Positions 1 through 64,000 of a stretch of DNA of 64,000 nt are shown here, piece after piece. The notes under the pieces were generated by a model. It worked only from the letters and a program-made list of their open reading frames with translations. It ran no database searches and was not told the origin of the DNA. Position 1 is the first letter of the stretch. Each line of letters opens with the position of its first letter. Made by a program: the position numbers and the translations under genes. This DNA is from Dyadobacter fermentans (GTDB lineage Bacteria > Bacteroidota > Bacteroidia > Cytophagales > Spirosomataceae): positions 496,001 through 560,000 of the forward strand of contig NZ_JAHXBN010000010.1 of assembly GCF_019924045.1 (NCBI RefSeq), in the 5' to 3' direction.

Positions 1-1169
1 GGTTCCGGGGAAAGCCATTTTTTAACAAATACTCCCTTATTGGATCCTACATAAAGGTTCCCGTGCCAAATAGCGGCAGCGTAGGTGGAACCAAGCGGAT
101 TGTCGCTGGTCTGGTAGGCGATAATGGGCGACGACATTTTTACCATATCGATTCCCTGATCGAGCCCGATCCAGAGCTGCTGGTGCGCATCTTCATCCAA
201 AGCCAGTACCGTATTGTTCTGCAAACCGGTCTCCTTGTTGAATTTATACTTCAATGCGCCATTCTTGGAAATGACGTAGACGCCATTTTGTATCGTCCCG
301 AAGACTACGCTGCTGTCGCGTGCCATTACGATAGCACGGTTGATAATGTTCCGTTTCAATTCCCCGGAAATGGCGATGTCCCAGGGAGTAAGCACCCCGT
401 TTTGCCAGATGTACAGCCCATGTTTGGTCGTCGTGATCAGAATGCCGCCATTTGGGGAAGGCAGAATGGAAGAAACAGTGGCAGGCGAAAGGATTTCCGT
501 GCCGCGCAATGGTTCGAACCGCTCTCCCTTTAACTCATAAATACCACGGCCGATCGATTGTACCAGTACGCGGTTTTGTACGAATCGCATGAACATGATG
601 TTGCCGGGGCCTTTGATCTCTTTCAGATTTTTGCCGTCGTACCGGTAAATGTTCGAGAAAGACTGGAAATAAATGTATTTCGGTGTTTTGAGGATATGCC
701 AAATCTCCTCCGTACGCAGGCTCGCGAAGCCCGCTTTTTTACTCAGCGAATAATATTTCAGCTGGCCGTCCGCTTCTTTTTTCCAATACCCGAACTCCGA
801 AAAGCCGCCTACGTAAATGCGCTGTTCGGGTTTTGTCGTGCGGTTCAATACTTTTCCTCCGACCGGTTCGGTGGATTGTTCGTCGTAAAGTACCGTTCGG
901 ACGATCTGGCCGTCGGGCAGGGGATATAGCTTCCATGACGCTCCGTCGTGTTCCAGCAAGCCATCGGAATTGGCAGAATAGATCAGCCCGTCGGCACTCT
1001 GGCAAATGTCCCAGTTCTGGTTATGAGCCTTGTACAGTGCGGCCGCATAGTTGATCAGCGGTGGTGTTTCCTGGGCCAGAGCGGGGAGGAAGATTGTAAC
1101 CCAAAAGAGTATGGCAGTAGCGCAACCCGCCTTATATTTGAAGGCCCGGCCTGGGAAATGACTTTTCAC
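1..1169 (-). CDS. Triple-tyrosine / two-component-propeller regulator, N-terminal part (runs off the window)
   Basis: Minus-strand reading from a GTG at 1169 stays open to base 1, so the C-terminus is missing. The N-terminus has a signal peptide (hydrophobic AILFWVTIFLPALAQ, cleaved after ALA). The mature part reads as repeated propeller blades, with stretches such as NWDICQSADGLIYSANSDG, RIYVGGFSEFGYW, GILITTTKHGLYIW and LWIGLDQGIDMV. This is the sensor layout of Bacteroidota Reg_prop/Y_Y_Y proteins, which usually end in a transmembrane segment and either an HTH-LuxR or a histidine-kinase output domain. That end lies outside the window, so the output type cannot be told. TTG codons upstream (about 1193 and 1208) are alternative starts before an in-frame TAA. 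It is divergent from the porin gene, with 116 bases between them. I infer periplasmic sensing of a nutrient. Confidence 0.75.
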   Translation of the reverse strand, partial: MKSHFPGRAFKYKAGCATAILFWVTIFLPALAQETPPLINYAAALYKAHNQNWDICQSADGLIYSANSDGLLEHDGASWKLYPLPDGQIVRTVLYDEQSTEPVGGKVLNRTTKPEQRIYVGGFSEFGYWKKEADGQLKYYSLSKKAGFASLRTEEIWHILKTPKYIYFQSFSNIYRYDGKNLKEIKGPGNIMFMRFVQNRVLVQSIGRGIYELKGERFEPLRGTEILSPATVSSILPSPNGGILITTTKHGLYIWQNGVLTPWDIAISGELKRNIINRAIVMARDSSVVFGTIQNGVYVISKNGALKYKFNKETGLQNNTVLALDEDAHQQLWIGLDQGIDMVKMSSPIIAYQTSDNPLGSTYAAAIWHGNLYVGSNKGVFVKKWLSPE

Positions 1170-1285
1170 AAGTCGTTTTGCTACCGTGTTCAATATTATA
1201 TTCAATTAACTATTAATGTCGTTTTTAGCACTTTCAGAAGGGTTTTTAACGATGTTGGTGTGTATGTAACTCAATAGTACTCTTA

Positions 1286-2662
1286 ATGAAAAGAATCCTT
1301 TCCCTCATGCTCCTCGGCACTGCCGCCGCGGCACAGCCCGCTATGTCCCAGGACAACAACAAGCGAAATGATATTCGTTACAATCTTAACGAATCCGGTT
1401 CACATTATGTAAAATTCACCTTCACGAATCAGGTATGGTTGAGGTTGAATGATAACAATCCCGGTACCACCGTTTTGAGCGACCCGAAAACCAATACTTT
1501 CGACATCGGCCTCCGCCGAACCCGCATGCAGTTGTTCGGCCAGCTTACCGACAGGATATTCTTCTACACGCAGTTTGGAATGAACAACTTTAACAAAGTG
1601 AGCGCATTTCCTGCCTATAATACTGCCGGGACACCCAGCCAGCGTAAGATCGCAGCGTTTTTCCACGACGCCGTAGGCGAATATGAAGTGCAGCGGAAAG
1701 GCGGTAATTTTATCCGTTTCGGTGGTGGGCTCACGATCGTAAGCGGTTTCTCCCGCTTCTCGCAACCCAGCATTGGTACCATTATGACCATGGACGTCCC
1801 AGTCTTCGCGCAGGCTACGGTTGATCAAACCGACCAGTTTTCCAGGAAGCTGACGGTTTACAGCCGCGGACAGATAGGTAAGCTCAACTACCGCGTCGGC
1901 GTGGCCGATCCTTTTCCGGTTGAAACAAGCGGCTCCACACCGGCTGCGCTGAATCAGAACGCCGTTTTCGCCCAGCGCAAAAACAGTAAACAATTCCAGG
2001 GACTATTCATTTACAATATTTTCGATACTGAAGACAATACGACGCCCGGCTACATGACGGGTACCTACCTCGGTAAACGCAAAGTGATGAATGTGGAAGC
2101 CGGCATTACTTCCCAGAAAAATGCGACCTGGCGCAAAGAAGCGGTGGATACGCTTTATAGCAACATGACACTCTGGTCGGTAGCCGCCTACCTGGATATG
2201 CCTTTGAATGCAGAGCGAGGAACTGCGTTGTCAGCCTACGTCGCTTATTTCGGAACAGATTATGGCAAGGGCTACCTCCGTTACAACGGCATTATGAACC
2301 CGGCTACCGGGACCACACAGCCCATCGCGGGTGCAAGCGGCACGCACGGGAACGCCTACCCGATGTTCGGGACGGGCAATGTGATCTACGCGCAGGCTGG
2401 ATATAAATTAAAAGACGGCTTGCTGGGGAGCCAGGGTACACTGATGCCCTATGCCTCGCTGCAACGCGGTGACTATGATCGGTTGCAGGATGCGGCGAAT
2501 ATCTACAACGTAGGCGTGAATTGGCTGATCAAAGGGCATAACGGCAAACTGTCGCTCAATTATGAGAACCGGCCGGTTTACAAAAATGCTTCGGTTATGA
2601 ATGAGTTGGAAAAGAATGGCCGGAAAGGCAGCTGGACGCTGCAATATCAGATTTCAATTTAA
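1286..2662 (+). CDS. Outer-membrane porin-like beta-barrel protein
   Basis: The 458-residue protein has a signal peptide (MKRILSLMLLGTAAAAQPAMSQ). The rest is rich in alternating aromatic and polar strands typical of an outer-membrane barrel, for example FTNQVWLRLND, IFFYTQFGMN and LNYRVGVADPFP. The early FDIGLRRTRMQLFGQLTDRIFFYTQ region resembles phosphate-selective-porin-like families, where a short periplasmic N-terminus leads into a 16- to 18-strand barrel. The substrate cannot be read from sequence. It is transcribed alone, divergent from the regulator to its left and convergent with the TonB receptor to its right, with a shared terminator. Family-level call only; a general diffusion porin is the alternative. 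Confidence 0.7.
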   Translation: MKRILSLMLLGTAAAAQPAMSQDNNKRNDIRYNLNESGSHYVKFTFTNQVWLRLNDNNPGTTVLSDPKTNTFDIGLRRTRMQLFGQLTDRIFFYTQFGMNNFNKVSAFPAYNTAGTPSQRKIAAFFHDAVGEYEVQRKGGNFIRFGGGLTIVSGFSRFSQPSIGTIMTMDVPVFAQATVDQTDQFSRKLTVYSRGQIGKLNYRVGVADPFPVETSGSTPAALNQNAVFAQRKNSKQFQGLFIYNIFDTEDNTTPGYMTGTYLGKRKVMNVEAGITSQKNATWRKEAVDTLYSNMTLWSVAAYLDMPLNAERGTALSAYVAYFGTDYGKGYLRYNGIMNPATGTTQPIAGASGTHGNAYPMFGTGNVIYAQAGYKLKDGLLGSQGTLMPYASLQRGDYDRLQDAANIYNVGVNWLIKGHNGKLSLNYENRPVYKNASVMNELEKNGRKGSWTLQYQISI

Positions 2663-2707
2663 ATGCAAACATCCCGGGTCGGTTTCGGCCCGGGATGTTT
2701 TGCATTT
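2661..2707. terminator. Bidirectional hairpin terminator between convergent genes
   Basis: A perfect 18-bp inverted repeat, arms 2661-2678 (AAATGCAAACATCCCGGG) and 2690-2707, sits between the porin stop codon and the convergent TonB-receptor stop codon. A GC-rich core with A/T-rich ends lets it serve both strands. Confidence 0.85.
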
Positions 2708-2715
2708 AAATTGAC

Positions 2716-5508
2716 TTAAAAATTAAAATTAATCCTCGCAAATAAGTATCGCCCGTTGAAACCCATTTGCTGCACACGGCGGGAGTATACGAAGCGGCCC
2801 GAGCTTACATTGCCCGAATGGGTGTGCTTGTCCTGATACACATCCAGTACATTGTTTGCGCCGATGGTGAGTCCGATGCCTTTCACCAGGTCATAGCTCA
2901 ATGCGATATCGGTCACCATTTTGGCGCCGAAAGTCTGGTCGAGTGTTTCTTTTTGCCCGGTTAATGCGTTTACAGGCCATGCATCCGGCTTGTTGGGATC
3001 GATGGTCGGATCCCAATAAGTTACCTCTCCGAACCGCACGCCACGCAGCATTACGCCCAACTTCCCGGCCTTATAGTTGATCGTCAGGCTCTGCTTGTTC
3101 CGCGGACTTGCGATCTCAAACCTGCTCAAATCCTCCCGGTTGAAATAGGTATTAACCTGGTTGGTCTGCACCAGAATGTCCGAAGCATGGATGATAGGCT
3201 TGCCGTCGGCACCTTTTTTGACCTTGTTTTGAATAAACGTCCCCGCCAGCACCGCCCGCAATGACTGGTTACGGCCAAACTTGGTATTGTACGAAAGCAC
3301 GCCCTCGATCCCGCGCGAACGCGTGTCGACCGCATTGGAAAAGAAATTGGCTGTTGTAGCATTCGCCGCGGCCAGCTGGGCTTTCAGATTGGCATTACCG
3401 CCATCATTGAAATTGTTGGTCAGGACGATGCGGTCGTCGATGTCGATCTGGTAAGCATCCACCGTGAGTTCAAATGCATTGCTGATTTGAATGGTAGTAC
3501 CGACGGTGAAGCTTTGCGACGTTTCCTGTTTGAGCTTCGGTATGCCGAGGATTTCAGCCGGTTTGCTGTCGTTGGTGAATGTGCCGCTCTCCTGTGCTAC
3601 CTGCTGGCCATTTTGAGTCACGAAAAGGGTATTCGTTTTGGCATAGTAACGTTGCTGCAACGATGGCGCGCGGAAGCCGCTGCTGGCAGATGCGCGTAGC
3701 GCGATTCCGTCGGTAATTTTATAGCGCGTGGCGACTTTGTAGTTGAGCGTATTGCCGAAGTCGGAATAGTTTTCAAAACGGAGCGCCGCGCTGAGGACCC
3801 ACGATTTGGTAATGTCCTGTTCGAGGTCCAGATAGCCCGCCACGCTATGCCGTGAATGTGATCCGGCATTCTGCGGAAAGAAGCCTGAAAATACCTGTGC
3901 GCCTGCGGGCACGCCTGCCGCTACATCGTAGTTTTTGTAGGACGCCTCCTCGCCGGCAGTGATCGTGTATTTCTCGCTACGCTGCTCGGCACCCAGCGCG
4001 ACGTTGAGACCGTACAATACATCGAATTTGCGCCCGAAGTCGAGGTTAACGGTGTTTTGTGAAAACCCGTTACCACCTGCATTGAACTCTCGCTGAAAGT
4101 TGGCGATGGACACAGCCTGAGTGTAGTTCACGGAATTGGTAATGCGGTAATCGAAATCGTTCTTGCCGAAAGTGTTGCTGAGGTCGAACCGCCACTCGCC
4201 CAGTTTTCCCCGGATACCCGCGGCGGCCGAAATGTCGGTCACATCGCTGTTGATTTCGGGCAAAAATCCATTGGGATACACCGCGAAGACATTGGTACGC
4301 ACAGCCGCAGGAACGCCATTGGGATACCTGTAAAAACCGGCCGCATTTCCTTTTTTATTGTTGTACTGGCCAAATGCATATACATCCAGCCGCTCATTGA
4401 GCGGTATGTCGGCATTGATCACCACGCCACCGCCTTTTACTTCCGAGTTACCGATGCGCATATCGAAATCGTTGCGGGTGAGGCCTCTTTGCGCGAGGAT
4501 CTCGTCATCGACGACCTTACCATCCACAGCCGGGAACAGCTGGCCGGTGTAAGTGCCTGTGCGGTTGGTCGCGCCGCGCTTCACATATTCGCCGGTGATA
4601 TTCACGAAACCTTTCTGGCCCACTTTCAGGCCGTAATTGAGGCCTACCTGCGCGGTACCACCATCCGTAATGTTTACCGAAGCATCCTTATTGTTGTTGA
4701 TAATGTAGTTCTTATCGTAGCTCGTCACGTTCTCTCCGTATGACACGTTCCCGCTTAGCCCCGTACGGCTTTTCAATATGATGTTGATCACCCCCGCAAT
4801 AGCATCCGAACCATATTGGGCCGCGGCGCCGTCGCGCAGGATCTCGATTTTCTCCACGGAGGTAGCCGGTATCGCATTCAAGTCGGTTCCTACCGTGCCG
4901 CGGTTGACGGTCCCATTGACATTCACCAACGACGATTGATGCCGCCTCTTTCCATTCACGAGCACAAGTACCTGGTCGGGCCCCAGGCCGCGGAGCTGCG
5001 CGGGATCAATGTGGTCGGTACCGTCGGAAATCGTCTGCCGCGACGACTGAAACGAAGGGGCTACGTAAGTCAAAATCTGGTTGATATCCACTTGCCCGAC
5101 ACTGTTGGTGATCTGCGATACCGGAATAATATCCACAGGGACAGGAGAGTCGATACGTGAGCGGCCGCCGCTACGCGAGCCGGTCACTACAATTTCTCCA
5201 AGCACTTCGGATGATTCCGCTAATGCGATATTCAGCGGCGAGGATTGCCCTGCCGAGACGGCCGTCGGGATGATCTTAGGGGTGTACCCGATGAAGGAAA
5301 TCACGATGTTGTAGTTGCCGTCGGCCACATTCAGCGAGAAGTTTCCATCCGCGTCGGACACAGTTCCGGTGTTGGTGCCTTGTACAAGGATCGACACGCC
5401 CGGCAGCGGAGCCCCATTCTTTTCGTCGGTGATTTTCCCTTTTACGGATTGCGCCAGGGCGTGAAATGAAGCGGAAATGAGAAGCAGAAGTAATAGCGTT
5501 TTTTTCAT
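2716..5508 (-). CDS. TonB-dependent outer-membrane receptor with carboxypeptidase-regulatory-like domain
   Basis: The 930-residue protein has, in order: a signal peptide (1-19, ending HALAQ); a CarboxypepD_reg-like domain (about 20-105, GKITDEKNGAPLPGVSILVQG); a plug domain (about 110-245, with the GLGPDQVLVLVNGKRRH and EILRDGAAAQYGSDAIAGVINI signatures); and a barrel ending in the aromatic C-terminus RYLFARINFNF. It is not of the SusC type: it is shorter than usual and no susD follows. It should bring a bulky ligand (siderophore, vitamin or small carbohydrate) across the outer membrane with energy from TonB/ExbB/ExbD. The ligand is unknown. A long inverted repeat lies directly upstream of its start. 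Confidence 0.9.
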   Translation of the reverse strand: MKKTLLLLLLISASFHALAQSVKGKITDEKNGAPLPGVSILVQGTNTGTVSDADGNFSLNVADGNYNIVISFIGYTPKIIPTAVSAGQSSPLNIALAESSEVLGEIVVTGSRSGGRSRIDSPVPVDIIPVSQITNSVGQVDINQILTYVAPSFQSSRQTISDGTDHIDPAQLRGLGPDQVLVLVNGKRRHQSSLVNVNGTVNRGTVGTDLNAIPATSVEKIEILRDGAAAQYGSDAIAGVINIILKSRTGLSGNVSYGENVTSYDKNYIINNNKDASVNITDGGTAQVGLNYGLKVGQKGFVNITGEYVKRGATNRTGTYTGQLFPAVDGKVVDDEILAQRGLTRNDFDMRIGNSEVKGGGVVINADIPLNERLDVYAFGQYNNKKGNAAGFYRYPNGVPAAVRTNVFAVYPNGFLPEINSDVTDISAAAGIRGKLGEWRFDLSNTFGKNDFDYRITNSVNYTQAVSIANFQREFNAGGNGFSQNTVNLDFGRKFDVLYGLNVALGAEQRSEKYTITAGEEASYKNYDVAAGVPAGAQVFSGFFPQNAGSHSRHSVAGYLDLEQDITKSWVLSAALRFENYSDFGNTLNYKVATRYKITDGIALRASASSGFRAPSLQQRYYAKTNTLFVTQNGQQVAQESGTFTNDSKPAEILGIPKLKQETSQSFTVGTTIQISNAFELTVDAYQIDIDDRIVLTNNFNDGGNANLKAQLAAANATTANFFSNAVDTRSRGIEGVLSYNTKFGRNQSLRAVLAGTFIQNKVKKGADGKPIIHASDILVQTNQVNTYFNREDLSRFEIASPRNKQSLTINYKAGKLGVMLRGVRFGEVTYWDPTIDPNKPDAWPVNALTGQKETLDQTFGAKMVTDIALSYDLVKGIGLTIGANNVLDVYQDKHTHSGNVSSGRFVYSRRVQQMGFNGRYLFARINFNF

Positions 5509-5541
5509 AGACTGTGTGTTTAAATGATGAAATGTTTGTTG

Positions 5542-5580
5542 ATAAATAGTATTAAATTATCAAAATGTTATACTATTTAT
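5542..5580 (-). promoter_or_regulatory. Perfect 11-bp inverted repeat in the TonB-receptor promoter region
   Basis: Arms ATAAATAGTAT (5542-5552) and ATACTATTTAT (5570-5580) with a 17-nt spacer lie 34-72 bases upstream of the receptor start codon. Read on the minus strand, TACTATTTA resembles the Bacteroidota -7 box (TAnnTTTG), so the repeat may overlap the promoter and be a repressor or activator site. It has no T-tract behaving as a terminator for either strand. Confidence 0.5.
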
Positions 5581-5624
5581 ACATAAGTTAAAACAAGTCG
5601 GTACTAAAACCAAATATCAGGGCA

Positions 5625-5656
5625 AAGAAAAAGCCGGCCCGGAAATCCGGACCGGC
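5625..5656 (-). terminator. Intrinsic terminator of mdh
   Basis: On the minus strand the stem GCCGGTCCGGA/TCCGGGCCGGC (5633-5656, one mismatch, 2-nt loop) is followed by TTTTTCTTT. It lies 26 bases after the mdh stop codon. Confidence 0.85.
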
Positions 5657-5682
5657 CTGTATTTTAGCGATTTAAGTTTCGC

Positions 5683-6609
5683 TTACAAGTTCAAAGCCGC
5701 ATTCATTGACCGAACGGCCTCCGCTGACTTTTCAAACGCCGCTTTTTCGGCATCGCTCAGGCGCAGGTTGATGATCTTTTCCCAGCCTCCGCGGCCCAAC
5801 ACGACCGGTACGCCCATACAAATGTCCTTCTGGCCGTACTCTCCATTGAGGTAGACGCTGCAAGGCACAATGCGCTTCTGGTTGCGGACAATGCTTTCCA
5901 CGAGCATCATTGTGGCGGCGCCCGGCGCGTACCATGCCGAAGTGCCGATGAGTTTGGTAAGGGTCGCGCCGCCTACCATCGTGTCGGCAGCTACTTTTTC
6001 GAGCTGGTCGGCCGAGAGGAAACGGCTTACCGGGATCCCGTTGTAGGTCGCCAGGCGAGTCAATGGGATCATGGTTGTATCACCGTGTCCGCCGATTACC
6101 ATTCCGTGAATATCCAGCGGCGAAACGTCCATGGCCATCGCCAGGTAGGTCTTGAAACGCGCGCTATCCAGTGCGCCGCCCATACCGATCAGGCGTTTTT
6201 TAGGAATACCAGAATCTTTCAGCGCCAGGTAGGTCATCGTGTCCATCGGGTTGGAAACTACGATCACGATCGCTTTCGGCGAATATTTCAGAAGGTTTTC
6301 CGTTACTCCCTTTACGATTCCTGCATTGATGCCGATCAGCTCTTCGCGGGTCATACCCGGCTTACGAGGCAGCCCCGAAGTGATCACCACCACATCCGAG
6401 CCTTTGGTTTTCTCGTAATCATTGGTCGAGCCGATGGGCTTGGTGTTGAATCCCAGCAAAGCGGCTGTCTGGTACATATCCAGTGACTTACCTTCGCTGA
6501 CACCCTCTTTGATATCCAGCAACACCACTTCTTCTGCCAGCTCACGACGAATGATATTATCGGCAGTGGTTGCGCCTACTGCACCCGCACCTACAACAGT
6601 AATCTTCAT
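5683..6609 (-). CDS. mdh: Malate dehydrogenase, LDH-like type
   Basis: NAD-dependent oxidation of malate to oxaloacetate in the TCA cycle, cytoplasmic. The 308 residues match the usual length. Visible features are the Rossmann motif GAGAVGATTA (7-16), the substrate arginines R82 and R88 in the mobile loop (GLPRKPGMTREEL), the D148/R151 pair (GALDSARF), and the catalytic His175 in GGHGDTTM. Arg82 marks it as malate- rather than lactate-specific. The gene stands alone with its own terminator and is divergent from the YkvA-like gene, leaving 193 bases for both promoters. Confidence 0.95.
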   Translation of the reverse strand: MKITVVGAGAVGATTADNIIRRELAEEVVLLDIKEGVSEGKSLDMYQTAALLGFNTKPIGSTNDYEKTKGSDVVVITSGLPRKPGMTREELIGINAGIVKGVTENLLKYSPKAIVIVVSNPMDTMTYLALKDSGIPKKRLIGMGGALDSARFKTYLAMAMDVSPLDIHGMVIGGHGDTTMIPLTRLATYNGIPVSRFLSADQLEKVAADTMVGGATLTKLIGTSAWYAPGAATMMLVESIVRNQKRIVPCSVYLNGEYGQKDICMGVPVVLGRGGWEKIINLRLSDAEKAAFEKSAEAVRSMNAALNL

Positions 6610-6802
6610 AGGGAAATATGGTTAATTGTATAGAAATTGATGCTTTTTATATTTTTTCCTAAAAGTATGATACATAATTTGTTTAAACCAAGCGGAAATT
6701 GATTTTTTGCCGCAAATCCTCCGGCGGCCATCGGGAACGCAATTTTTTCCGTAAGTTGATAGTTATAATGGCTTTATAAACCACTTTTCCCTGCTTTGTA
6801 CA

Positions 6803-7234
6803 ATGAATGACGAGTCAATGATTTCGCGGATTTTACAGTCGATATTTTTTAGGAATGCCAAAGGGAAAGCAGGACGTTATGCCAGAAATTCTACCCGCTT
6901 GTTCGAGCTGGCCAAAGAGGTGCTGGGAAAGCTCCAGACGGTGGGCTTCAAAGGAAACCTCACCGAATTCCAGTCGAGCGTCCAGCTGCTGCTCCGCATG
7001 GTGAAGGCGTATGCCTCCGGCGAATATAAAGCGCTTCCATGGAAAAGTCTGGTGTCGATAGTCGCTGTGCTTATTTATTTCGTATCTCCCATAGACCTTA
7101 TTCCTGACTTCCTGCCGGTTATCGGTATCACCGACGACGTGGCGCTGGTGGTATGGCTCATCAAGACACTGGGAGAGGATATCCGGAAATTTGCCGATTG
7201 GGAGAAGGCTGCCAAGACAATTAATATCGGATAA
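6803..7234 (+). CDS. YkvA family (DUF1232) small membrane protein
   Basis: The 143-residue protein has a basic N-terminal half and a C-terminal DUF1232 hairpin. The family signature YFVSPIDLIPDFLPVIGITDD (about 95-115) is flanked by hydrophobic segments (SIVAVLIYFVS and VALVVWLIKTL). The family has no established biochemical role. It is followed closely by a promoter and tatA, so it is probably its own transcription unit. The next codon possibilities (M6) would shorten it only slightly. Confidence 0.8.
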   Translation: MNDESMISRILQSIFFRNAKGKAGRYARNSTRLFELAKEVLGKLQTVGFKGNLTEFQSSVQLLLRMVKAYASGEYKALPWKSLVSIVAVLIYFVSPIDLIPDFLPVIGITDDVALVVWLIKTLGEDIRKFADWEKAAKTINIG

Positions 7235-7252
7235 AAGTCGCGGCAGGTCTGG

Positions 7253-7280
7253 TTGTTATTAAAAAGAATAGTTATTTTTG
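7253..7280 (+). promoter_or_regulatory. Bacteroidota-type promoter for tatA
   Basis: TTG at 7253-7255, a 17-nt spacer and TATTTTTG at 7273-7280 match the -33 and -7 (TAnnTTTG) boxes of Bacteroidota primary-sigma promoters. The tatA start codon is 24 bases downstream of the -7 box. Confidence 0.6.
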
Positions 7281-7304
7281 TAAACATTAATAAAAGAAAC
7301 AGAT

Positions 7305-7505
7305 ATGGAATCAATAACCGTTTTAGGAATTATGGGGTTGGGCGGACAGGAGATCTTCCTGGTTGCTCTGTTCGTGTTGCTTTTCTTCGGAGCAAAGAAA
7401 ATCCCAGAACTTATGCGCGGTTTGGGGCAGGGTATCAATGAGTTCAAGAACGCTACTAAAGACGTTAAGGAAAATATTGAAAAAAGCATGGAAGACCCCA
7501 AATAA
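7305..7505 (+). CDS. tatA: Sec-independent twin-arginine translocase subunit TatA/TatE
   Basis: The 66-residue protein has the TatA/Hcf106 plan: a short N-terminus, one transmembrane helix (about 13-30, [20 protein letters not shown]), the conserved hinge [16 protein letters not shown] and a charged amphipathic tail. It forms the variable pore of the Tat pathway in the inner membrane. Several Tat substrates are encoded in this window (24262, 36400, 40512 and 41936 genes), so the pathway is clearly used. tatC is not here. Confidence 0.92.
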
Positions 7506-7532
7506 CGCTTCCATCTTATCGAAGGTTTGATC

Positions 7533-7575
7533 CAGAGCCATTAAGCTACCACTTAACGGCTCTGATTCTTTATTT
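7533..7575 (+). terminator. Terminator between tatA and gatA
   Basis: Stem CAGAGCC-A-TTAAG (7533-7545) pairs with CTTAA-C-GGCTCTG (7552-7564), with a 6-nt loop and one mismatch, followed by ATTCTTTATTT. It lies 28 bases after the tatA stop codon and 23 bases before the gatA start. Confidence 0.75.
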
Positions 7576-7597
7576 ACAACCCCACAAAAAAATTGCC

Positions 7598-9040
7598 TTG
7601 AAAGAGTATCTGACGCTGGCCGAAATTCAGAGAGATCTACGTGAAGAAGGTTTGACGTGCGTCAAGTTGGTTGACCACTATTTGGAAAAAATAGAGTCTA
7701 ACAAGCATCTCAACGCTTTCGTTGAAGTTTATACAGAGGAAGCAAAAAAGGCCGCCCTGGCCGTGGATGCGAAGATCGCCAATGGTACTGCCGGGAAGCT
7801 GGCAGGGATGGTGATCGGTCTTAAAGATGTGCTTTCACTCACTGGCCACGGCTTGCAGGCCGGAAGCCAGATCCTTCAAAATTATACAGCACCCTATACC
7901 GCAACCGCCGTGCAGCGGCTTATCGATGAGGACGCGATCATCATCGGGAGGCAAAACTGCGACGAGTTTGCGATGGGTTCTTCGAATGAAAACTCTTCTT
8001 TCGGACCGGTGCTGAATGCGGTTAACAATGCCAAAGTTCCGGGAGGGTCGTCGGGCGGTTCAGCAGTAGCTGTTCAGGCCGGGCTTTGCCATGCTTCGCT
8101 GGGAAGCGATACGGGCGGTTCGGTCCGCCAGCCGGCTGCATTCTGCGGGGTGATCGGCGTGAAGCCTTCCTACGGACGCGTTTCGCGTTACGGGCTCATT
8201 GCGTATGCTTCGTCGTTCGATTGCATTGGTCCCATTACCAAAAGTGTGGCGGACTCCGCATTGCTTCTCGAAGTAATGTCCGGTGCCGATGATTTCGACA
8301 GCACGGTTTCGGAACGTCCGGTTCCTGCTTACACGGCCAATCTGGAATGGAAGGGCAAAGCAAAAATCGGGTATATCCGGAGCGCGGTGGAGAATGAAGC
8401 GATTGCTCCCGAGATCCGCCGGCAGACATCCGAAGTGCTCAGCCGCCTGCGCGCGGAAGGGCATGAGGTGACCGGGATCGATATGCCTTTGCTGGATTCG
8501 CTTTTGCCTACTTATTATATTCTGACCACTGCCGAAGCTAGCTCCAATCTGTCGCGTTTCGACGGCGTGCGGTACGGCTACCGCAGTCCCGAATCCGTGG
8601 ATTTGGAAAGCATGTACAAAAAGACTCGTACAGAAGGTTTTGGCGATGAGGTAAGGAGAAGAATACTATTGGGTACTTTCGTATTAAGTGCAAATTATTA
8701 CGATGCATACTATACCAAGGCGCAACGCGTTAGAAGATTGGTGCGGGAGGAAACGAGCCGGTTTTTTGAGCAGTTCGATTTCCTGATTTCCCCGGTAACA
8801 CCTACCACAGCTTTTACGATTGGTGAAAAAACGGAAGATCCGTTACAAATGTATCTGGCCGATATTTTCACTGTGCAGGCGAATGTCGTGGGCAACCCTG
8901 CGGTATCCATTCCAAACGGGCTGGACGACCAGGGAATGCCGATCGGGATTCAAATCATGGCGCCTTACTTCGGAGAGGAAAAAATGCTGGCATTCGCCAA
9001 CTATCTTACTGAACTGAATAAGCAGGAGGCCGTAGCATAG
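7598..9040 (+). CDS. gatA: Asp-tRNA(Asn)/Glu-tRNA(Gln) amidotransferase subunit A
   Basis: Glutaminase subunit of the GatCAB transamidosome, which converts misacylated Glu-tRNA(Gln) or Asp-tRNA(Asn) to the amide form. The 480 residues fit the family. The amidase-signature catalytic triad is visible: Lys76 (GLKDVLS), the cis-Ser at 151-152 (VPGGSSGGSAVAV) and Ser175 (GSDTGGSVRQPA). The C-terminal half has the QANVVGNPAVSIPNG stretch. The start is TTG; no ATG lies nearby in frame, and KEYLTLAEIQRDL is the normal family N-terminus. gatB and gatC are not adjacent. Confidence 0.93.
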   Translation: MKEYLTLAEIQRDLREEGLTCVKLVDHYLEKIESNKHLNAFVEVYTEEAKKAALAVDAKIANGTAGKLAGMVIGLKDVLSLTGHGLQAGSQILQNYTAPYTATAVQRLIDEDAIIIGRQNCDEFAMGSSNENSSFGPVLNAVNNAKVPGGSSGGSAVAVQAGLCHASLGSDTGGSVRQPAAFCGVIGVKPSYGRVSRYGLIAYASSFDCIGPITKSVADSALLLEVMSGADDFDSTVSERPVPAYTANLEWKGKAKIGYIRSAVENEAIAPEIRRQTSEVLSRLRAEGHEVTGIDMPLLDSLLPTYYILTTAEASSNLSRFDGVRYGYRSPESVDLESMYKKTRTEGFGDEVRRRILLGTFVLSANYYDAYYTKAQRVRRLVREETSRFFEQFDFLISPVTPTTAFTIGEKTEDPLQMYLADIFTVQANVVGNPAVSIPNGLDDQGMPIGIQIMAPYFGEEKMLAFANYLTELNKQEAVA

Positions 9041-9295
9041 AACCAGGCATTTGGATGTGAACGCTGTACTGATAACCAGTGTTTTAAAGAAAATTATCAT
9101 GCCAGAATAACCGGCGACCATGTTACGTTATTCTGAATGAAGATATTGTGTGAGTATTTAAAAATGTGTTAGAGATTATTCTGATTCATTCGGCCAATTC
9201 AAACTGAAAAGGACCCTTCTATCTGTGAATCGATCATCAACAGGTATAAGCCATTGAAAACCGTGAATTGATTAACCTTCAAAAAACATTTATTA

Positions 9296-10864
9296 ATGAG
9301 GATTTCGAAAAGAGTATTGTGGCTCGGAGCCATGTGTGCAGGGTTTTGGAATGCGCCTGTGATGGCGATGGTTCCACAGGTGAGTTTGACGTCCGGGCAG
9401 GATACAGTTGAGACTATTGCTCAGGAAGAAGATGATTTGATGCCGTCACTCCCGGAGGTCGAGGAAATCGGAGCCAATCCGGCAGTACCACAAGAGCTTT
9501 TGAAAGAACGGTTTGCCAAGCTTGAAAAGTCAATTCCGCTTACTTATCACAAATCTTCGCACGAATTCGTAGAGTATTTTATCTACAAAAAAGCAAAATT
9601 CACGCAGACGATGATGGAGCGTATGCCGCTCTATTTTCCGCTGTTCGAAAAGGCACTTGCCAAACACGGGCTGCCTACCGAACTGAAATACCTTTCGATG
9701 ATCGAGTCGGGGCTGAATCCGACAGTAATTTCCCACGCACGGGCAGGAGGCCTCTGGCAATTCATGCCGGCTACCGGGCGGGAATTCGGTCTTTACCAGG
9801 ATAAATATATTGATGAACGCTTCGAACCGGTAAAAGCGACCGAAGCAGCTTGTCTCTATCTCAAACAGCTTTACAATATCTTCGGCGACTGGGAACTTGC
9901 ATTGGCTTCGTATAATACAGGACCGGGCAATGTGAAACGCGCCATGCGCCGCTCGCGCGGGACTACTTTCTGGACGATCTACAACGTACTTCCCCGCGAG
10001 ACCCGCTCTTACGTGCCACAGTATGTAGCGATGAACTACATGATGAACTACGGGTACGATCACGGCATTTTTCCTGAAAATACCGAGTTTCAGATCCCCA
10101 ACGATACCATCCATATCAACGGCTACATCGATCTCGCAACGTTTTGTAACAATGCCAGCATCGATTTCGAAGTACTCAAAAAGCTGAACCCGCAAATCAC
10201 CAAGACGATCCTTCCGGACCAGACGCGTGACTTCGTTTTGAAAGTGCCGAGCGTACGCTTCACTTACCTGACAAGCAACCGGGCTTCGATTATGGATTCC
10301 TGCACCCGGAAATACCTTCGCTCCGGCGTGATGGTGGCGAAGGCCGACAGCACCAAAACAGATTCGGTGGGTGGCAACGGATCGTTCCCTTATGTACTCG
10401 CATCGAACGTACAGAATGTGTCGGATGATGAAAATGATGACGAAGACGGCGAGGAAGAAACGATCCAGCGGAGCCGTACCAAACGCGTATCGTACACCGT
10501 CCGCCGCGGCGATAATGTAGCCGGCATCGCGCGGAAATATGGAGTATCGGTAGCGGCAGTCCGCAAATGGAACCACATCCGCCGCAATAATATCCGTAAA
10601 GGGCAGCGCCTCGTGATCTACAAAGAGGTAAAAGAAGCTGTGCCGGCAACCCGTATCGCAGCCAAAGCAAGGCCACAACAGGATGAAGAGCAAGTGGCGA
10701 AGCAGCAGCGTCATACCCGGAAACGTTATCATACCGTACAAAAAGGAGATACATTATGGATTATTTCGCAGCGATACGGTCTGGAAATCGGTCAGTTGAA
10801 AAAGCGGAACAAGATCAGGGGCAACTCGATCAAGCCTGGCCAAAAACTGATCATTTCTACCTAG
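9296..10864 (+). CDS. MltD-like membrane-bound lytic transglycosylase with two LysM domains
   Basis: Cleaves peptidoglycan to 1,6-anhydromuropeptides in the periplasm. The 522-residue protein has a signal peptide (1-24), an acidic linker, a goose-lysozyme-like SLT domain (about 100-235) with catalytic Glu137 in YLSMIESGLNPTVISHARAG and the GLWQFMPATGREFGL and ALASYNTGPGNV motifs, an all-helical region, a low-complexity acidic tract (DDENDDEDGEEE), and LysM domains at about 395-440 and 477-522 (both with KGD/RGD and GQ.L motifs). No lipobox Cys is visible, unlike E. coli MltD. The 255 bases before it hold no gene or clear repeat. Confidence 0.88.
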   Translation: MRISKRVLWLGAMCAGFWNAPVMAMVPQVSLTSGQDTVETIAQEEDDLMPSLPEVEEIGANPAVPQELLKERFAKLEKSIPLTYHKSSHEFVEYFIYKKAKFTQTMMERMPLYFPLFEKALAKHGLPTELKYLSMIESGLNPTVISHARAGGLWQFMPATGREFGLYQDKYIDERFEPVKATEAACLYLKQLYNIFGDWELALASYNTGPGNVKRAMRRSRGTTFWTIYNVLPRETRSYVPQYVAMNYMMNYGYDHGIFPENTEFQIPNDTIHINGYIDLATFCNNASIDFEVLKKLNPQITKTILPDQTRDFVLKVPSVRFTYLTSNRASIMDSCTRKYLRSGVMVAKADSTKTDSVGGNGSFPYVLASNVQNVSDDENDDEDGEEETIQRSRTKRVSYTVRRGDNVAGIARKYGVSVAAVRKWNHIRRNNIRKGQRLVIYKEVKEAVPATRIAAKARPQQDEEQVAKQQRHTRKRYHTVQKGDTLWIISQRYGLEIGQLKKRNKIRGNSIKPGQKLIIST

Positions 10865-10897
10865 AAATTAACGCTTCAACATACACATACTATTTTT

Positions 10898-11488
10898 ATG
10901 ATTGCCTACGTTAACGGGATTGTAACTTATAAAGACCCAGCGTACGCTATTATCGATGTCAACGGAGTAGGTTACGAGGTCAGGATCTCATTACAGACCT
11001 ACACTTCGCTCCCCGACATTGGTGCCCGGTGCAAGCTGGTAACGTTTCTCAATATACGGGAAGATGCCCACGTCCTTTACGGTTTTTGGGGGAATGATGA
11101 GAAGAAACTGTTCCTGGATCTGACAAGTATTTCAGGAATCGGGCCGTCGACAGCGCTCGTGATGCTTTCTTCTCTTTCCTCCTCGGAAATCCGGCAGGGA
11201 ATCATTGATGAAGACCTGCGCCTGATACAGTCTATCAAGGGCATTGGGTCCAAGACTGCTCAACGCGTAATCCTCGAACTAAGAGACAAAATTCGAAAGG
11301 AAGAACTCGTTTCAACAGGTACCAAGTCTGCTGAAACGTCGTCAAGCACTCTGCGGAGTGAAGCGTTGGCTGCGCTCGTTACTTTGGGTATTCCAAAGCC
11401 GACGGCGGAGAAAAGTCTGGATGCCATCATCAAGCGTGAAGGGCAATCCATTAGCGTTGAAAATCTGATCAAACTAGCGTTACGTTAA
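10898..11488 (+). CDS. ruvA: Holliday junction branch migration protein RuvA
   Basis: Tetrameric junction-binding subunit of the RuvAB branch-migration motor. The 196-residue protein has the OB-fold N-terminus (MIAYVNGIVTYKDPAYAIID), paired helix-hairpin-helix motifs (FLDLTSISGIGPSTALVML and LIQSIKGIGSKTAQRVILEL) and the C-terminal UBA-like domain III (AALVTLGIPKPTAEKSLD) that contacts RuvB. The ruvA-sprA-gcvH order is conserved in gliding Bacteroidota. ruvB is not here. Confidence 0.95.
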   Translation: MIAYVNGIVTYKDPAYAIIDVNGVGYEVRISLQTYTSLPDIGARCKLVTFLNIREDAHVLYGFWGNDEKKLFLDLTSISGIGPSTALVMLSSLSSSEIRQGIIDEDLRLIQSIKGIGSKTAQRVILELRDKIRKEELVSTGTKSAETSSSTLRSEALAALVTLGIPKPTAEKSLDAIIKREGQSISVENLIKLALR

Positions 11489-11587
11489 CCGGAACTGCAA
11501 TGATATTTGGTGAAAAATTTTACAACCGTAAAATCGTGTTGATGGATTTGTTTGTAAATACAACCTTCTCTAAATAAGTATATTACC

Positions 11588-14500
11588 TTGTCATCAACGA
11601 TCTACTCTTTTCTTTTTAAGGTATTAAGCATTTCGGCCGGAGCGGCGTTACTCGTAAACGTTTCGGGCGGCGAGGATGAACCATATTCGGAGCAGGCACA
11701 GGAATGGGCCATACTTGCGGACACGCTTAAAGAAGATACTACCAAGAAAAACATCGACAGATCGGGCTCTCAGCTCATCATGCGATGGAAGGATTATTAT
11801 TCCAACCGCATCACAGAACCGCGGCCGCGTTCACCATTCTATCTGCGGGAGCCTGGCAATATCTCCACCAACATTACGCTCGACAGTGCAGGAAAAATTG
11901 CAGTGACCGAGAAAATTCAGACTCCGGGTGTGGCCACACCGGGTGCCGCCGCACCCGGTGGCCCCACGCCAGGCATTGCCATGCCGGGTGGTACATTGAA
12001 TTATCGCTATCCCGAGCGGATGGATCTCGAAACGTATGACAAGATCCAGGAAGACCGCGCATTCAAAAGTCTCCTGCGCGAGTACGCGGGAAGGCAGGAC
12101 GGCAACAGCGCCATGGGCGCGCGCGGGCTGCTACCCAAGCTCGACCTGCCTCCGGGGTTGACCAAGCTGCTCGGGGATGATTTCGTGAATTTCAAACCAA
12201 CCGGCTTTGTATCGCTGGATCTTGGGCTTATGCACCAGTTCCTCGATAACCCCGCTATCCCAATCCGCCAACGGAAGAATACCCAGTTCATTTTCAATGA
12301 GCAGATCAACATCAACTTTGACGCCAAGCTCGGCGATCAGCTCGGGTTTCAGACCAACTTCGATACCAAGGCCAACTTCAACTTCGAGAATGCAATCAAG
12401 TTGAACTATAAAAACCCGGAAGAGAGTTTTATCCGGAAAATAGAGGCGGGTAATATCAACTGGGCCATTAATAGCCAGCTGATCCCGGGTGTTCAGAATT
12501 TGTTTGGTTTGAAAACAGAATTCCAGTTCGGACGCCTGAACGCTACTTTTGTTGCTTCACAACAGAAATCCAGCAAAGAGCGGATCACACTCCGCGGCGG
12601 TGCGCAAAGCCGTGATTTCGAATTGCGGGCCGATACTTACGACGAAAACCGTAACTTCTTTCTTTCCCAGTATTTCCGGAACATTTACGAAAGCTCTCTG
12701 CAAAACACACCAACGATTACTTCCGGTGTGACCGTAACGCGTCTCGAAGTATATGTGACTAACCGGACAACCACGACCGAGTCGCTACGAAACATTGTGG
12801 GTTTTGCCGATTTGGGTGAGCCTGCGCCTTACCGTGCCGGGAATCCTAACTTACAGCCGGTGCGTTCCACGTCGCCTGCGAGCAACGATGCCAACGGCCT
12901 GTACAAAAAACTATCGGATAACAACGCATTTCGGCAGGTCGACAATACCAATACCGCCATTACCGGGCTCGGCCTTGAAAAAACCATCGATTATGAACTG
13001 CTGCGTGGTGCGAAACGGTTGATCCTCGATCGTGATTATACATTCCACCCACAGCTCGGCTATATCTCCCTGACCAACGCGCTCCGCAACGACGAAGTCC
13101 TTGCGGTTTCTTATGAATACACCCTGAATGGCCGTGCCTTCAAGGTAGGGGAGCTTACCGAGGATTACCAGGCCCGGCAGGACAATGAAGTAATCGCCCT
13201 GAAATTGCTGAAATCGTCCACTATCCGGAACAACACCAAGTTGCCGATGTGGGATTTGATGATGAAGAACATCTATTCGCTTGGTACCAGCCAGATCGAT
13301 AAGCAAGGATTCCAGTTGAGGGTGATTTATAAAGATGACCAGACCGGTATCGATAACCCGAACTTGCAGGAAAGTAGCATTGCCAATATCCCGCTGATAC
13401 GCCTCTCCGGCCTCGACCGCCTGAATCCGGTCAATGACCTGCAACCCGATGGTAACTTCGACTTTGTCGACGGGATCACGATGGATAGCAAGACGGGGCG
13501 TATCATTTTCCCCGTACTCGAACCATTTGGTAGTAACCTGTCCAAAAAATTTGGTCCCGGCGAGGACGTGTACCGCAACAAATATGTGTTCAACGAACTG
13601 TACCGGACGACGATGATCGACGCGCAGCAGGTTTCGGAGCGCAACAAGTTCTTCATTAAGGGAGCTTACCAATCCAGTGGGGGAGCTGAGGTACAGCTGC
13701 CATTCGGCGTGCTGGAAACTTCCGTAACCGTAACCTCGGGCGGTGTGCCGCTTTCCCCGGGCTCGGATTATATCGTGGAAGCGCAGATCGGCCGTGTACG
13801 GATTTTGAATTCCAGTGTGCTTGCCTCGGGACGTGAGATCGTGATCGAGTATGAGCGCCCTGATATGTTCCAGAACCAGATCAGAACTTTGGTAGGAACA
13901 CGTCTCGATTACGTGGTCAACCGTAACCTGAGTGTGGGTCTGACGGCCATGAAATACAAGGAGCGTACCGCGGGCTTCCTTTCGAGGGTGTCTATCGGCA
14001 ATGAACCGGTGAACAATACCATGCTCGGGTTTGACGTGAACTTCCGCAAGGATGCACCGTTCCTGACGAAATGGCTGGATGCATTGCCGCTGATCCAGAC
14101 GAAGGAAATGTCGTCGATCCAGTTCAAAGGGGAATTTGCCAAATTGCTTCCCGGCGTTTCGAGAGATGTGAACAATCGCTCCCTGGTGGACGACTTCGAG
14201 GCCGCACGCACGGTGTATGACCTATCGCGCCAGCCTCAGAAATGGCGTCTAGCCGCAGTGCCCACGAAATTCCGAGACGGATTTACAGGTAAAGACCTGA
14301 ACTACGGCTATAAGCGTGCCAAGATTTCGGCCTATGCCGTCGATAACATCTTCGGGGGAGCGCAGGGGCTTGGAGGGGGATACCAGCCGCCTACCAACTT
14401 CGATGATACGGATCGCAAAAACTATTACGAACGACTTTACCTACCTAACCAGATTTTTCCGAACCGGCCGATCGCGGGGTTGGTAACATATCCGCAGCAG

Positions 14501-17500
14501 ATATTGGATATTGCTTATTATCCAAGCGAGCGCGGAATGTACAACTACAACACCGATCTCAATCCCGACGGCCGCATGAAAAATCCGAGAAACAACTTCG
14601 GGGCATTGAGCCGTGCGATTACGTCGGATAACGATTTTGATAATGCCAATATCGAAAGCATCGAATTCTGGATGCTCGATCCGTTCATCAATGATGGCAC
14701 TGAAAAAAGTCAGATCAGGGATGGTTTTTCTAAACAATCGAATACGACCGGTGGAAAGCTGGTATTTAACCTCGGAGATATTTCAGAAGATGTAATTCCC
14801 GATGAGCGCTACAACTTTGAAAATGGGTTACCGCTTGTACCTAAGCAAGTAGGAGTCAATGTCGATTCGACTGCATGGGGCTATGCTACCAAATCGCAAT
14901 ACCTGATCAATGCGTTCAGCAATGAGGACGGTGCGCGTCAGAAGCAGGATGTGGGTTTGGATGGCTTGACCAACGAAGAAGAGCGTGCTTTCTTTAAAAC
15001 CTTCATCGACCGCCTTCCTGCAAACCTGACGGCCGAAGCACGTGCGAAAATCCTTGCCGACCCCTCCGGCGACGACTTCCAGTTCTTCCTGGGTGCCGAC
15101 CTTGACGCCGAGGATAAGAAAGTGCTGGAACGCTATAAGAACTACATCGGGATGGAAAACAACTCGCCCGAAAGCCAGGGGAGGTCTGTAGATGTGACGC
15201 CGGCGTCGACGAATATTCCCGACGGCGAGGACATGAATGTCGATAACACTATCAACGACAATGAATCCTATTATGAATATGAGATAGACTTGAAGCCGGG
15301 ACAGCTTGCTGTGGGTAATGGTTATATTGTCGATAAAACGGTGAATACCGAGGATGGCCAGAGCTGGTACCTGTTCCGCGTTCCTATTAAAGAGTTTTCG
15401 GGTATGGTGGGAAGTATGAACGGTTTCAAGTCGATCCGCTTCATGCGCATGTACCTGACCGACTTCCAGCAGCCGGTTGTGCTTCGTTTTGCACAATTGC
15501 AGATGGTAGGACAGCAGTATCGTAAATACACCTACAATCTTGATGCCCCGGGCTTGCAGGAAGTTCCGGAGCCTTATGATGCGAAATTTACCGTGGGTAC
15601 AGTGAGTATTGAAGAGAATGGTCAGGCTAATGGCGCCACGAACAAATATGTATACAAAATCCCACCTACCTGGAAACGGGATCAGGACAACACACAGCGT
15701 CCGCCGCTGCAGCTGAACGAGCAATCGATGAGCCTTTGTGTGACCGGCCTTCGCGACGGGGATTCACGGGCAGTTTTCAAAAATGTGAACCTCGACTTGC
15801 TTTTCCGCAAGCGCTTGCGCATGTATGTACACATGCAGAACGAGCAGAACGAAGACAATATGGTGGGCGCATTTATGCGGATCGGTACCGACCTTACCCA
15901 GAACTACTATGAGATCGACCTTTCTGCCCTGAAAGCTACCCGGCCGGGAGAACAACCTGACACCGAAGTATGGCCGGAGGGTAATGAGGTCAACATTGCA
16001 TTGGCAGACCTGGTAGATGCAAAGGCGCAGCGTAACCGGCAAATCGATAAAAACCTGAGTGTGCCGTTCACCGTTCTGAGCTCCGACAGAAGATACAAAC
16101 TGACCGTAGTAGGTAACCCGGACTTGAGTGCTGTAAAAGTGATGATGATCGGTGTCCGCAACCCGAAATCGGTAGATGAGCATGCGAAGACATTTTGTAT
16201 CTGGGTAGATGAAATGCACGTCGAAGGTTTCGACGATACCGGTGGTATGGCGGCCATTGCGCAGCTGAATGCGAAACTGGCCGACTTCGCGACATTGACT
16301 GCCTCCGGCCGGATCGAGACGTTCGGTTTCGGTACCGTGCAGCAACGCATTGGTGAGCGCACGCGGAACTTTACTTCGGAGTATGGATTCTCTTCCAACA
16401 TTGCATTGGATAAGCTGCTGCCTGCCAACTGGGGTTTCCAAATCCCGCTGTTTGTAAGTTATGACCGGCGAAATGTGAAACCGCATTTCGATCCGCTCGA
16501 CCCGGATACGCCACTGAGTACCTCGCTCGATAATCTCCGAACGGACGAAGAACGTGACGGGTACAGGCGAATGGTGGAGGAAAATGCCGTCAAGCGAGGG
16601 TTCAACTTCTCGAACGTCCGGAAGATCAAGACTAAACCGGGTGCGAAAAACCATTTCTTCGATTTTGAAAACTTCGCATTCAGTTATGCATTCAGTGACG
16701 ATAAGCGAAGGAATATTCTGACGCAGGAGTACAATCAGCGTGCATACCGGGCTGGTATTTCCTACATGTATGCCAGCCAGCCGAAGGCGATCGAGCCATT
16801 CAAAAAGTGGAAGGCGACGGGCCGTTGGGCGGAGTTTATCAAGGAATTCAATGTGACGTTGCTGCCGAACATGGTATCGCTGCGTACTGATGTGGATCGC
16901 CGCTTCCTGAAAACCCAGCTGCGCAATGCCGACCTCACAACCGACGGTATACAGCCGCTGTATGAAAAATACTTCTGGTTCAACCGCTATTACGATTTCG
17001 GCTGGAACCTGACGCGCAACATGACGTTGACCTACGCCGCGACCGCCAACTCGATCATCGACGAACCGGAGGGCGATATCAACACCAGCGTTAAGAAGGA
17101 TTCGCTTTGGAGTAATTTCAAAAAGCTGGGACGTATCAAGAATTTCGACCAGAAAATTGACCTGACGTACCGCCTTCCGCTTGACAAAATTCCGGTGTTG
17201 GACTGGATGTCGGCAGACTACAAGCATTCGATTGGCTACAACTACCAGGCCAATGCATTGAATCTGAAAGATACGACGGGGTTACCGTTCGGGGATATTA
17301 TCCGTAACAGCCGCGAGCGGGGTGTTACCGGGAAAGTGGATTTTGTATTGCTTTACAACAAACTCCGCTACCTCAAATTCGCGAATACCCCTTCGGTTGC
17401 GAGAAAGAACTTTGCACGCAGCCCGGGTGATATCGAGGACATCGATATGCGTACGACCGACATTGTGAAGAGCCTTACGAGAGCCTTGATGACTGTTCGC

Positions 17501-18817
17501 GGTATCAATGTCAGCTACTCGGTTCTGGAAACGACGGCGTTGCCGGGTTATCTGAGGGCGCCTAAGTACTTCGGGCTCGATAATGCCAATGCGCCGGGAC
17601 TCGGCTTCGTGCTGGGCCAGCAGGACAGGAACTTCCAGATGAAGGCGGCGGAGAAAGGCTGGATTACGAAAAGCAAGCAGCAGAATATGCCGTTCCAGCA
17701 GACAATCGCCAAGAACTTTTCGGCGAATACCACATTGGAACCGTTCAAGGATTTCAGGCTGATCATCGAAGCGCGTTTGACGCGGCAGGATGCTTACCAG
17801 GAGTTCTACCGGCCCGATTCGTCCGGGAATTTCGCATCGCAAAGCCCGCTGCGGAATGGGCAGTTCAGTATGTCGTTCATGTCGTTCCGGACGGCATTTG
17901 CCAAAATGCGGAGAGATAACTCTTCGCCGGTATTCGATAAGTTCCGGGCATATCGTGCTATTCTGAGAGACAGGCTGAATGCGGAGAACAAGAGCGGTGG
18001 AGAATACAACGAAACTTCGCAGGACGTATTAATTTCGGCATTCTTTGCGGCTTACACCGGAAAGGACCCTAAAACGGTGCGCACCAACCCATTCCTGAAA
18101 TTCCCGATGCCGAACTGGGATTTGAGCTATACCGGCCTTTCGTCGATCCCGGCGTTCAAGCGTTTGTTCAGCTCGTTTACATTGCGGCATAAGTATATGT
18201 CCAATTACAGCGTTGGTAACTTCACCTCGTCGCTCGACTATGAGGCGCTTTACGTAAATCTTGCCGTGACGGGTTATCCATTATCGTCTCGATTGAACGA
18301 CCTTGGTCAGTACGTGCCGGTATTTGCGATGAGCACCATTACACTATCCGAGAAATTCCAGCCGCTCGTGGGCGTAGAGATGCGGACGCAGAGCCGTGTG
18401 ACCGCGCGCGTGGAGTACAACCGCGACCGTACCATTGCCTTGAACCTTTCGAACTCGCAGGTAGCAGAGCTCTTCAACCAGGACATCACGGTTAACATTG
18501 GCTTTACCAAAAACAATGTGCCGCTGCCTTTCAAGATCAATGGCGTGAAGAAGAAGCTGAAAAACGATATGACGATGCAGCTCGCGATGACGTTCCGGGA
18601 TACCCGCTCGATCCAGCGGAAGTTCGACGGCGAGAATATCCCGATCGCCGGAAACATCAACTTCCAGCTGCGTCCGACGGTGAATTACATGGTCAACAAC
18701 CGTTTGAGCGTACAATTCTATTTCGATCGCACGTTCAACGACCCGCTGGTTTCCAACTCATTCTACCGCGCGAGTACAGCCGGTGGCGTGCAGCTGAAGT
18801 TCAATTTGGCTGAATAA
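11588..18817 (+). CDS. sprA: Cell-surface protein SprA (type IX secretion translocon)
   Basis: The 2409-residue protein is the outer-membrane translocon of the type IX secretion system, a single-chain barrel of very high strand number needed for secretion of gliding adhesins and many enzymes. The length and content match SprA: the N-terminal SprA region (about 190-400, [18 protein letters not shown] and [19 protein letters not shown]), long aromatic barrel strands, and a C-terminal strand [19 protein letters not shown] Pro/Gly/Ala-rich tract (about 110-135, [17 protein letters not shown]) is a flexible linker. The start is TTG at 11588 with a hydrophobic N-terminus ([17 protein letters not shown]); no better start is seen. 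Flanked by ruvA and gcvH as in other gliders. Confidence 0.95.
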
Positions 18818-18893
18818 CATTTTGATTTGGAAAATACAGCTTACATCATGTAATTTGCGCTCCAAAGATGTTCACTACTTACCTGATTTTATC

Positions 18894-19274
18894 ATGAATT
18901 TTCCATCAGAACTCAAATACACAGAAGATCACGAATGGATTCGTATTGAAGGGGATACGGCAACTATCGGCATTACCGAACATGCCCAGAATGAATTAGG
19001 TGACATTGTGTATGTGGACATTAACACCGTTGGAGAAGCGCTGGGCAAAGGAGATGTTTTTGGTTCGGTTGAAGCTGTGAAGACAGTATCCGACCTTTTT
19101 ATCCCGGTTGCAGGCACAGTGCTTGAAGTTAACCCCGACCTCGATGGCGAGCCCGAACTTGTCAATTCCGATCCTTACGGCAGCGGATGGATGGTGAAAA
19201 TCAGTCTGGCCAATCCCGGCGATGAAGACGGGCTGCTTTCCGCAGAGCAGTATAAAGAACTCATAGGTGCCTGA
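18894..19274 (+). CDS. gcvH: Glycine cleavage system H protein
   Basis: Lipoyl carrier that shuttles the aminomethyl group between the P, T and L proteins of glycine cleavage. The 126 residues fit the family. The lipoylated lysine is Lys63 in [13 protein letters not shown], and the C-terminus has the usual [11 protein letters not shown]. An in-frame extension to a TTG at 18822 would add 24 residues with no family match, so the ATG at 18894 is chosen ([15 protein letters not shown] is the standard N-terminus). It lies 76 bases after sprA. The other gcv genes are elsewhere. Confidence 0.95.
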
Positions 19275-19284
19275 TATTAGGTTG

Positions 19285-19309
19285 AAGCTCCATCCGGAGC
19301 TTTTTTTTT
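19285..19309 (+). terminator. Intrinsic terminator after gcvH
   Basis: AAGCTCC (19285-19291), loop ATCC, GGAGCTT (19296-19302), merging into a run of nine T. A textbook rho-independent terminator 10 bases after the gcvH stop codon. Confidence 0.92.
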
Positions 19310-19354
19310 GAAACCGGTTCCATGTTGCATTCCGGTGTTTAGTTTGAAATAAAT

Positions 19355-20638
19355 ATGAAATTGTTAGTTAGCTCGGTTCGGGTAATTGATAAAACATCAC
19401 CCTTCAATGGTCAGGTGAAAGATATCCTGATCGAGGGAGGGAAGATTAAACAAATTGGTGACAACCTCGACGCAGGCAATGCGCAGGTAGTCGACGGCAG
19501 CGGCCTTAGCGTATCCGCGGGCTGGGTCGATATGCGCGTGCAAGGGCGCGACCCGGGCTTCGAGCATAAAGAGGATTTACATTCGGTGCGCGAAGCTGCG
19601 GCGCATGGCGGGTTTACGGAAATCGTATTGCTGCCAAACACCCAGCCGGTGGTCGATACGAAGGATACGCTCAATTACATTCGGCACAGCGGCTTCGGCG
19701 GGCTCGTTACATTGCATCCGGCGGCGGCGGTTACGAAGAAAGCCGACGGAGTGGATTTCACCGAAATGATGGATTTGCATCAGGCAGGTGCCGTAGCATT
19801 CACAGATGGCGAAAATCCGGTTCAGAATGCGGATTTGCTTCTGAAAACGATCCTGTACCTGCGTCCGCTGAATGCACTGCTCATTAACCGCCCCGAGGAC
19901 CGCGAGCTCACGCTCTACGGGCAAATGCACGAAGGCGTCACAAGCACGCTCGTGGGCATGAAAGGAATGCCGGCATTGGCAGAAGAAATGATGCTCATCC
20001 GCGACCTGAAACTCCTCGAATACGCATTAGAGAAAAATACTTACGATACCACCGCTCCGGTACTGCACGTTTCGCTGCTGTCGACCGTGCGGGGCGTGGA
20101 GCTGGTCCGCGAAGCGAAAGCGAAAGGCCTGCCCGTTTCGGCAGATATCGCAGCGCACCAGCTGGCATTTGAAGATAAGGACCTCATCGGTTTCGATACG
20201 AACCTGAAAATAAACCCGCCATTCCGCTCGTCGGAAGATAATGCGGCGCTACGCCAGGGACTGGCGGATGGTACCATCGACGCCATCGTGTCAGACCATA
20301 ATCCGCACGACGAGGAAAGCAAAAACCTCGAATTCGACCATGCCGATTTCGGTATCACCGCCCTGGAAACTGCATTTGCATTAGCCGTTATGCATAGCGG
20401 CCTCGTGGTGGACGATATCGTAGAGAAGCTGACCGTGCATCCACGCCGCATCCTGCGCCTGCCGGAAGTGAGCGTAGCAGAAGGCGCCGCGGCCAACCTC
20501 ACATTCTTCGACCCGAATAGCGAATGGGTATTCGGCAGAAGCTATTCCAAATCCAAGAATACACCGTTCCTGGGGCAGACATTGAGAGGACAGGTAAGAG
20601 GGGTGATCAATAATGGTAAACAGGAGTGGTTCAAATGA
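19355..20638 (+). CDS. Dihydroorotase-like protein lacking most metal ligands (pseudo-dihydroorotase)
   Basis: The 427-residue protein aligns along its length with class I dihydroorotases (amidohydrolase fold, pyrimidine synthesis), but most metal-binding positions are changed. The HxH of the GFIDxHxH motif is R61/Q63 (GWVDMRVQGRDPG). The His of the HxED motif is R179 (INRPED). The second His of HxxHxST is L241 (LHVSLLST). Only the DHNPH Asp (D314) and the general frame (PNTQPV, FTDGENPV, NPPFRS) are kept. By analogy with the inactive PyrX/PyrC-prime subunits that scaffold aspartate transcarbamoylase in some bacteria, a structural rather than catalytic role is likely. That is inference. It overlaps the next gene by 4 bases, so the two are translationally coupled. 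Confidence 0.85.
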   Translation: MKLLVSSVRVIDKTSPFNGQVKDILIEGGKIKQIGDNLDAGNAQVVDGSGLSVSAGWVDMRVQGRDPGFEHKEDLHSVREAAAHGGFTEIVLLPNTQPVVDTKDTLNYIRHSGFGGLVTLHPAAAVTKKADGVDFTEMMDLHQAGAVAFTDGENPVQNADLLLKTILYLRPLNALLINRPEDRELTLYGQMHEGVTSTLVGMKGMPALAEEMMLIRDLKLLEYALEKNTYDTTAPVLHVSLLSTVRGVELVREAKAKGLPVSADIAAHQLAFEDKDLIGFDTNLKINPPFRSSEDNAALRQGLADGTIDAIVSDHNPHDEESKNLEFDHADFGITALETAFALAVMHSGLVVDDIVEKLTVHPRRILRLPEVSVAEGAAANLTFFDPNSEWVFGRSYSKSKNTPFLGQTLRGQVRGVINNGKQEWFK

Positions 20639-21198
20639 ATTCGATTATAGCATATTTTAATAAACCTATTTTAAAACTGTCGCTGCTGTTCGGGCTGGCG
20701 CTGGGCATACTCGTCTTTGCGTTTTTCCTTGGATTATATGCAATGGGCATTGTGCCGCTGGGGAATAACAAAGTGCTCGACATCGGTATTCATATTATCC
20801 TTATCGCGGGTGCATGCTGGTATTACCGCAAGAAAGTCGGGAACGGCTTTTTGCATTTGTGGGAGGCATTAACCATCGGTTACGTTGTGAATACCGTTGG
20901 TGCATTGATTGCCGGCTGGCTGATCTATTTTTTTGTAACTTACATTGACCCTTCTGTTTTTACGGCATACGTTGCCCAGATGAAGGACCTGATGCTGCAA
21001 GGCAAAGCCGAGCTCGTCAAGAATATCGGGGAGGCCGAGTTTCTGAAGATGTATAATGGTGTGGGAGAAATGGCTACCTCGGAAATCATCACGGATGAAG
21101 TAGGGAAAAAAACGGTCATGGCGATCATCCCGATCCTGGTGATTTCATTGATTTTGAGAAAACAGGATTACAGCATCATGCAAAACAACAAATCTTAA
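20635..21198 (+). CDS. DUF4199 family membrane protein (first copy)
   Basis: The 187-residue protein has about four hydrophobic segments, at roughly 13-37, 45-60, 72-100 and 163-180, with an amphipathic stretch between the third and fourth (SVFTAYVAQMKDLMLQGKAELVKN). This layout matches DUF4199, a Bacteroidota family of unknown function. The ATG at 20635 overlaps the preceding stop codon (ATGA), which decides the start over a codon 9 bases upstream. It is followed after 6 bases by a second DUF4199 gene, so the pair is a tandem duplication in one operon. Confidence 0.75.
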   Translation: MNSIIAYFNKPILKLSLLFGLALGILVFAFFLGLYAMGIVPLGNNKVLDIGIHIILIAGACWYYRKKVGNGFLHLWEALTIGYVVNTVGALIAGWLIYFFVTYIDPSVFTAYVAQMKDLMLQGKAELVKNIGEAEFLKMYNGVGEMATSEIITDEVGKKTVMAIIPILVISLILRKQDYSIMQNNKS

Positions 21199-21204
21199 AC
21201 CTTC

Positions 21205-21720
21205 ATGGAAGAAAAAACCTCTACCGCTCGCGTTGCCCTGAAATATGGCCTTCTGGCCGCCGTTGTAACGATGGTATATTCGACGATCCTGTACGTGGCC
21301 GGACTTGGGTCCAACAGATTACTGGCGTCGGTAACGTACGCTTTCATGATCATCGCGATCGTTTTGGCGATGAAGGATTTTCGCGAGAAGAATGGAGGGT
21401 TTATCAGCTATGGTGAAGGATTGGGGCTGGGTTCCCTTACATCGGCGGTGCTGGGTTTGCTGAGCTCGGCATTTACGATTTTCTACATCCAGTTTATCGA
21501 CTCGAATATGCTCACGCAGAGCCTCGATCAGATGCGCGAGGAGTTGGAAGGAAAAGGAATGGACGACGCGCAGATCGAACAGGCGCTGGAAATGTCGCAG
21601 AAGTTTATGTCGCCCGGTATCATGTTCGTGACGGTGATTTTCGGTTACCTGATCATGGGCTTCATTTTCTCGCTGATCATCGCCGCCGTTATGCGGAAGG
21701 AAAAGCCCGTCTTCGAGTAA
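21205..21720 (+). CDS. DUF4199 family membrane protein (second copy)
   Basis: The 171-residue protein has the same plan as its upstream neighbour: transmembrane segments near 14-32, 40-56, 75-97 and 140-163, and a helical, charged loop (QSLDQMREELEGKGMDDAQIEQALEMSQKF). Family function is unknown; the recurrent position next to membrane and lipid genes in Bacteroidota gives no firm clue. Probably co-transcribed with the upstream pair and possibly with gldF 37 bases downstream. Confidence 0.75.
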   Translation: MEEKTSTARVALKYGLLAAVVTMVYSTILYVAGLGSNRLLASVTYAFMIIAIVLAMKDFREKNGGFISYGEGLGLGSLTSAVLGLLSSAFTIFYIQFIDSNMLTQSLDQMREELEGKGMDDAQIEQALEMSQKFMSPGIMFVTVIFGYLIMGFIFSLIIAAVMRKEKPVFE

Positions 21721-21757
21721 CGGATTCCTGAAAAGACTTTATTAAAATCTCCGAATA

Positions 21758-22486
21758 GTGTTAGCAATCTTCCGAAAAGAGGTAGCCAGTTTTTTCAACT
21801 CACTGATCGCCTATATCGTGATGGCGGTCTTTCTGACGGCCATCGGCCTGATCGTATGGGTTTTCCCGGATTCCAATATCCTGGACTACGGTTACGCCGA
21901 CCTCGGCTCGTTTTTCGGCCTGGCGCCTTATGTGCTGATATTCCTCATTCCGGCCATTACCATGCGTTCGCTGGCCGAGGAATCGCGTAATGGCACGCTC
22001 GAATTGCTCCTCACCAAGCCTATCCGGAATATCGATCTCGTACTCGGCAAATTCTTTGCGAACTGGGTGCTGGTAGTGCTCACCCTGCTGCCGACGCTCA
22101 TTTATTATTACAGTGTTTACAAACTGGGGAATCCTGTCGGCGACGTCGATTCCGCAGCTGTGGCCGGATCTTACCTTGGCCTGCTGCTGCTCAGCGGTGT
22201 GCTGGTGGCGATGGGTATCTGGGCATCCTCCCTGAATGATAACCAGATTGTCGCATTCATCCTCGGCGTGTTCCTCGCGTTCATCTGGTATGTGGGTTTC
22301 GGGGCCGTTTCGGGCATGTTTGGCGATGGGTTCGGGGCCAATTTGCTCTCCGGTATAGCCCTGGACGTTCAATACCAGGCATTGGGGAAAGGGCTCATCG
22401 ATTCCCGTAATGTGATTTATCTACTCAGCCTGATCATCTTCTTTATCTTCCTCACACTCTGGCGTGTAGAAAGCCTCCGCAAGTGA
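21758..22486 (+). CDS. gldF: Gliding-motility-associated ABC transporter permease GldF
   Basis: The 242-residue permease has six hydrophobic segments and the ABC-2 pattern (LAIFRKEVASFFNSLIAYIV at the N-terminus, then AITMRSLAEESRNGTLELLLTKP, the typical GldF/YhhJ-like loop). GldF works with GldG and the ATPase GldA in gliding bacteria. The start is a GTG, 37 bases after the DUF4199 gene, and it matches the normal GldF N-terminus. Oddly, no gldG follows: the next gene is a sigma factor. Many Bacteroidota have gldF-gldG adjacent. Confidence 0.88.
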   Translation: MLAIFRKEVASFFNSLIAYIVMAVFLTAIGLIVWVFPDSNILDYGYADLGSFFGLAPYVLIFLIPAITMRSLAEESRNGTLELLLTKPIRNIDLVLGKFFANWVLVVLTLLPTLIYYYSVYKLGNPVGDVDSAAVAGSYLGLLLLSGVLVAMGIWASSLNDNQIVAFILGVFLAFIWYVGFGAVSGMFGDGFGANLLSGIALDVQYQALGKGLIDSRNVIYLLSLIIFFIFLTLWRVESLRK

Positions 22487-22742
22487 GGCACGCGGGCGAG
22501 GCACGTATTTTGTATAAGTATTCAGGTTGTCGATCCATCGAGCTGAGCTATTCGTATATGACTAAAAGCACACTACGATGGTGAACTCAGACAGACAACC
22601 CCGAATGCAGGCAATTGCCCCCTCTCTGGTAATTTCCCTCCTGTACGGCGATGAGGCAATAATTTGGTATGGCCCATTCAGGCGTGTAGGAAAATTTACT
22701 AGATTGCCAGTAACTAATTTACAATTAAATGTTAAGCGACTC

Positions 22743-23288
22743 TTGGCGACCAGCAAGGTAAAATACTCGGAAGAGGAATTGGTGTCAGCTCTGAAACGAA
22801 ACGAGCGAAGCGCCTTCGAATTCCTGTACGACCATTACTCAGGAGCTTTGTTTAATATCATTTCAAAAACGTTGAAGGACGAGGAGAAAGCCGCAGATGT
22901 ATTGCAGGAATGCTTTCTGAAGATTTGGAAGAATATCGCTTCCTATGACCCCGAGAAAGGACGATTGTTTACATGGATTATGAATATCGCGCGGAATGGC
23001 GCGATAGACGCGGTCAGGGCGGAGGGAAGGAAGCCGGCAATGGATGATATTGAAAACACGGTGGTCCTGAATGAAAAGGATACGTACGAAGATTCACAGA
23101 CGATCAGTTCGGACATGAAGGCGATCATCGACATGCTCCGGCCCGAGCGGAAAATACTCATCGATATGGCCTATTTCCAGGGCTACACGCATGAGGAAAT
23201 CTCCGAAGAACTGAGTATACCGTTGGGCACCGTGAAATCGCGGATCCGGACCGCATTACAAGAGTTAAAACATTACTTTGCAGTATGA
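22743..23288 (+). CDS. RNA polymerase sigma factor, ECF (sigma-70 family)
   Basis: About 181 residues with region 2 (SAFEFLYDHYSGALFNII, the DEEKAADVLQECFLKIWKN core-binding helix, RLFTWIMNIARNGAIDAVR) and region 4 (ILIDMAYFQGYTHEEISEELSIPLGTVKSRIRTALQEL). An ATG at 22578 in the same frame gives 236 residues, but the added stretch has no sigma-factor homology, crosses AT-rich promoter-like DNA and makes the protein over-long. The TTG at 22743, 13 codons before the SALKRNERSAFE region, is preferred with modest certainty. Its stop overlaps the next start by 4 bases, so it is coupled to the anti-sigma gene, which probably controls it. Confidence 0.85.
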   Translation: MATSKVKYSEEELVSALKRNERSAFEFLYDHYSGALFNIISKTLKDEEKAADVLQECFLKIWKNIASYDPEKGRLFTWIMNIARNGAIDAVRAEGRKPAMDDIENTVVLNEKDTYEDSQTISSDMKAIIDMLRPERKILIDMAYFQGYTHEEISEELSIPLGTVKSRIRTALQELKHYFAV

Positions 23289-24169
23289 ATATCCAAGCCT
23301 ATATAGAGTCCGGTATATTGGAGGAATATGTATTGGGCACTGTTACTCCCCAGGAGAAACAGGAGGTGGAGTGTATGTCGCATATTTATCCTGAGATCAA
23401 GGCGGAGCTGTTGCGTACCGAAAGTGCATTGGAAGAATATGCACTAAAACACCAGACAACGCCGCCGCCATCGTTGAAGGAGTCGATTTTTGCGCAAATG
23501 AATTTCGATGCCCCCGCTGAAGAGCCAAAGGCGGAGGATGCGACAGCACAGCAGACTGTAAGCCAGAACGACGCCGCGACGCCCGTGCGTACGGAAGCGC
23601 GCGTGATCGACAACGCATTCGACCGCGTGGAAACGCAGGTAGTGACGCCCGCCTGGGCGAAGCTGTCCGTAGCTGCGGCGGTATTGCTCGCGCTTTTTGC
23701 GGGATGGTCGGCCATGCAGATGACCGATATGAAAAATGCCGGCAACGAGGCAGTAGCGAAAGTGGAGAGCATGCAGGCCGATATGGCGGCGATGAAAGCG
23801 CAGACCGAATACAACGAGGCCGTGGCGGCATTGTTCCGCAACCCGACTTATAAACACGTGCATTTGGCAGGATTGCAGAAGTCGCCGGAAAGTGCCGTTT
23901 CCGCATTCTGGAACACGCAAACGAATGAAGTGATGATCGATGTCCAGAGCCTCCCGGCCGCGCCCCAGGGCAAGCAATACCAGCTTTGGAGCATCGTGGA
24001 CGGCAAGCCGGTAGACATTGGGATGCTCGACAATGCATTCACAGGCAAAGTCCTTAAAATGAAAAACACCAAACCCGGTTCCGTCGCATTTGCCATTACC
24101 CTGGAAAAAGAAGGCGGCAACCCGACGCCGACCATGGAGGAAATGTATGTGATGGGGAAAGTGGTGTAG
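23285..24169 (+). CDS. Anti-sigma factor, RskA-like
   Basis: The 294-residue protein has an N-terminal anti-sigma region (about 1-75, IESGILEEYVLGTVTPQEKQEVE, typical of RskA/zinc-less anti-sigma domains), an Ala/Glu-rich linker, one transmembrane segment (about 127-144), a short coiled coil and a periplasmic C-terminal RskA domain (about 190-294, VMIDVQSLPAAPQGKQYQLWSIVDGKPVDIG). It should hold the coupled ECF sigma factor at the inner membrane until a periplasmic signal or proteolysis releases it. The signal is not evident. Confidence 0.85.
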   Translation: MNIQAYIESGILEEYVLGTVTPQEKQEVECMSHIYPEIKAELLRTESALEEYALKHQTTPPPSLKESIFAQMNFDAPAEEPKAEDATAQQTVSQNDAATPVRTEARVIDNAFDRVETQVVTPAWAKLSVAAAVLLALFAGWSAMQMTDMKNAGNEAVAKVESMQADMAAMKAQTEYNEAVAALFRNPTYKHVHLAGLQKSPESAVSAFWNTQTNEVMIDVQSLPAAPQGKQYQLWSIVDGKPVDIGMLDNAFTGKVLKMKNTKPGSVAFAITLEKEGGNPTPTMEEMYVMGKVV

Positions 24170-24192
24170 TGACTGATTTTTGGATTGATATG

Positions 24193-24236
24193 CGCTCATT
24201 GTGAGGATGAAACCTCACAGTGAGCGTTCTTTTTAT
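24193..24236 (+). terminator. Strong terminator after the sigma/anti-sigma operon
   Basis: Long stem CGCTCA-T-TGTGAGG (24193-24206) with CCTCACA-G-TGAGCG (24213-24226), one internal mismatch and a 6-nt loop, followed by TTCTTTTTATT. Confidence 0.92.
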
Positions 24237-24261
24237 TACTTACCTAAATACCTTAAACCTT

Positions 24262-25968
24262 ATGAAACGCCGTAATTTTCTGGGAAGTGTCACATTGGGC
24301 AGCAGCTTGCTGGCCGGAACTTCCGAAAATCGCGAAGCCGGAAATGCAGCTTCCGGCAAAGAAACCCCTGCAAAAGCCACATTAAATGCCGACCTCGTGA
24401 TCGCGGGCGGCGGCTTGGGCGGATGCGCGGCCGCATTGGCCGCACTGCGCAATGGGCTGTCGGTAATCCTCACCGAAGAAACCGACTGGATCGGCGGCCA
24501 GCTCTCGCAGCAGGGCGTTCCGCCCGACGAGCACCCGTGGATCGAAACGCACGGCGCCACGAAGGCTTACCGCGATTTCCGCTCCGCCGTACGTGAGTAT
24601 TACCAAAAAAACTACCCGCTCACCGCCGAGGCCCGGAGCCGCAAAAACCTCAATCCCGGCGACGGCTCTGTATCCAAGCTCTGCCACGAACCGCGTGTAG
24701 CCGTAGCCGTGCTCACCGACATGCTGAACCCGTACCTCAGCACCGGCAAGCTCACATTGCTTTTGGAACATAAAATCGTGGCTGCCGACGTGAAAGGCAA
24801 CAAAGTACAAGCCCTCACCGCGCAGAACCGCCGCAACAATGCCCTGGTAACCCTCGCCGCGCCCTATTTCGCGGACGCTACCGAGCTCGGCGACCTGCTG
24901 CCCATGACCGGCACCGAGTTCGTCACCGGCGCCGAATCCAAAGCCGAAACCGGCGAATTCCACGCCCCCGAAAAAGCCGACCCGAACAATGTGCAGGCAT
25001 TCACCGTCTGCTTCGCGATCGACTATCGCCCGGGCGAAAACCACGTGATCGAAAAGCCGCGCGAATACGATTTCTGGAAGAACTACGTGCCCAAAATGAC
25101 CAAACCCTGGTCGGGCAGGCTGCTGGACCTTTCGTATTCCAATCCCAAAACCCTCGAACCGAAACAGCTCGGTTTCCACCCGGAAGGCATCCCGACCGGC
25201 AATAACCTCAACCTCTGGCTCTACCGCCGCATTATCAACAAGGCCAACTTCACCCCCGGAACCTACGCCGGCGACATTACCATCGTAAACTGGCCGCAAA
25301 ACGACTACACCCTCGGCAACCTCATCGGCGCCAGCGAAAAAGACTTCGACAAGCATTTCGAACGCGGCAAGCAGCTCAGCCTCTCGCTCCTGTACTGGCT
25401 CCAAACCGAGGCCCCACGCCCCGACGGCGGCAAAGGCTGGCCCGGCATCCGCCTCCGCAAAGACGTTATGGGCACCGAAGACGGCCTCGCCAAATACCCC
25501 TACGTCCGCGAGTCGCGGCGTATTAAGGCGCTATTTACCATTAAGGAAGAGCACGTCGGCGCCGAGCAACGCGCTGCTGTCACCGGGCAATCTGCTGGCG
25601 TGAAAGCTGCTGTTTTTGAAGATAGCGTTGGGATTGGCTACTACCATATTGACTTACATCCTAGTACTGGCGGGGATAATTATATTGATTTCGGGTCACT
25701 GCCGTTTCAAATTCCGCTTGGCGCGCTGCTGCCGGTGAGGATGGAGAATATTCTGCCTGCCAATAAGAATATTGGGACTACGCATATTACGAATGGGTGT
25801 TATCGGCTGCATCCGGTGGAATGGAGCATTGGGGAGGTGGTGGCGTTGTTGGTGAAGTATGCTTCTTCGAAGAATGTGCTTCCGCGGGGTGTGCGGGAGG
25901 ATAAGGGGTTGTTGGAGGGGTTTCAGGGGTTTGTGAAAGGGGAGGGCGTTGAGTTGGAGTGGCGTTGA
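24262..25968 (+). CDS. Tat-exported FAD-dependent oxidoreductase (FAD_oxidored family)
   Basis: The 568-residue protein begins with a twin-arginine signal (KRRNFLGSVTLGSSLLAG). It continues with the dinucleotide-binding motif VIAGGGLGGCAAALAAL and the acidic end of the second strand (EETDWIGGQLSQQG), placing it in the FAD_oxidored group. Substrates of this exported group are mostly unknown. The ATG at 24262 is chosen because it gives the Tat signal; an earlier in-frame start (24220) lies inside the terminator. Base composition flips inside the gene: up to about 25.55 kb the coding strand is C-rich at third positions, and from about 25.65 kb it becomes strongly G-rich. Confidence 0.85.
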   Translation: MKRRNFLGSVTLGSSLLAGTSENREAGNAASGKETPAKATLNADLVIAGGGLGGCAAALAALRNGLSVILTEETDWIGGQLSQQGVPPDEHPWIETHGATKAYRDFRSAVREYYQKNYPLTAEARSRKNLNPGDGSVSKLCHEPRVAVAVLTDMLNPYLSTGKLTLLLEHKIVAADVKGNKVQALTAQNRRNNALVTLAAPYFADATELGDLLPMTGTEFVTGAESKAETGEFHAPEKADPNNVQAFTVCFAIDYRPGENHVIEKPREYDFWKNYVPKMTKPWSGRLLDLSYSNPKTLEPKQLGFHPEGIPTGNNLNLWLYRRIINKANFTPGTYAGDITIVNWPQNDYTLGNLIGASEKDFDKHFERGKQLSLSLLYWLQTEAPRPDGGKGWPGIRLRKDVMGTEDGLAKYPYVRESRRIKALFTIKEEHVGAEQRAAVTGQSAGVKAAVFEDSVGIGYYHIDLHPSTGGDNYIDFGSLPFQIPLGALLPVRMENILPANKNIGTTHITNGCYRLHPVEWSIGEVVALLVKYASSKNVLPRGVREDKGLLEGFQGFVKGEGVELEWR

Positions 25969-25992
25969 GGATTAAAGAATTGCTTACCAGCA

Positions 25993-26817
25993 CTATTGGT
26001 TATCCGGCAGCGGAATTACAGCCCGCTGCTCGGTTCTATGCCTTTCTTTTGTGCCCTCTATTGGAAATGAAAACCAATACCTGTCCGTTGGGTCTTCGTC
26101 TGAAACGATATGTAATAAGTTCGAAATGAAGTATGAGAAAGAAAGATCGATGAGATTATACCGAATGTAGCATCTTCCGTAGTAAGGTATGGGAGGGACT
26201 AGATCGCTTGTATGTTTCCAATATCTGATGAAATTATTGGGGCCGAGAGCGACGTGATTTACTAGCCCGTCTGAAAGTTTTAAGACCTCATCTATTCGTT
26301 CGTCAGTGAAATTTCCTGTATAATTATATGCAAAGACTCCAACAAACTTCTTTCTTGCAATACCATCCGGATTAAAAGATTCAAACACCCGTAGTCTATT
26401 AAGTTTTGCTATGATCTTGTTAAAAGCGCTGTCATTACCGCTGTCGATATTCCTAGTATGATTTGTAATCCCAGTTTTTACTTCAATAACTGCTCTGACG
26501 GCACTTTCAGTCACGATGACAAAATCTCCTTCCCTAAATACTACTGGACTATTATCGTCATAGATAATGATGTCTAGTTGACTTGAAACTTGATTTAAAA
26601 GCCCCGTGTAATGATCGTTATTTCCAATAATGAATCCCGTTCCAATTTTAAGAGTTGTAGGAAGAAACTGCGAAATTATTTTTCGAAGAATTGCTTCTTT
26701 ATATCTACCAACATCTCCCCAATTAGCGTCTCCAATTAGAAATTCAACCCTATCTTTCGTAATTAACAATTCTCGGGTGATTGATTTTTGAAATTCCAGT
26801 ATACGAGGAAGTGACAT
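25993..26817 (-). CDS. DUF6602-like protein with PD-(D/E)XK nuclease-type core
   Basis: The 274-residue protein has the pattern of DUF6602: an N-terminal helix pair, then TTLKIGTGFIIGN, a conserved SSQLDIIIYDDNSPVV and RAVIEVKTGI. The Asp of QLDII and the E-V-K of AVIEVKT fit the metal-binding and catalytic positions of PD-(D/E)XK nucleases, which is a fold assignment by motif only. It lies 6 bases downstream of the RloC-like ATPase gene on the same strand, so the two are one operon. The DNA is AT-rich compared with the neighbours, suggesting horizontal acquisition. A nuclease effector or accessory of an anti-phage system is the best guess; no substrate can be named. Confidence 0.65.
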   Translation of the reverse strand: MSLPRILEFQKSITRELLITKDRVEFLIGDANWGDVGRYKEAILRKIISQFLPTTLKIGTGFIIGNNDHYTGLLNQVSSQLDIIIYDDNSPVVFREGDFVIVTESAVRAVIEVKTGITNHTRNIDSGNDSAFNKIIAKLNRLRVFESFNPDGIARKKFVGVFAYNYTGNFTDERIDEVLKLSDGLVNHVALGPNNFIRYWKHTSDLVPPIPYYGRCYIRYNLIDLSFSYFISNLLHIVSDEDPTDRYWFSFPIEGTKERHRTEQRAVIPLPDNQ

Positions 26818-26823
26818 GTCTTT

Positions 26824-29115
26824 TTAATTTACATTTATGGCTTTCTTTAGTGAATTAAAATGTAATGGATCTGCTGCTAAAAGAGACATAAGTTCTCCTA
26901 TCGCCTCTGACAGGTTCATAAGCAGCTCATCGTGTCTCGTAACTTTCTCGAACGTGGTGAAATGTGAAAAGTGATGTAGAGTTTTAAGCTGATTAGGTTC
27001 AGGTAGTAGATTTTTAAGTCTAGCGTCGACTTCATCTGTGGAATCGGGCAATTTCATCAACGTATAGATCTCCAAAAAGCGTCTCACAGCATTAGGCATA
27101 AGTATTAGACGTTCATCAGCTTCCTGGCATCCATCATTAAAAAAATTAAATATTATGTCAAAGAGATATATGTACTCGGATTTGTAGTCCCTCAGTGATT
27201 TCGGTAACTCCTGAATCCTTGATTTAGTTGTAGATAATCTTTTTATGAAATAGTATTCTCTCGTATTTCTTTTATTGATTCGGTTTGAATCCTTTAAAAA
27301 AGAAAAGAATTCAAAATTATGGGTCGAAATGAAAAGTTGCTTGAAGCAATTTACGAATTTTTGCGGCTCACTAGGATCTTCATTTTGCCGAAAGAAGAAT
27401 GAATTGATTAAAGAATATATCTGAGCAATATGATTTCCGTCTAGACTGGATATCGGATCATCTATGAATATGATTGTATCTTTCAGCTTTCCCTCGCGAT
27501 GCAGACTTTCCAGAGAGACGAGAAAGTAGGCAAATGAGATAGCTGTCTTTTCTCCTTCACTGAGGTTTTCGGCTACTTTTTCTCCTCTTTTAAGTATAAA
27601 CTTGTCGTCATGGGTGACCTCAATGATAATATCATCTCGGTTAAGTATTTTCTTAATAAAGCTATTTAATTCTTGTTGTCCCGCAACAATACTTTTCAAC
27701 TGCCCTTCCAGAACCTTGTTTCGATTGGATATTTTTCTTATCAGGCAGTCGTAACGCGCAATGCATCTGTTTGCAAAATTTTTTTCTCCTTCTAATTTGT
27801 AGTATTGTTCTTCACGAAGAAAAATACTTACCTGGTGTTTTTTTAGTTGCTCTCGGGCTGAGTTTTGTTTCTTGTTGAAATTCTTAACAAAGTCATTATG
27901 AGATGTTACAATGTTATTGATGTCATTCAGCCATTTGTCTATATTGGTTATTACGGATGTATCCAATGGCTCTAACTCAATATAATTAAAAATATTTTCG
28001 TTTTCTTTCCTTTTCAGCTCAGATTTAAGTTGGGTTAATTGTTTCTGATAGTCATCCAAGAGAGATGTTAAGCGGTCTAATTGATGCTGGTAACTGTCTT
28101 GTAGGTTGTCGATAAAATCATTTTTGCTGCCTGGTAGATTTATTCGATTCAGCGACTCTATTTCTTTCTCTATTTCAATATTTGTTTGATTTATTTCATC
28201 ACGGACCTTTGCCGATTCATTTGAAAAGTATGCGTTTAACGTTTTGAGTCGATTAGGCTCTAATGTGTTGCCACAAAAAGCGCACTCATTTGCATTTTCA
28301 TGTAAAGGCAATCCCAACTTTGCCCATGTGTATAATTTGCTGTCATTTTCTAGGATAGGTATTATGGTTGAGCTTGACGGGGTTGAATTTAATATGTTCT
28401 TGGTCTTGCTGTGTAATTCTTCAAGCTTGGTATGTAAATGAATCGCCACGATCTCATTCTTGTTGTTTGTGGCTAACGATGCTTGCTTGGTTCTCAACAG
28501 CTCTTCCGTGTCAGATATGATGTGAGACGATAAGTCGTTAGAAAGTTGGCTTTTTACAGTGATCAGGTGACGCTTGTCGAAATCAATTAAACTGTTGAAA
28601 ATGTCATTTTTTATTCTGCGCGCTTCAATTGTGAACTTAGTCAAATCAAATTGATCAAAATTTGCAACGGTTTGTTTATAATCATCCTTTCGACCCCTAA
28701 TTGCATCTGTTCCATTAATTTTGGCAATCTGACGTAGATTTTCCTCCAACTCGGCTCTGATAGCAACATTTTCGCCAACATCAAATGAGATACCTTCAAC
28801 TCTTTCGTCTGTTTCCCACCGTAAATTATCTCTTATGTACTCGGCGTTGAAGACACAGACTAGCAAAGGGTTGGTGTTGAGATCGTTTTCTCTAATTTCT
28901 TGATTGGTAGACGTCGTGATCTTGAACTGTCCAGAAGGAAACTTAGAGTGAAGTTCTTTGTCTCTAAGGGACGAGAATATACGAGAGAGGGTAGTTTTGC
29001 CCGTATAGTTCCAGCCATAAATAATGTTTTTCTCATTAAATTCAGGAAGGGTAGCTGGCCATGTAAAGTCCTGGAATACACCAAAATTTTTTATAGAGTT
29101 GATCTTTTTAATCAT
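26824..29115 (-). CDS. RloC/PrrC-like AAA_13 ATPase, predicted anticodon nuclease
   Basis: The 763-residue protein has an ABC/SMC-type split ATPase: Walker A GWNYTGKT (34-41), signature LSEGEKTAISFAY (518-530), Walker B IIFIDD (548-553), D-loop SSLD and switch His599 (FISTHN). Between the halves is a long coiled coil interrupted by CAFC (Cys278/Cys281), a zinc-hook-like CxxC as described for RloC. After the ATPase, R678, E682 and H714 occur with exactly the 4- and 36-residue spacing of the Arg320-Glu324-His356 anticodon-nuclease triad reported for PrrC. RloC/PrrC cleave tRNA anticodon loops when phage infection perturbs DNA restriction. No restriction-modification genes are adjacent; the partner is the DUF6602-like gene. 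Nuclease activity is inference. Confidence 0.75.
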   Translation of the reverse strand: MIKKINSIKNFGVFQDFTWPATLPEFNEKNIIYGWNYTGKTTLSRIFSSLRDKELHSKFPSGQFKITTSTNQEIRENDLNTNPLLVCVFNAEYIRDNLRWETDERVEGISFDVGENVAIRAELEENLRQIAKINGTDAIRGRKDDYKQTVANFDQFDLTKFTIEARRIKNDIFNSLIDFDKRHLITVKSQLSNDLSSHIISDTEELLRTKQASLATNNKNEIVAIHLHTKLEELHSKTKNILNSTPSSSTIIPILENDSKLYTWAKLGLPLHENANECAFCGNTLEPNRLKTLNAYFSNESAKVRDEINQTNIEIEKEIESLNRINLPGSKNDFIDNLQDSYQHQLDRLTSLLDDYQKQLTQLKSELKRKENENIFNYIELEPLDTSVITNIDKWLNDINNIVTSHNDFVKNFNKKQNSAREQLKKHQVSIFLREEQYYKLEGEKNFANRCIARYDCLIRKISNRNKVLEGQLKSIVAGQQELNSFIKKILNRDDIIIEVTHDDKFILKRGEKVAENLSEGEKTAISFAYFLVSLESLHREGKLKDTIIFIDDPISSLDGNHIAQIYSLINSFFFRQNEDPSEPQKFVNCFKQLFISTHNFEFFSFLKDSNRINKRNTREYYFIKRLSTTKSRIQELPKSLRDYKSEYIYLFDIIFNFFNDGCQEADERLILMPNAVRRFLEIYTLMKLPDSTDEVDARLKNLLPEPNQLKTLHHFSHFTTFEKVTRHDELLMNLSEAIGELMSLLAADPLHFNSLKKAINVN

Positions 29116-29319
29116 GTTTAGAGGGTTTTGGGACCTTATATGGTTTTCCTCTAATTAAAACAATTTTGAAGTTTAAATCCGAAATTGATCACAAGATTTA
29201 TTTTTCGGTAAGGTGATGATCAAGAAAAGATTTATCCACACTCAATGGACGCTTTTTTGTCGACTTGGCTAAGCTTTCATTCTTAAAGTGAAGATAAATA
29301 ATGAGCGAGACACGCACTA

Positions 29320-29673
29320 TTATGCTGTGGTTGGGACAGAGAAGCTCAACGGGATGGAACTTGCGCGCTTAGTAGCACCATACAGGCGATGCCTCTGCTG
29401 GTTGATGTTTTGCCGAAAATACGGATTCTTGACCGCTTTCTCTTCTATTAGGTCAATCGGCCGTTTAAAAAGCTCCTGCAATGAAAACTTGAAGTCAAAA
29501 TAGTTATCCGCATAATCCTCAACATCCATATGCGCGAAATCAACGATCAGATCAATATCGCTTTCCGCATTAAAATTATCGCTCAAAACAGACCCGAATG
29601 CGTACAAGCTCTTCACTTTGTGTGCTTTACAAAGTTTGGTAATGGCCGCTCGGTATTTTTGCAGTCTATCCAT
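29320..29673 (-). CDS. MNT-type minimal nucleotidyltransferase (MntA-like)
   Basis: The 117-residue protein has the polymerase-beta-like nucleotidyltransferase motif: FGSVLSDNFNAESDIDLIVDF with GS at 27-28 and the metal aspartates D39 and D41. The C-terminal NPYFRQNINQQRHRLYG is the usual end of MntA proteins, followed by about 20 unrelated residues. MntA family members AMPylate and neutralise HepT toxins. No HepT gene is next to it; an XRE gene precedes it instead. The ATG at 29673 is preferred; a GTG three codons upstream (29682) directly abuts the upstream stop codon. Confidence 0.8.
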   Translation of the reverse strand: MDRLQKYRAAITKLCKAHKVKSLYAFGSVLSDNFNAESDIDLIVDFAHMDVEDYADNYFDFKFSLQELFKRPIDLIEEKAVKNPYFRQNINQQRHRLYGATKRASSIPLSFSVPTTA

Positions 29674-29682
29674 GTTTCTCAC

Positions 29683-30105
29683 CTATTTGTTTCCTATCAA
29701 CCGCTCCAAGCGCCCCATCATCTCATCCTTCTCTTTCAACATCCGCTCGTACAAAGCAATCTTCTCCTCATGAAGCTGCATGAGTTTATCGATAGGATGG
29801 AAGGTCGGATTGTTGTTAACCGCATTCAACATAGCATTGTCATTGAATGTATTAGAAATCACATTCACCGCCTTTTCCTCATCAAAATTCCGAATCGCTT
29901 CCACAGGTATTTTCAGTATCGCTGCTACTTGTTCCAAAATGTCGGAATCGATCTTTTCGCGCTGTTCGAGCGTGGAAATTCTTTGCTGGTTCCAATCGCT
30001 GCCGAGCTCGAAGGCGAGCATGTCCTGTTTGATTCCGAGCATTTCGCGGAACCGTTTCACGTTGCGGCCTTCGTGGATCTTCGGGTTGGAGGTAGTATGT
30101 GTCAT
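29683..30105 (-). CDS. XRE-family helix-turn-helix regulator with C-terminal coiled coil
   Basis: The 140-residue protein has an HTH_3 domain (about 10-65, NVKRFREMLGIKQDMLAFELGSDWNQQRISTLEQ) and a C-terminal amphipathic helix (KLMQLHEEKIALYERMLKEKDEMMGRLERL) for oligomerisation. It stops directly before the nucleotidyltransferase start, so the two form one operon. An in-frame ATG at 30147 would add 14 residues lacking homology. Whether it regulates the nucleotidyltransferase or belongs to a separate function is not clear. Confidence 0.75.
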   Translation of the reverse strand: MTHTTSNPKIHEGRNVKRFREMLGIKQDMLAFELGSDWNQQRISTLEQREKIDSDILEQVAAILKIPVEAIRNFDEEKAVNVISNTFNDNAMLNAVNNNPTFHPIDKLMQLHEEKIALYERMLKEKDEMMGRLERLIGNK

Positions 30106-30281
30106 ACCGGGGCTATTTCGTTGAAAAGGCAATTTATATAAATCCATCGGTAAGTGTTCCGGTAATTTACAGGTATTTCGGCGTAAGTTACGGCGCGCGC
30201 GGGTTGGGTACGGGTTGCAGGAATGCGTGCTTTACGGAAAACGTAAATGCACGGTTTGTCCGACACTTTTACACCCACAAA

Positions 30282-30560
30282 ATGAACACCAAAACACACC
30301 CTATCGAATGCACGGATGCGATGTTGCTGGCCTATGGCCGCGAGGTAGGCAAGCTCCTGAGCAGCAGCAGCGCGGAATGCTGGCGCGACGAACTCTGGAC
30401 GATCTTCACCGGCTACATCATCTCCCTCAAAGAACAAGGCCCCGCGCCGGAGCTTTGCGATACTTACTTTTCGTTTAAGGAGCTGATTGCGTTTTTTGAG
30501 AATGTGGAGCGGATTGGGAGAGGGGAGGCGGTAGGTACCTCATGTGAAACGTCATTGTGA
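30282..30560 (+). CDS. Hypothetical small protein
   Basis: Unrecognised 92-residue, mostly helical, soluble protein starting MNTKTHPIECTDAMLLAYG. It has no signal peptide or transmembrane helix. It begins 176 bases from the divergent XRE start and ends 42 bases before the end of the convergent higA. The frame can be extended upstream to 30099, but that part reads as non-coding. Similar short proteins occur in Bacteroidota as species-specific genes; no function proposed. Confidence 0.5.
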   Translation: MNTKTHPIECTDAMLLAYGREVGKLLSSSSAECWRDELWTIFTGYIISLKEQGPAPELCDTYFSFKELIAFFENVERIGRGEAVGTSCETSL

Positions 30561-30602
30561 GAAACGGACCAATACCTGGAGCGCCCATAATGACGTTATA
30601 TT

Positions 30603-30935
30603 TTACTGCGCAGATTGCAAAGAGTTGCTCTGCAAGGGCCGAAAGTGTTGAATCGTTTTACGCTCCACGGCTCTCTCGGCATGCCACAGATCATAATTAC
30701 GTTGAATATCTAGCCAGAACTCGGCGCTAGTGCCGAAAGCTTCTGAGAGCCTTACACACATTTCGGAACTGATCCCTTGGTGTTCATTCAAAATATTTGA
30801 GAGTGTTTTACGGGTGATTCCAAGGCCCTTTGCAATTTCAGCCTGGGTGTAGTCGTGACCGGTCTCCTCTTTTAGTCCCTCGATAGTTTCCTTTATCAAT
30901 GCCCCAGGGTGGGCTGGTCTCATGCCTCTTTTCAT
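30603..30935 (-). CDS. higA: HigA-type antitoxin (module 1)
   Basis: The 110-residue protein starts RPAHPGALIKETIEG, the hallmark of HigA-family antitoxins, then an HTH (YTQAEIAKGLGITRKTLSNILNE) and the conserved EMCVRLSEAFGTSAEFWLDIQRNYDLW. It should bind and neutralise HigB and repress the operon through the upstream palindrome. It starts 11 bases after the higB stop, in the toxin-first order typical of higBA. Confidence 0.9.
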   Translation of the reverse strand: MKRGMRPAHPGALIKETIEGLKEETGHDYTQAEIAKGLGITRKTLSNILNEHQGISSEMCVRLSEAFGTSAEFWLDIQRNYDLWHAERAVERKTIQHFRPLQSNSLQSAQ

Positions 30936-30946
30936 AATTTGCTTTG

Positions 30947-31225
30947 TTAATGGTAGTCCAGATAGTCGACGTCGAACACATCGCCGTCTTCGAATCTGAA
31001 AATGATTCGCCAGTTTCCCGACACATTCACCGCATGAAAACCTTTCAATTTTCCCGACAGCGGATGTAACCTCGATCCCGGAGTGCCAATATCATCCAAT
31101 GATTTAGCAAATTCGAGGCGTGTGAGAACGTTGCGAATTCTTATAATGTGTGCTGCGGGTAGTTTAGTGGTGTCTTCATCTTCAAAAAACAACCGTAACC
31201 CTTTGTGTCGGAAGCTTTTTATCAT
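30947..31225 (-). CDS. higB: HigB/RelE-type mRNA interferase toxin (module 1)
   Basis: The 92-residue protein has the HigB/RelE signature: MIKSFRHKGLRLFFE at the N-terminus, RLHPLSGKLKGFHAVNVSGNWRIIFRF in the core and GDVFDVDYLDYH at the end. This family cleaves translated mRNA at the ribosome. The in-frame ATG at 31294 lies upstream of the promoter and is rejected. The chosen ATG lies 5 bases after a perfect -7 box, so the mRNA may be nearly leaderless. It shares about half of its residues with the second HigB at 52697. Confidence 0.9.
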   Translation of the reverse strand: MIKSFRHKGLRLFFEDEDTTKLPAAHIIRIRNVLTRLEFAKSLDDIGTPGSRLHPLSGKLKGFHAVNVSGNWRIIFRFEDGDVFDVDYLDYH

Positions 31226-31230
31226 TAACA

Positions 31231-31261
31231 CAAATGTAACAGGGTGTGTTACATTTTGCAA
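31231..31261 (-). promoter_or_regulatory. higBA module-1 promoter with embedded operator palindrome
   Basis: On the minus strand TTG (31261-31259), a 20-nt spacer and TACATTTG (31238-31231) exactly fit the Bacteroidota -33/-7 consensus. A perfect 10-bp inverted repeat, AAATGTAACA (31232-31241) and TGTTACATTT (31247-31256), lies inside the promoter, as expected for autorepression by HigA. Confidence 0.82.
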
Positions 31262-31324
31262 TATATTGGCGGAAAACGAAAAGACGAGCAGCAAAGCGCC
31301 GCTCGTCTCTCGAAAAATCTATTT

Positions 31325-31344
31325 CCGTTGTCTTCAGACAACGG
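31325..31344. repeat. 20-bp REP-like palindrome
   Basis: CCGTTGTC, loop TTCA, GACAACGG. Same design (CCGTC/T...GACGG or CAACGG core) as the two hairpins at 36282-36301 and 36350-36369, suggesting a dispersed intergenic repeat. It could also act as terminator between the convergent-facing units, though a clear T-tract is missing. Confidence 0.5.
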
Positions 31345-31361
31345 AAAACGGGCAATAGGGA

Positions 31362-32747
31362 TCATTTCCCGCCCTTCGCCTGCTTCAACGCCGACGTAGT
31401 CAGCCAATACTTCGCAATCATATTCGGCACCTCCCATTCCGGCAGCTTCCCGGCTTTGAGATACCCCATATAAGCATTAGCCACCTGCGCGAAGTGCGAT
31501 TCGTGGCCGGTGTCATATTTGGCATCGATCACCACTTCCCAGCCAGCAGCGGTCTTTTTCAGATCCACGCCGGGGTACTTATCCTGCACAGATTTAAATG
31601 CAGCCGCCACCGCATCTTCGTATGCCTTCGATTTGTCGGTAGTTTCAATGTAAAGCACAGGCTTGTACTTCTGCTCCTTGCCCTGGCGCACGATCAGGTT
31701 GGCTTTGGAGCCTTTCATGATCGAGTAATGCGTGTCGCCGGTGCCTTCGGGGGCCTGGAAGTTCCAGATCACGGATACTTTCGCGTGCACACCTTTCAGG
31801 GTGTAGTTCAGTTCACCATTGGAATATACATTCAGCAAAGTGTCCTTAATATCCTTTTTGAGGAAGTCGGGATAGGTTTCGCTTTTGGTGACGAGCTTGA
31901 ACTGCGACGGCGTGAGTTGTGTAGCGGTGCGCTTCGTCGAGAGGAGTTGAATGTCCTTTTGATAGTCGAGGGATACATTCGGGAAGCAGCTCCATTGCAC
32001 GAGGTCCACGAGGTGGGTCGTTACGTCCACCATGCCTTCGCCTTGCTGGTTTACGTCGAAGAACCAGGTAGGGCGTACGAGCGGCTCGCCGGAGATGTAT
32101 TTGAAGAAGTGGTGCACGCTTTCTTTCGATACCGCGGGGTTCTCGGGCGTACCTTTTTGCAGTTCGCCGAAGATCTCGGGCAGCAATGCGAGTTCGCGTT
32201 GCAGGGTGTTGGTGATCTCGTAACGCTCGGTCATGATGTCGTACAGGAGCACCTTGTTTTTGTCGGCGCTGGCGAATGCTTCTTTCAGCTTGTCGAAGCC
32301 CGCCGCGTCGATTGCCATCGGTTTGTCGGCTAATACGTTCAGGCCTGCGTCGACGGATTTTTTGATGAAATCGGTCTTTTTCTGGTTGTTACCGGCGAGT
32401 ACCACCACATTGCCTTTTTTCTCCGAAATCATTTTTTCAAAGAAATCGGGGCCGGTGTACACCTCTTCCTTCCAATGCGTGGGATCTTCGGGGCGGGTGT
32501 TGTACTTCTCCACCTTGTCGAGGTAAGCCTTCACGTCCGGGCCTTCGGATGCGTACACGTGCACGACCGAATCCACATCGTCGTACATCGATTTCTGAAC
32601 CAGCGCCGCATGGAAGTGGCCGGGCTCTACCACGATCAGGCTCAGCGGTTTCTTCTCCTCACTCTTTGCTTCCTCTTTCTTCGAATTACATCCCTGATTG
32701 AATACCATTGCGCTCAATAAAGCGATTGTCAAGAGTTCTTTTCTCAT
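31362..32747 (-). CDS. Gfo/Idh/MocA-type oxidoreductase lipoprotein
   Basis: The 461-residue protein starts MRKELLTIALLSAMVFNQGC, a lipoprotein signal with Cys20, so it should be membrane-anchored. It has an NAD(P)-binding Gfo/Idh-type domain (VVLAGNNQKKTDFIKKSVDAGLNVLADKPMAID, with the conserved DKP) and a C-terminal domain typical of the putative oxidoreductase C-terminal family. It likely oxidises a sugar or sugar derivative. A longer reading from 32972 is rejected because it covers the nagB end and lacks the lipobox. It lies 46 bases after nagB on the same strand, so it is likely the last gene of that operon. Confidence 0.8.
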   Translation of the reverse strand: MRKELLTIALLSAMVFNQGCNSKKEEAKSEEKKPLSLIVVEPGHFHAALVQKSMYDDVDSVVHVYASEGPDVKAYLDKVEKYNTRPEDPTHWKEEVYTGPDFFEKMISEKKGNVVVLAGNNQKKTDFIKKSVDAGLNVLADKPMAIDAAGFDKLKEAFASADKNKVLLYDIMTERYEITNTLQRELALLPEIFGELQKGTPENPAVSKESVHHFFKYISGEPLVRPTWFFDVNQQGEGMVDVTTHLVDLVQWSCFPNVSLDYQKDIQLLSTKRTATQLTPSQFKLVTKSETYPDFLKKDIKDTLLNVYSNGELNYTLKGVHAKVSVIWNFQAPEGTGDTHYSIMKGSKANLIVRQGKEQKYKPVLYIETTDKSKAYEDAVAAAFKSVQDKYPGVDLKKTAAGWEVVIDAKYDTGHESHFAQVANAYMGYLKAGKLPEWEVPNMIAKYWLTTSALKQAKGGK

Positions 32748-32793
32748 TTGAATGGGTTGAGGTAATACATTGCAAGATAGCTCCGGTGCGGAA

Positions 32794-33570
32794 CTATGCC
32801 TGCGAGTATGACGAAATTTCTTTGAGCTTCCCTGAACTCGCCTGGTCGATGAACAAGATCGCGTGCGGATGCTTGCGGAGGATGGTCGATGGGTAGGCTT
32901 CCTGGATGTCCTCGGCCACGGTGTGGTAAATGGCCTGGGCTTTTTTCTCGCCGGGGACGATGCAGAAGGCATATTTGGCCTTCATGAGGGTCGGAATAGT
33001 GAGTGTCAATGCGGTTTGCGGCACTTCGCCGAACGTATCGAAGCATTCGTCGTTCACCTGCTGCTGGCGGCAGGCGTCGTCGAGTTCTACAATTTTTACT
33101 TCCAGTGGATCATCGAAAAATGCCACATGCGGGTCGTTGAATGCCAAATGTCCATTCTCGCCAATGCCGAGGCACACAATGTCGATCGGGTTCTCGCGGA
33201 GCAGCTTTGCATAACGGTCGCATTCCCGCTGCGGATCGGTAGCGTTACCGTCGAGATAGGAAACCGAATGTACTGGCACATGATCGAACAGCCGTACTTT
33301 CAGGAAATACCCGAAATTTTGCGGCGCGTCGGCGGCGATGCCGATGTACTCGTCCATGTGAAATGCATTGATTTTCTCCCATTGAATGCCCGACTCGTCC
33401 TTCAAAGTCGCCAGAAACTCGTTCTGCGAAGGCGCCGAGGCGAAGATGATGTTTACAAATTCTTTGGTATCCTGAATCTCCCTGATCTTGTCCGCCACGG
33501 CTTTCGCCGCAGCTTCACCCATTTGCTGGCGGGTTTCGGAGATGTTGATTTCCAGTAGGTCGACTTTCAT
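32794..33570 (-). CDS. nagB: Glucosamine-6-phosphate deaminase (NagB-like)
   Basis: Converts glucosamine-6-phosphate to fructose-6-phosphate and ammonia, the entry of amino sugars into glycolysis. The 258 residues fit the NagB/6-phosphogluconolactonase fold. Seen: FHMDEYIGI with Asp73 (equal to Asp72 of E. coli NagB) and GIGENGHLAFNDP with His141. Relative to E. coli, Asp141 is Asn139 and Glu148 is Asp146, as in a NagB subgroup whose substrate is less well proven, so a related amino-sugar phosphate is possible. It starts 14 bases after nagA in the same operon. Confidence 0.87.
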   Translation of the reverse strand: MKVDLLEINISETRQQMGEAAAKAVADKIREIQDTKEFVNIIFASAPSQNEFLATLKDESGIQWEKINAFHMDEYIGIAADAPQNFGYFLKVRLFDHVPVHSVSYLDGNATDPQRECDRYAKLLRENPIDIVCLGIGENGHLAFNDPHVAFFDDPLEVKIVELDDACRQQQVNDECFDTFGEVPQTALTLTIPTLMKAKYAFCIVPGEKKAQAIYHTVAEDIQEAYPSTILRKHPHAILFIDQASSGKLKEISSYSQA

Positions 33571-33584
33571 TTTTTTGTGGTAGG

Positions 33585-34775
33585 TTAAGATTGGGGTATC
33601 GCGTTCAGGTATATGGTTTTTCCTTTGATAATGGTCCTTTGAATGCGGATGTCGGCATCGAAAATCACGATGTCCGCGTCCTTGCCCGCTACTAATGTGC
33701 CCTTGCGGTCGTGTACGCCCATAATGCGGGCGGGCGTGGCGCTCGCCATGCGCACGGCGTCGAGCAGCGACACGTCGGCCATATTCACCATCGTGCGCAC
33801 GAGGCGGTCGGCTGTGGAGACGCTTCCGGCAAACGAGGTCCTGTCCGGCAGCTTCGCCACGCCATCCTCGACGATCACTTTCAAGCCGTTTTTGAGCGAG
33901 CCGAGCGTACTTTCGCCTTCCGGCATTCCGGCGGCGCGCATGGCGTCGGTAATCAATGCAATGCGGTCGGGACCTTTGATTTTAACAATGAGTTTCAACA
34001 ACGGCGCAGGCAAATGCACGCCGTCGGCGATGATCTCCACATCCATATCGAGCAAAAAGGCGCTCTCGATCGTGCCCGCATACCGGAACGCATTCCTGCG
34101 CGTCACGCCCGACATAGCCGAGTACAGGTGCGTTGCGAGCGTGTAGCCGTTTTCAAACGCTTCCAACACATCTTCATAAATCGCATCCGTATGCGCTACC
34201 GCGGCCAGGATGCCTTTTTGTTTTAATCTTTTCCCAAATTCAATAGCCCCCGGCAGCTCCGGCGCGGCGCTCCAACGGGTAATGGAATTGGAGTATGCCA
34301 AAATCGATTCATACTCGGCAGGATCGGGATTGCGAATGTAGCGGGGGTCCTGCGCGCCCCGCTGGCTTAATGCGAAATAGGGACCTTCCAAATGCATTCC
34401 GAGAAACTGGGCGCCATTTACATTGGCTGCATTCGCCTTTTCATAGCAATCCAGCGTTTCGAGCAAATCCTCTTTTTCGGCGGTTAATGTGGTGGGTACC
34501 ATGGACGTGGTGCCATATTGGGCATGCGTTTCGGCAATTTTCAAAAATGCCTCCACACTCCCGTCCATGAAATCATGCCCGCCGCCACCGTGAATATGCA
34601 GATCTATGAAGCCGGGCGCCACATAATGCCCCTCCGCATCGATTACTTCCGCATCCGGGAAATCTACGTCACGGGTTTCAATCCCCACAATCACTCCATT
34701 CTCAACCAAAATCGTCCCGTTGCGAATGTAGCGGTAGGGGGTGATGATGGTGCCGTTTATAATTTTTAATCGCAT
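33585..34775 (-). CDS. nagA: N-acetylglucosamine-6-phosphate deacetylase
   Basis: Removes acetate from GlcNAc-6-phosphate, the step before NagB. The 396-residue amidohydrolase has the metal motif GFIDLHIHGGGGHDFMD (HxH at 60/62), MHLEGPYF with the metal Glu, AAVAHTDA, ATHLYSAM and LITDAMRAAGMPEG with the catalytic Asp. The ATG at 34775 is chosen; an in-frame start 9 codons upstream adds non-family residues. It precedes nagB by 14 bases. Confidence 0.93.
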   Translation of the reverse strand: MRLKIINGTIITPYRYIRNGTILVENGVIVGIETRDVDFPDAEVIDAEGHYVAPGFIDLHIHGGGGHDFMDGSVEAFLKIAETHAQYGTTSMVPTTLTAEKEDLLETLDCYEKANAANVNGAQFLGMHLEGPYFALSQRGAQDPRYIRNPDPAEYESILAYSNSITRWSAAPELPGAIEFGKRLKQKGILAAVAHTDAIYEDVLEAFENGYTLATHLYSAMSGVTRRNAFRYAGTIESAFLLDMDVEIIADGVHLPAPLLKLIVKIKGPDRIALITDAMRAAGMPEGESTLGSLKNGLKVIVEDGVAKLPDRTSFAGSVSTADRLVRTMVNMADVSLLDAVRMASATPARIMGVHDRKGTLVAGKDADIVIFDADIRIQRTIIKGKTIYLNAIPQS

Positions 34776-34874
34776 TGTAAAGCTGCTATAAGCTGTAAGC
34801 AATAGGCTTTAAGCTTTTTGTTTAATCAAATTCTTCTCCTTCGTCCCTTTCCTCCATCCTCCTTCCTCCCAAAC

Positions 34875-36197
34875 TTAAACTCCCCACTTCCTCAACTTGT
34901 GCCCCTTCACCGCATAAAACACCAGATACAAATAGCAGGGGAACAACACCCAGTAAGCCTCCCGCACATTCACGGTGTCGGCGAAATGTCCGTAGAATAG
35001 CGGCATAATCGCATTTCCGCAGAGCCCCATGATCATCACCGACGCGCCGAGTTTGGTAAACCGGCCCAGATCATCGAGCGCGAGCGGCCATATGCCTGCC
35101 CACACGAGCGAGTTGGCGAGCCCGAGCAGCACGACGAACCAGATGGAAATGTCGGTATCGTGCCCCAGGAAACTTACCTGGCCGTGCGTGAAGATGATGA
35201 GTAAGGTAAAAATGGTCCCCAGGATCGTGCAGATCCGCAGCGCATTCACCTGGCTGATGAATTTTGGAATAACCGTAATCCCAATCAGATAGCCGCAAAT
35301 GGTACAGAAAAGCGTGTAGGACGGAAATACCTTCGCTTCCAGCAGGTCGATACCCATGGAATTGGCATAACCGATAATGGTATCGATCGCGATCACTTGC
35401 GTACCTACGTGCAGGAAGATCGCCAGCGCGCCGAGGATGAGGTGCGGGAAGTCGAAAATGCTCTTTTTACCCGCATTGGCCGAGGCTATTTCCTGGCTTT
35501 CGTGCTCGGTATCGATTTCGGGGAGTGGTGATTTGAATACTAAATAACCTAATACAAAAAGGAATGTACCCAAGCCGATGTAAGGGTTGATTACCCGGCG
35601 GATCAGCTCGTCCAGTGCCGCACTTCGTTCGACGTCGCTCATGGTTCCGAGCTGGGCGAAAAGGTCGGTGTCGGTGGGTTTCAATATCACAGCTGCGAAA
35701 ACGATCGGCGAGAGGATACCGGCGGCTTTGTTGCAAATGCCCATCATACTGATCCGCTGCGCCGCGCGTTCCTTGGCGCCGAGGATGGTAATGTACGGGT
35801 TGGCGGCGGTTTGGAGAATGGCCAGGCCGATTCCGATGGTGAAAAGGCCCATCAGGAATATCTCGTATGTCCGCGACATGGCAGCCGGTACGAATATAAA
35901 TGCCCCCAATGCCATCGCCCAGAACCCGATCATCATGCCCTTTTTGAAACCCACAGCCTTCAACAAATACGACGAAGGCACCGACATCACGAAGTAGGCA
36001 ATGTAAAAGGCAAATGCGACGAGGTAAGCCTGAAAGCTCGTCAGTTCACAGGCGATTTTGAAATAGGGGATCAATATGGAATTGACCCACGACACAAAAC
36101 CGAAAATAAAGAACATCAGGCCGATCAGGAAAATCGAGATCGTCGTTTCCCGCTTCGTCAGGTTTTCTACTTTGATGGCAATGGCTTCGCTTTTCAT
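34875..36197 (-). CDS. MFS sugar permease, FHS family (NagP/FucP-like)
   Basis: The 440-residue, 12-helix protein has FHS-family features: FFIFGFVSWVNSILIPYFKIACELTSFQAYLV near the N-terminus and GIGLAILQTAANPYI in the first half. This family imports L-fucose, GlcNAc or related sugars with protons. Placement just upstream of nagA and nagB argues for N-acetylglucosamine (NagP role) rather than fucose. The ATG at 36197 is chosen over an in-frame one at 36245 that lacks homology. It lies 99 bases before nagA. Confidence 0.85.
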   Translation of the reverse strand: MKSEAIAIKVENLTKRETTISIFLIGLMFFIFGFVSWVNSILIPYFKIACELTSFQAYLVAFAFYIAYFVMSVPSSYLLKAVGFKKGMMIGFWAMALGAFIFVPAAMSRTYEIFLMGLFTIGIGLAILQTAANPYITILGAKERAAQRISMMGICNKAAGILSPIVFAAVILKPTDTDLFAQLGTMSDVERSAALDELIRRVINPYIGLGTFLFVLGYLVFKSPLPEIDTEHESQEIASANAGKKSIFDFPHLILGALAIFLHVGTQVIAIDTIIGYANSMGIDLLEAKVFPSYTLFCTICGYLIGITVIPKFISQVNALRICTILGTIFTLLIIFTHGQVSFLGHDTDISIWFVVLLGLANSLVWAGIWPLALDDLGRFTKLGASVMIMGLCGNAIMPLFYGHFADTVNVREAYWVLFPCYLYLVFYAVKGHKLRKWGV

Positions 36198-36281
36198 TAA
36201 AAATTGTTTTTCAAATGAAATTTTATTTGAAATTGAAATCCTCAACTATTGAAATGGCTCCAATTGAATTCTTTTCCTTAT

Positions 36282-36369
36282 CCGTCAGATAAATCTGACG
36301 GCAATTGATTTTGTTTAAGCTCGGAAGCGCTCCAATTCAAAATCTATTACCGTCGACTTTAGCCGACGG
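36282..36369. repeat. Pair of REP-like 20-bp palindromes
   Basis: CCGTCAGATAAATCTGACGG (36282-36301) and CCGTCGACTTTAGCCGACGG (36350-36369) share the outer CCGTC/GACGG arms while the inner parts differ and compensate. They lie between the permease and the upstream oxidoreductase gene, and could mark an operon boundary or stabilise mRNA ends. Confidence 0.55.
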
Positions 36370-36399
36370 AAGGCCGAAAATTGAAACTGGGCGGCTTCA

Positions 36400-37776
36400 C
36401 TAAACAGTCGGTTCCCACCCCTTTTGATACTCCCGTTTCCAGAACTTCTCGGCGGCTTTGCTGCCTTTGATATGCCCGTTCGTCGGATCGATATTGAGCG
36501 TCTCGCCGGAGCGGATCGCGATATTTCCCAGCTGCGCCAGCAACGTGCTCTGGTGGCCGCCTACAATCTCGGCCGCCAGCGGAGTACCTTTTTTGATACC
36601 GTCAAAGAAGTTTTGAATGTGAAATGCATCCAGGCTTTGCGACGGATTCATTTTATTACGCGGATCGATCACTAGGTCGTTTTTTACCTCCTTTACCAGC
36701 TTGTTATCCAGGTCGTAAATCTTGTAATTATTGCCCTCGCCGATTTGCAATGAGCCTTTTTCACCATAAAACACCACACCCACGGAGCTGCCTTCGATCG
36801 TGCGGCCATTGCAGCTGCGGCCTTCCCAGGTCATGCCGGTATTGTTCGCGAATTCGAGGTTGATCACCTGGGTGTCGGGTGTTTCCCAGTCGTCTTTGTA
36901 GCGGAAGCGGCCGCCTGAGGAGGTTACGCGCGTCGGAAAATCCACTTGGAGGCCCCAACGCATGAGGTCGAGCATGTGGGTGCCGTTGTTGAGTGCCTCG
37001 CCGGTGCCCCAGTTCCAGAACCAGTGCCAGTTGTAATGCACGACGTTATCCTTGAACGCGCGGCGCGGCGCAGGGCCTTGCCACAGTTCGTAGTCCAGCC
37101 AGGAAGGAACGGCGGTTTCTTTGCCTATTCCAATAGAAGCGCGGTTGTTGGTATACCAGCCTTTGGCGAAATACGCCCGGCCGATCACACCGTCGTGCAC
37201 CTCCTTGATGCCCGCAGCCACATTTGGCCAGGAGCGGCGCTGGTTGCCCATCTGGATCACATTCTTGTACTTTTTTGCTACTGCTACGAGCAGTTCGCCT
37301 TCGTGCGGGTTGTGGCTGCAAGGCTTTTCGAGATAGACATGCTTGCCTGCCTTCGATGCCAGAATAGCCGCCGGGGCATGCCAGTGATCCGGTGCAGCTA
37401 CCACGAGCGCGTCCATATCCTTGTTTTCAAGCGCCTTACGGAAGTCGGGGATGTTGGCGGGTTTCGACTTTTGGGTATCGTTCACAATGCCAATGCATTT
37501 CTCCGCAGCGCGGGTATCGACATCGGAAATGGACACCACTTCACAGTTCGGCTGCAATGCATAGTTGGTTGCGAGTGCAAGCCCGCGGCTGTTGACGCCC
37601 ATCATGCCTACGCGAACCTTCTCGTTCGCGCCAATGATTTTGGCATAGCTTTTCGGACTGAAACCGGGCAATACGCCGCCAAATGTGAGCAATGCGCTTC
37701 CGGCTAGTGATTTTTTAAGAAAGCCCCTGCGGTCGTCGTTGCCACTAGGATTGTTATTTGAGTTTAGATTTTCCAT
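36400..37776 (-). CDS. Tat-exported Gfo/Idh/MocA family oxidoreductase
   Basis: The 458-residue protein has a twin-arginine signal (DDRRGFLKKSLAGSALLTFGG). Next is a Rossmann motif (VRVGMMGVNSRGLALA), DALVVAAPDHWHAPAAILASKAGKHVYLEKPCSHNPHE with the conserved EKP, and the C-terminal sugar-binding region (GEALNNGTHMLDLMRWGLQ). Such exported members act on glycosides in the periplasm with a tightly bound nicotinamide cofactor. Glycosidase activity of the GH109 type is an alternative for this fold, but the motifs here are the common oxidoreductase ones. Its operon partners are the propeller, ceramidase-like and aminotransferase genes. Confidence 0.85.
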   Translation of the reverse strand: MENLNSNNNPSGNDDRRGFLKKSLAGSALLTFGGVLPGFSPKSYAKIIGANEKVRVGMMGVNSRGLALATNYALQPNCEVVSISDVDTRAAEKCIGIVNDTQKSKPANIPDFRKALENKDMDALVVAAPDHWHAPAAILASKAGKHVYLEKPCSHNPHEGELLVAVAKKYKNVIQMGNQRRSWPNVAAGIKEVHDGVIGRAYFAKGWYTNNRASIGIGKETAVPSWLDYELWQGPAPRRAFKDNVVHYNWHWFWNWGTGEALNNGTHMLDLMRWGLQVDFPTRVTSSGGRFRYKDDWETPDTQVINLEFANNTGMTWEGRSCNGRTIEGSSVGVVFYGEKGSLQIGEGNNYKIYDLDNKLVKEVKNDLVIDPRNKMNPSQSLDAFHIQNFFDGIKKGTPLAAEIVGGHQSTLLAQLGNIAIRSGETLNIDPTNGHIKGSKAAEKFWKREYQKGWEPTV

Positions 37777-37805
37777 TGAGAAAAAGGTTAATAGCTGGTT
37801 TAGTA

Positions 37806-39122
37806 TTAAAACGGGCTTGGTATCCTGACAAGGTCCTGGATAATCTGGCCCTCATGCTCGAATCTTGCGAGTGTATAAACAGTACCATCGGCACCGACGG
37901 CAATGGAGTTTACATAAGTAGGCCGCCCGCCGTTTTCATAAAAGATCGGCCCGTGGTCTTTATATGTATCGGTGGGCAAATGATAGGTAATTAAATGCAG
38001 ATTTTCCAATCCGCGCGCCGCTCCTTTGGCGATTTGGTCCTCGCCTTTTATGCGTTTACCGTCCTGATAAATCGGTCCGCCGGTGAGGTAATAGATCGTT
38101 TTGCCGTCCGGCCCGAGCTGAAAACCGAGGTAACCATAGCTGAACTGATCGAACATACCGCTTTTGCGTGAAGGTTCGGAAGTAATGCGCTCCACGAGTT
38201 CAATTTTTTCCGCCCGGGGATCAAAACGGAAGAGGTAACCCGAATTGCCGTGCACGCCGTAAGCTACCTGCTCTTTGGGATGCCAGAATACCTTCCGCCA
38301 GTTGTAACACATGCTGCCCGGGCGCGTCGGATCGTATTTGCCGAAATAATCCAGGCGGAGGTCTACGTTTTCGAGTTTGTGCAGGATCTGGGTTTCAGGA
38401 TTGTAAGTGAAAATATCCCCGTCGGCCGTTGAGAAATACACATCACCCAGCTCCGCATCGACAAACAACGACCGGCATAGCGAACGGAAATCGGTGCCCG
38501 GCGTACCCGCTTCGCCTTTGTGCGAAATAGGGCCGAGGTTTTTCAGGACATTATTTTCAACATCATAGTGGATAAAATTACCATAAGGCCAGGTAATGCC
38601 GTACAAATGTCCGCGGTCGCGGTCCATGGTCATGGATACCATTCCTTCGCCGTTCGGAACAACAGCGAGGTCTTCGAATGCGCCGGTTCGCAGGTCATAG
38701 GAAAGGAAATGGCCGCCCGGATATAATGCATAACCCTCGGGTGCCTGCTCGGGAAGGCGGTCCATGCCGTCGATGAGCTGGTAGTAGCCTACGTGTGTCG
38801 AGAAATAGAGTTTTCCGTTCCTTTCATAAAAACGCACGTGACTTTTGCCTTGCGGAATAGCTTTCAAATGTGCTTCACCACAAATGTCGGTCAAATCACC
38901 GAGGAACTTGGTGGTGTCGCTGGCCGGGTCGTAGACAAACATTTGCCCGCCTATTTCATGGTTATCCGACGACAGCAGGTAGTAAATCTTCCCATCGCTC
39001 GCGGCCGAGAGCGCGTTATACGTGTCATGCGCACGCGAGAAGCCGGAGTAATAATGTTTGGCGATCAATGGTTTCGGATCGGTTAGCGGCTCGAAGGCTA
39101 TGGAATAATCGATACTGTTCAC
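37806..39122 (-). CDS. Beta-propeller protein of unknown function
   Basis: About 438 residues with repeated four-stranded blades: DGKIYYLLSSDNHEIGGQMFVYDP, GHLYGITWPYGNFIHYDV, GDVYFSTADGDIFTYNPETQ and DGKTIYYLTGGPIYQDGK. No signal peptide is evident from the chosen GTG (39122). An ATG at 39185 would overlap the upstream gene by 38 bases and adds 21 unremarkable residues, so the start is uncertain. It follows the ceramidase-like gene and precedes the Gfo/Idh gene on the same strand, so it probably handles the same carbohydrate, as a lyase/hydrolase or binding protein. No catalytic residues can be assigned. Confidence 0.7.
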   Translation of the reverse strand: MNSIDYSIAFEPLTDPKPLIAKHYYSGFSRAHDTYNALSAASDGKIYYLLSSDNHEIGGQMFVYDPASDTTKFLGDLTDICGEAHLKAIPQGKSHVRFYERNGKLYFSTHVGYYQLIDGMDRLPEQAPEGYALYPGGHFLSYDLRTGAFEDLAVVPNGEGMVSMTMDRDRGHLYGITWPYGNFIHYDVENNVLKNLGPISHKGEAGTPGTDFRSLCRSLFVDAELGDVYFSTADGDIFTYNPETQILHKLENVDLRLDYFGKYDPTRPGSMCYNWRKVFWHPKEQVAYGVHGNSGYLFRFDPRAEKIELVERITSEPSRKSGMFDQFSYGYLGFQLGPDGKTIYYLTGGPIYQDGKRIKGEDQIAKGAARGLENLHLITYHLPTDTYKDHGPIFYENGGRPTYVNSIAVGADGTVYTLARFEHEGQIIQDLVRIPSPF

Positions 39123-39147
39123 GGTAGAGGCACACTTTGGGTAAGCA

Positions 39148-40515
39148 CTAATTTTTAATAACCTTCGATTCCGGTTTGACGACACCGGCTTGCTTCGCCA
39201 GTTGCACCATTCCGTTTAATATTTCAATTTCGACGTCCGATGCCCAGGTAGCAGGCAGGCCGTACACAATGGCCGCCACTTCGCCCTCGTACCCGCCCTC
39301 GCGCAGGATGGTCGTGCTCGGGATGTAGCTCATCACATCATTGGAATAGCCCATCACAAATGTGTCCTGGCCGAATATCTTCTTCAAATTAATCGCATAA
39401 TCCACCACCAGTTCGCCTCCGAGGGTCATAATCGCCTGGTCGCCGAGCTTCCACACTTGCAAGGGGAAAGGGTAGGTGGTCTGGAATGGCTTTTTGCCGT
39501 CGATCTGCGCGATCATGCGTTTCGCCCATTTCTGCTGGTAACCGGATGTTTTTTCGGCCATAGCCGACAGTTGCTCACGGGTAGGAGCGGTGGTTAATGA
39601 GAGGGTTACCTCATTATATGCCGTCGAAAGCTGTGGTGCCAATGGTCTCATTTCTTCACTCAAAACCCGCTCCACAGCCGCTGCGAGCGTTTTGCCGTAC
39701 TGAATGGCCAACGGAACGGTGTGCCGCGGCAGCGGATTCTGGTCCGCTCCCGCACCCTGAAAAAACAATGCGGTGGCGCCCGGATACAGCTTTTCCAGTT
39801 CAATCTGCGCCCAGCCGGGATAATCGCCCGAAAAGTGGTAGCCGTCCAGCACGGTAGGATGGCAGGCATAGCCGAATGCAATGGCGATGATTTTCCCCTT
39901 CGCATCGGAAACTTTTAGAACCGGTACGGCCGGGTCGCCGGGGCCGGTGATTTCGGTGAGGCGTTCCAAAGTCGCCGCGTCGTTATTCCGGCGGTTCACC
40001 TGGAAACGCGTCACGCCATTCCTGGTTTCGATCGTCGCCGGTTGCAGCGCTTTCAATGCATCGCCCGTCAAGCTTACGATCTGGTCGATCAGTTTGGCAG
40101 CATATTGATCAATCTTCTTCTGATCACTTTCATTAACGGGGTAAATGTCCGACAGCGCTGCCCCGAGCACCGGCCCGGAATGTGTGTGGGAGCTGTTGAG
40201 GATAATCTGTGCTTTGGTCAGTTTATAGCGCTCATTGATTTTCGCCCGGATCTCGTCGGACATCGCTTTGGGAAAACCCAGCAGATCCGTAGTAATGAGC
40301 ACCGCCTGCTTGCCATTGACATCCTGAATGGCCAATGCTTTTGCCCAAATATCGTGCAGCTTGCCCTCGGACGCGTGCGTGCGTGCCGCAAAACCTGCCA
40401 TCCACATCGGTTCTGCCGGGGTAATGGCTACTTTGGCTACGCCCGCTTTCCATCCCTGCGCGCGAGTGGGGAGGTAGGTCAAAAGCAGTAAAGACAATGC
40501 AACGGCTATCCTCAT
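39148..40515 (-). CDS. Secreted neutral/alkaline ceramidase-like hydrolase
   Basis: The 455-residue protein has a signal peptide (1-19, ending TRAQ) and the neutral/alkaline non-lysosomal ceramidase N-terminal domain: GWKAGVAKVAITPAEPMWMAGFAARTH, NSSHTHSGPVLGA with likely zinc His110 and His112, AIAFGYACHPTVL and FFQGAGADQNP. True ceramidases are larger and carry a C-terminal immunoglobulin-like domain, absent here, so this short form likely cleaves another amide, for instance on an amino sugar. Its start overlaps the stop of the DegT aminotransferase gene (ATGA), so the two are translationally coupled. Confidence 0.82.
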   Translation of the reverse strand: MRIAVALSLLLLTYLPTRAQGWKAGVAKVAITPAEPMWMAGFAARTHASEGKLHDIWAKALAIQDVNGKQAVLITTDLLGFPKAMSDEIRAKINERYKLTKAQIILNSSHTHSGPVLGAALSDIYPVNESDQKKIDQYAAKLIDQIVSLTGDALKALQPATIETRNGVTRFQVNRRNNDAATLERLTEITGPGDPAVPVLKVSDAKGKIIAIAFGYACHPTVLDGYHFSGDYPGWAQIELEKLYPGATALFFQGAGADQNPLPRHTVPLAIQYGKTLAAAVERVLSEEMRPLAPQLSTAYNEVTLSLTTAPTREQLSAMAEKTSGYQQKWAKRMIAQIDGKKPFQTTYPFPLQVWKLGDQAIMTLGGELVVDYAINLKKIFGQDTFVMGYSNDVMSYIPSTTILREGGYEGEVAAIVYGLPATWASDVEIEILNGMVQLAKQAGVVKPESKVIKN

Positions 40516-41903
40516 TTCTGTCCGAGCGTTTTGATCTTATCGACGTTATGATGCACTTTTTCAATGGCCGAGGCAATCGCTTTCATATCTTCCCTTGTGC
40601 CGAGGAGCATGTTTTGGGTAAGCCAAACGGCTTCCTCATTACAGATCTGATCGTTCACCGGGCATTTGTTCTGCTCGTTGTATTGGTTAATGTCCAGCAT
40701 TTCCTTTGGATACATCCTCCGGTAGTTCTCCGATTTAAAGGTTTCACCCAGGAATGGCTGTGTATTCAAAGTCGAATAGCCGCTCATGCAAGGCACGCCT
40801 TCCGCCTTCACGGCTTTGATAAAGTTCTCCCGGGAAAGCCCTTTGAACCCGTCCTTATGGTATCTGAACGCAAACAAATGGAACGCGCCGCGGTTGACCT
40901 TATCGTACAATTTGTAGGGGACAATGCCCGGGATATCCTTAATGAGCGATTTCAGGTAGGCCGCATTCTCGTTACGTGTCGTCGTTTGTGCATCCAGACG
41001 TTTCAGTTGCGCAAGGCCAATGGCCGCCTGGTATTCCGAAAACCGCAGCTTGGTACCCGGCATTACGCTCCCGGTACTCACCGAGCCGACGGCCGTTCCA
41101 TAGGGGTTCCCGAAATTGTGATACGAATAGCATAAATCCATAAAGTGCTCATCATTACTCACAATAGCCCCTCCTTCGCCAATAGGCAGGTTTTTGGAGT
41201 TTTGAAAGCTGAAACAGCCGACGTTGCCAATCGTGCCAACCTTTTTTTTATCATATTCAGCCAAATGCGCCTGGCATGCATCCTCGATCACCAGTAGCTT
41301 ATGCTTTTGGGCAATGGCCATAATGCGGTCCATGTCCACAGGCAAACCCAGCACGTGCACGGCCATGATAGCCTTGGTACGCGGGGTGATTTTAGCCTCG
41401 ATTTTCGCAGGATCGATCTGGAATGTTTCTGCGTCGATGTCCACGAAAACCGGCATTGCGCCATTGGACAAAATCGAAGAAACCGACGCGATAAACGTGT
41501 AAGGAGGCACCAAAACTTCGTCACCCGCCCCGATACCCAGCTGGTTGATGGCGATCACCAGTGCATTGGTGCCGTTGACCACCGCGAGACTCCTTTTGAC
41601 ATTCAGAGCTGCCGCCCATTCCTTTTCAAACTGTGTGACCACATTTGCCCGCGACCAAACCCCGCTCCTTACCACTTCCAGCAGCTGTTTTTCGTCCGTT
41701 GCCGGGTTCCATTGCGGCCAAATCGGCCATTTATCCTCCGCCCAGGCCGGGGGGCCGCCTAGTATCGCCGGCACCTGCGCCGACTTGGAACCGATCGCCG
41801 GCAGCGCGGCCACCGATGAGGAAGCCAGGGCCACACCCAGCCCCGCCAGTGAATTCTGTTTCAAAAACGTTCTTCGCGACAATCGGGAGCTGAATGCTTT
41901 CAT
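40512..41903 (-). CDS. Tat-exported DegT/DnrJ/EryC1/StrS family aminotransferase
   Basis: The 463-residue PLP enzyme has the family motifs: VVNGTNALVIAI, DEVLVPPYTFIASVSSI, LLVIEDACQAHLAEY with the pyridine-nitrogen Asp208, and CFSFQNSKNLPIGEGGAIV with Lys237 for the Schiff base. What is unusual is a Tat signal (SRLSRRTFLKQNSLAGLGVALASS), meaning the folded PLP enzyme is exported. DegT enzymes normally work in the cytoplasm on nucleotide-linked keto-sugars. Here, two exported Gfo/Idh oxidoreductases in the same operon could supply a keto-sugar, giving oxidation then transamination in the periplasm (inference), or the reverse in catabolism of an amino sugar. Confidence 0.85.
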   Translation of the reverse strand: MKAFSSRLSRRTFLKQNSLAGLGVALASSSVAALPAIGSKSAQVPAILGGPPAWAEDKWPIWPQWNPATDEKQLLEVVRSGVWSRANVVTQFEKEWAAALNVKRSLAVVNGTNALVIAINQLGIGAGDEVLVPPYTFIASVSSILSNGAMPVFVDIDAETFQIDPAKIEAKITPRTKAIMAVHVLGLPVDMDRIMAIAQKHKLLVIEDACQAHLAEYDKKKVGTIGNVGCFSFQNSKNLPIGEGGAIVSNDEHFMDLCYSYHNFGNPYGTAVGSVSTGSVMPGTKLRFSEYQAAIGLAQLKRLDAQTTTRNENAAYLKSLIKDIPGIVPYKLYDKVNRGAFHLFAFRYHKDGFKGLSRENFIKAVKAEGVPCMSGYSTLNTQPFLGETFKSENYRRMYPKEMLDINQYNEQNKCPVNDQICNEEAVWLTQNMLLGTREDMKAIASAIEKVHHNVDKIKTLGQK

Positions 41904-41935
41904 GGGACAATGGATTAAGGTTTGATTTTGGGAGC

Positions 41936-42955
41936 TTATTTCTTATTGGCTTTGGCGAGCACACTTTCCAACGTTACGCTCTTGCCGCCCTGGCGCTTGC
42001 TTTCATCGGCTGCTTCCATGAAAGCGAATATTTCAATGGTTTCCTCGGGCGTAACCGGTACCTCGCCGGTTCTGAAATACCTGATAATATCGACTAAAAG
42101 TGGTTCATAACCGCCGTAGGGACCCAAAACTTTGTTGCCGTCTTCGGTGAAAACAGTGCCGCCGTAATCGTGCTTACCCGTGCGGGTGCCGCGGAATGTG
42201 CCCGTTCGGCCGTCGCCCCAGATGCCCACCACGATGTCCGTATTAGGTGTATTCACGCGGGTTACACTCTTGCAGCCCGTACCCATAACGGTGTAAAGCG
42301 TCTCCACGCCGTGGATACCGTACCAGAAGAAATCCGGGTGTGTTTTTTCAAGAACGGCAGGGCTATACGTATCTGCGCCCAGGACCTTTTTTTTATCAAT
42401 ACTCTCGATACCCTTGATGTAGCGCAGTGAGGAAGCTGTGAAAATGGGGATATTGTATTTTTTAGAAGCCTCGTAGATTTTTAATGTATCCGACAACGAA
42501 GCAGCGACGGGCTTGTCGATGAACATGCGCTTACCTGCTTTGAAGACTTCCAGCGCTTGTTCCAAATGCAGACGGCCGTCGTTGGTTTCGAGCAAAATTA
42601 CGTCGGTTTTACCCAGTAACTCTTTGATCGATCCAACGATCTCTACGCCCATTTTCTTCACTTCCTCGATATAACCGGGAATGCGTTTCACGCTCGACTC
42701 GATATCCTTGCTGCCGTAAGGGTAGGCAGCCACCACCTTATAACCGTCGTAAACGGGGTCTTGCTGTTCAGCATTGAGCGCTTTCGCAAATGCAATGGCA
42801 TGAGAGGTGTCGAGTCCGATAATCCCGACCCGTTTACCATCCGCCGGGCCGGCTGGCGTAGGCCGCGCCGATGCAGGCAAATGAGTCATTAGACCCAGAC
42901 CGATACCGGCAGTTGCCGATTGAATAATAAACTTTCGTCTGTTAAGCGAATGCAT
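41936..42955 (-). CDS. Tat-exported Gfo/Idh/MocA family oxidoreductase (first gene of the operon)
   Basis: The 339-residue protein has a Tat signal (LNRRKFIIQSATAGIGLGLM), the Rossmann start VGIIGLDTSHAIAFAKAL, the GKRMFIDKPVAAS loop and a C-terminal region with WYGIHGVETLYTVMG. The GLDTSHA variant of the Rossmann motif differs from the usual GxGxxG. The ATG at 42955 is chosen; the frame is open to 43027, but that would run over the operator palindrome and lack homology. It is 32 bases upstream of the aminotransferase and so heads the operon. Confidence 0.83.
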   Translation of the reverse strand: MHSLNRRKFIIQSATAGIGLGLMTHLPASARPTPAGPADGKRVGIIGLDTSHAIAFAKALNAEQQDPVYDGYKVVAAYPYGSKDIESSVKRIPGYIEEVKKMGVEIVGSIKELLGKTDVILLETNDGRLHLEQALEVFKAGKRMFIDKPVAASLSDTLKIYEASKKYNIPIFTASSLRYIKGIESIDKKKVLGADTYSPAVLEKTHPDFFWYGIHGVETLYTVMGTGCKSVTRVNTPNTDIVVGIWGDGRTGTFRGTRTGKHDYGGTVFTEDGNKVLGPYGGYEPLLVDIIRYFRTGEVPVTPEETIEIFAFMEAADESKRQGGKSVTLESVLAKANKK

Positions 42956-43002
42956 AAAACAAAGGGAAAAGAGTTCAGGAATAGCCAGCCCGTTTTTGAT
43001 TT

Positions 43003-43016
43003 CGGGTACGTACCCG
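43003..43016. promoter_or_regulatory. 14-bp perfect palindrome, likely LacI-family operator
   Basis: CGGGTACGTACCCG, 48 bases upstream of the operon's first start codon. Even-length, CG-centred palindromes are typical of LacI-family sites, and the LacI-family gene lies about 0.4 kb upstream on the same strand. Binding is inference. Confidence 0.6.
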
Positions 43017-43084
43017 TAAATATACACACATATTTTAATTTACAAGTATTCAGGGTTATTGTTTACAGGAAATTTTGTGATGTG

Positions 43085-43430
43085 AACAATGCGGGGAAGT
43101 AAATATGGTTGAGGGTGCAAATTGCGATGTTTGTGTGGCGGTAGGGGATTTGCTGTTTTGTTGTGACATGCCTGACGGCATTTACCGGAATGGTCCTGAA
43201 TGATGTTTGCTACCAATATTACATGCCTACCGGCATTGTCTTAGTGCTATAATAGCATCAGAATCGCGTAGCGATGTAATATTGGTAGTTACCCGGATTA
43301 GCCCCTATTCGTAAATCCCGTAGGGATGGAACAACATAACGGTAACCGGTCTTGGTGCAAATCTTGAGATTTGCACCCTCTATTCGCAAGCCTCCGGCGA
43401 ATAGTTGGCACGAAGGTGACCTCCGCACCA
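43085..43430. repeat. Intergenic cluster of palindromic repeats
   Basis: This gene-free stretch is packed with inverted repeats: a 15-bp pair (43210-43224 with 43274-43288) enclosing TGCTAT-A-ATAGCA; ATCGC-GTA-GCGAT and ATCCC-GTA-GGGAT units; TGCAAATC-TTGA-GATTTGCA; and CTATTCGC with GCGAATAG around AAGCCTCCG. The last two, in the same order, match the design of the hairpins at 51045-51150. No open reading frame with coding character is present. Interpreted as accumulated REP-like elements. Confidence 0.65.
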
Positions 43431-44489
43431 TTAGTTCTGATAAAATGCCTGGTTCTCTTTCGTTACAATATCGATCGGCATGAAATGCGTTTTTTCTACC
43501 GGCGCGCCAAGAACGAGCGTCTGGTAAAGCGCCATGAGCCCGCGGTAACCCTGCTCTTCGGGCTTGTGACAGATCAGGAAGTCGATGAGCTCCTTGTTCA
43601 GGTAGGCGATGTTCTCTTTTAAATAGTCATAACCAATGAGCGAAATGTCGGAGCGCTTGTTCTTTTCCAGGAACGCGGCAACGGAAAAAACGCGCGAGTT
43701 GGTCACGAAAATGGCTTCGATGTCCTCGTGCGTGTGCAATGCGCGCGTAAGGTCGCGGGTGACTGACAAGCTGTCCGTATCCTTGATATCGATGCGGATG
43801 ATCTCGATCGGCAGGCTACGGTCCTTGAAATAGCTCCGGAAACCCTCCTCGATTTGCAGGTAATTGTAGCTGTCGGTCTCCTTGGAAATGTTCACCACAG
43901 CCACTTTGTGCTTCTCTTTCAGTCGGTAAGTCGACAGTTTTGCACCTACATAACCACTCTGAAACAAATGCGGGCCAATGTAGCAAAGGTTATCCTCATC
44001 GGGCACATCGGAGTCGATGAATACGAACGGAACTTTTTTCTCCCGGCATGCACGGACAAACATCCGGGACTCCTCAATGAACGAGGGGGCGAGCAATACG
44101 CCTTTGAAATGACCGTCAAGAATGGCTGCGGCCTGCTCGTTAAATGTCGCGGGATCGTTCAGGTCGAAATAAAAGGTGGTAACCTGCACGCCGTACTTTT
44201 TGATCTCCGAATCGGCACGGGAGATGCCTTTCATGGGGGCTTCCCAAAAATCGGTTTCCTCCGAAACGCGCGGAATGAGCACGGCCAACGAAATGATTTT
44301 CTTCGAAGCTAGGCGGCTGGCGAGGATATTCGGCTGGTAATCCAGCTCCTTGATAATGTCGTTGATCTTCTTCTTGGTCTTTTCCGAAACGCCCGAGCGG
44401 TTGTGCAATACGCGATCGACCGTCGCGATGGAGACGTTGGCACGGCGGGCGATTTCCTTCACGCCGTAGTAGGTATTTTCTTTTTCCAT
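43431..44489 (-). CDS. LacI family transcriptional regulator
   Basis: The 352-residue protein has an N-terminal LacI HTH (YYGVKEIARRANVSIATVDRVLHNRSGVSEKTKKKI) and hinge (ELDYQPNILASRLASKK), then a periplasmic-binding-protein-like effector domain (about 65-340). The ATVDRVL variant (D for the common S) marks the subgroup with sugar-binding-protein-like effector domains. It is upstream of, and on the same strand as, the oxidoreductase/aminotransferase operon, so it probably controls that operon through the palindrome at 43003. Confidence 0.9.
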   Translation of the reverse strand: MEKENTYYGVKEIARRANVSIATVDRVLHNRSGVSEKTKKKINDIIKELDYQPNILASRLASKKIISLAVLIPRVSEETDFWEAPMKGISRADSEIKKYGVQVTTFYFDLNDPATFNEQAAAILDGHFKGVLLAPSFIEESRMFVRACREKKVPFVFIDSDVPDEDNLCYIGPHLFQSGYVGAKLSTYRLKEKHKVAVVNISKETDSYNYLQIEEGFRSYFKDRSLPIEIIRIDIKDTDSLSVTRDLTRALHTHEDIEAIFVTNSRVFSVAAFLEKNKRSDISLIGYDYLKENIAYLNKELIDFLICHKPEEQGYRGLMALYQTLVLGAPVEKTHFMPIDIVTKENQAFYQN

Positions 44490-44674
44490 CCGGAAAAGGG
44501 AGGTTTGGTATCAGTGGTTAGTCCGGCAGGCTCACGTACCTGCGTTGTAAAACCACGAATAAAAGGGTTTTAGATTTTATTTAATGGTTTTCCCTCAAAT
44601 TTTTGGCAAATACAATCGCGCATTCAATATTTGTATATATAATCTATTAATTAAATATAGTAAAAGAATCGGTT

Positions 44675-45883
44675 ATGGCGCTGAATTACATGGCATTGGC
44701 CGTCCCATTGTTCCTATTGCTGATCGGTATAGAATACTGGGCTTCTAAGCGCCTTGGGCGGCAATTGTTCAATTTTAACAGCTCTATCGCTAATATGAAT
44801 GTGGGGGTGGCAGAGCGGCTGATAGACATGTTTACGGCCGGGTCGTTCTTCTTTTTTTACGATTATCTCCAAAAGAATTACGGACTGTTCGAGATTCGTC
44901 CCACGCTACTGGTGTGGATCGCATTGCTGCTCGCAACCGATTTCGTATGGTATTGGTACCATCGTGCCGGACATAAAATCAATCTCTTCTGGGGATTCCA
45001 TGTTGTGCACCACACGAGCGAGGAGTTTAACTATACGGCGGGAACGCGCATTACCATTTTTCAGGCGGTTGTCCGGACGGCCTTTTGGTCGGTGCTGCCG
45101 CTGATCGGCTTCCCTGCACCGATGATCACGACGATGCTCATTGTGCACGGCCTCTATCCGTTTTTCACGCATACGCAGGTGATCGGCAAGTTGGGTATTC
45201 TCGAATACATATTGGTAACGCCTTCGCATCACCGTGTGCATCATGCGAGCAACGAGGCCTACCTCGACAAGAATTTCGGGGATATGTTCATCATCTGGGA
45301 TAAACTTTTCGGCACATTCGCCGAGGAAAAGGAGCAGCCCGTCTTTGGCCTCACCAAACAGCTCGATAGTTACAGCTTCCTCTGGCAGCATTTCCACTTC
45401 CTGGTGGAGATCTGGTACTCGGCGCAGCAGCAAAAAGGTATTATCGCGAAGCTGAAAGTCATTTTTGGTAGCCCCGAAGATTTCGACCCGGCCGTGCGGC
45501 GGATCGTGGAAAGACGGTTTTTATCCAAAAACAAAGTGCGTGTGCGCTCGCAGAAGTTCAGGCGGTACGTGCTGGTACAATTTACGGTGACGGTCATCAC
45601 GCTGTTCTTCCTGCTCCTTTTCGAGCATCAGGAAGAAACATTCCTGCAAGTAATGGTCGCGCTGGTGATATTTGTGACGCTTATCAACTGCGGCGCCATC
45701 CTCGAACAGCGCCGTTGGGTATTCTACCTCGAATTCGCCCGCGGCGCATTGATTTTTGTCACAGCCTACCATTATTTCCCGCACCCCACGCTGTTGTTCC
45801 TGATCTGGGCGGTGCTTATCGGAGGCGTGCTGTACTTTTCTACACTCCAAAAACAATATCTGCACACGATCTATGGCAGATGA
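44675..45883 (+). CDS. Fatty acid hydroxylase/sterol desaturase superfamily membrane oxygenase (AGMO/TMEM195-like)
   Basis: The 402-residue, multi-pass protein carries the eight-His di-iron ligand set: H96-x3-H100 (WYHRAGHK), H109-x2-HH113 (HVVHH) and HHRVHH in TPSHHRVHHASNEAYLDKN. The sequence DFVWYWYHRAGHKINLFWGFHVVHHTSEEFNYTAGTR and the extra C-terminal transmembrane domain resemble alkylglycerol monooxygenase-type enzymes, which cleave ether lipids, rather than simple desaturases. The lipid substrate is not known. It is monocistronic and precedes the susC leader. Confidence 0.82.
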   Translation: MALNYMALAVPLFLLLIGIEYWASKRLGRQLFNFNSSIANMNVGVAERLIDMFTAGSFFFFYDYLQKNYGLFEIRPTLLVWIALLLATDFVWYWYHRAGHKINLFWGFHVVHHTSEEFNYTAGTRITIFQAVVRTAFWSVLPLIGFPAPMITTMLIVHGLYPFFTHTQVIGKLGILEYILVTPSHHRVHHASNEAYLDKNFGDMFIIWDKLFGTFAEEKEQPVFGLTKQLDSYSFLWQHFHFLVEIWYSAQQQKGIIAKLKVIFGSPEDFDPAVRRIVERRFLSKNKVRVRSQKFRRYVLVQFTVTVITLFFLLLFEHQEETFLQVMVALVIFVTLINCGAILEQRRWVFYLEFARGALIFVTAYHYFPHPTLLFLIWAVLIGGVLYFSTLQKQYLHTIYGR

Positions 45884-45983
45884 CAGGACTTTATTTGGAT
45901 TTTTCATACGAAAAATATAAGTATATGTTAAAATTGGGTTTATTTGTTAAGAATAACTAAACTCCGGTTGCTTGTTGAAATTT

Positions 45984-46322
45984 CTGTATTTTACTTTGCC
46001 TATCAATTTAGTAGGATTTATAGTTTATTGACCACCCACTGATAACCACCAACCCGAACTGCCGCATGAACCTTTCCCGATCATCCCCATTCTGCCGTTG
46101 TTGTCGTTAGCCGGCAACAGTTTTGTTTAAACGTTCTTCTTTTACGTACCGGCGATTCTCGCCAGCCCGACGTACCGACAGCTCTGTTTCGGAAAACAGG
46201 GTTTATGGCCTATGGTCCATTGTCGGCGGAAGGCTAGTAACAATCGGCGGTCGGCTGTCAAGAATCCCGACGTAGTTGAATCTCCTGATTACCAGAACCA
46301 AGCCCCATTTTCACTAAATACT
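45984..46322 (+). promoter_or_regulatory. susC promoter motif and long 5' leader
   Basis: TACTTTG at 45992-45998, followed at once by CCTATCAATTTAGTAG, is near-identical to motifs at 53338 and 59453. It is followed by AT-rich TATAGTTT, fitting a -33/-7 pair with a spacing of about 20. The start codon is about 300 bases further on. The leader has short hairpins (GGCGA-TTC-TCGCC at 46151-46163, CTGTTT-CGGA-AAACAG at 46184-46199) and GACAG (46177) and CTGTC (46255) enclosing a 73-nt region, faintly like the structured elements at 53407 and 59658. No gene seen. Confidence 0.55.
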
Positions 46323-49300
46323 ATGTTCCAAAATCTATCCAGAAACTCTCTTCTGAGCAGAGGCCGGCTACTTGTAGCCTTACTGCTCTTCGGCCTCAGC
46401 GCCTTCGCCCAGAACGTCACCGTGAAAGGTACCGTCACGTCCGCAGCCGACAACGGTTCGCTGCCAGGCGTCAATATTGTGGTTAAAAATACGCTTACCG
46501 GTACATCGACCGACGCTGATGGCAAGTTCGAGATCAACGCACCGTCGAATGGTACCCTCGTTTTTTCCGGAATCGGGTACGTTACCCAGGAAGTGGCTGT
46601 GAATGGCCGGGCCACGATTGATATCAAACTGGCTGCGGATACAAAGCAGCTGGAAGAAGTGGTGGTGGTCGGCTACGGTACGCAAAAGCGCAACAGTATG
46701 ACCAACTCCGTGTCGCAGATTAGCGGCGAAGCAATTACCAAACGGCCGGTATCGAATATCCAGCAGTCGATGCAGGGACTGATGCCCGGGGTAACAGTGC
46801 TGGACCAGGGCGGTTCGCCGGGTAAGTCGAATACCAACATCCGCGTTCGGGGGATCACTACATTTAATATCAACGGCAGCAGCACGAGCGGGTATGATCT
46901 AGGTAAAAACGATGCGCTTGTGATCGTGGATGGTATCGAGCAGCGCCTGAGCGACATTAACCCGGATGATATCGAATCGGTTTCGGTTTTGAAAGATGCT
47001 TCTTCGACGGCCATTTACGGTTCCCGCGCGACGAACGGGGTTATCCTCGTTACCACCAAACGGGCCAAAGGAGGCAAGGTGCAGGTGGATTATAATGGTT
47101 ACTACGCCATTCAGAAGTCGAATAATGTGCCCAAAATGATGGGAATCGAGGCTTACATGCGCGAGCAGGTAGCTGCCTACACGAATGCGGGCCTGCCGGT
47201 TCCGGCGCGGTTTACGGAGGAATCCATTCAGGCATATGTAAATGCGACCGACCGCGAGAAGTATCCGATGCCCAATACCTGGTTTGAAACCATGCTGCGT
47301 TCTGCTCCCCAGCAGAACCATACCATTTCGGTAGCGGGCGGCACGGATGTGATCCGTACGCGTTTGAGCGCCCGTTTCCAGGACCAGCAAGGTGTCATTG
47401 CGGGTTATTCCAATAAAATCGGCGAGTTCCGCCTTAATACCGACTACACGGTTTCGAAACGCTTACGTGTGAGCGGTGACATCAACTACCGTTACGCCCG
47501 CGCATTGAACCCGACTGTGAACAACACAGGTAACAACCCGCAACCTTTGAACAACTTCTTTCACGGTACATTGTGGGCGGTACCCAAATATGCGGATGGC
47601 ACGTACGGATTGAGTACGCAGGGTAACAACCCATTGATGTTTAATGAAATCGGCGGGCAGTCGCGGCAGGTGACCGATTACCTGGCGGGTTATGTCAAGG
47701 CGGAATTTGATATTGCGGAGGGGCTGACATTCTCTACGCAAATCGCGGGCCGGGGTACATTCACGAATCAGAAAAACTACACCAACGCCTATACCAACAC
47801 CGATAAGAATACCAATATCACGAAAACGGTGGCGATCAACTCATTGACCGAAGTCCGCAATACGCTACGCGAATACACGATCAACAACTTGCTGACTTAT
47901 GAAAAGAGCTTTGGCGATCATGGCTTGAAAGCATTGGTGGGTTACTCGCAAATCGGGAATACGCAGACTTTCCTGTCGGCCTACCGCGAGCGGTTCTATA
48001 ACAACGACATCGGATCCATTGGCCAGGGCGCGAACGATGGTACCAAAAGCAATTCCGGTAATGATGCGGAATATGGCCTGCGTTCGTATTTCGGTCGCGT
48101 GAATTACGATTATAAAGAGAAATACCTTTTTGAAGCAAATGGCCGCTATGACGGATCTTCCAAATTCACAGGTCCCAAACAGTACAGCTTTTTTCCCTCC
48201 TTCTCGGCGGGATGGCGTATTTCAAAGGAGAACTTCTGGCAGGGATTGGAAAAGACTGTCAATGATCTGAAGCTCCGCGGCTCGTGGGGGATTACCGGAA
48301 ACCAGTCGGTGGATTTGTACAGCTACTACTCCGCATTGACGTCCCTCGGGTACAGCTTCGGGGGCACACCCGTGCAAGGCTACCGGCCTACGACATTGGC
48401 CAACACCAACCTCGGCTGGGAATCGACCACGCAGCTTGACCTGGGTATCGACGCGACGTTCCTGAACAAACGGTTGACATTTACCGCCGACTATTACCGC
48501 AAGCTTACCGACGACATTCTCCTGAACCTCGATATCCCCGCGACGATCGGTCTGAAAGCGCCGCCGCAGAATGCAGGATCGGTGGAGAACAAGGGCTGGG
48601 AGTTTAGTCTGAATTACCGTGGTGCTGCGAGTGCGTCCGGCTTCCGTTACACGCTCGGCGGAAATTTGAGTATTAATGAAAACAAAGTGGTGGACCTGAA
48701 AGGTACCGGCCCGTATATCACCGGTTCGGATATCGACCCCCGCTATATCATTGCCAAAGGGCTGCCGATCAATACGCTGTGGGGCTACCAGACCGACGGC
48801 TTGTTCCAAACCCAGCAGGAAATTACGGAGTACAAGGCTACTTATGCGGCCAATACCAAACCCGGCGACGTGAAATATGTCGATCGCAACGGGGACAAGA
48901 AGATCAATGCCGACGATATGACGGCCATCGGTAACTCGTTCCCGAAATACACCTTCGGCTTGAACGGGGACTTCTCTTATAAAGGTTTCGACCTGAGCAT
49001 ATTGTTCCAGGGCGCTGCGAAAGTGGATGCCCGCCTGGCGGGTGCATTGGCCGAAATGGGTAACCAGGAAGGGTTCACCCATGAGATTTATACCAATGAT
49101 TACTGGACGCCTGAAAACACGGGTGCCCGCTTCCCGCGCCCGGTGAAGTTTGATCTCCGCAATGTGGCTACTTCCGACCGTCTGGTAATCGATGGTTCGT
49201 ACTTGCGACTGAAAAATGTGCAGCTGGCCTACAACATTCCGGCCGAAATCGTGAGCAAACTGCGTGTGAGCCGCATTCGCGTGTACACATCGGCTACCAA

Positions 49301-49418
49301 TTTGCTCACATTCTCGAAACTGAATGAATGGAACCTCGATCCCGAAGTTCCCTCCGGCCGCGCGGTTCATTTCCCGCAAACAGCCTTGTACACATTTGGG
49401 TTGAACCTCTCATTCTGA
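46323..49418 (+). CDS. SusC/RagA family TonB-linked outer-membrane protein
   Basis: The 1031-residue protein has a signal peptide (ending LSAFAQ), a CarboxypepD_reg-like domain (about 30-110, VKGTVTSAADNGSLPGVNIVVK), the SusC signature (VVVGYGTQKRNSMTNSVSQI), a plug (about 125-240) and a long barrel ending LYTFGLNLSF. It imports oligosaccharides through a pedal-bin complex with the SusD lipoprotein encoded 13 bases downstream. An in-frame start 37 codons upstream is rejected because it would displace the signal peptide. Neighbouring sulfatases suggest a sulfated glycan. Confidence 0.95.
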   Translation: MFQNLSRNSLLSRGRLLVALLLFGLSAFAQNVTVKGTVTSAADNGSLPGVNIVVKNTLTGTSTDADGKFEINAPSNGTLVFSGIGYVTQEVAVNGRATIDIKLAADTKQLEEVVVVGYGTQKRNSMTNSVSQISGEAITKRPVSNIQQSMQGLMPGVTVLDQGGSPGKSNTNIRVRGITTFNINGSSTSGYDLGKNDALVIVDGIEQRLSDINPDDIESVSVLKDASSTAIYGSRATNGVILVTTKRAKGGKVQVDYNGYYAIQKSNNVPKMMGIEAYMREQVAAYTNAGLPVPARFTEESIQAYVNATDREKYPMPNTWFETMLRSAPQQNHTISVAGGTDVIRTRLSARFQDQQGVIAGYSNKIGEFRLNTDYTVSKRLRVSGDINYRYARALNPTVNNTGNNPQPLNNFFHGTLWAVPKYADGTYGLSTQGNNPLMFNEIGGQSRQVTDYLAGYVKAEFDIAEGLTFSTQIAGRGTFTNQKNYTNAYTNTDKNTNITKTVAINSLTEVRNTLREYTINNLLTYEKSFGDHGLKALVGYSQIGNTQTFLSAYRERFYNNDIGSIGQGANDGTKSNSGNDAEYGLRSYFGRVNYDYKEKYLFEANGRYDGSSKFTGPKQYSFFPSFSAGWRISKENFWQGLEKTVNDLKLRGSWGITGNQSVDLYSYYSALTSLGYSFGGTPVQGYRPTTLANTNLGWESTTQLDLGIDATFLNKRLTFTADYYRKLTDDILLNLDIPATIGLKAPPQNAGSVENKGWEFSLNYRGAASASGFRYTLGGNLSINENKVVDLKGTGPYITGSDIDPRYIIAKGLPINTLWGYQTDGLFQTQQEITEYKATYAANTKPGDVKYVDRNGDKKINADDMTAIGNSFPKYTFGLNGDFSYKGFDLSILFQGAAKVDARLAGALAEMGNQEGFTHEIYTNDYWTPENTGARFPRPVKFDLRNVATSDRLVIDGSYLRLKNVQLAYNIPAEIVSKLRVSRIRVYTSATNLLTFSKLNEWNLDPEVPSGRAVHFPQTALYTFGLNLSF

Positions 49419-49431
49419 CCGCATTGATTTT

Positions 49432-51027
49432 ATGAAAACCAATACATTCAAACATACCATTTACGCAGGTATCGCCGTGCTAACGCTGGGTCTTGCTTCC
49501 TGCGACTCCGGCCTGCTGGAAACCGTTCCTAACGACCGTCTTTCCGAAGATTTATTCTGGAAAACCGAAAACGATGCCAAACTAGCCGTTAACTCACTTT
49601 ATACCGACCTGGACAGCACCACGGCCGTCACCTGGGATGGCATTACCGATCTGGCGCATACCAACCAGAGCTTCAACGTGGCCGCGTATATTGAAGCGGG
49701 GAGTTACGATGCGACTAGTTCGGTGATTTACGATGAATGGAAACGGGCCTACCGAGGCATTCGTGGCGTGAATTACTTCCTCGAAAACGTGGATAAGGTA
49801 CCGAGCACCAACACCGCATTGATCAACCAGCTCAAAGGCGAGGCGAAGGCATTGCGTGCCTACCATTATCTGAAACTGGCAGGTTTGTTCGGTCCGGTGC
49901 CGCTGGTCACATCCTCGATCAGCATTGATGAGGGCCGGACATTGGTGAACACTCCGGTGGAGGAAATCTGGAATTTTGTAGAGAAAGAACTGACCGAAGC
50001 TGCGGCGCTGCTGCCGACTACCTATGGAGCTGCCGACAGAGGCCGGTTTACCAAAGGTGCCGCATTAGGCTTGCTCGCACGTGCGGACCTGTACGCAGGA
50101 CGTTACCAGAAGGCTGCCGATGCCGCGGACCAGGTGATCAAGCTCGGCGTGTATGGCTTGTATGATTCCTATGAAAAGCTATACAGCTATGCCGCGGAGA
50201 ATAACAAGGAAGTGCTTCTGGATAAACAGTATTTGAAAGATGTTTATCAAAATAATGTATTCAACCTGCTCGCGCCATACAGCCAGAAGAATGCGCAGAG
50301 TACCTATGTGCCGACAAAGGCTTTGGTGGATACTTATGAAACACTCGAAGGTAAGAAAATAACCGATCCTTCGAGCGGGTATGACCCGGCTAAGCCTTAT
50401 GCCAATCGTGATCCTCGTCTGAAATTCTCGGTATTCCTTGAAGGCGACGCGTTGCCGAGCGGTATTACCTTCCAGCCCCGCCCGACGAGCACCACCGCGG
50501 ACGCGATCGGAAGTACTTACATTGCCTCTACGACCGGTTTTAACATTAAAAAGTATATCAATACCGAAGATTTCGCGAACCCGACCAACAGTGGTATCAA
50601 CATTATCTTGTTGCGCTACGCCGAAGTATTGTTGACTTACGCCGAAGCGAAGATCGAGCTGGGGCAAACCGACGCGACCGTGCTGGCGGCGATTAACCAG
50701 GTTAGAAACGGCCGTGCGGACGTGAAGCAACCTTCGGTAACGGCTACCACGCAAGCGGCATTGCGGGACATCGTACGCCGCGAGCGGACTGTGGAACTGG
50801 CATTTGAAGGGCAGCGGCTGTATGATATCCGCCGCTGGAAAATTGGGGAGCAGGTGATGAACGGGCCGGTGTTCGGTATCACTTATCCGGATGCTACTGG
50901 TAAACTGGTTACGGTGCAAGCCGCATCCTCCGATCGCGTTTTCGATGGTGGCAGGCATTACCTCTGGCCCATGCCGCAAAAAGAGCGTGATTTGAATCCG
51001 AACCTGAAACAAAATCCGAACTGGTAA
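49432..51027 (+). CDS. SusD/RagB family nutrient-binding outer-membrane lipoprotein
   Basis: The 531-residue protein has a lipoprotein signal with Cys24 (LGLASCDSG) and SusD features: ETVPNDRLSEDLFWKTENDAKLAVNSLY at the N-terminus, TPR-like helices (AKALRAYHYLKLAGLFGPVPL) and the C-terminal RYAEVLLTYAEAKIELG and RRERTVELAFEGQRLYDIRRWK. It forms the lid of the SusC pore and binds the glycan. It lies 13 bases after susC in one operon. Confidence 0.95.
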   Translation: MKTNTFKHTIYAGIAVLTLGLASCDSGLLETVPNDRLSEDLFWKTENDAKLAVNSLYTDLDSTTAVTWDGITDLAHTNQSFNVAAYIEAGSYDATSSVIYDEWKRAYRGIRGVNYFLENVDKVPSTNTALINQLKGEAKALRAYHYLKLAGLFGPVPLVTSSISIDEGRTLVNTPVEEIWNFVEKELTEAAALLPTTYGAADRGRFTKGAALGLLARADLYAGRYQKAADAADQVIKLGVYGLYDSYEKLYSYAAENNKEVLLDKQYLKDVYQNNVFNLLAPYSQKNAQSTYVPTKALVDTYETLEGKKITDPSSGYDPAKPYANRDPRLKFSVFLEGDALPSGITFQPRPTSTTADAIGSTYIASTTGFNIKKYINTEDFANPTNSGINIILLRYAEVLLTYAEAKIELGQTDATVLAAINQVRNGRADVKQPSVTATTQAALRDIVRRERTVELAFEGQRLYDIRRWKIGEQVMNGPVFGITYPDATGKLVTVQAASSDRVFDGGRHYLWPMPQKERDLNPNLKQNPNW

Positions 51028-51044
51028 TTACTTTTGAGCAATGT

Positions 51045-51150
51045 GGCGCCAAGCTTAGCTTGGTGCCGCCTATTGTTCAGCCTCCGGCTGGCGGAAAGAA
51101 CTCCGGCCTGAGGCCTGCGAATAGTAAGCACCAAGCAGGCGCTTGGCGCC
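51045..51150. repeat. Paired hairpins with inverted-repeat symmetry after susD
   Basis: Hairpins GGCGCCAAGC-TTA-GCTTGGTGCC (51045-51067) and GCACCAAGC-AGGC-GCTTGGCGC (51128-51149) flank AGCCTCCGGCT and CTATT...GAATAG. The outer arms can also pair across the element. Same building plan as 43350-43410. Probably a REP-like element that also protects or attenuates the mRNA between susD and the sulfatase. Confidence 0.6.
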
Positions 51151-51176
51151 ATTTTACCTAAAACCACCTTAAAAAC

Positions 51177-52616
51177 ATGTTTAGAGTACTTTCTCTGTTG
51201 CTGGTATCAATGGGCCTCTGCCTGCTGATGGCCTTTCAATCCGAAAAACCGACGGCAAAAACACCCAACATCGTTCTCTTTTTTATCGACGATCTAGGTT
51301 ACGGCGACTTGTCTGTCAATGGCGCATTGGGCTATAAAACGCCTAATCTTGACAAAATGGCCACAGAAGGCACGCGTTTTACCAACTTCATGGCCGCTCA
51401 GGCTGTGTGCAGTGCTTCCCGTGCCGCTTTGCTTACAGGTTGTTATCCCAACCGCCTGGGCATTTCGGGCGCGTTCGGGCCCAATGCTGGTGTGGGCCTC
51501 AATCCCAAAGAAGAAACTATTGCCGAGCTTGTAAAAGCGCAGGGTTATGCAACGGGTATTTTCGGCAAATGGCATTTGGGCAGCGACCAGGAGTTTTTGC
51601 CTTTGCAGCAGGGCTTCGATGAATATTACGGCGTACCCTATTCGCACGATATGTGGCCGCTGCACCCATGGCAGGAGCGAGCCAAATACCCGCCGCTGCA
51701 CTGGATCGACGGAAACAAGCCGGTGAAAGAGATCAAGAACCTGGAAGATGCCAGTGAGCTGACGCCGGTGATTACCGAAAAGGCAATTTCATTTATCAAA
51801 AGGAACAAAAACAAGCCCTTTTTCTTGTACGTGCCGCACCCGCTACCGCACGTACCTTTGGCTGCTTCGGCAAAGTTTCGTGGTAAAAGTCAGCGAGGTA
51901 TCTTTGGAGATGTGATGATGGAGCTGGACTGGTCCGTAGGGGAGATCATGAAGGAGCTCAAAGCGCAGGGATTGGATAACAATACCCTGGTAATTTTCAC
52001 CAGCGACAATGGCCCCTGGCTCAACTACGGCGACCATGCCGGTTCTGCGGGCGGTTTCCGCGAAGGCAAAGGAACCTCTTTCGAAGGCGGGCAACGCGAG
52101 CCGTGCATCATGCGCTGGCCGGGCGTAATTCCCGCAGGAAGGGTTTCCAACAAACTCCTCTCGACGCTCGACGTCCTTCCTACCATTGCCAAACTGACCG
52201 GCGCGAAGTTGCCGAAGGAGAAAATAGACGGTTACGATTTCACCGCATTGCTCAAAGGCGACGAAAGCCAGACGCCGCGTGAAAGTTTCCTCTACTATTA
52301 TCGCAAAAACAGCCTCGAAGCTGTTCGTAAAGGCGATTGGAAACTCGTTTTCGCTCACCCGGGACGTACCTATGAAGGCTCATTGCCAGGCAAAAACGGT
52401 CAGCCGGGTCCTGCGCCGGAGGATCATCAGTTCCCGAAAGCGCTCTACAACCTCGCCCGCGACCCAAGCGAGCGCTACGATGTGCTGGAACAAAACCCGG
52501 AAATCGTAACAGAACTCGAAAAAATAGCCGACGCCGCACGGGAAGATATGGGCGATGATTTGCAGCAAAAGACGGGGAAAAACGTTCGGGAGATAGGACG
52601 TACCGTTAAAAAATAA
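51177..52616 (+). CDS. Sulfatase (type I, arylsulfatase-like), CxAxR variant
   Basis: The 479-residue secreted sulfatase has a hydrophobic N-terminal signal (MFRVLSLLLVSMGLCLLMAFQ), metal aspartates D38/D39 (FFIDDLGYGD) and the modification motif CSASRAALLTG with formylglycine precursor Cys78. The Pro of the canonical CxPxR is Ala. Also seen are GKWHLG and TSDNGPW. It hydrolyses sulfate esters on the imported glycan in the periplasm. Cys-type sulfatases are matured by formylglycine-generating enzyme or anSME; neither is encoded here. It follows susD after a repeat element, so it may still be co-transcribed. Confidence 0.9.
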   Translation: MFRVLSLLLVSMGLCLLMAFQSEKPTAKTPNIVLFFIDDLGYGDLSVNGALGYKTPNLDKMATEGTRFTNFMAAQAVCSASRAALLTGCYPNRLGISGAFGPNAGVGLNPKEETIAELVKAQGYATGIFGKWHLGSDQEFLPLQQGFDEYYGVPYSHDMWPLHPWQERAKYPPLHWIDGNKPVKEIKNLEDASELTPVITEKAISFIKRNKNKPFFLYVPHPLPHVPLAASAKFRGKSQRGIFGDVMMELDWSVGEIMKELKAQGLDNNTLVIFTSDNGPWLNYGDHAGSAGGFREGKGTSFEGGQREPCIMRWPGVIPAGRVSNKLLSTLDVLPTIAKLTGAKLPKEKIDGYDFTALLKGDESQTPRESFLYYYRKNSLEAVRKGDWKLVFAHPGRTYEGSLPGKNGQPGPAPEDHQFPKALYNLARDPSERYDVLEQNPEIVTELEKIADAAREDMGDDLQQKTGKNVREIGRTVKK

Positions 52617-52625
52617 GAGATGGTG

Positions 52626-52661
52626 TTTCTGAGCAGCAATGATAATATTGCTGCTCAGAAA
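52626..52661 (+). terminator. Perfect 15-bp hairpin after the first sulfatase
   Basis: Arms TTTCTGAGCAGCAAT (52626-52640) and 52647-52661, 6-nt loop, 9 bases after the stop codon. It lacks a long T-tract on the plus strand, so termination is likely but not certain. It separates the susCD-sulfatase unit from higBA module 2. Confidence 0.65.
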
Positions 52662-52696
52662 ACTTGTAACCCTCGGGGTTGCGCACTATCTTTATT

Positions 52697-52978
52697 ATGA
52701 TCAGGACTTTTAACCACAAAGGACTTAGACTGCTTTGGGAAAAGGACGATCCATCGAAGTTGCCGTCTGGGCAAGTCGAAAAACTCAGGCGTATACTTTC
52801 AACCTTGAATACGGCCAAAAGCCTTGATCCCATCAGAGCAATTCCTGGCTACCGGTTGCATTCACTTTCGGGCAGATTGGAGGGGTTCTGGTCTGTATGG
52901 ATTACCGGGAATTATCGGGTGTTGTTCAGGTTTGAAAATGGAGATGTATTCAATGTTGACTATGTCGATTATCATTGA
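52697..52978 (+). CDS. higB: HigB/RelE-type mRNA interferase toxin (module 2)
   Basis: The 93-residue protein has the same motifs as the first HigB: IRTFNHKGLRLLWE, RLHSLSGRLEGFWSVWITGNYRVLFRF and GDVFNVDYVDYH. The start is the ATG at 52697; an earlier in-frame codon (52679) is in the promoter. A promoter-like TTG (52664-52666), N20, TATCTTTA (52687-52694) abuts the start codon, and AACCC-TCG-GGGTT lies between the boxes, echoing the operator of module 1. It overlaps nothing upstream and ends just before higA. Confidence 0.88.
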   Translation: MIRTFNHKGLRLLWEKDDPSKLPSGQVEKLRRILSTLNTAKSLDPIRAIPGYRLHSLSGRLEGFWSVWITGNYRVLFRFENGDVFNVDYVDYH

Positions 52979-52983
52979 GCGTT

Positions 52984-53283
52984 ATGGAAAGTGAAATGAA
53001 GCCGGTGCATCCTGGTGCGGTGTTGCGGGAGGATATCTTGAAGGAAATGAAAATCTCGATCACGCGGGCTGCGAGGGAATTAAATGTAAGCCGCAAGCAA
53101 CTTTCTGAGGTCGTGAATGAAACCGCTGCGATATCGGCTGAAATGGCCGTAAGATTGGAAAGCGGTTTCGGCGTGAGCGCGGAATTCTGGCTGGATATGC
53201 AGAAGAAATATGATATCTGGAAAGTAAAGGCTAGCGGGCGTGTGCAAAACATTCATAGGATTATCCCTTCACCTGTTTTTTAA
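52984..53283 (+). CDS. higA: HigA-type antitoxin (module 2)
   Basis: About 99 residues: MKPVHPGAVLREDILKE, an HTH (ITRAARELNVSRKQLSEVVNE) and EMAVRLESGFGVSAEFWLDMQKKYDIW, diagnostic for HigA. Starts at 52984 (ATG) or at a TTG (52975) overlapping the higB stop. It should neutralise HigB and repress the unit. This module lies on the plus strand between two sulfatase genes, whereas module 1 lies on the minus strand at 31 kb. Confidence 0.88.
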   Translation: MESEMKPVHPGAVLREDILKEMKISITRAARELNVSRKQLSEVVNETAAISAEMAVRLESGFGVSAEFWLDMQKKYDIWKVKASGRVQNIHRIIPSPVF

Positions 53284-53336
53284 CAAAAAATAAATGTGAA
53301 TTCCACATTTCATTTGCTTGTTCAAAGTATTTATCC

Positions 53337-53370
53337 TTACTTTGTCTATCAAATAAGTAGATTATATTAA
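53337..53370 (+). promoter_or_regulatory. Shared promoter-proximal motif upstream of the second sulfatase
   Basis: TACTTTG (53338-53344) followed at once by TCTATCAAATAAGTAG and then TATATTAA, with about 18-20 nt between the TTTG and the A/T box. The first 22 nt are identical to the copy at 59453 and nearly so to the one at 45992. The start codon is about 275 bases downstream. Confidence 0.6.
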
Positions 53371-53406
53371 GCTTCCGCTTCGCAATATTCAGAACGTATC
53401 TGCTTT

Positions 53407-53499
53407 CCGATACCCTAAGAGACAGTCCAGGCTCGACTTGCCGGAATTTTCGGTGGTTGTCAATTCATGCCAGTCGTCCGGGCTGTCGTAGGGTATCGG
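53407..53499 (+). ncRNA. Candidate structured leader RNA (copy 1, sulfatase leader)
   Basis: Outer stem CCGATACCCTA (53407-53417) with TAGGGTATCGG (53489-53499), a 3-nt/1-nt internal loop, second stem GACAG (53421-53425) with CTGTC (53483-53487), and an inner hairpin GAATT/AATTC (53444-53448 with 53462-53466) whose loop carries TTCGGTGGTTG. The element at 59658 has the same fold and loop sizes with a different outer stem that still pairs. The remaining leader to 53643 holds no gene. A cis-regulatory RNA is inferred; no known riboswitch class is recognised. Confidence 0.55.
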
Positions 53500-53643
53500 G
53501 AACAAAGATACACCGCAATTTACAAATCTGGTTGCCATTGCCGAAACACGCTGTTCTTCCCAATTTTAAAGGCTTCGCCCACGTTGAATTCAAGTAATCC
53601 AAGGGTTGCAATGTCTTTCTGAAGTGTATTAATCTACTCCACA

Positions 53644-55089
53644 ATGAAAAAGTATTGTTTTCTGGTTTCCCTCCTTGCTACATCGTTCTTTTGCCACCAC
53701 TCCCAAGCCCAGGCGCCCAAACCGGCACGCCCGAATATCGTGTTCATCCTGGCCGACGACCTTGGCTATGGTGATGTAGGTTTCAATGGACAAAAGCTCA
53801 TTAAGACACCCAATATCGATCGCCTCGCAAGGGAGGGGATGATCTTTAACCAGTTTTATGCGGGTACCTCCGTATGCGCACCCTCACGGTCGTCGCTCCT
53901 GACGGGCCAGCACACGGGGCATACGTATATCCGGGGAAACAAAAGCGTTGAGCCGGAAGGCCAGCAACCGATTGCCGATTCGGTTGTTACGATTGCAGAA
54001 GTTCTAAAAAAGTCGGGATATGTGACGGCGGCTTTCGGGAAATGGGGTTTAGGGCCTGTCGGCTCGGAAGGCGATCCAAACAAGCAAGGCTTCGACCGTT
54101 TTTATGGTTACAATTGCCAGAGCCTGGCGCACCGTTATTATCCGGAGCATCTTTGGGATAACAGCAAGAAAATACTTTTGGAAGGAAACAAAGGGTTGAT
54201 CAACAACAAGGAGTATGCTCCCGACCTGATCCAGAAAAAGGCGCTCAGCTTTGTCGATGCACAGGATGGCAAGCAGCCTTTCTTCTTGTTTTTACCTTAC
54301 ATTCTTCCACATGCCGAGCTGATGGTGCCCGATGATAGCCTGTTCAGATACTACAAGGGTAAATTCGAAGAAAAGCCATACAGAGGGGCTGACTATGGGT
54401 CGGGTGCCACAGATGGCGGATATGCATCACAGGAATTTCCTCATGCTACTTTTGCAGCAATGGTGGCACGCCTCGATTTGTACGTAGGGCAGGTTGTGAA
54501 CAAATTGAAAGAAAAAGGTCTTGACAAAAACACGTTGATCATTTTCACAAGCGACAATGGTCCGCATATCGAAGGCGGCGCTGATCCGAACTTCTTCAAC
54601 AGCAGTGCGGGGTTCCGGGGTGTAAAAAGGGATTTGTATGAAGGCGGTATCCGGGAGCCATTTGCAGCCCGCTGGCCGGCGGCTATTAAACCCGGCTCCA
54701 AAAGCGACTACATAGGCGCATTCTGGGATATTCTCCCCACTTTCGCGGAGCTGGCAAGTGCTTCGGCCCCCCGTAACATCGACGGCATTTCATTTACGGA
54801 CGCATTGAAAGGCAAGCCTACCCAGAAAAAACATGACTATCTGTATTGGGAATTCCACGAGCAGGGAGGCAGGCAAGCCGTGCGGCAGGGTAACTGGAAA
54901 GCGGTTCGGTTGAAGGCAGCCGGTAATCCCGACGCGCTGGTTGAGCTCTATGATCTTTCGAAAGACCCGCAGGAAAAAACGAACCTAACCCCGCAATTCC
55001 CCGAAAAAGCCAAGGAGCTCGGTCAGATCATGAACCGAGCACACGTTTCCTCCGCTATTTTTCCGTTCGGGAGTTTGGCGACGAATTGA
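53644..55089 (+). CDS. Sulfatase (type I, arylsulfatase-like), canonical CxPxR
   Basis: The 481-residue secreted sulfatase has a signal peptide (ending HHSQAQA), metal aspartates D38/D39 (ILADDLGYGD), the formylglycine site CAPSRSSLLTG with Cys78, FGKWGLG and TSDNGPH. It resembles arylsulfatase A-type enzymes of glycan utilisation loci. It is separated from the first sulfatase by higBA module 2 and has its own promoter motif and structured leader, so its expression may be set independently of susCD. Confidence 0.92.
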   Translation: MKKYCFLVSLLATSFFCHHSQAQAPKPARPNIVFILADDLGYGDVGFNGQKLIKTPNIDRLAREGMIFNQFYAGTSVCAPSRSSLLTGQHTGHTYIRGNKSVEPEGQQPIADSVVTIAEVLKKSGYVTAAFGKWGLGPVGSEGDPNKQGFDRFYGYNCQSLAHRYYPEHLWDNSKKILLEGNKGLINNKEYAPDLIQKKALSFVDAQDGKQPFFLFLPYILPHAELMVPDDSLFRYYKGKFEEKPYRGADYGSGATDGGYASQEFPHATFAAMVARLDLYVGQVVNKLKEKGLDKNTLIIFTSDNGPHIEGGADPNFFNSSAGFRGVKRDLYEGGIREPFAARWPAAIKPGSKSDYIGAFWDILPTFAELASASAPRNIDGISFTDALKGKPTQKKHDYLYWEFHEQGGRQAVRQGNWKAVRLKAAGNPDALVELYDLSKDPQEKTNLTPQFPEKAKELGQIMNRAHVSSAIFPFGSLATN

Positions 55090-55097
55090 TGGACTAT

Positions 55098-55130
55098 AAG
55101 ACCTGATTAATTAACACACAATCAGGTCTT
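55098..55130. terminator. Bidirectional terminator between sulfatase and response regulator
   Basis: AAGACCTGATT (55098-55108) pairs perfectly with AATCAGGTCTT (55120-55130) between convergent stop codons. Weak T-tract on the plus side (TTGTTTC), and A-rich flank serving the minus strand. Confidence 0.75.
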
Positions 55131-55133
55131 GTT

Positions 55134-55751
55134 TCAAATCAACCCCAACCCTGCGGCAAGTTTGATCAGCGAAGCGGTATTCGAAACTTCAAATTTGATC
55201 AGCAGGTTCTGTCGATGACTGTTCACGGTCGTGACGCTAATAAACAGCTGCTCTGCGATTTGTGGGTTGGTGAGTCCTTCGGCAATCAGTACCAGCACTT
55301 CTTTTTCACGCCTGGTTAGAAACGGTACCGTTTTAGGCGCAGTGGCCGGGGTTACCTGGTCGAATTGGACATTCATAAAATAGCCTCCTGCCTGCACTTG
55401 CGCTATGGCTTCGAGGATATCCTCCTTCCCCGAGCTTTTGATCAGATAACCCGATGCGCCGTTCTGGATCATGCGCGAGACGTAGGCCCGCTCATTGAAC
55501 GTGCTCAATGCAAGTGTTTTCACCTCCGGAAACTGGTCTTTTACCTTTTTACAAAGGTCGATGCCGCTGATGTCCGGCAGGTTGATATCGAGAAATGCTA
55601 TGTCGACTTCGTTGCTTTTCAGGAATGCGATGGCATCAATGGCGTTGGTCGCGGTTCCGACAACCTGCACCTCTTCCACGTCGGCGAGCAGCGATTTCAA
55701 TCCTTCCAATACCAGCGGATGATCGTCCACGATGAGGATTCTGACACTCAT
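55134..55751 (-). CDS. NarL/FixJ-type response regulator
   Basis: The 205-residue protein has a receiver domain with phospho-acceptor Asp55 (DIAFLDINLPDISG), the DD pair near residue 10, Lys105-region (GYLIKSSGKEDI) and a LuxR-type HTH (about 140-200, LTRREKEVLVLIAEGLTNPQIAEQLFISVTTVNSHRQNLLIKF). It is the output partner of the TPR-kinase encoded 49 bases upstream on the same strand. Targets are unknown; the palindromic region at 57802 is a candidate site. Confidence 0.92.
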   Translation of the reverse strand: MSVRILIVDDHPLVLEGLKSLLADVEEVQVVGTATNAIDAIAFLKSNEVDIAFLDINLPDISGIDLCKKVKDQFPEVKTLALSTFNERAYVSRMIQNGASGYLIKSSGKEDILEAIAQVQAGGYFMNVQFDQVTPATAPKTVPFLTRREKEVLVLIAEGLTNPQIAEQLFISVTTVNSHRQNLLIKFEVSNTASLIKLAAGLGLI

Positions 55752-55800
55752 AATTTCTTTTTATTTAGGTTAAAGCCATTTCTGGCATTGATATCAGTCG

Positions 55801-57732
55801 TTAAAGCACAATTTCAACCAGTACCGACGTGCCTTCGCCGGGTTTCGACTGGATGTCGAGCGTGCCGTTCAGGTAATCCACGCGGGCCTGCACGTTGCGA
55901 AGGCCGGCACCTTTATTCTGTTCGAGGTTTTTAATGTCAAAACCTTTGCCATTGTCCTCCACAGTTACACTCACGTGATTTTCGACCCAGGTAAGCTGTA
56001 CCTGTGCTTCACTGGCGTCGGCGTATTTGAGCACGTTGTTGAGCAGCTCCTGGATGATCCGGTAAAGGACCACTTCCACCTGCGAGTCGAGGCGCTTGTC
56101 GTCGAAACCAAAGGCCTGCATATGTACTTTCAATCTCCCCGAGGCGCTGATGCCCTCGCAAAAGTCGCTCAGTGCGTCGATTAATCCGAACCGTACAAGC
56201 GATTCGGGCATCATGCTGTGGGCAACACGGCGCATTTCACTGATTGCGCCGTCCAATTGGGTTAGGGCCCTGGTAAACGTCATGGCGCTTTCTTCGGGCA
56301 GGATTACGTTTCCTTTCACTGAGTTCAGAGTTAGTTTGATGCCTGATAATAGTCCGCCCAGACCGTCGTGCAGGTCGCGGGCTACGCGGGTGCGTTCTTC
56401 TTCCTGTCCTTTCAAAATAGAATTGGTGGCTACCAATTGCTTTTCCTGCTGCAATTGCAGTACTTCCTGCTCGGCCACGCGCTTGCGGAATGCAATGTTC
56501 CTGTAAACCAATATCGCAATTATGAGCAATCCGACAAGTCCGGCGACAAGGCCGTAAATCAACGTGGTGCGCGTTTGCTTCTCTTTTTCTAGCGTTACGA
56601 TCTGGTTCTCTTTTTGGGCCGTCAGGTATTTCGTGTCGAGCTCCTGCAATTGTTTTTGAATATCGATTCCCTGAATGGAGTCGTTCAGGATCGAGTACTT
56701 CATCAGGTAGTCGTAAGCGCCTTTGTAGTTGTTCTGGCGGGCGAGGTCGGTCGCGTAGTCCTCATAGAGTTCCACCAAATGGTCGGTCATATTGTTGGCC
56801 TCCGCGATGGTGAGTGCTTCTTTGGTGTATTTGGCCGACAGATCGATTTTTTTGGCATCCTCGGCGAGAAACATCAGCGCTCTCAGGCAGTCGAGTTCCA
56901 AAAATACATTCCCTGATTTCCTGGCAAGGTCAAGTCCTTTTTGGCCGTAGATCCAAGCCTCATCCAGGTTTTTAAGCAACCGGTTGGTGCGGCAAAGTCC
57001 TGCATAGGCTTGCGTGATGAAAATGTCCGAATGGATTTTTTCGGCAACTACCAGCCCTTCTTTGAAATGGGCGAGAGCCTCATCGTATTTTTTGAGGTTG
57101 AAATAACAACCGCCGATGTTCGTCAGGATATCGGTCAGTTGCAGGCTGTCCTTCATCGGCCGGGCAAGCTGTAATGCTTTTTGTTTGTAAACCACCGACT
57201 TATTGAAAAGATTGGCATGCTCGAAAGCTGTACCGATACTGATATAAAGCCGGGGCAGAAACTCCTTCATCCCCAACTTATCAAACTGACTGGCCGATTG
57301 CTGGTAATATTTGATCGCTTCCGTGAAATTGCCCATGTAAGTGTAACTGGCAGCTATATTGGCATAGCTCTTGCCGATATTCACCTGGTGCTTCATCCTT
57401 TTGGCTATTTCCAGGCTCTCACGGTTCAATTTCAACCCTTCCTCGAATTTTCCCTGCAAATTGAGAATATAGGTGTAGTTCGATCGGAACTTGAACCGGC
57501 CGATATCATAGTTCAATTGTTCGCTGAGGGCATCCGCCTTCAGGTAATATTTAGCGGCGCTGTCGAGGTTCTGGTTTTCGAGATACTGCCCGTATTCAAT
57601 ATACGCGAGCACGCGGTTGGTATCCTGCTTGCTGGTCTGAATGCGTTTCAGAATCGCATTGGGATCGGGGCTCTGAGCAAGCGCCGGGATGCATAAAAAG
57701 AATATAAAAAGTGTTCGCAAATATAATTTCAT
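55801..57732 (-). CDS. TPR-repeat sensor histidine kinase (HisKA_3/HATPase)
   Basis: The 643-residue protein has a signal peptide (1-19, ALAQ), about eight TPR-like helical repeats (30-370, periplasmic), one transmembrane helix (about 390-412), a coiled coil, and a HisKA_3 domain with the phospho-accepting His455 (RTRVARDLHDGLGGLLSGIKL). The ATP-binding domain has N-box QELLNNVLKYA and G-box EDNGKGFD. No periplasmic propeller is present, so it is not of the hybrid type. It probably senses protein or peptide ligands and phosphorylates the adjacent NarL-type regulator. Confidence 0.92.
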   Translation of the reverse strand: MKLYLRTLFIFFLCIPALAQSPDPNAILKRIQTSKQDTNRVLAYIEYGQYLENQNLDSAAKYYLKADALSEQLNYDIGRFKFRSNYTYILNLQGKFEEGLKLNRESLEIAKRMKHQVNIGKSYANIAASYTYMGNFTEAIKYYQQSASQFDKLGMKEFLPRLYISIGTAFEHANLFNKSVVYKQKALQLARPMKDSLQLTDILTNIGGCYFNLKKYDEALAHFKEGLVVAEKIHSDIFITQAYAGLCRTNRLLKNLDEAWIYGQKGLDLARKSGNVFLELDCLRALMFLAEDAKKIDLSAKYTKEALTIAEANNMTDHLVELYEDYATDLARQNNYKGAYDYLMKYSILNDSIQGIDIQKQLQELDTKYLTAQKENQIVTLEKEKQTRTTLIYGLVAGLVGLLIIAILVYRNIAFRKRVAEQEVLQLQQEKQLVATNSILKGQEEERTRVARDLHDGLGGLLSGIKLTLNSVKGNVILPEESAMTFTRALTQLDGAISEMRRVAHSMMPESLVRFGLIDALSDFCEGISASGRLKVHMQAFGFDDKRLDSQVEVVLYRIIQELLNNVLKYADASEAQVQLTWVENHVSVTVEDNGKGFDIKNLEQNKGAGLRNVQARVDYLNGTLDIQSKPGEGTSVLVEIVL

Positions 57733-57801
57733 CGGACCCGGAGAGTAGAATGGATGGGAAAATTACGGTGGCAAAAGTCTGAAATAAAACCTTTTAATAA
57801 T

Positions 57802-57846
57802 ATCCTATAAACATATGATTTTCGAAAAATCATGCTTTTATAGGAT
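57802..57846. promoter_or_regulatory. Nested inverted repeat in the divergent kinase/lipoprotein promoter
   Basis: Outer arms ATCCTATAAA (57802-57811) and TTTATAGGAT (57837-57846) enclose inner arms ATGATTTT (57815-57822) and AAAATCAT (57826-57833). All arms pair perfectly. It sits 70 bases upstream of the kinase start and 90 bases upstream of the divergent lipoprotein gene, fitting a control site for both. Confidence 0.55.
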
Positions 57847-57935
57847 TGATCTGCGGCTTCCGGACAGGCTACCTTTGTCACGTCGAAAGGCAAAAATTAT
57901 CTCATCCATTATCCATTTTCAAATCCAATACAGCC

Positions 57936-58361
57936 ATGAAAAAAATTACATTCTTGAAAAACATTTTTGCTCTGTTGTTGCTCTCTACGTTGATGTTCGC
58001 TTGTAAAGACAAGGACAAAGACGTATCCCCGGAACTAAGCTCAAAAGTAGCAGGGACTTATAAAGTGACCAAGTTGACAGTCGACGGCGATGATTATCCG
58101 CTCGAAGTAGCCAAGGCCAGCATTACGATCCAGCTCGACAAGTTTTCTTCGGAAGTAGTGACTGGAAAAATGAAGGTAACAATCGACGGCGACCGCGAGC
58201 CGGACGAAGACCTTGGAACCCTGAACCTGAAAAATGCCGGCAGCACAGGCATCGATATTTACGAAAACACGGAGAAAGTAGGGAACCTGAAAGATGATAA
58301 ACTGAATATTTTCGTGGTATTCGAAGGCCAGGAGGTTGAGATGGTCGCGACAAAGCAATAA
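57936..58361 (+). CDS. Lipocalin-like lipoprotein
   Basis: The 141-residue protein has a lipoprotein signal (MKKITFLKNIFALLLLSTL, Cys23 in LMFACKDKDKD). The mature part (SSKVAGTYKVTKLTVDG, FEGQEVEMVATKQ) is beta-rich and lipocalin-like by pattern. An in-frame start 30 codons earlier covers AT-rich promoter sequence and is rejected. Divergent from the kinase gene and 40 bases ahead of a secreted protein of unknown function. Function unknown. Confidence 0.72.
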   Translation: MKKITFLKNIFALLLLSTLMFACKDKDKDVSPELSSKVAGTYKVTKLTVDGDDYPLEVAKASITIQLDKFSSEVVTGKMKVTIDGDREPDEDLGTLNLKNAGSTGIDIYENTEKVGNLKDDKLNIFVVFEGQEVEMVATKQ

Positions 58362-58401
58362 GCATTACCCATACAGATTACCCTTGATTACAATTACAGC
58401 C

Positions 58402-59307
58402 ATGAAAAATAAAATCATCCCTTTTTTCCTCTATGCGTTTTGCATTGCATTCCTGAACTTTACTTTCAGCGATGAGTTTGAAGAATATGGAATCAGCCAG
58501 AAGGATATTCAGAATCGTCTCTGGAACGTTTTACAGGCTCCATCGGTAAGTGTGCCGTACTTGGGGAGTTCGGTGAAATCGGCGTGCCGCTCGCTGGCAC
58601 CCGAAGCGCAGGCAACGGCCATTAAGAAAGCAGGTGCCTTTGTGAAGACCTATTTCAGTTCCGAGGATTTTCAGAAACGTTACGCCGACGCGATCTCGAA
58701 GAAATACCCGAAACTGGAAACAACCGTGAGCGAACAACGCAAAGCAGAAATCAGGGCAAACCGATTGAAAGGTGTACAAGGGTTGCAGGCAAAGGATATG
58801 GAGCCGGTGGTGGATATTCAGATCCAGTCGGCAGAGACATTTGTGGGTATGGAAAGCATGCTCAGCAGTATTCCGGCCGAACAGCGCGCGGATTTCAAGA
58901 AGCAGATCGAGGATGGGAAGCGTAATGCTGCGTTCTTCAAGAAGATCAAACCGCTTTTGAAAACCAATATGGAGGAATTTAAAAAGCAATATGCCGAGTA
59001 CCTGGCCGCCGACGAGATCAGGCAGTCGGAGCAGACGCTGGCACGCAATGCGAAAAGCAATGCCGACGAGTACGAGAGACTAAAAGATCCGAAAAAGGTA
59101 CTCACTGCGCGCCTTACCGACTTCCTCAACCAGAGCAAAGGCGTGGATTTCGCGGCGCAGACGAAAGAAATAAATGGTCGCAAGAAGTTTGTGAATGCGG
59201 CTTACGAGGGGAGAAGCGATGTGTGGAAGTTCTGTTACCGCATGGGCGCGACGCCCACCAATACTGCCCGCGCATTTGCGCAGCAGTGGCTTACCGAGTT
59301 GAAATAA
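58402..59307 (+). CDS. Secreted hypothetical protein
   Basis: The 301-residue protein starts with MKNKIIPFFLYAFCIAFLNFTFS, a signal peptide, and is otherwise strongly helical and rich in Lys and Ala (DFKKQIEDGKRNAAFFKKIKPLL, EEFKKQYAEYLAADEIRQSEQ). No domain is recognised. It follows the lipoprotein gene by 40 bases, so the two may be co-transcribed and linked to the divergent two-component pair. An in-frame start 22 codons upstream is rejected for lack of a signal. Confidence 0.65.
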   Translation: MKNKIIPFFLYAFCIAFLNFTFSDEFEEYGISQKDIQNRLWNVLQAPSVSVPYLGSSVKSACRSLAPEAQATAIKKAGAFVKTYFSSEDFQKRYADAISKKYPKLETTVSEQRKAEIRANRLKGVQGLQAKDMEPVVDIQIQSAETFVGMESMLSSIPAEQRADFKKQIEDGKRNAAFFKKIKPLLKTNMEEFKKQYAEYLAADEIRQSEQTLARNAKSNADEYERLKDPKKVLTARLTDFLNQSKGVDFAAQTKEINGRKKFVNAAYEGRSDVWKFCYRMGATPTNTARAFAQQWLTELK

Positions 59308-59360
59308 ATTGGTTTATATAAGGATGTACAGAGAGGTGCTACTGGCTCCTTTTCTGTCTG

Positions 59361-59407
59361 ATCCGTGGTCGGCAGCGCGTTACTGTCGCCACGGATTTTT
59401 TTATTTT
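59361..59407 (+). terminator. Terminator after the secreted hypothetical gene
   Basis: ATCCGTGG (59361-59368) pairs with CCACGGAT (59389-59396), followed by TTTTTTTATTTT. Confidence 0.85.
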
Positions 59408-59452
59408 CAAGAAAATTAGGCAAAGCTATTGCATTTTAAAAAACATTAAACT

Positions 59453-59490
59453 TACTTTGTCTATCAAATAAGTATACTATTAAAAGACAA
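59453..59490 (+). promoter_or_regulatory. Shared promoter-proximal motif upstream of the membrane-oxygenase operon
   Basis: TACTTTG (59453-59459) followed by TCTATCAAATAAGTA and TACTATTAAA. The first 22 nt are identical to the copy at 53338. It is about 350 bases upstream of the first start codon; the interval is gene-free and contains the structured element at 59658-59750. Confidence 0.6.
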
Positions 59491-59657
59491 AGCTCCTGAA
59501 CCACCCTGAGCTGAGTATTAATCCAGGCATCTTAGATATGAGCACGGTTAATTTACTTTGTAAGGCCCCATTGAGGGAAGTGGTAGGGTGTACCTTCACG
59601 CTTTGTTTTCATTCCGGTTGCTGTTGTTGAAACGGCGATCCATCCCTGACATTTATC

Positions 59658-59750
59658 GGAAATATCCCGCCTGACAGTCATGGCTGATCATCTGAAATTT
59701 TCGGTGGTTGGCGATTTCAGTTGCCGGCTGTGCTGTCCCGGGGTATTTCC
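59658..59750 (+). ncRNA. Candidate structured leader RNA (copy 2, membrane-oxygenase leader)
   Basis: Outer stem GGAAATATCCCG (59658-59669) with CGGGGTATTTCC (59739-59750), one G-U pair; 3-nt/1-nt internal loop; GACAG (59673-59677) with CTGTC (59733-59737); inner hairpin CTGAAAT (59692-59698) with ATTTCAG (59714-59720) whose loop includes TTTCGGTGGTTG. The 15 nt AATTTTCGGTGGTTG are identical to copy 1, while all the stems have changed with compensation. It ends 57 bases before the small membrane protein gene. Confidence 0.55.
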
Positions 59751-59807
59751 GCACCCATATTATCTGCTGCGTTTATACTAGACCGGTACTACTACACTAC
59801 TTGCAAT

Positions 59808-59930
59808 ATGTTCACATTCTCAGACGTGGTGCTGCTCGCGAGGAAGATCGCCGTCGGCATACTGCTTACATTAATTCCCTTTGTACTGATCGCCGGAGGC
59901 ATTTGGCTGGCGTGGAAATTCTTTATCTGA
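59808..59930 (+). CDS. Small single-pass membrane protein (40 residues)
   Basis: MFTFSDVVLLARKIAVGI at the start and a transmembrane helix (about 16-37) ending GGIWLAWKFFI. The reading frame extends upstream to 59721, but the 29 additional residues would begin within the structured element and lack any membrane-protein character. It lies 32 bases upstream of the oxygenase gene and is likely co-transcribed; it could be a small subunit of that enzyme, which is inference from position only. Confidence 0.5.
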   Translation: MFTFSDVVLLARKIAVGILLTLIPFVLIAGGIWLAWKFFI

Positions 59931-59962
59931 TCGCTCATTTCACCATAAAAATTTAGTCACGC

Positions 59963-61063
59963 ATGAAAGTGGATAATGCATTGGCCCGGAAAATTACCCG
60001 CGACGGCCTGATCAGCGTGGTGCTTTACCTCGCGCCCATCGTTTTGATGTTTGCCAGCTTCCAGATTTTCGATTACCGGCCGTGGGAGGGAAGCAACCAG
60101 TTTCCTTTCAAAGCGCCTGCTTTTGTTGAGGCGGTTTTCAAAAACCTGAGTAGCTGGGGGTTGCCCGTGATCGTGCTCGTGCTGGGCGTGATCGAATTTG
60201 CGGCCGGCTTATATGAAAACAAATGGACCAAGAACGAGCGGATTCTGGATATTGTCTGCTTTGTGGTTCCTAAGCTGATTATCCGGCCGTTTGTCGCCTA
60301 TTTCGGATTGAAATTCCTGCCGCTGGTTCTGCCCGAAGCAAAAAATGCATTTGAATGGGTGCCATTCTGGTGGGCATTCCTGATCATAGCGGTGGCCGAT
60401 GACCTCACGCAGTACTGGTACCATCGCCTGCATCACCAGGTATCCTGGCTCTGGCGCTTCCACCGCACGCACCATTCCGCCAACTACATGGGGATGGCTA
60501 TGGCAAGTAGGCAGAACGTGATTTACACGCTGTTTTTCTCACAAACTTATCTTACCATCGCATTGACTTACCTGGGCCTGGGTTACGCGGCATTGTTTGT
60601 GAAAGTGATCAAATCGTTTATCACTACCGGTGCGCATTCGAGTATTCCCTGGGATAAGCCTTTCTATGAAATCAAATGGCTGAAACCCATCGGCTGGGTA
60701 TTGGAAAGGCTGATTTCCACTCCGGCCACACACCATGCACACCACGCCGACACGACCGACGACGGGATAGGCTATTACAAAGGAAACTTCGGTAATATGT
60801 TCTTCCTCTGGGATATCATTTTCGGGACCGGCATCATCACCCGCAAGTACCCGTCATCGTACGGCATTAAACATTACCAGGAGGAAGAATGGTACGCGCA
60901 GTTTATGTGGCCCATTTTCAAATCCAAGAAGGAAGGTAGTGAGCTGTCGCACAATGGACCGGTTGTTGGTGACGCGGTACCGGACACGCCGGAACCCATT
61001 ACGCTTCAACCTGATATTGCAACAAACACTACTGTGGCAGTGCCGACTGCCGCAGTCGCTTAA
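59963..61063 (+). CDS. Fatty acid hydroxylase/sterol desaturase superfamily membrane oxygenase
   Basis: The 366-residue, multi-pass protein carries the His-box set: YWYHRLHHQ, HRTHHS and HHAHH in STPATHHAHHADTTDDG, binding a di-iron centre. Compared with the AGMO-like protein at 44675 it lacks the C-terminal transmembrane bundle and instead has a Thr/Pro/Ala-rich tail (NTTVAVPTAAVA). Likely hydroxylates or desaturates a lipid (sphingolipid, fatty acid or carotenoid are family possibilities). Two paralogous members in one window suggest lipid-tailoring capacity. Confidence 0.85.
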   Translation: MKVDNALARKITRDGLISVVLYLAPIVLMFASFQIFDYRPWEGSNQFPFKAPAFVEAVFKNLSSWGLPVIVLVLGVIEFAAGLYENKWTKNERILDIVCFVVPKLIIRPFVAYFGLKFLPLVLPEAKNAFEWVPFWWAFLIIAVADDLTQYWYHRLHHQVSWLWRFHRTHHSANYMGMAMASRQNVIYTLFFSQTYLTIALTYLGLGYAALFVKVIKSFITTGAHSSIPWDKPFYEIKWLKPIGWVLERLISTPATHHAHHADTTDDGIGYYKGNFGNMFFLWDIIFGTGIITRKYPSSYGIKHYQEEEWYAQFMWPIFKSKKEGSELSHNGPVVGDAVPDTPEPITLQPDIATNTTVAVPTAAVA

Positions 61064-61071
61064 AATTCTCA

Positions 61072-61106
61072 GATGACCATTGGCTCGATCGGTGGTCATC
61101 TTTTTT
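61072..61106 (+). terminator. Intrinsic terminator of the membrane-oxygenase operon
   Basis: GATGACCA (61072-61079) with TGGTCATC (61093-61100), followed by TTTTTT. Confidence 0.9.
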
Positions 61107-61123
61107 ATCCCGATTTTACAGCA

Positions 61124-62539
61124 CTATCTGTTTTCGGCCGAATTGGCCAGGCACCAATCAATAATTTGGGGATACAGTTCCGTGATGGGTGCTTGTGGAG
61201 GCCTGTGACGATACAATTCAATCAGGAATTGGTTAAAGCTGTTAAATTTTTTGAATCCTCTTTCGGCCATTTTCTTCTCTACCGAGTTCACAAGAGGGGA
61301 GAAATCTGCGGCAGGCGCATTGTCAAGATACCACAGGGATACCAATGCCCAATTCATGTATTCATTGAAGCATGAGGCCGGATCCATGCTCCGGGCTCCG
61401 GGCTTGGACATGTCCACCCAGGCTGGGACGTTATTGAAAGCCTTTTTAATTTTCAATGCATATAAACCCTTTTCGGAAATTGGATTAATGAAGGCGTGAT
61501 TGAGCTCGGTGAATACCGTTGTTGCGGACCTTAGCTTTTTATAAGTGAGGTGTGACGATGTGCTGTCACCGATTTCCCGGAAAGGAAAATTAACATGTGC
61601 ATGAATTTCTTTAAATGTATCACTTTCGAGCCAGTTGACGCTCTGGGCATAGCCGGTCAGGGGTGACAAGATGATTTTGTATGAATTGAAAGCGATGCCC
61701 GGCAATCGCGAAGTCAGCCAGGTTTTAATTTGTGCTATGTCAATGTACTCACTGTAATTATGGATCAGCGAATCATAATAATGTTGGTTCGCATCGTACA
61801 GGTCCAGAAATCTGATGCTATCTGCAAAATTTTGCAGGTGATGAATGTAAGGACGGAGGGTGTTTGTCCTTTCCCATCCTGTTCTGTCATACGTTTTGGT
61901 AGGTACTATTTTTCCCGTCTGATCAAACTGATAAGAGTAGGCGTCCATTTTGAGATTGAAGTATGCCCTTCGATTTAAACTAATCAGGGAGTCCGCGATG
62001 TCAATAATTTTGCTTCGCGTGTTTTTAGGGAGACGGGCTAGAATGGTTTGATAATAGTTTGTGCCTTTGTAAATCAGTCCGTTTTCTTTGGAAACCAGAG
62101 GCGTTATTGCCAACACCAGGTTCATCAGTTCGGAGACCTTCGGTATTTCGATGGATATTTTGTCGTTATTGAGGGCGATGTAGTTGACGTCGAAATTAGC
62201 GCTTGGGATTTCAGTTTGTGCCACAATTAGTGTTTGAGCAGTATCCTTTCCGTTCAGGAGAATGGAAAATCTAACGGTTTGTCCAGGCCCAACATTGAAT
62301 TCGAGGGAGTCGGTGTCGCTGATAAAAGAGATCTTTTTTGTTTCGCCTGTTTTGACATAAGTTTCATATACGTCTTGCTTTATTTTCGGGTCTACTTGCC
62401 AATAGTCCGATTGGTATACCTTACCATCCCTGATGCTGATCAAATTTCTGCTTGATTGTAGCACAGGGTTCTGAGCGTACGCAGTGCCGAATGCCCAGTA
62501 ATAGATAGAAATGATGATCAGTGTGGTGAATCGTGCCAT
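61124..62539 (-). CDS. DUF4932-like secreted protein
   Basis: The 471-residue protein has a signal peptide (MARFTTLIIISIYYWAFGT, ending AYAQ). The core contains VFTELNHAFINPISE, at the position where DUF4932 relatives carry an HE..H-type metalloprotease-like motif; here the first His appears to be Thr, so a metal site would be degraded. This comparison is from memory of the family pattern and is tentative. The ATG at 62539 is chosen over one 18 codons upstream, which would lengthen the signal. Lower GC and less regular codon use than its neighbours. Function unknown. Confidence 0.55.
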   Translation of the reverse strand: MARFTTLIIISIYYWAFGTAYAQNPVLQSSRNLISIRDGKVYQSDYWQVDPKIKQDVYETYVKTGETKKISFISDTDSLEFNVGPGQTVRFSILLNGKDTAQTLIVAQTEIPSANFDVNYIALNNDKISIEIPKVSELMNLVLAITPLVSKENGLIYKGTNYYQTILARLPKNTRSKIIDIADSLISLNRRAYFNLKMDAYSYQFDQTGKIVPTKTYDRTGWERTNTLRPYIHHLQNFADSIRFLDLYDANQHYYDSLIHNYSEYIDIAQIKTWLTSRLPGIAFNSYKIILSPLTGYAQSVNWLESDTFKEIHAHVNFPFREIGDSTSSHLTYKKLRSATTVFTELNHAFINPISEKGLYALKIKKAFNNVPAWVDMSKPGARSMDPASCFNEYMNWALVSLWYLDNAPAADFSPLVNSVEKKMAERGFKKFNSFNQFLIELYRHRPPQAPITELYPQIIDWCLANSAENR

Positions 62540-62643
62540 CTTACATTGTCGTTTTGAGAATTTTGCCGTTTTCCAGTTTGGGGAGCAAATCACTAAAATT
62601 CAATTTAGAGCAATGATGACCAGATGTCTTTCAGCTAGTATGC

Positions 62644-63010
62644 ATGAGGTTCCTCTCGGTTATTATGCGGAGATGGCGGATGGTTTTTACAACACTCATT
62701 CAGGAAACCAACTTAACCCTGCAACAAAGTGCTTCTAAGGCAATCAACAGGCATTTGACCATTCGTAATTGGTTGATTGGCTTTTACATTGTAGAATTCG
62801 AACAGAATGGCGAAGACCGTGCGCGGTATGGACAGAGATTGGTCGAAGAGATGGAAAAAGCCTTGGATGCCGTTGGGCTAAGTGTAAGGAGCTTGAAACT
62901 GTTCAGGCAGTTCTATTTTACATATCCTCAAATTGTGCAGACAGCGTCTGCACAATTGAACGGTTTAAAACTGGCAACTTCGAACAAGCTCCCCCGGCCG
63001 ATTGGTAAAA
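62644..63010 (+). pseudogene. Truncated DUF1016 (YhcG-type) nuclease remnant
   Basis: The reading KAINRHLTIRNWLIGFYIVEFE with QNGEDRARYGQRLVEEMEKAL and GLSVRSLKLFRQFYFTYPQIVQT is the N-terminal helical domain of YhcG/DUF1016 proteins. The C-terminal PD-(D/E)XK nuclease half is missing: after about residue 118 the frame is unrelated sequence that runs antisense into the DUF1579 gene. YhcG-type proteins are linked to restriction or mobile functions in other bacteria. This is a decayed copy or an isolated N-domain. Confidence 0.7.
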
Positions 63011-63064
63011 CTGATTACGATACCCGCGAGGAACGTAGCAGAATGAACTGGCACAAATGCATGG

Positions 63065-63562
63065 TCAACCGATGCGTTTATAAACCGTTTCTGTCGCTTT
63101 ATCTTCCTGGCCTTCCGGCGAAATGTTGTAAGCCGTGATGATCAATGTGTCCGGATCCGTCAGTTCGGCAACGGTACGCCAGTTCCAGGGGGCGGGGTAT
63201 TCGGGGACGCTGTATTGTCCAAGAACAGAAAAGCCATTCCCGGTAGGGGTACCATTGGAAAGCATCATGCCTGTGCCCATGTGAAAGCTGTCGATCCAGA
63301 ATGCTTGTGCGTTGCTATTGGGGATGTCGAAACCATAAATAGCAATGCCCTGAAATGGTTTGCCGTTCAGGCTGCCCTCGTATTCGTGCAAGAGGAAGCT
63401 GCCGCCGAGGATGGCTTTGATCGTTCCCTTCATTTCGGATTCGTCGGCGAGGACGTTGGGTTCGAACCAGGTTTTGGTAATGCCCTGCCAGTTGCCTGTC
63501 AACTCTTGCAGTTGACGATGTACCCCGGCTTCCAGTGATGTTTCAAATTTGCTTTTGCTCAT
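63065..63562 (-). CDS. DUF1579 family protein
   Basis: The 165-residue protein matches DUF1579: LQELTGNWQGITKTWFEPN, MKGTIKAILGGSFLLHEYEGSLNGKPFQGIAIYGFD and SFHMGTGMMLSNG. The family is soluble, beta-barrel-like and of unknown function. It is divergent from the GlxA-type gene with 207 bases between them, so both may share control. Confidence 0.82.
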   Translation of the reverse strand: MSKSKFETSLEAGVHRQLQELTGNWQGITKTWFEPNVLADESEMKGTIKAILGGSFLLHEYEGSLNGKPFQGIAIYGFDIPNSNAQAFWIDSFHMGTGMMLSNGTPTGNGFSVLGQYSVPEYPAPWNWRTVAELTDPDTLIITAYNISPEGQEDKATETVYKRIG

Positions 63563-63769
63563 AAGTATTCAGATTTAGTTTACCAGGAAAGGTACCCGAG
63601 CGCATTCGTGCGTTCATGGCAAATTATTGTCAATATATTCATTCAAAATTTGACAAAAATGCGATGGGAAGCAACTGCTTAAAGCGCCAACCGGGAGGGG
63701 TATTTGGGACAAAATTTCTATATTGGTGCCCGCTTTGACCTGAATGTCAAAGATTAAACCATCAACAAC

Positions 63770-64000
63770 ATGTTACAACTAGGACTATTAATTACCAACC
63801 GGCACCGCTTATTGAGCGTAGCAGCGATCCTCGACGTATTCGAATCGGTGAACAGCTTCTATGAGCGGGCAAACCAGCCGCATTTTTTTAACATCACGCT
63901 GTTCTCACCGGACGCAGAACCGGGAAAGTTTTACGGAGCTTATCCTATGCAATCGATTCATGAGTTCACCAAGCAGGATCTCATACTGGTACCCGCATTC
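63770..64000 (+). CDS. GlxA/DJ-1-type AraC-family regulator, N-terminal part (runs off the window)
   Basis: The first 77 residues are visible: MLQLGLLITNRHRLLSVAAI, then DVFESVNSFYERANQP and FFNITLFSPDAEP. This is the start of the DJ-1/PfpI-like sensor domain of GlxA-type regulators, which normally continue to about 320 residues with a C-terminal AraC HTH. The end is outside the window, so the DNA-binding domain is assumed from family knowledge. Likely controls the divergent DUF1579 gene or its own downstream neighbours. Confidence 0.75.
   Translation, partial: MLQLGLLITNRHRLLSVAAILDVFESVNSFYERANQPHFFNITLFSPDAEPGKFYGAYPMQSIHEFTKQDLILVPAF

Follow-up and report, generated by a model that had tools for sequence, protein, structure and literature searches.

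Two matching hairpins in the genome of Dyadobacter fermentans are copies of a real conserved RNA element, here termed H2, that lies before sulfur-scavenging genes in Dyadobacter and its relatives and that is a member of a sulfur/cysteine regulon with a common promoter-proximal motif. The loop of H2 is exactly complementary to the loop of a second hairpin, H1, which many leaders of the regulon have upstream of a short ORF with terminal Cys codons, and this correspondence of letters suggests a loop-to-loop RNA switch. Both copies are found in the stretch of 64,000 nucleotides analyzed (the window), the relevant features of which are listed in Table 1.

Table 1. Features of the window, with their positions and the evidence for them.
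Feature	Position	Strand	Evidence or remark
SusC-SusD-sulfatase operon leader	46000..46110	+	motif at 46000, AACCACC at 46044, Cys ORF MNLSRSSPFCRCCR (then stop) at 46066-46110; without H2
Promoter-proximal motif TTACTTTGTCTATCAAATAAGTAG, copy 1 (-7-like box, then CTATCAAATAAGTAG at 53346)	53337..53360	+	upstream of 36/36 S-type places
H2 hairpin copy 1, S-type, sulfatase leader	53406..53501	+	fold, covariation, covariance-model match
GGTGGTT loop of H2 copy 1	53452..53458	+	
Sulfatase gene after copy 1	53644..55089	+	PF00884, E 6.8e-59
Promoter-proximal motif, copy 2 (CTATCAAATAAGTAT at 59461)	59452..59475	+	upstream of 30/30 D-type places
H1 hairpin, copy 2 leader (loop AACCACC at 59499-59505)	59491..59512	+	complement of H2 loop
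Leader ORF, 30 codons, ending HSGCCC and stop	59538..59630	+	copy 2 leader
H2 hairpin copy 2, D-type	59657..59751	+	fold, covariation, covariance-model match
GGTGGTT loop of H2 copy 2	59703..59709	+	
Small membrane-type protein, 40 aa	59808..59930	+	without Pfam match
Fatty-acid-hydroxylase-family gene	59963..61063	+	PF04116, E 1.3e-24

H2 as a conserved leader RNA

Both copies were recovered where a sequence-only reading had placed them, with the architecture it had described, an outer stem of 11 or 12 bp, a 3-nt/1-nt internal loop, a GACAG/CTGTC helix and an inner hairpin, and with the identical 15-nt core AATTTTCGGTGGTTG; the inner hairpin presents the 7-nt loop GGUGGUU, closed by a C-G pair. 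The folding energies of copies 1 and 2 are -50.1 and -48.6 kcal/mol (z of -6.63 and -5.94, respectively), with none of 200 dinucleotide shuffles folding as well in either case. Of the 12 pair positions of the outer stem compared between the copies, five are changed on both sides and still paired, one is changed on one side, five are identical and one has a gap. Pairing is thus kept through compensatory changes, as had been claimed, but the statement that the outer stems share almost no sequence was overstated, an ATA.CC / GG.TAT core being common to both. In the window, the 13-mer TTTTCGGTGGTTG has exactly two occurrences, and the entire 8.0-Mb genome contains no more than these two; the covariance model likewise matches only the two window copies in the genome.

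Searches with covariance models locate H2, in leader positions, in 44 of the 48 Dyadobacter genomes and in at least 6 of the 36 genera of the family, while in a sample of the order at least 23 of 390 genomes possess it, all from the same family; in the family and order searches scoring was confined to the 10-18 best first-look candidates of each genome, so that these counts are lower bounds. There are one to three copies per genome overall, and one or two in Dyadobacter. One candidate (L057, E 0.36, without leader context) was dropped before all Dyadobacter counts, and of the 66 places remaining from 67, 35 of the 36 S-type places precede a sulfatase gene and 28 of the 30 D-type places precede a small ORF. 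Loci from L185 on, which are further records of the same species, are excluded from all these counts. In the window, too, copy 1 stands before a sulfatase gene and copy 2 before the small-protein/fatty-acid-hydroxylase operon, in agreement with the first description.

Across 41 copies, 92.8% of alignment cells pair, versus 35-48% with the partners slid, and none of 500 shuffles was as good as the H2 alignment on any of five measures. G-U pairs outnumber A-C combinations by far (22:1, 69:3 and 10:3, and 90:21 in a diverse set; L137 and L155 are left out here, besides the H1-count exclusions given below), so that the sense RNA is the folding strand. Leader position, covariation and this sense-strand bias bear out the view of H2 as a conserved structured RNA as opposed to a scattered DNA repeat; neither REP-type scattering nor an absence of covariation was seen. 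A known Rfam class is ruled out: none of 4227 models matched anywhere in the window at gathering score, a search of positions 53280-59830 with E up to 10 returned only a sub-threshold SNORD115 match away from H2, and on 12 relative loci the matches were limited to one tRNA and one SAM riboswitch, neither on H2.

H1, the Cys-codon ORF and the shared motif

The first interpretation was right as to a conserved leader RNA, but it missed the Cys-codon ORF, the AACCACC hairpin, the shared motif and the sulfur regulon, and these additions change the most likely role of the element. The two leaders differ, that of copy 2 containing H1, a Cys-codon ORF and H2, and that of copy 1 only H2. Copy 2 thus has one mark of an attenuator, a leader ORF whose regulatory codons are close to the stop, and copy 1 does not. 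By the same rule, a Cys-codon ORF is found upstream of 25 of the 30 D-type H2, and in only 3 of the 36 S-type leaders, scattered among them.

The H1 loop, AACCACC, is an exact complement (7/7) of the H2 loop, GGUGGUU, with a predicted loop duplex of -11.7 to -12.5 kcal/mol. Six pair types close the H1 loop, with pairing kept in 88 of the 91 distinct contexts, and 4.46 of the first six stem positions pair, versus 3.04 in shuffled sequences (0 of 1000 shuffles as good), though some leaders, L104 and L170 among them, have weak stems. This count leaves out eight loci, seven judged to be chance matches plus L131, which is real and is also present as L176. For H2, the energy model gives the successive letters of GGUGGUU unpaired probabilities of 0.16, 0.51, 0.77, 0.78, 0.80, 0.55 and 0.24, only the middle five being above 0.5. 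Both loops are nearly invariant, and the one-sided variants are all transitions, which count for little because transitions are G-U-compatible by nature.

As in kissing RNAs, two hairpins with complementary loops are present, and at D-type places both are in one leader: AACCACC is found in 28 of the 30 D-type leaders, and the remaining two are G-U-compatible. Outside Dyadobacter, 9 of the 11 model-found H2 leaders possess H1 (eight exact, one variant), and one example from a different family (L177) shows the full order of motif, H1, Cys ORF, H2 and SusC. Among Dyadobacter genomes, AACCACC leaders occur in 39 of the 44 with H2 and in none of the four lacking it (p 6.5e-4, relatedness ignored); L137 and L155 are left out of this co-occurrence and of the duplex analysis, besides the H1-count exclusions. 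Most of the Dyadobacter H1 leaders inspected have no H2 in cis.

The S-type leaders present a different picture. AACCACC is found in none of the 36, and therefore cis pairing cannot explain the S-type loop. A looser cis partner was also rejected: RRCCRCC occurs in 8 of the 36, versus 1.25 expected from mononucleotide shuffles, is of three kinds, and is absent from the other 28. Of the 13 genomes with S-type H2 only, seven yield AACCACC leaders in the pattern search and an eighth has a variant; in the other five, as well as in G101 and G108, H1 was not found even with looser spacing. In a phylum sample, the AACCACC-leader pattern matched 7 of 395 genomes, a yield that did not exceed that of a reversed control, and by eye only the matches in the genome analyzed here and in G821 look real. 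A looser pattern, applied to 12 genomes, gave matches in seven, with fewer rows than the control and none leader-like by eye.

The AACCACC of the leaders has two possible partners, one being the H2 loop and the other a linear GGUGG site that lies within the Cys ORF in most leaders. GGTGG is found 40-125 nt downstream of AACCACC in 64 of 92 leaders versus 6.0 expected, a count that leaves out L137 and L155 besides the H1-count exclusions. That the in-ORF GGUGG is itself a hairpin loop was rejected, with paired fractions of 0.24-0.58 at loop lengths of 5-8.

A proposed loop-to-loop switch and its rivals

In our preferred reading, to which we give a probability of about one half, H2 is a cis-encoded regulatory hairpin whose loop kisses that of H1, the Cys-codon ORF steering the choice. 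H1, near the 5' end of the leader, presents AACCACC in a 7-nt loop and H2 presents GGUGGUU, and H1 could pair either with the linear GGUGG inside the Cys ORF or with the H2 loop. We infer that cysteine is the signal: when cysteinyl-tRNA is short, ribosomes would stall or queue at the Cys codons and cover or free the in-ORF GGUGG, deciding the partner of H1, and this choice, in a direction that may be that of switching scavenging on, would set expression of the downstream gene. With copy 2, every part is within one leader, and kissing would occur in cis. The H2 of copy 1 stands alone, and therefore its loop could meet H1 only in trans, on other mRNAs. A broader proposal, of a genome-wide pair of complementary loops in which Cys leaders expose AACCACC and the GGUGGUU of the sulfatase leader tunes other sulfur-scavenging mRNAs in trans, is tentative and, on balance, rather improbable.

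The main rival, by virtue of the seven H2-bearing genomes in which H1 was not found, is a putative RNA-binding protein recognizing the CGGUGGUUG loop and the GACAG/CUGUC helix, with AACCACC serving only to sequester sites of the GGUGGUU type. It would account for those genomes and for the S-type leaders, and the conservation of the GACAG/CUGUC helix, and of the C and G that flank the loop, exceeds what pairing requires. However, alone it leaves unexplained why AACCACC is presented by a matching hairpin loop, likewise of 7 nt, whose stem covaries, and the closing C-G is replaced by U-A in L169; we consider it possible, at appreciably lower odds than the kissing-loop switch. Improbable, in turn, is a role of H2 as a structural insulator that, by its stability, shields the leader from Rho or nucleases, its loop kept for another reason: the fold is very stable and, in D-type leaders, is placed between the leader ORF and the gene, but the invariant loop and its exact H1 complement would be left unexplained. 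It is highly unlikely that S-type places produce an antisense RNA of H2 whose opposite-strand loop, AACCACC, imitates H1. Of the 36 S-type places, 23 do have a minus-strand TAnnTTTG box at the 3' edge of H2, against an expected 0.59, and none of 30 D-type places has one, but TTG at -33 spacing accompanies it in just six of the 36, the box is missing in one S-type clade, and the 22:1 ratio of G-U to A-C marks the sense strand as selected. Least credible of all, and rejected, are a DNA repeat of the mobile or REP type and a terminator of transcription. H2 is a long imperfect palindrome, but it is present in two copies in its own genome and one or two per genome of the genus, in a fixed context of orthologous leader places, with strand asymmetry of G-U pairs, and no T-run follows either window copy.

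At its most modest, the analysis provides a pair of conserved RNA hairpins and a common motif connecting many genes that otherwise have no link to one another. It also puts forward a concrete, testable mechanism, based on RNA, by which Bacteroidota of the soil might detect cysteine and induce the scavenging of sulfur through sulfatases and TonB receptors. If the loops kiss, amino-acid-sensing leader translation would be joined with loop-loop RNA pairing, and trans action of copy 1, if real, would make mRNA leaders themselves the regulatory RNAs of the network.

Comparison with known systems

The rep leaders of I-complex plasmids combine a leader ORF with long-range loop pairing in the control of expression. 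Their kissing of hairpin loops with the antisense RNAI (PMC10724649) resembles what is predicted here. Unlike these plasmids, the system described here is chromosomal and regulon-wide, with Cys codons in the ORF, and an antisense RNA is not part of the evidence. Another example is the Bacteroid-trp motif (RF01692), a Trp-codon leader. Like H2, it is a leader RNA of Bacteroidetes with a cis-regulatory role (PMC2864571). It probably works through a leader ORF. Its structure differs, however, and RF01692 had no match here. In Actinobacteria, Cys-codon leader ORFs are present upstream of cys operons, with a short upstream ORF and a Cys run near its stop before sulfur genes, as here; conserved hairpins are not reported for those leaders (PMC1262725), unlike the two conserved complementary-loop hairpins described here, which are in Bacteroidota and mostly precede scavenging genes. 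No described RNA of the H1/H2 kind was found in the literature searched, which covered few subscription papers. A SAM riboswitch (RF00162) in the same genome is also preceded by the promoter-proximal motif and precedes a cysteine-desulfurase-like gene; structurally unrelated to H2, it is a neighbor in the regulon, not a relative.

The H2 hairpin and its distribution

The two leader hairpins proposed in the sequence-only reading (H2, with the loop GGUGGUU) were borne out as described, in position as well as in architecture, with folding z-scores of about -6 for both copies (equally good shuffles, 0/200). Their outer stems do pair fully, with 5 of 12 pair positions altered on both sides and pairing kept, but the accompanying claim that these stems share almost no sequence was too strong, an ATA.CC core being common to both. 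Searching the 8.0-Mb genome with the 13-mer core, or with a covariance model made from the two sequences, leads to just these two places, and H2 has no match in Rfam.

Leader features in the window
Feature	Position	Leader
H2 copy 1	53406-53501	S-type leader
H2 copy 2	59657-59751	D-type leader
Cys ORF (short leader ORF ending in Cys codons), ...HSGCCC	59538-59630	copy 2 leader

The two-sequence model finds H2 in 44 of the 48 Dyadobacter genomes, at one or two places per genome; one weak row of 67 (L057) was excluded, leaving 66 Dyadobacter places. These are represented by 36 S-type places, in sulfatase leaders like that of copy 1 (sulfatase downstream in 35), and by 30 D-type places like copy 2, followed by a small membrane-type ORF in 28 and by a hydroxylase-like long ORF also in 28, the latter count being made by eye from the listing (a motif rule caught just 11). 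By inspection of these results, 13 of the 44 genomes possess the S-type only, 8 the D-type only, and 23 both. A model built from the 66 places matches in 52 of 222 family genomes (6/36 genera), and a broader model matches 23 of 390 genomes of an order sample, every one within the same family. All 40 of the named stretches with the core pattern are from Dyadobacter, to whose forms this pattern was tuned.

Among 41 diverse H2 hairpins, 92.8% of cells are paired (35-48% with slid partners), two-sided changes occur in 16 of 24 pairs, and none of five structure measures was reached by any of 500 shuffles. G-U appositions exceed A-C appositions 22:1, 69:3, and 10:3 in the Dyadobacter groups, whose alignment was fitted to the sense model and so biases the test toward the sense strand, and 90:21 in the diverse set. 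This excess identifies the sense strand as the molecule that folds, and disfavors a DNA cruciform. The nine-letter string CGGUGGUUG shows no variation across the 41 hairpins. A diverged hairpin from another genus, outside this alignment (L169), has UGGUGGUUA instead, suggesting that the closing pair may vary while the seven loop letters persist.

Leaders with a complementary hairpin

Both window leaders start with TTACTTTGTCTATCAAATAAGTA, a promoter-proximal motif, and a similar string is found at 46000, heading the SusC-SusD-sulfatase operon in the window. Genome-wide, with up to 3 mismatches allowed, such strings occur at 10 places, versus 3 for the reversed control; some precede sulfur-related genes, namely those for SusC receptors, a sulfatase, a PBP-like protein (Pfam match below cut-off), and a cysteine-desulfurase-like protein. 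At the last of these (locus L076 of this genome), a SAM riboswitch (RF00162, 1520-1613; 45.8 bits, cut-off 44.4) lies directly 3' of the motif, followed by the cysteine-desulfurase-like gene. In several motif-bearing leaders a short ORF closes with a Cys run (SCCCC, CRCCR, CCSCC), and such a Cys ORF precedes H2 in 25 of 30 D-type leaders and, by the same rule, in 3 of 36 S-type leaders, scattered.

Located 5' of the Cys ORF is AACCACC, complementary to the H2 loop at every position; it forms the 7-nt loop of a second hairpin (H1) in 91 distinct, partly related contexts. The pair adjoining the loop forms in 88 of these, by UA, GC, AU, CG, UG, and GU, and 4.46 of the first six stem positions are paired, versus 3.04 in shuffles (0/1000 reach this), with the stem being poor in some leaders (L104, L170). 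AACCACC is present in 28 of 30 D-type leaders, the remaining two carrying transitions with pairing retained by G-U, and in 0 of 36 S-type leaders. Of 92 leaders, 64 have a linear GGTGG site about 80 nt 3' of AACCACC, where mononucleotide shuffling would give 6.0; the site lies mostly within the leader ORF (16 of the 64 leaders have no Cys ORF by the rule used). The flanks of this site do not form a hairpin. With the H2 loop, H1 would thus have two possible partners.

Outside Dyadobacter, the model finds 12 H2 hairpins in 11 leaders, one of which (L084) has two in tandem (2668-2767 and 2844-2939) after a single H1 and a single Cys ORF, and before a SusC-like gene. H1 is present in 9 of the 11, with eight exact loops and one AACCACT (L094a), and absent from L086 and L087. 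Inspection of AACCACC leaders added three H2-like hairpins (L169, L170, L177); these were chosen by H1 first and are biased toward it, and the unbiased count remains 9/11. In L177, from a different family of the same class, the motif is followed by H1, an ORF ending ...SSFCCC*, then a short hairpin whose loop is CGGTGGTTG, and a SusC-like gene.

Among the 222 family genomes, 54 match the AACCACC-leader pattern (reversed control, 7 hits); in a phylum sample the pattern is found in 7 of 395 genomes, not exceeding the control. Within Dyadobacter it occurs in 39 of 44 H2-bearing genomes (G023 doubtful) versus none of the four lacking H2 (p 6.5e-4), and elsewhere in 6 of 8 model-positive genomes versus 9 of 166 others, of which two were judged real (p 2.2e-8 counting these two); both tests ignore kinship and partly depend on judgment of which matches are real. 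The two judged real (G120, G143) bear a diverged H2. Seven of the 13 S-type-only genomes have AACCACC leaders by the pattern, and an eighth, G002, has AGCCACC ahead of the PBP-like gene. Neither an H1 leader, even with looser spacing, nor the PBP-like gene was found in the other five (G001, G005, G023, G036, G040) or in G101 and G108. As the PBP-like gene was not found in the H1-bearing G133, G143, and G155 either, its absence explains little about the missing H1.

Possible loop pairing and its alternatives

The elements computed are a sense-strand hairpin with an invariant loop, a partner hairpin with a complementary loop, Cys-codon ORFs, a common motif, and sulfur-related genes. We put the probability that the H1 and H2 loops pair at about one half. 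Several observations count against it: no H1 leader was found in the seven H2-bearing genomes named above, many H1 leaders of Dyadobacter lack a cis H2, and in the energy model only the five middle letters of the H2 loop are mostly unpaired. The main alternative, somewhat less probable, is binding of the H2 loop by a protein. A minor alternative is an antisense RNA that would arise where S-type H2 ends on its 3' side and would itself present AACCACC. At this edge, 23 of the 36 S-type places have a minus-strand TAnnTTTG box, against an expectation of 0.59, and none of the 30 D-type places does; a TTG at -33-like spacing is also present in 6 of the 36; at copy 1 the -7-like box, TATCTTTG (53503-53510, minus strand), abuts the hairpin. 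However, the G-U versus A-C test favors the sense strand, and the antisense RNA is kept as a minor possibility for this reason.

If the loops do pair, the signal may be cysteine shortage; ribosomes may then steer H1 toward either the in-ORF site or H2, one of these two states presumably being that of expression, and copy 1 may work in trans. Such a system would resemble a cross between the Cys-codon leader ORFs of Actinobacteria, which are described without conserved hairpins (PMC1262725), and the leaders of I-complex plasmids, which use kissing loops (PMC10724649). No description of the H1/H2 system was found in the literature searched, which largely excluded subscription papers.

Neighboring features

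In the window, inverted repeats lie between the SusD and sulfatase genes (51020-51176), with AACCACC at 51162, immediately 5' of the sulfatase start codon. A HigB-like toxin gene and an HTH antitoxin-like gene (52679-53283) separate the SusCD-sulfatase operon from the copy 1 leader. An alignment of 13 S-type leaders shows that several share a further block with partial conservation, AAGTAATC..GGTTGCAATG..CTTT, shortly 5' of the sulfatase start; in the window it lies at about 53590-53640. Elsewhere, the motif and AACCACC stand ahead of apparent sigma-factor/anti-sigma genes (by eye) at L133, L135, L165, and L173, with no convincing Cys ORF. At L141, L162, L166, and L171, where the rule used finds no Cys ORF, the motif, AACCACC, and GGTGG occur at the usual spacing ahead of rhodanese-like genes (named by eye).
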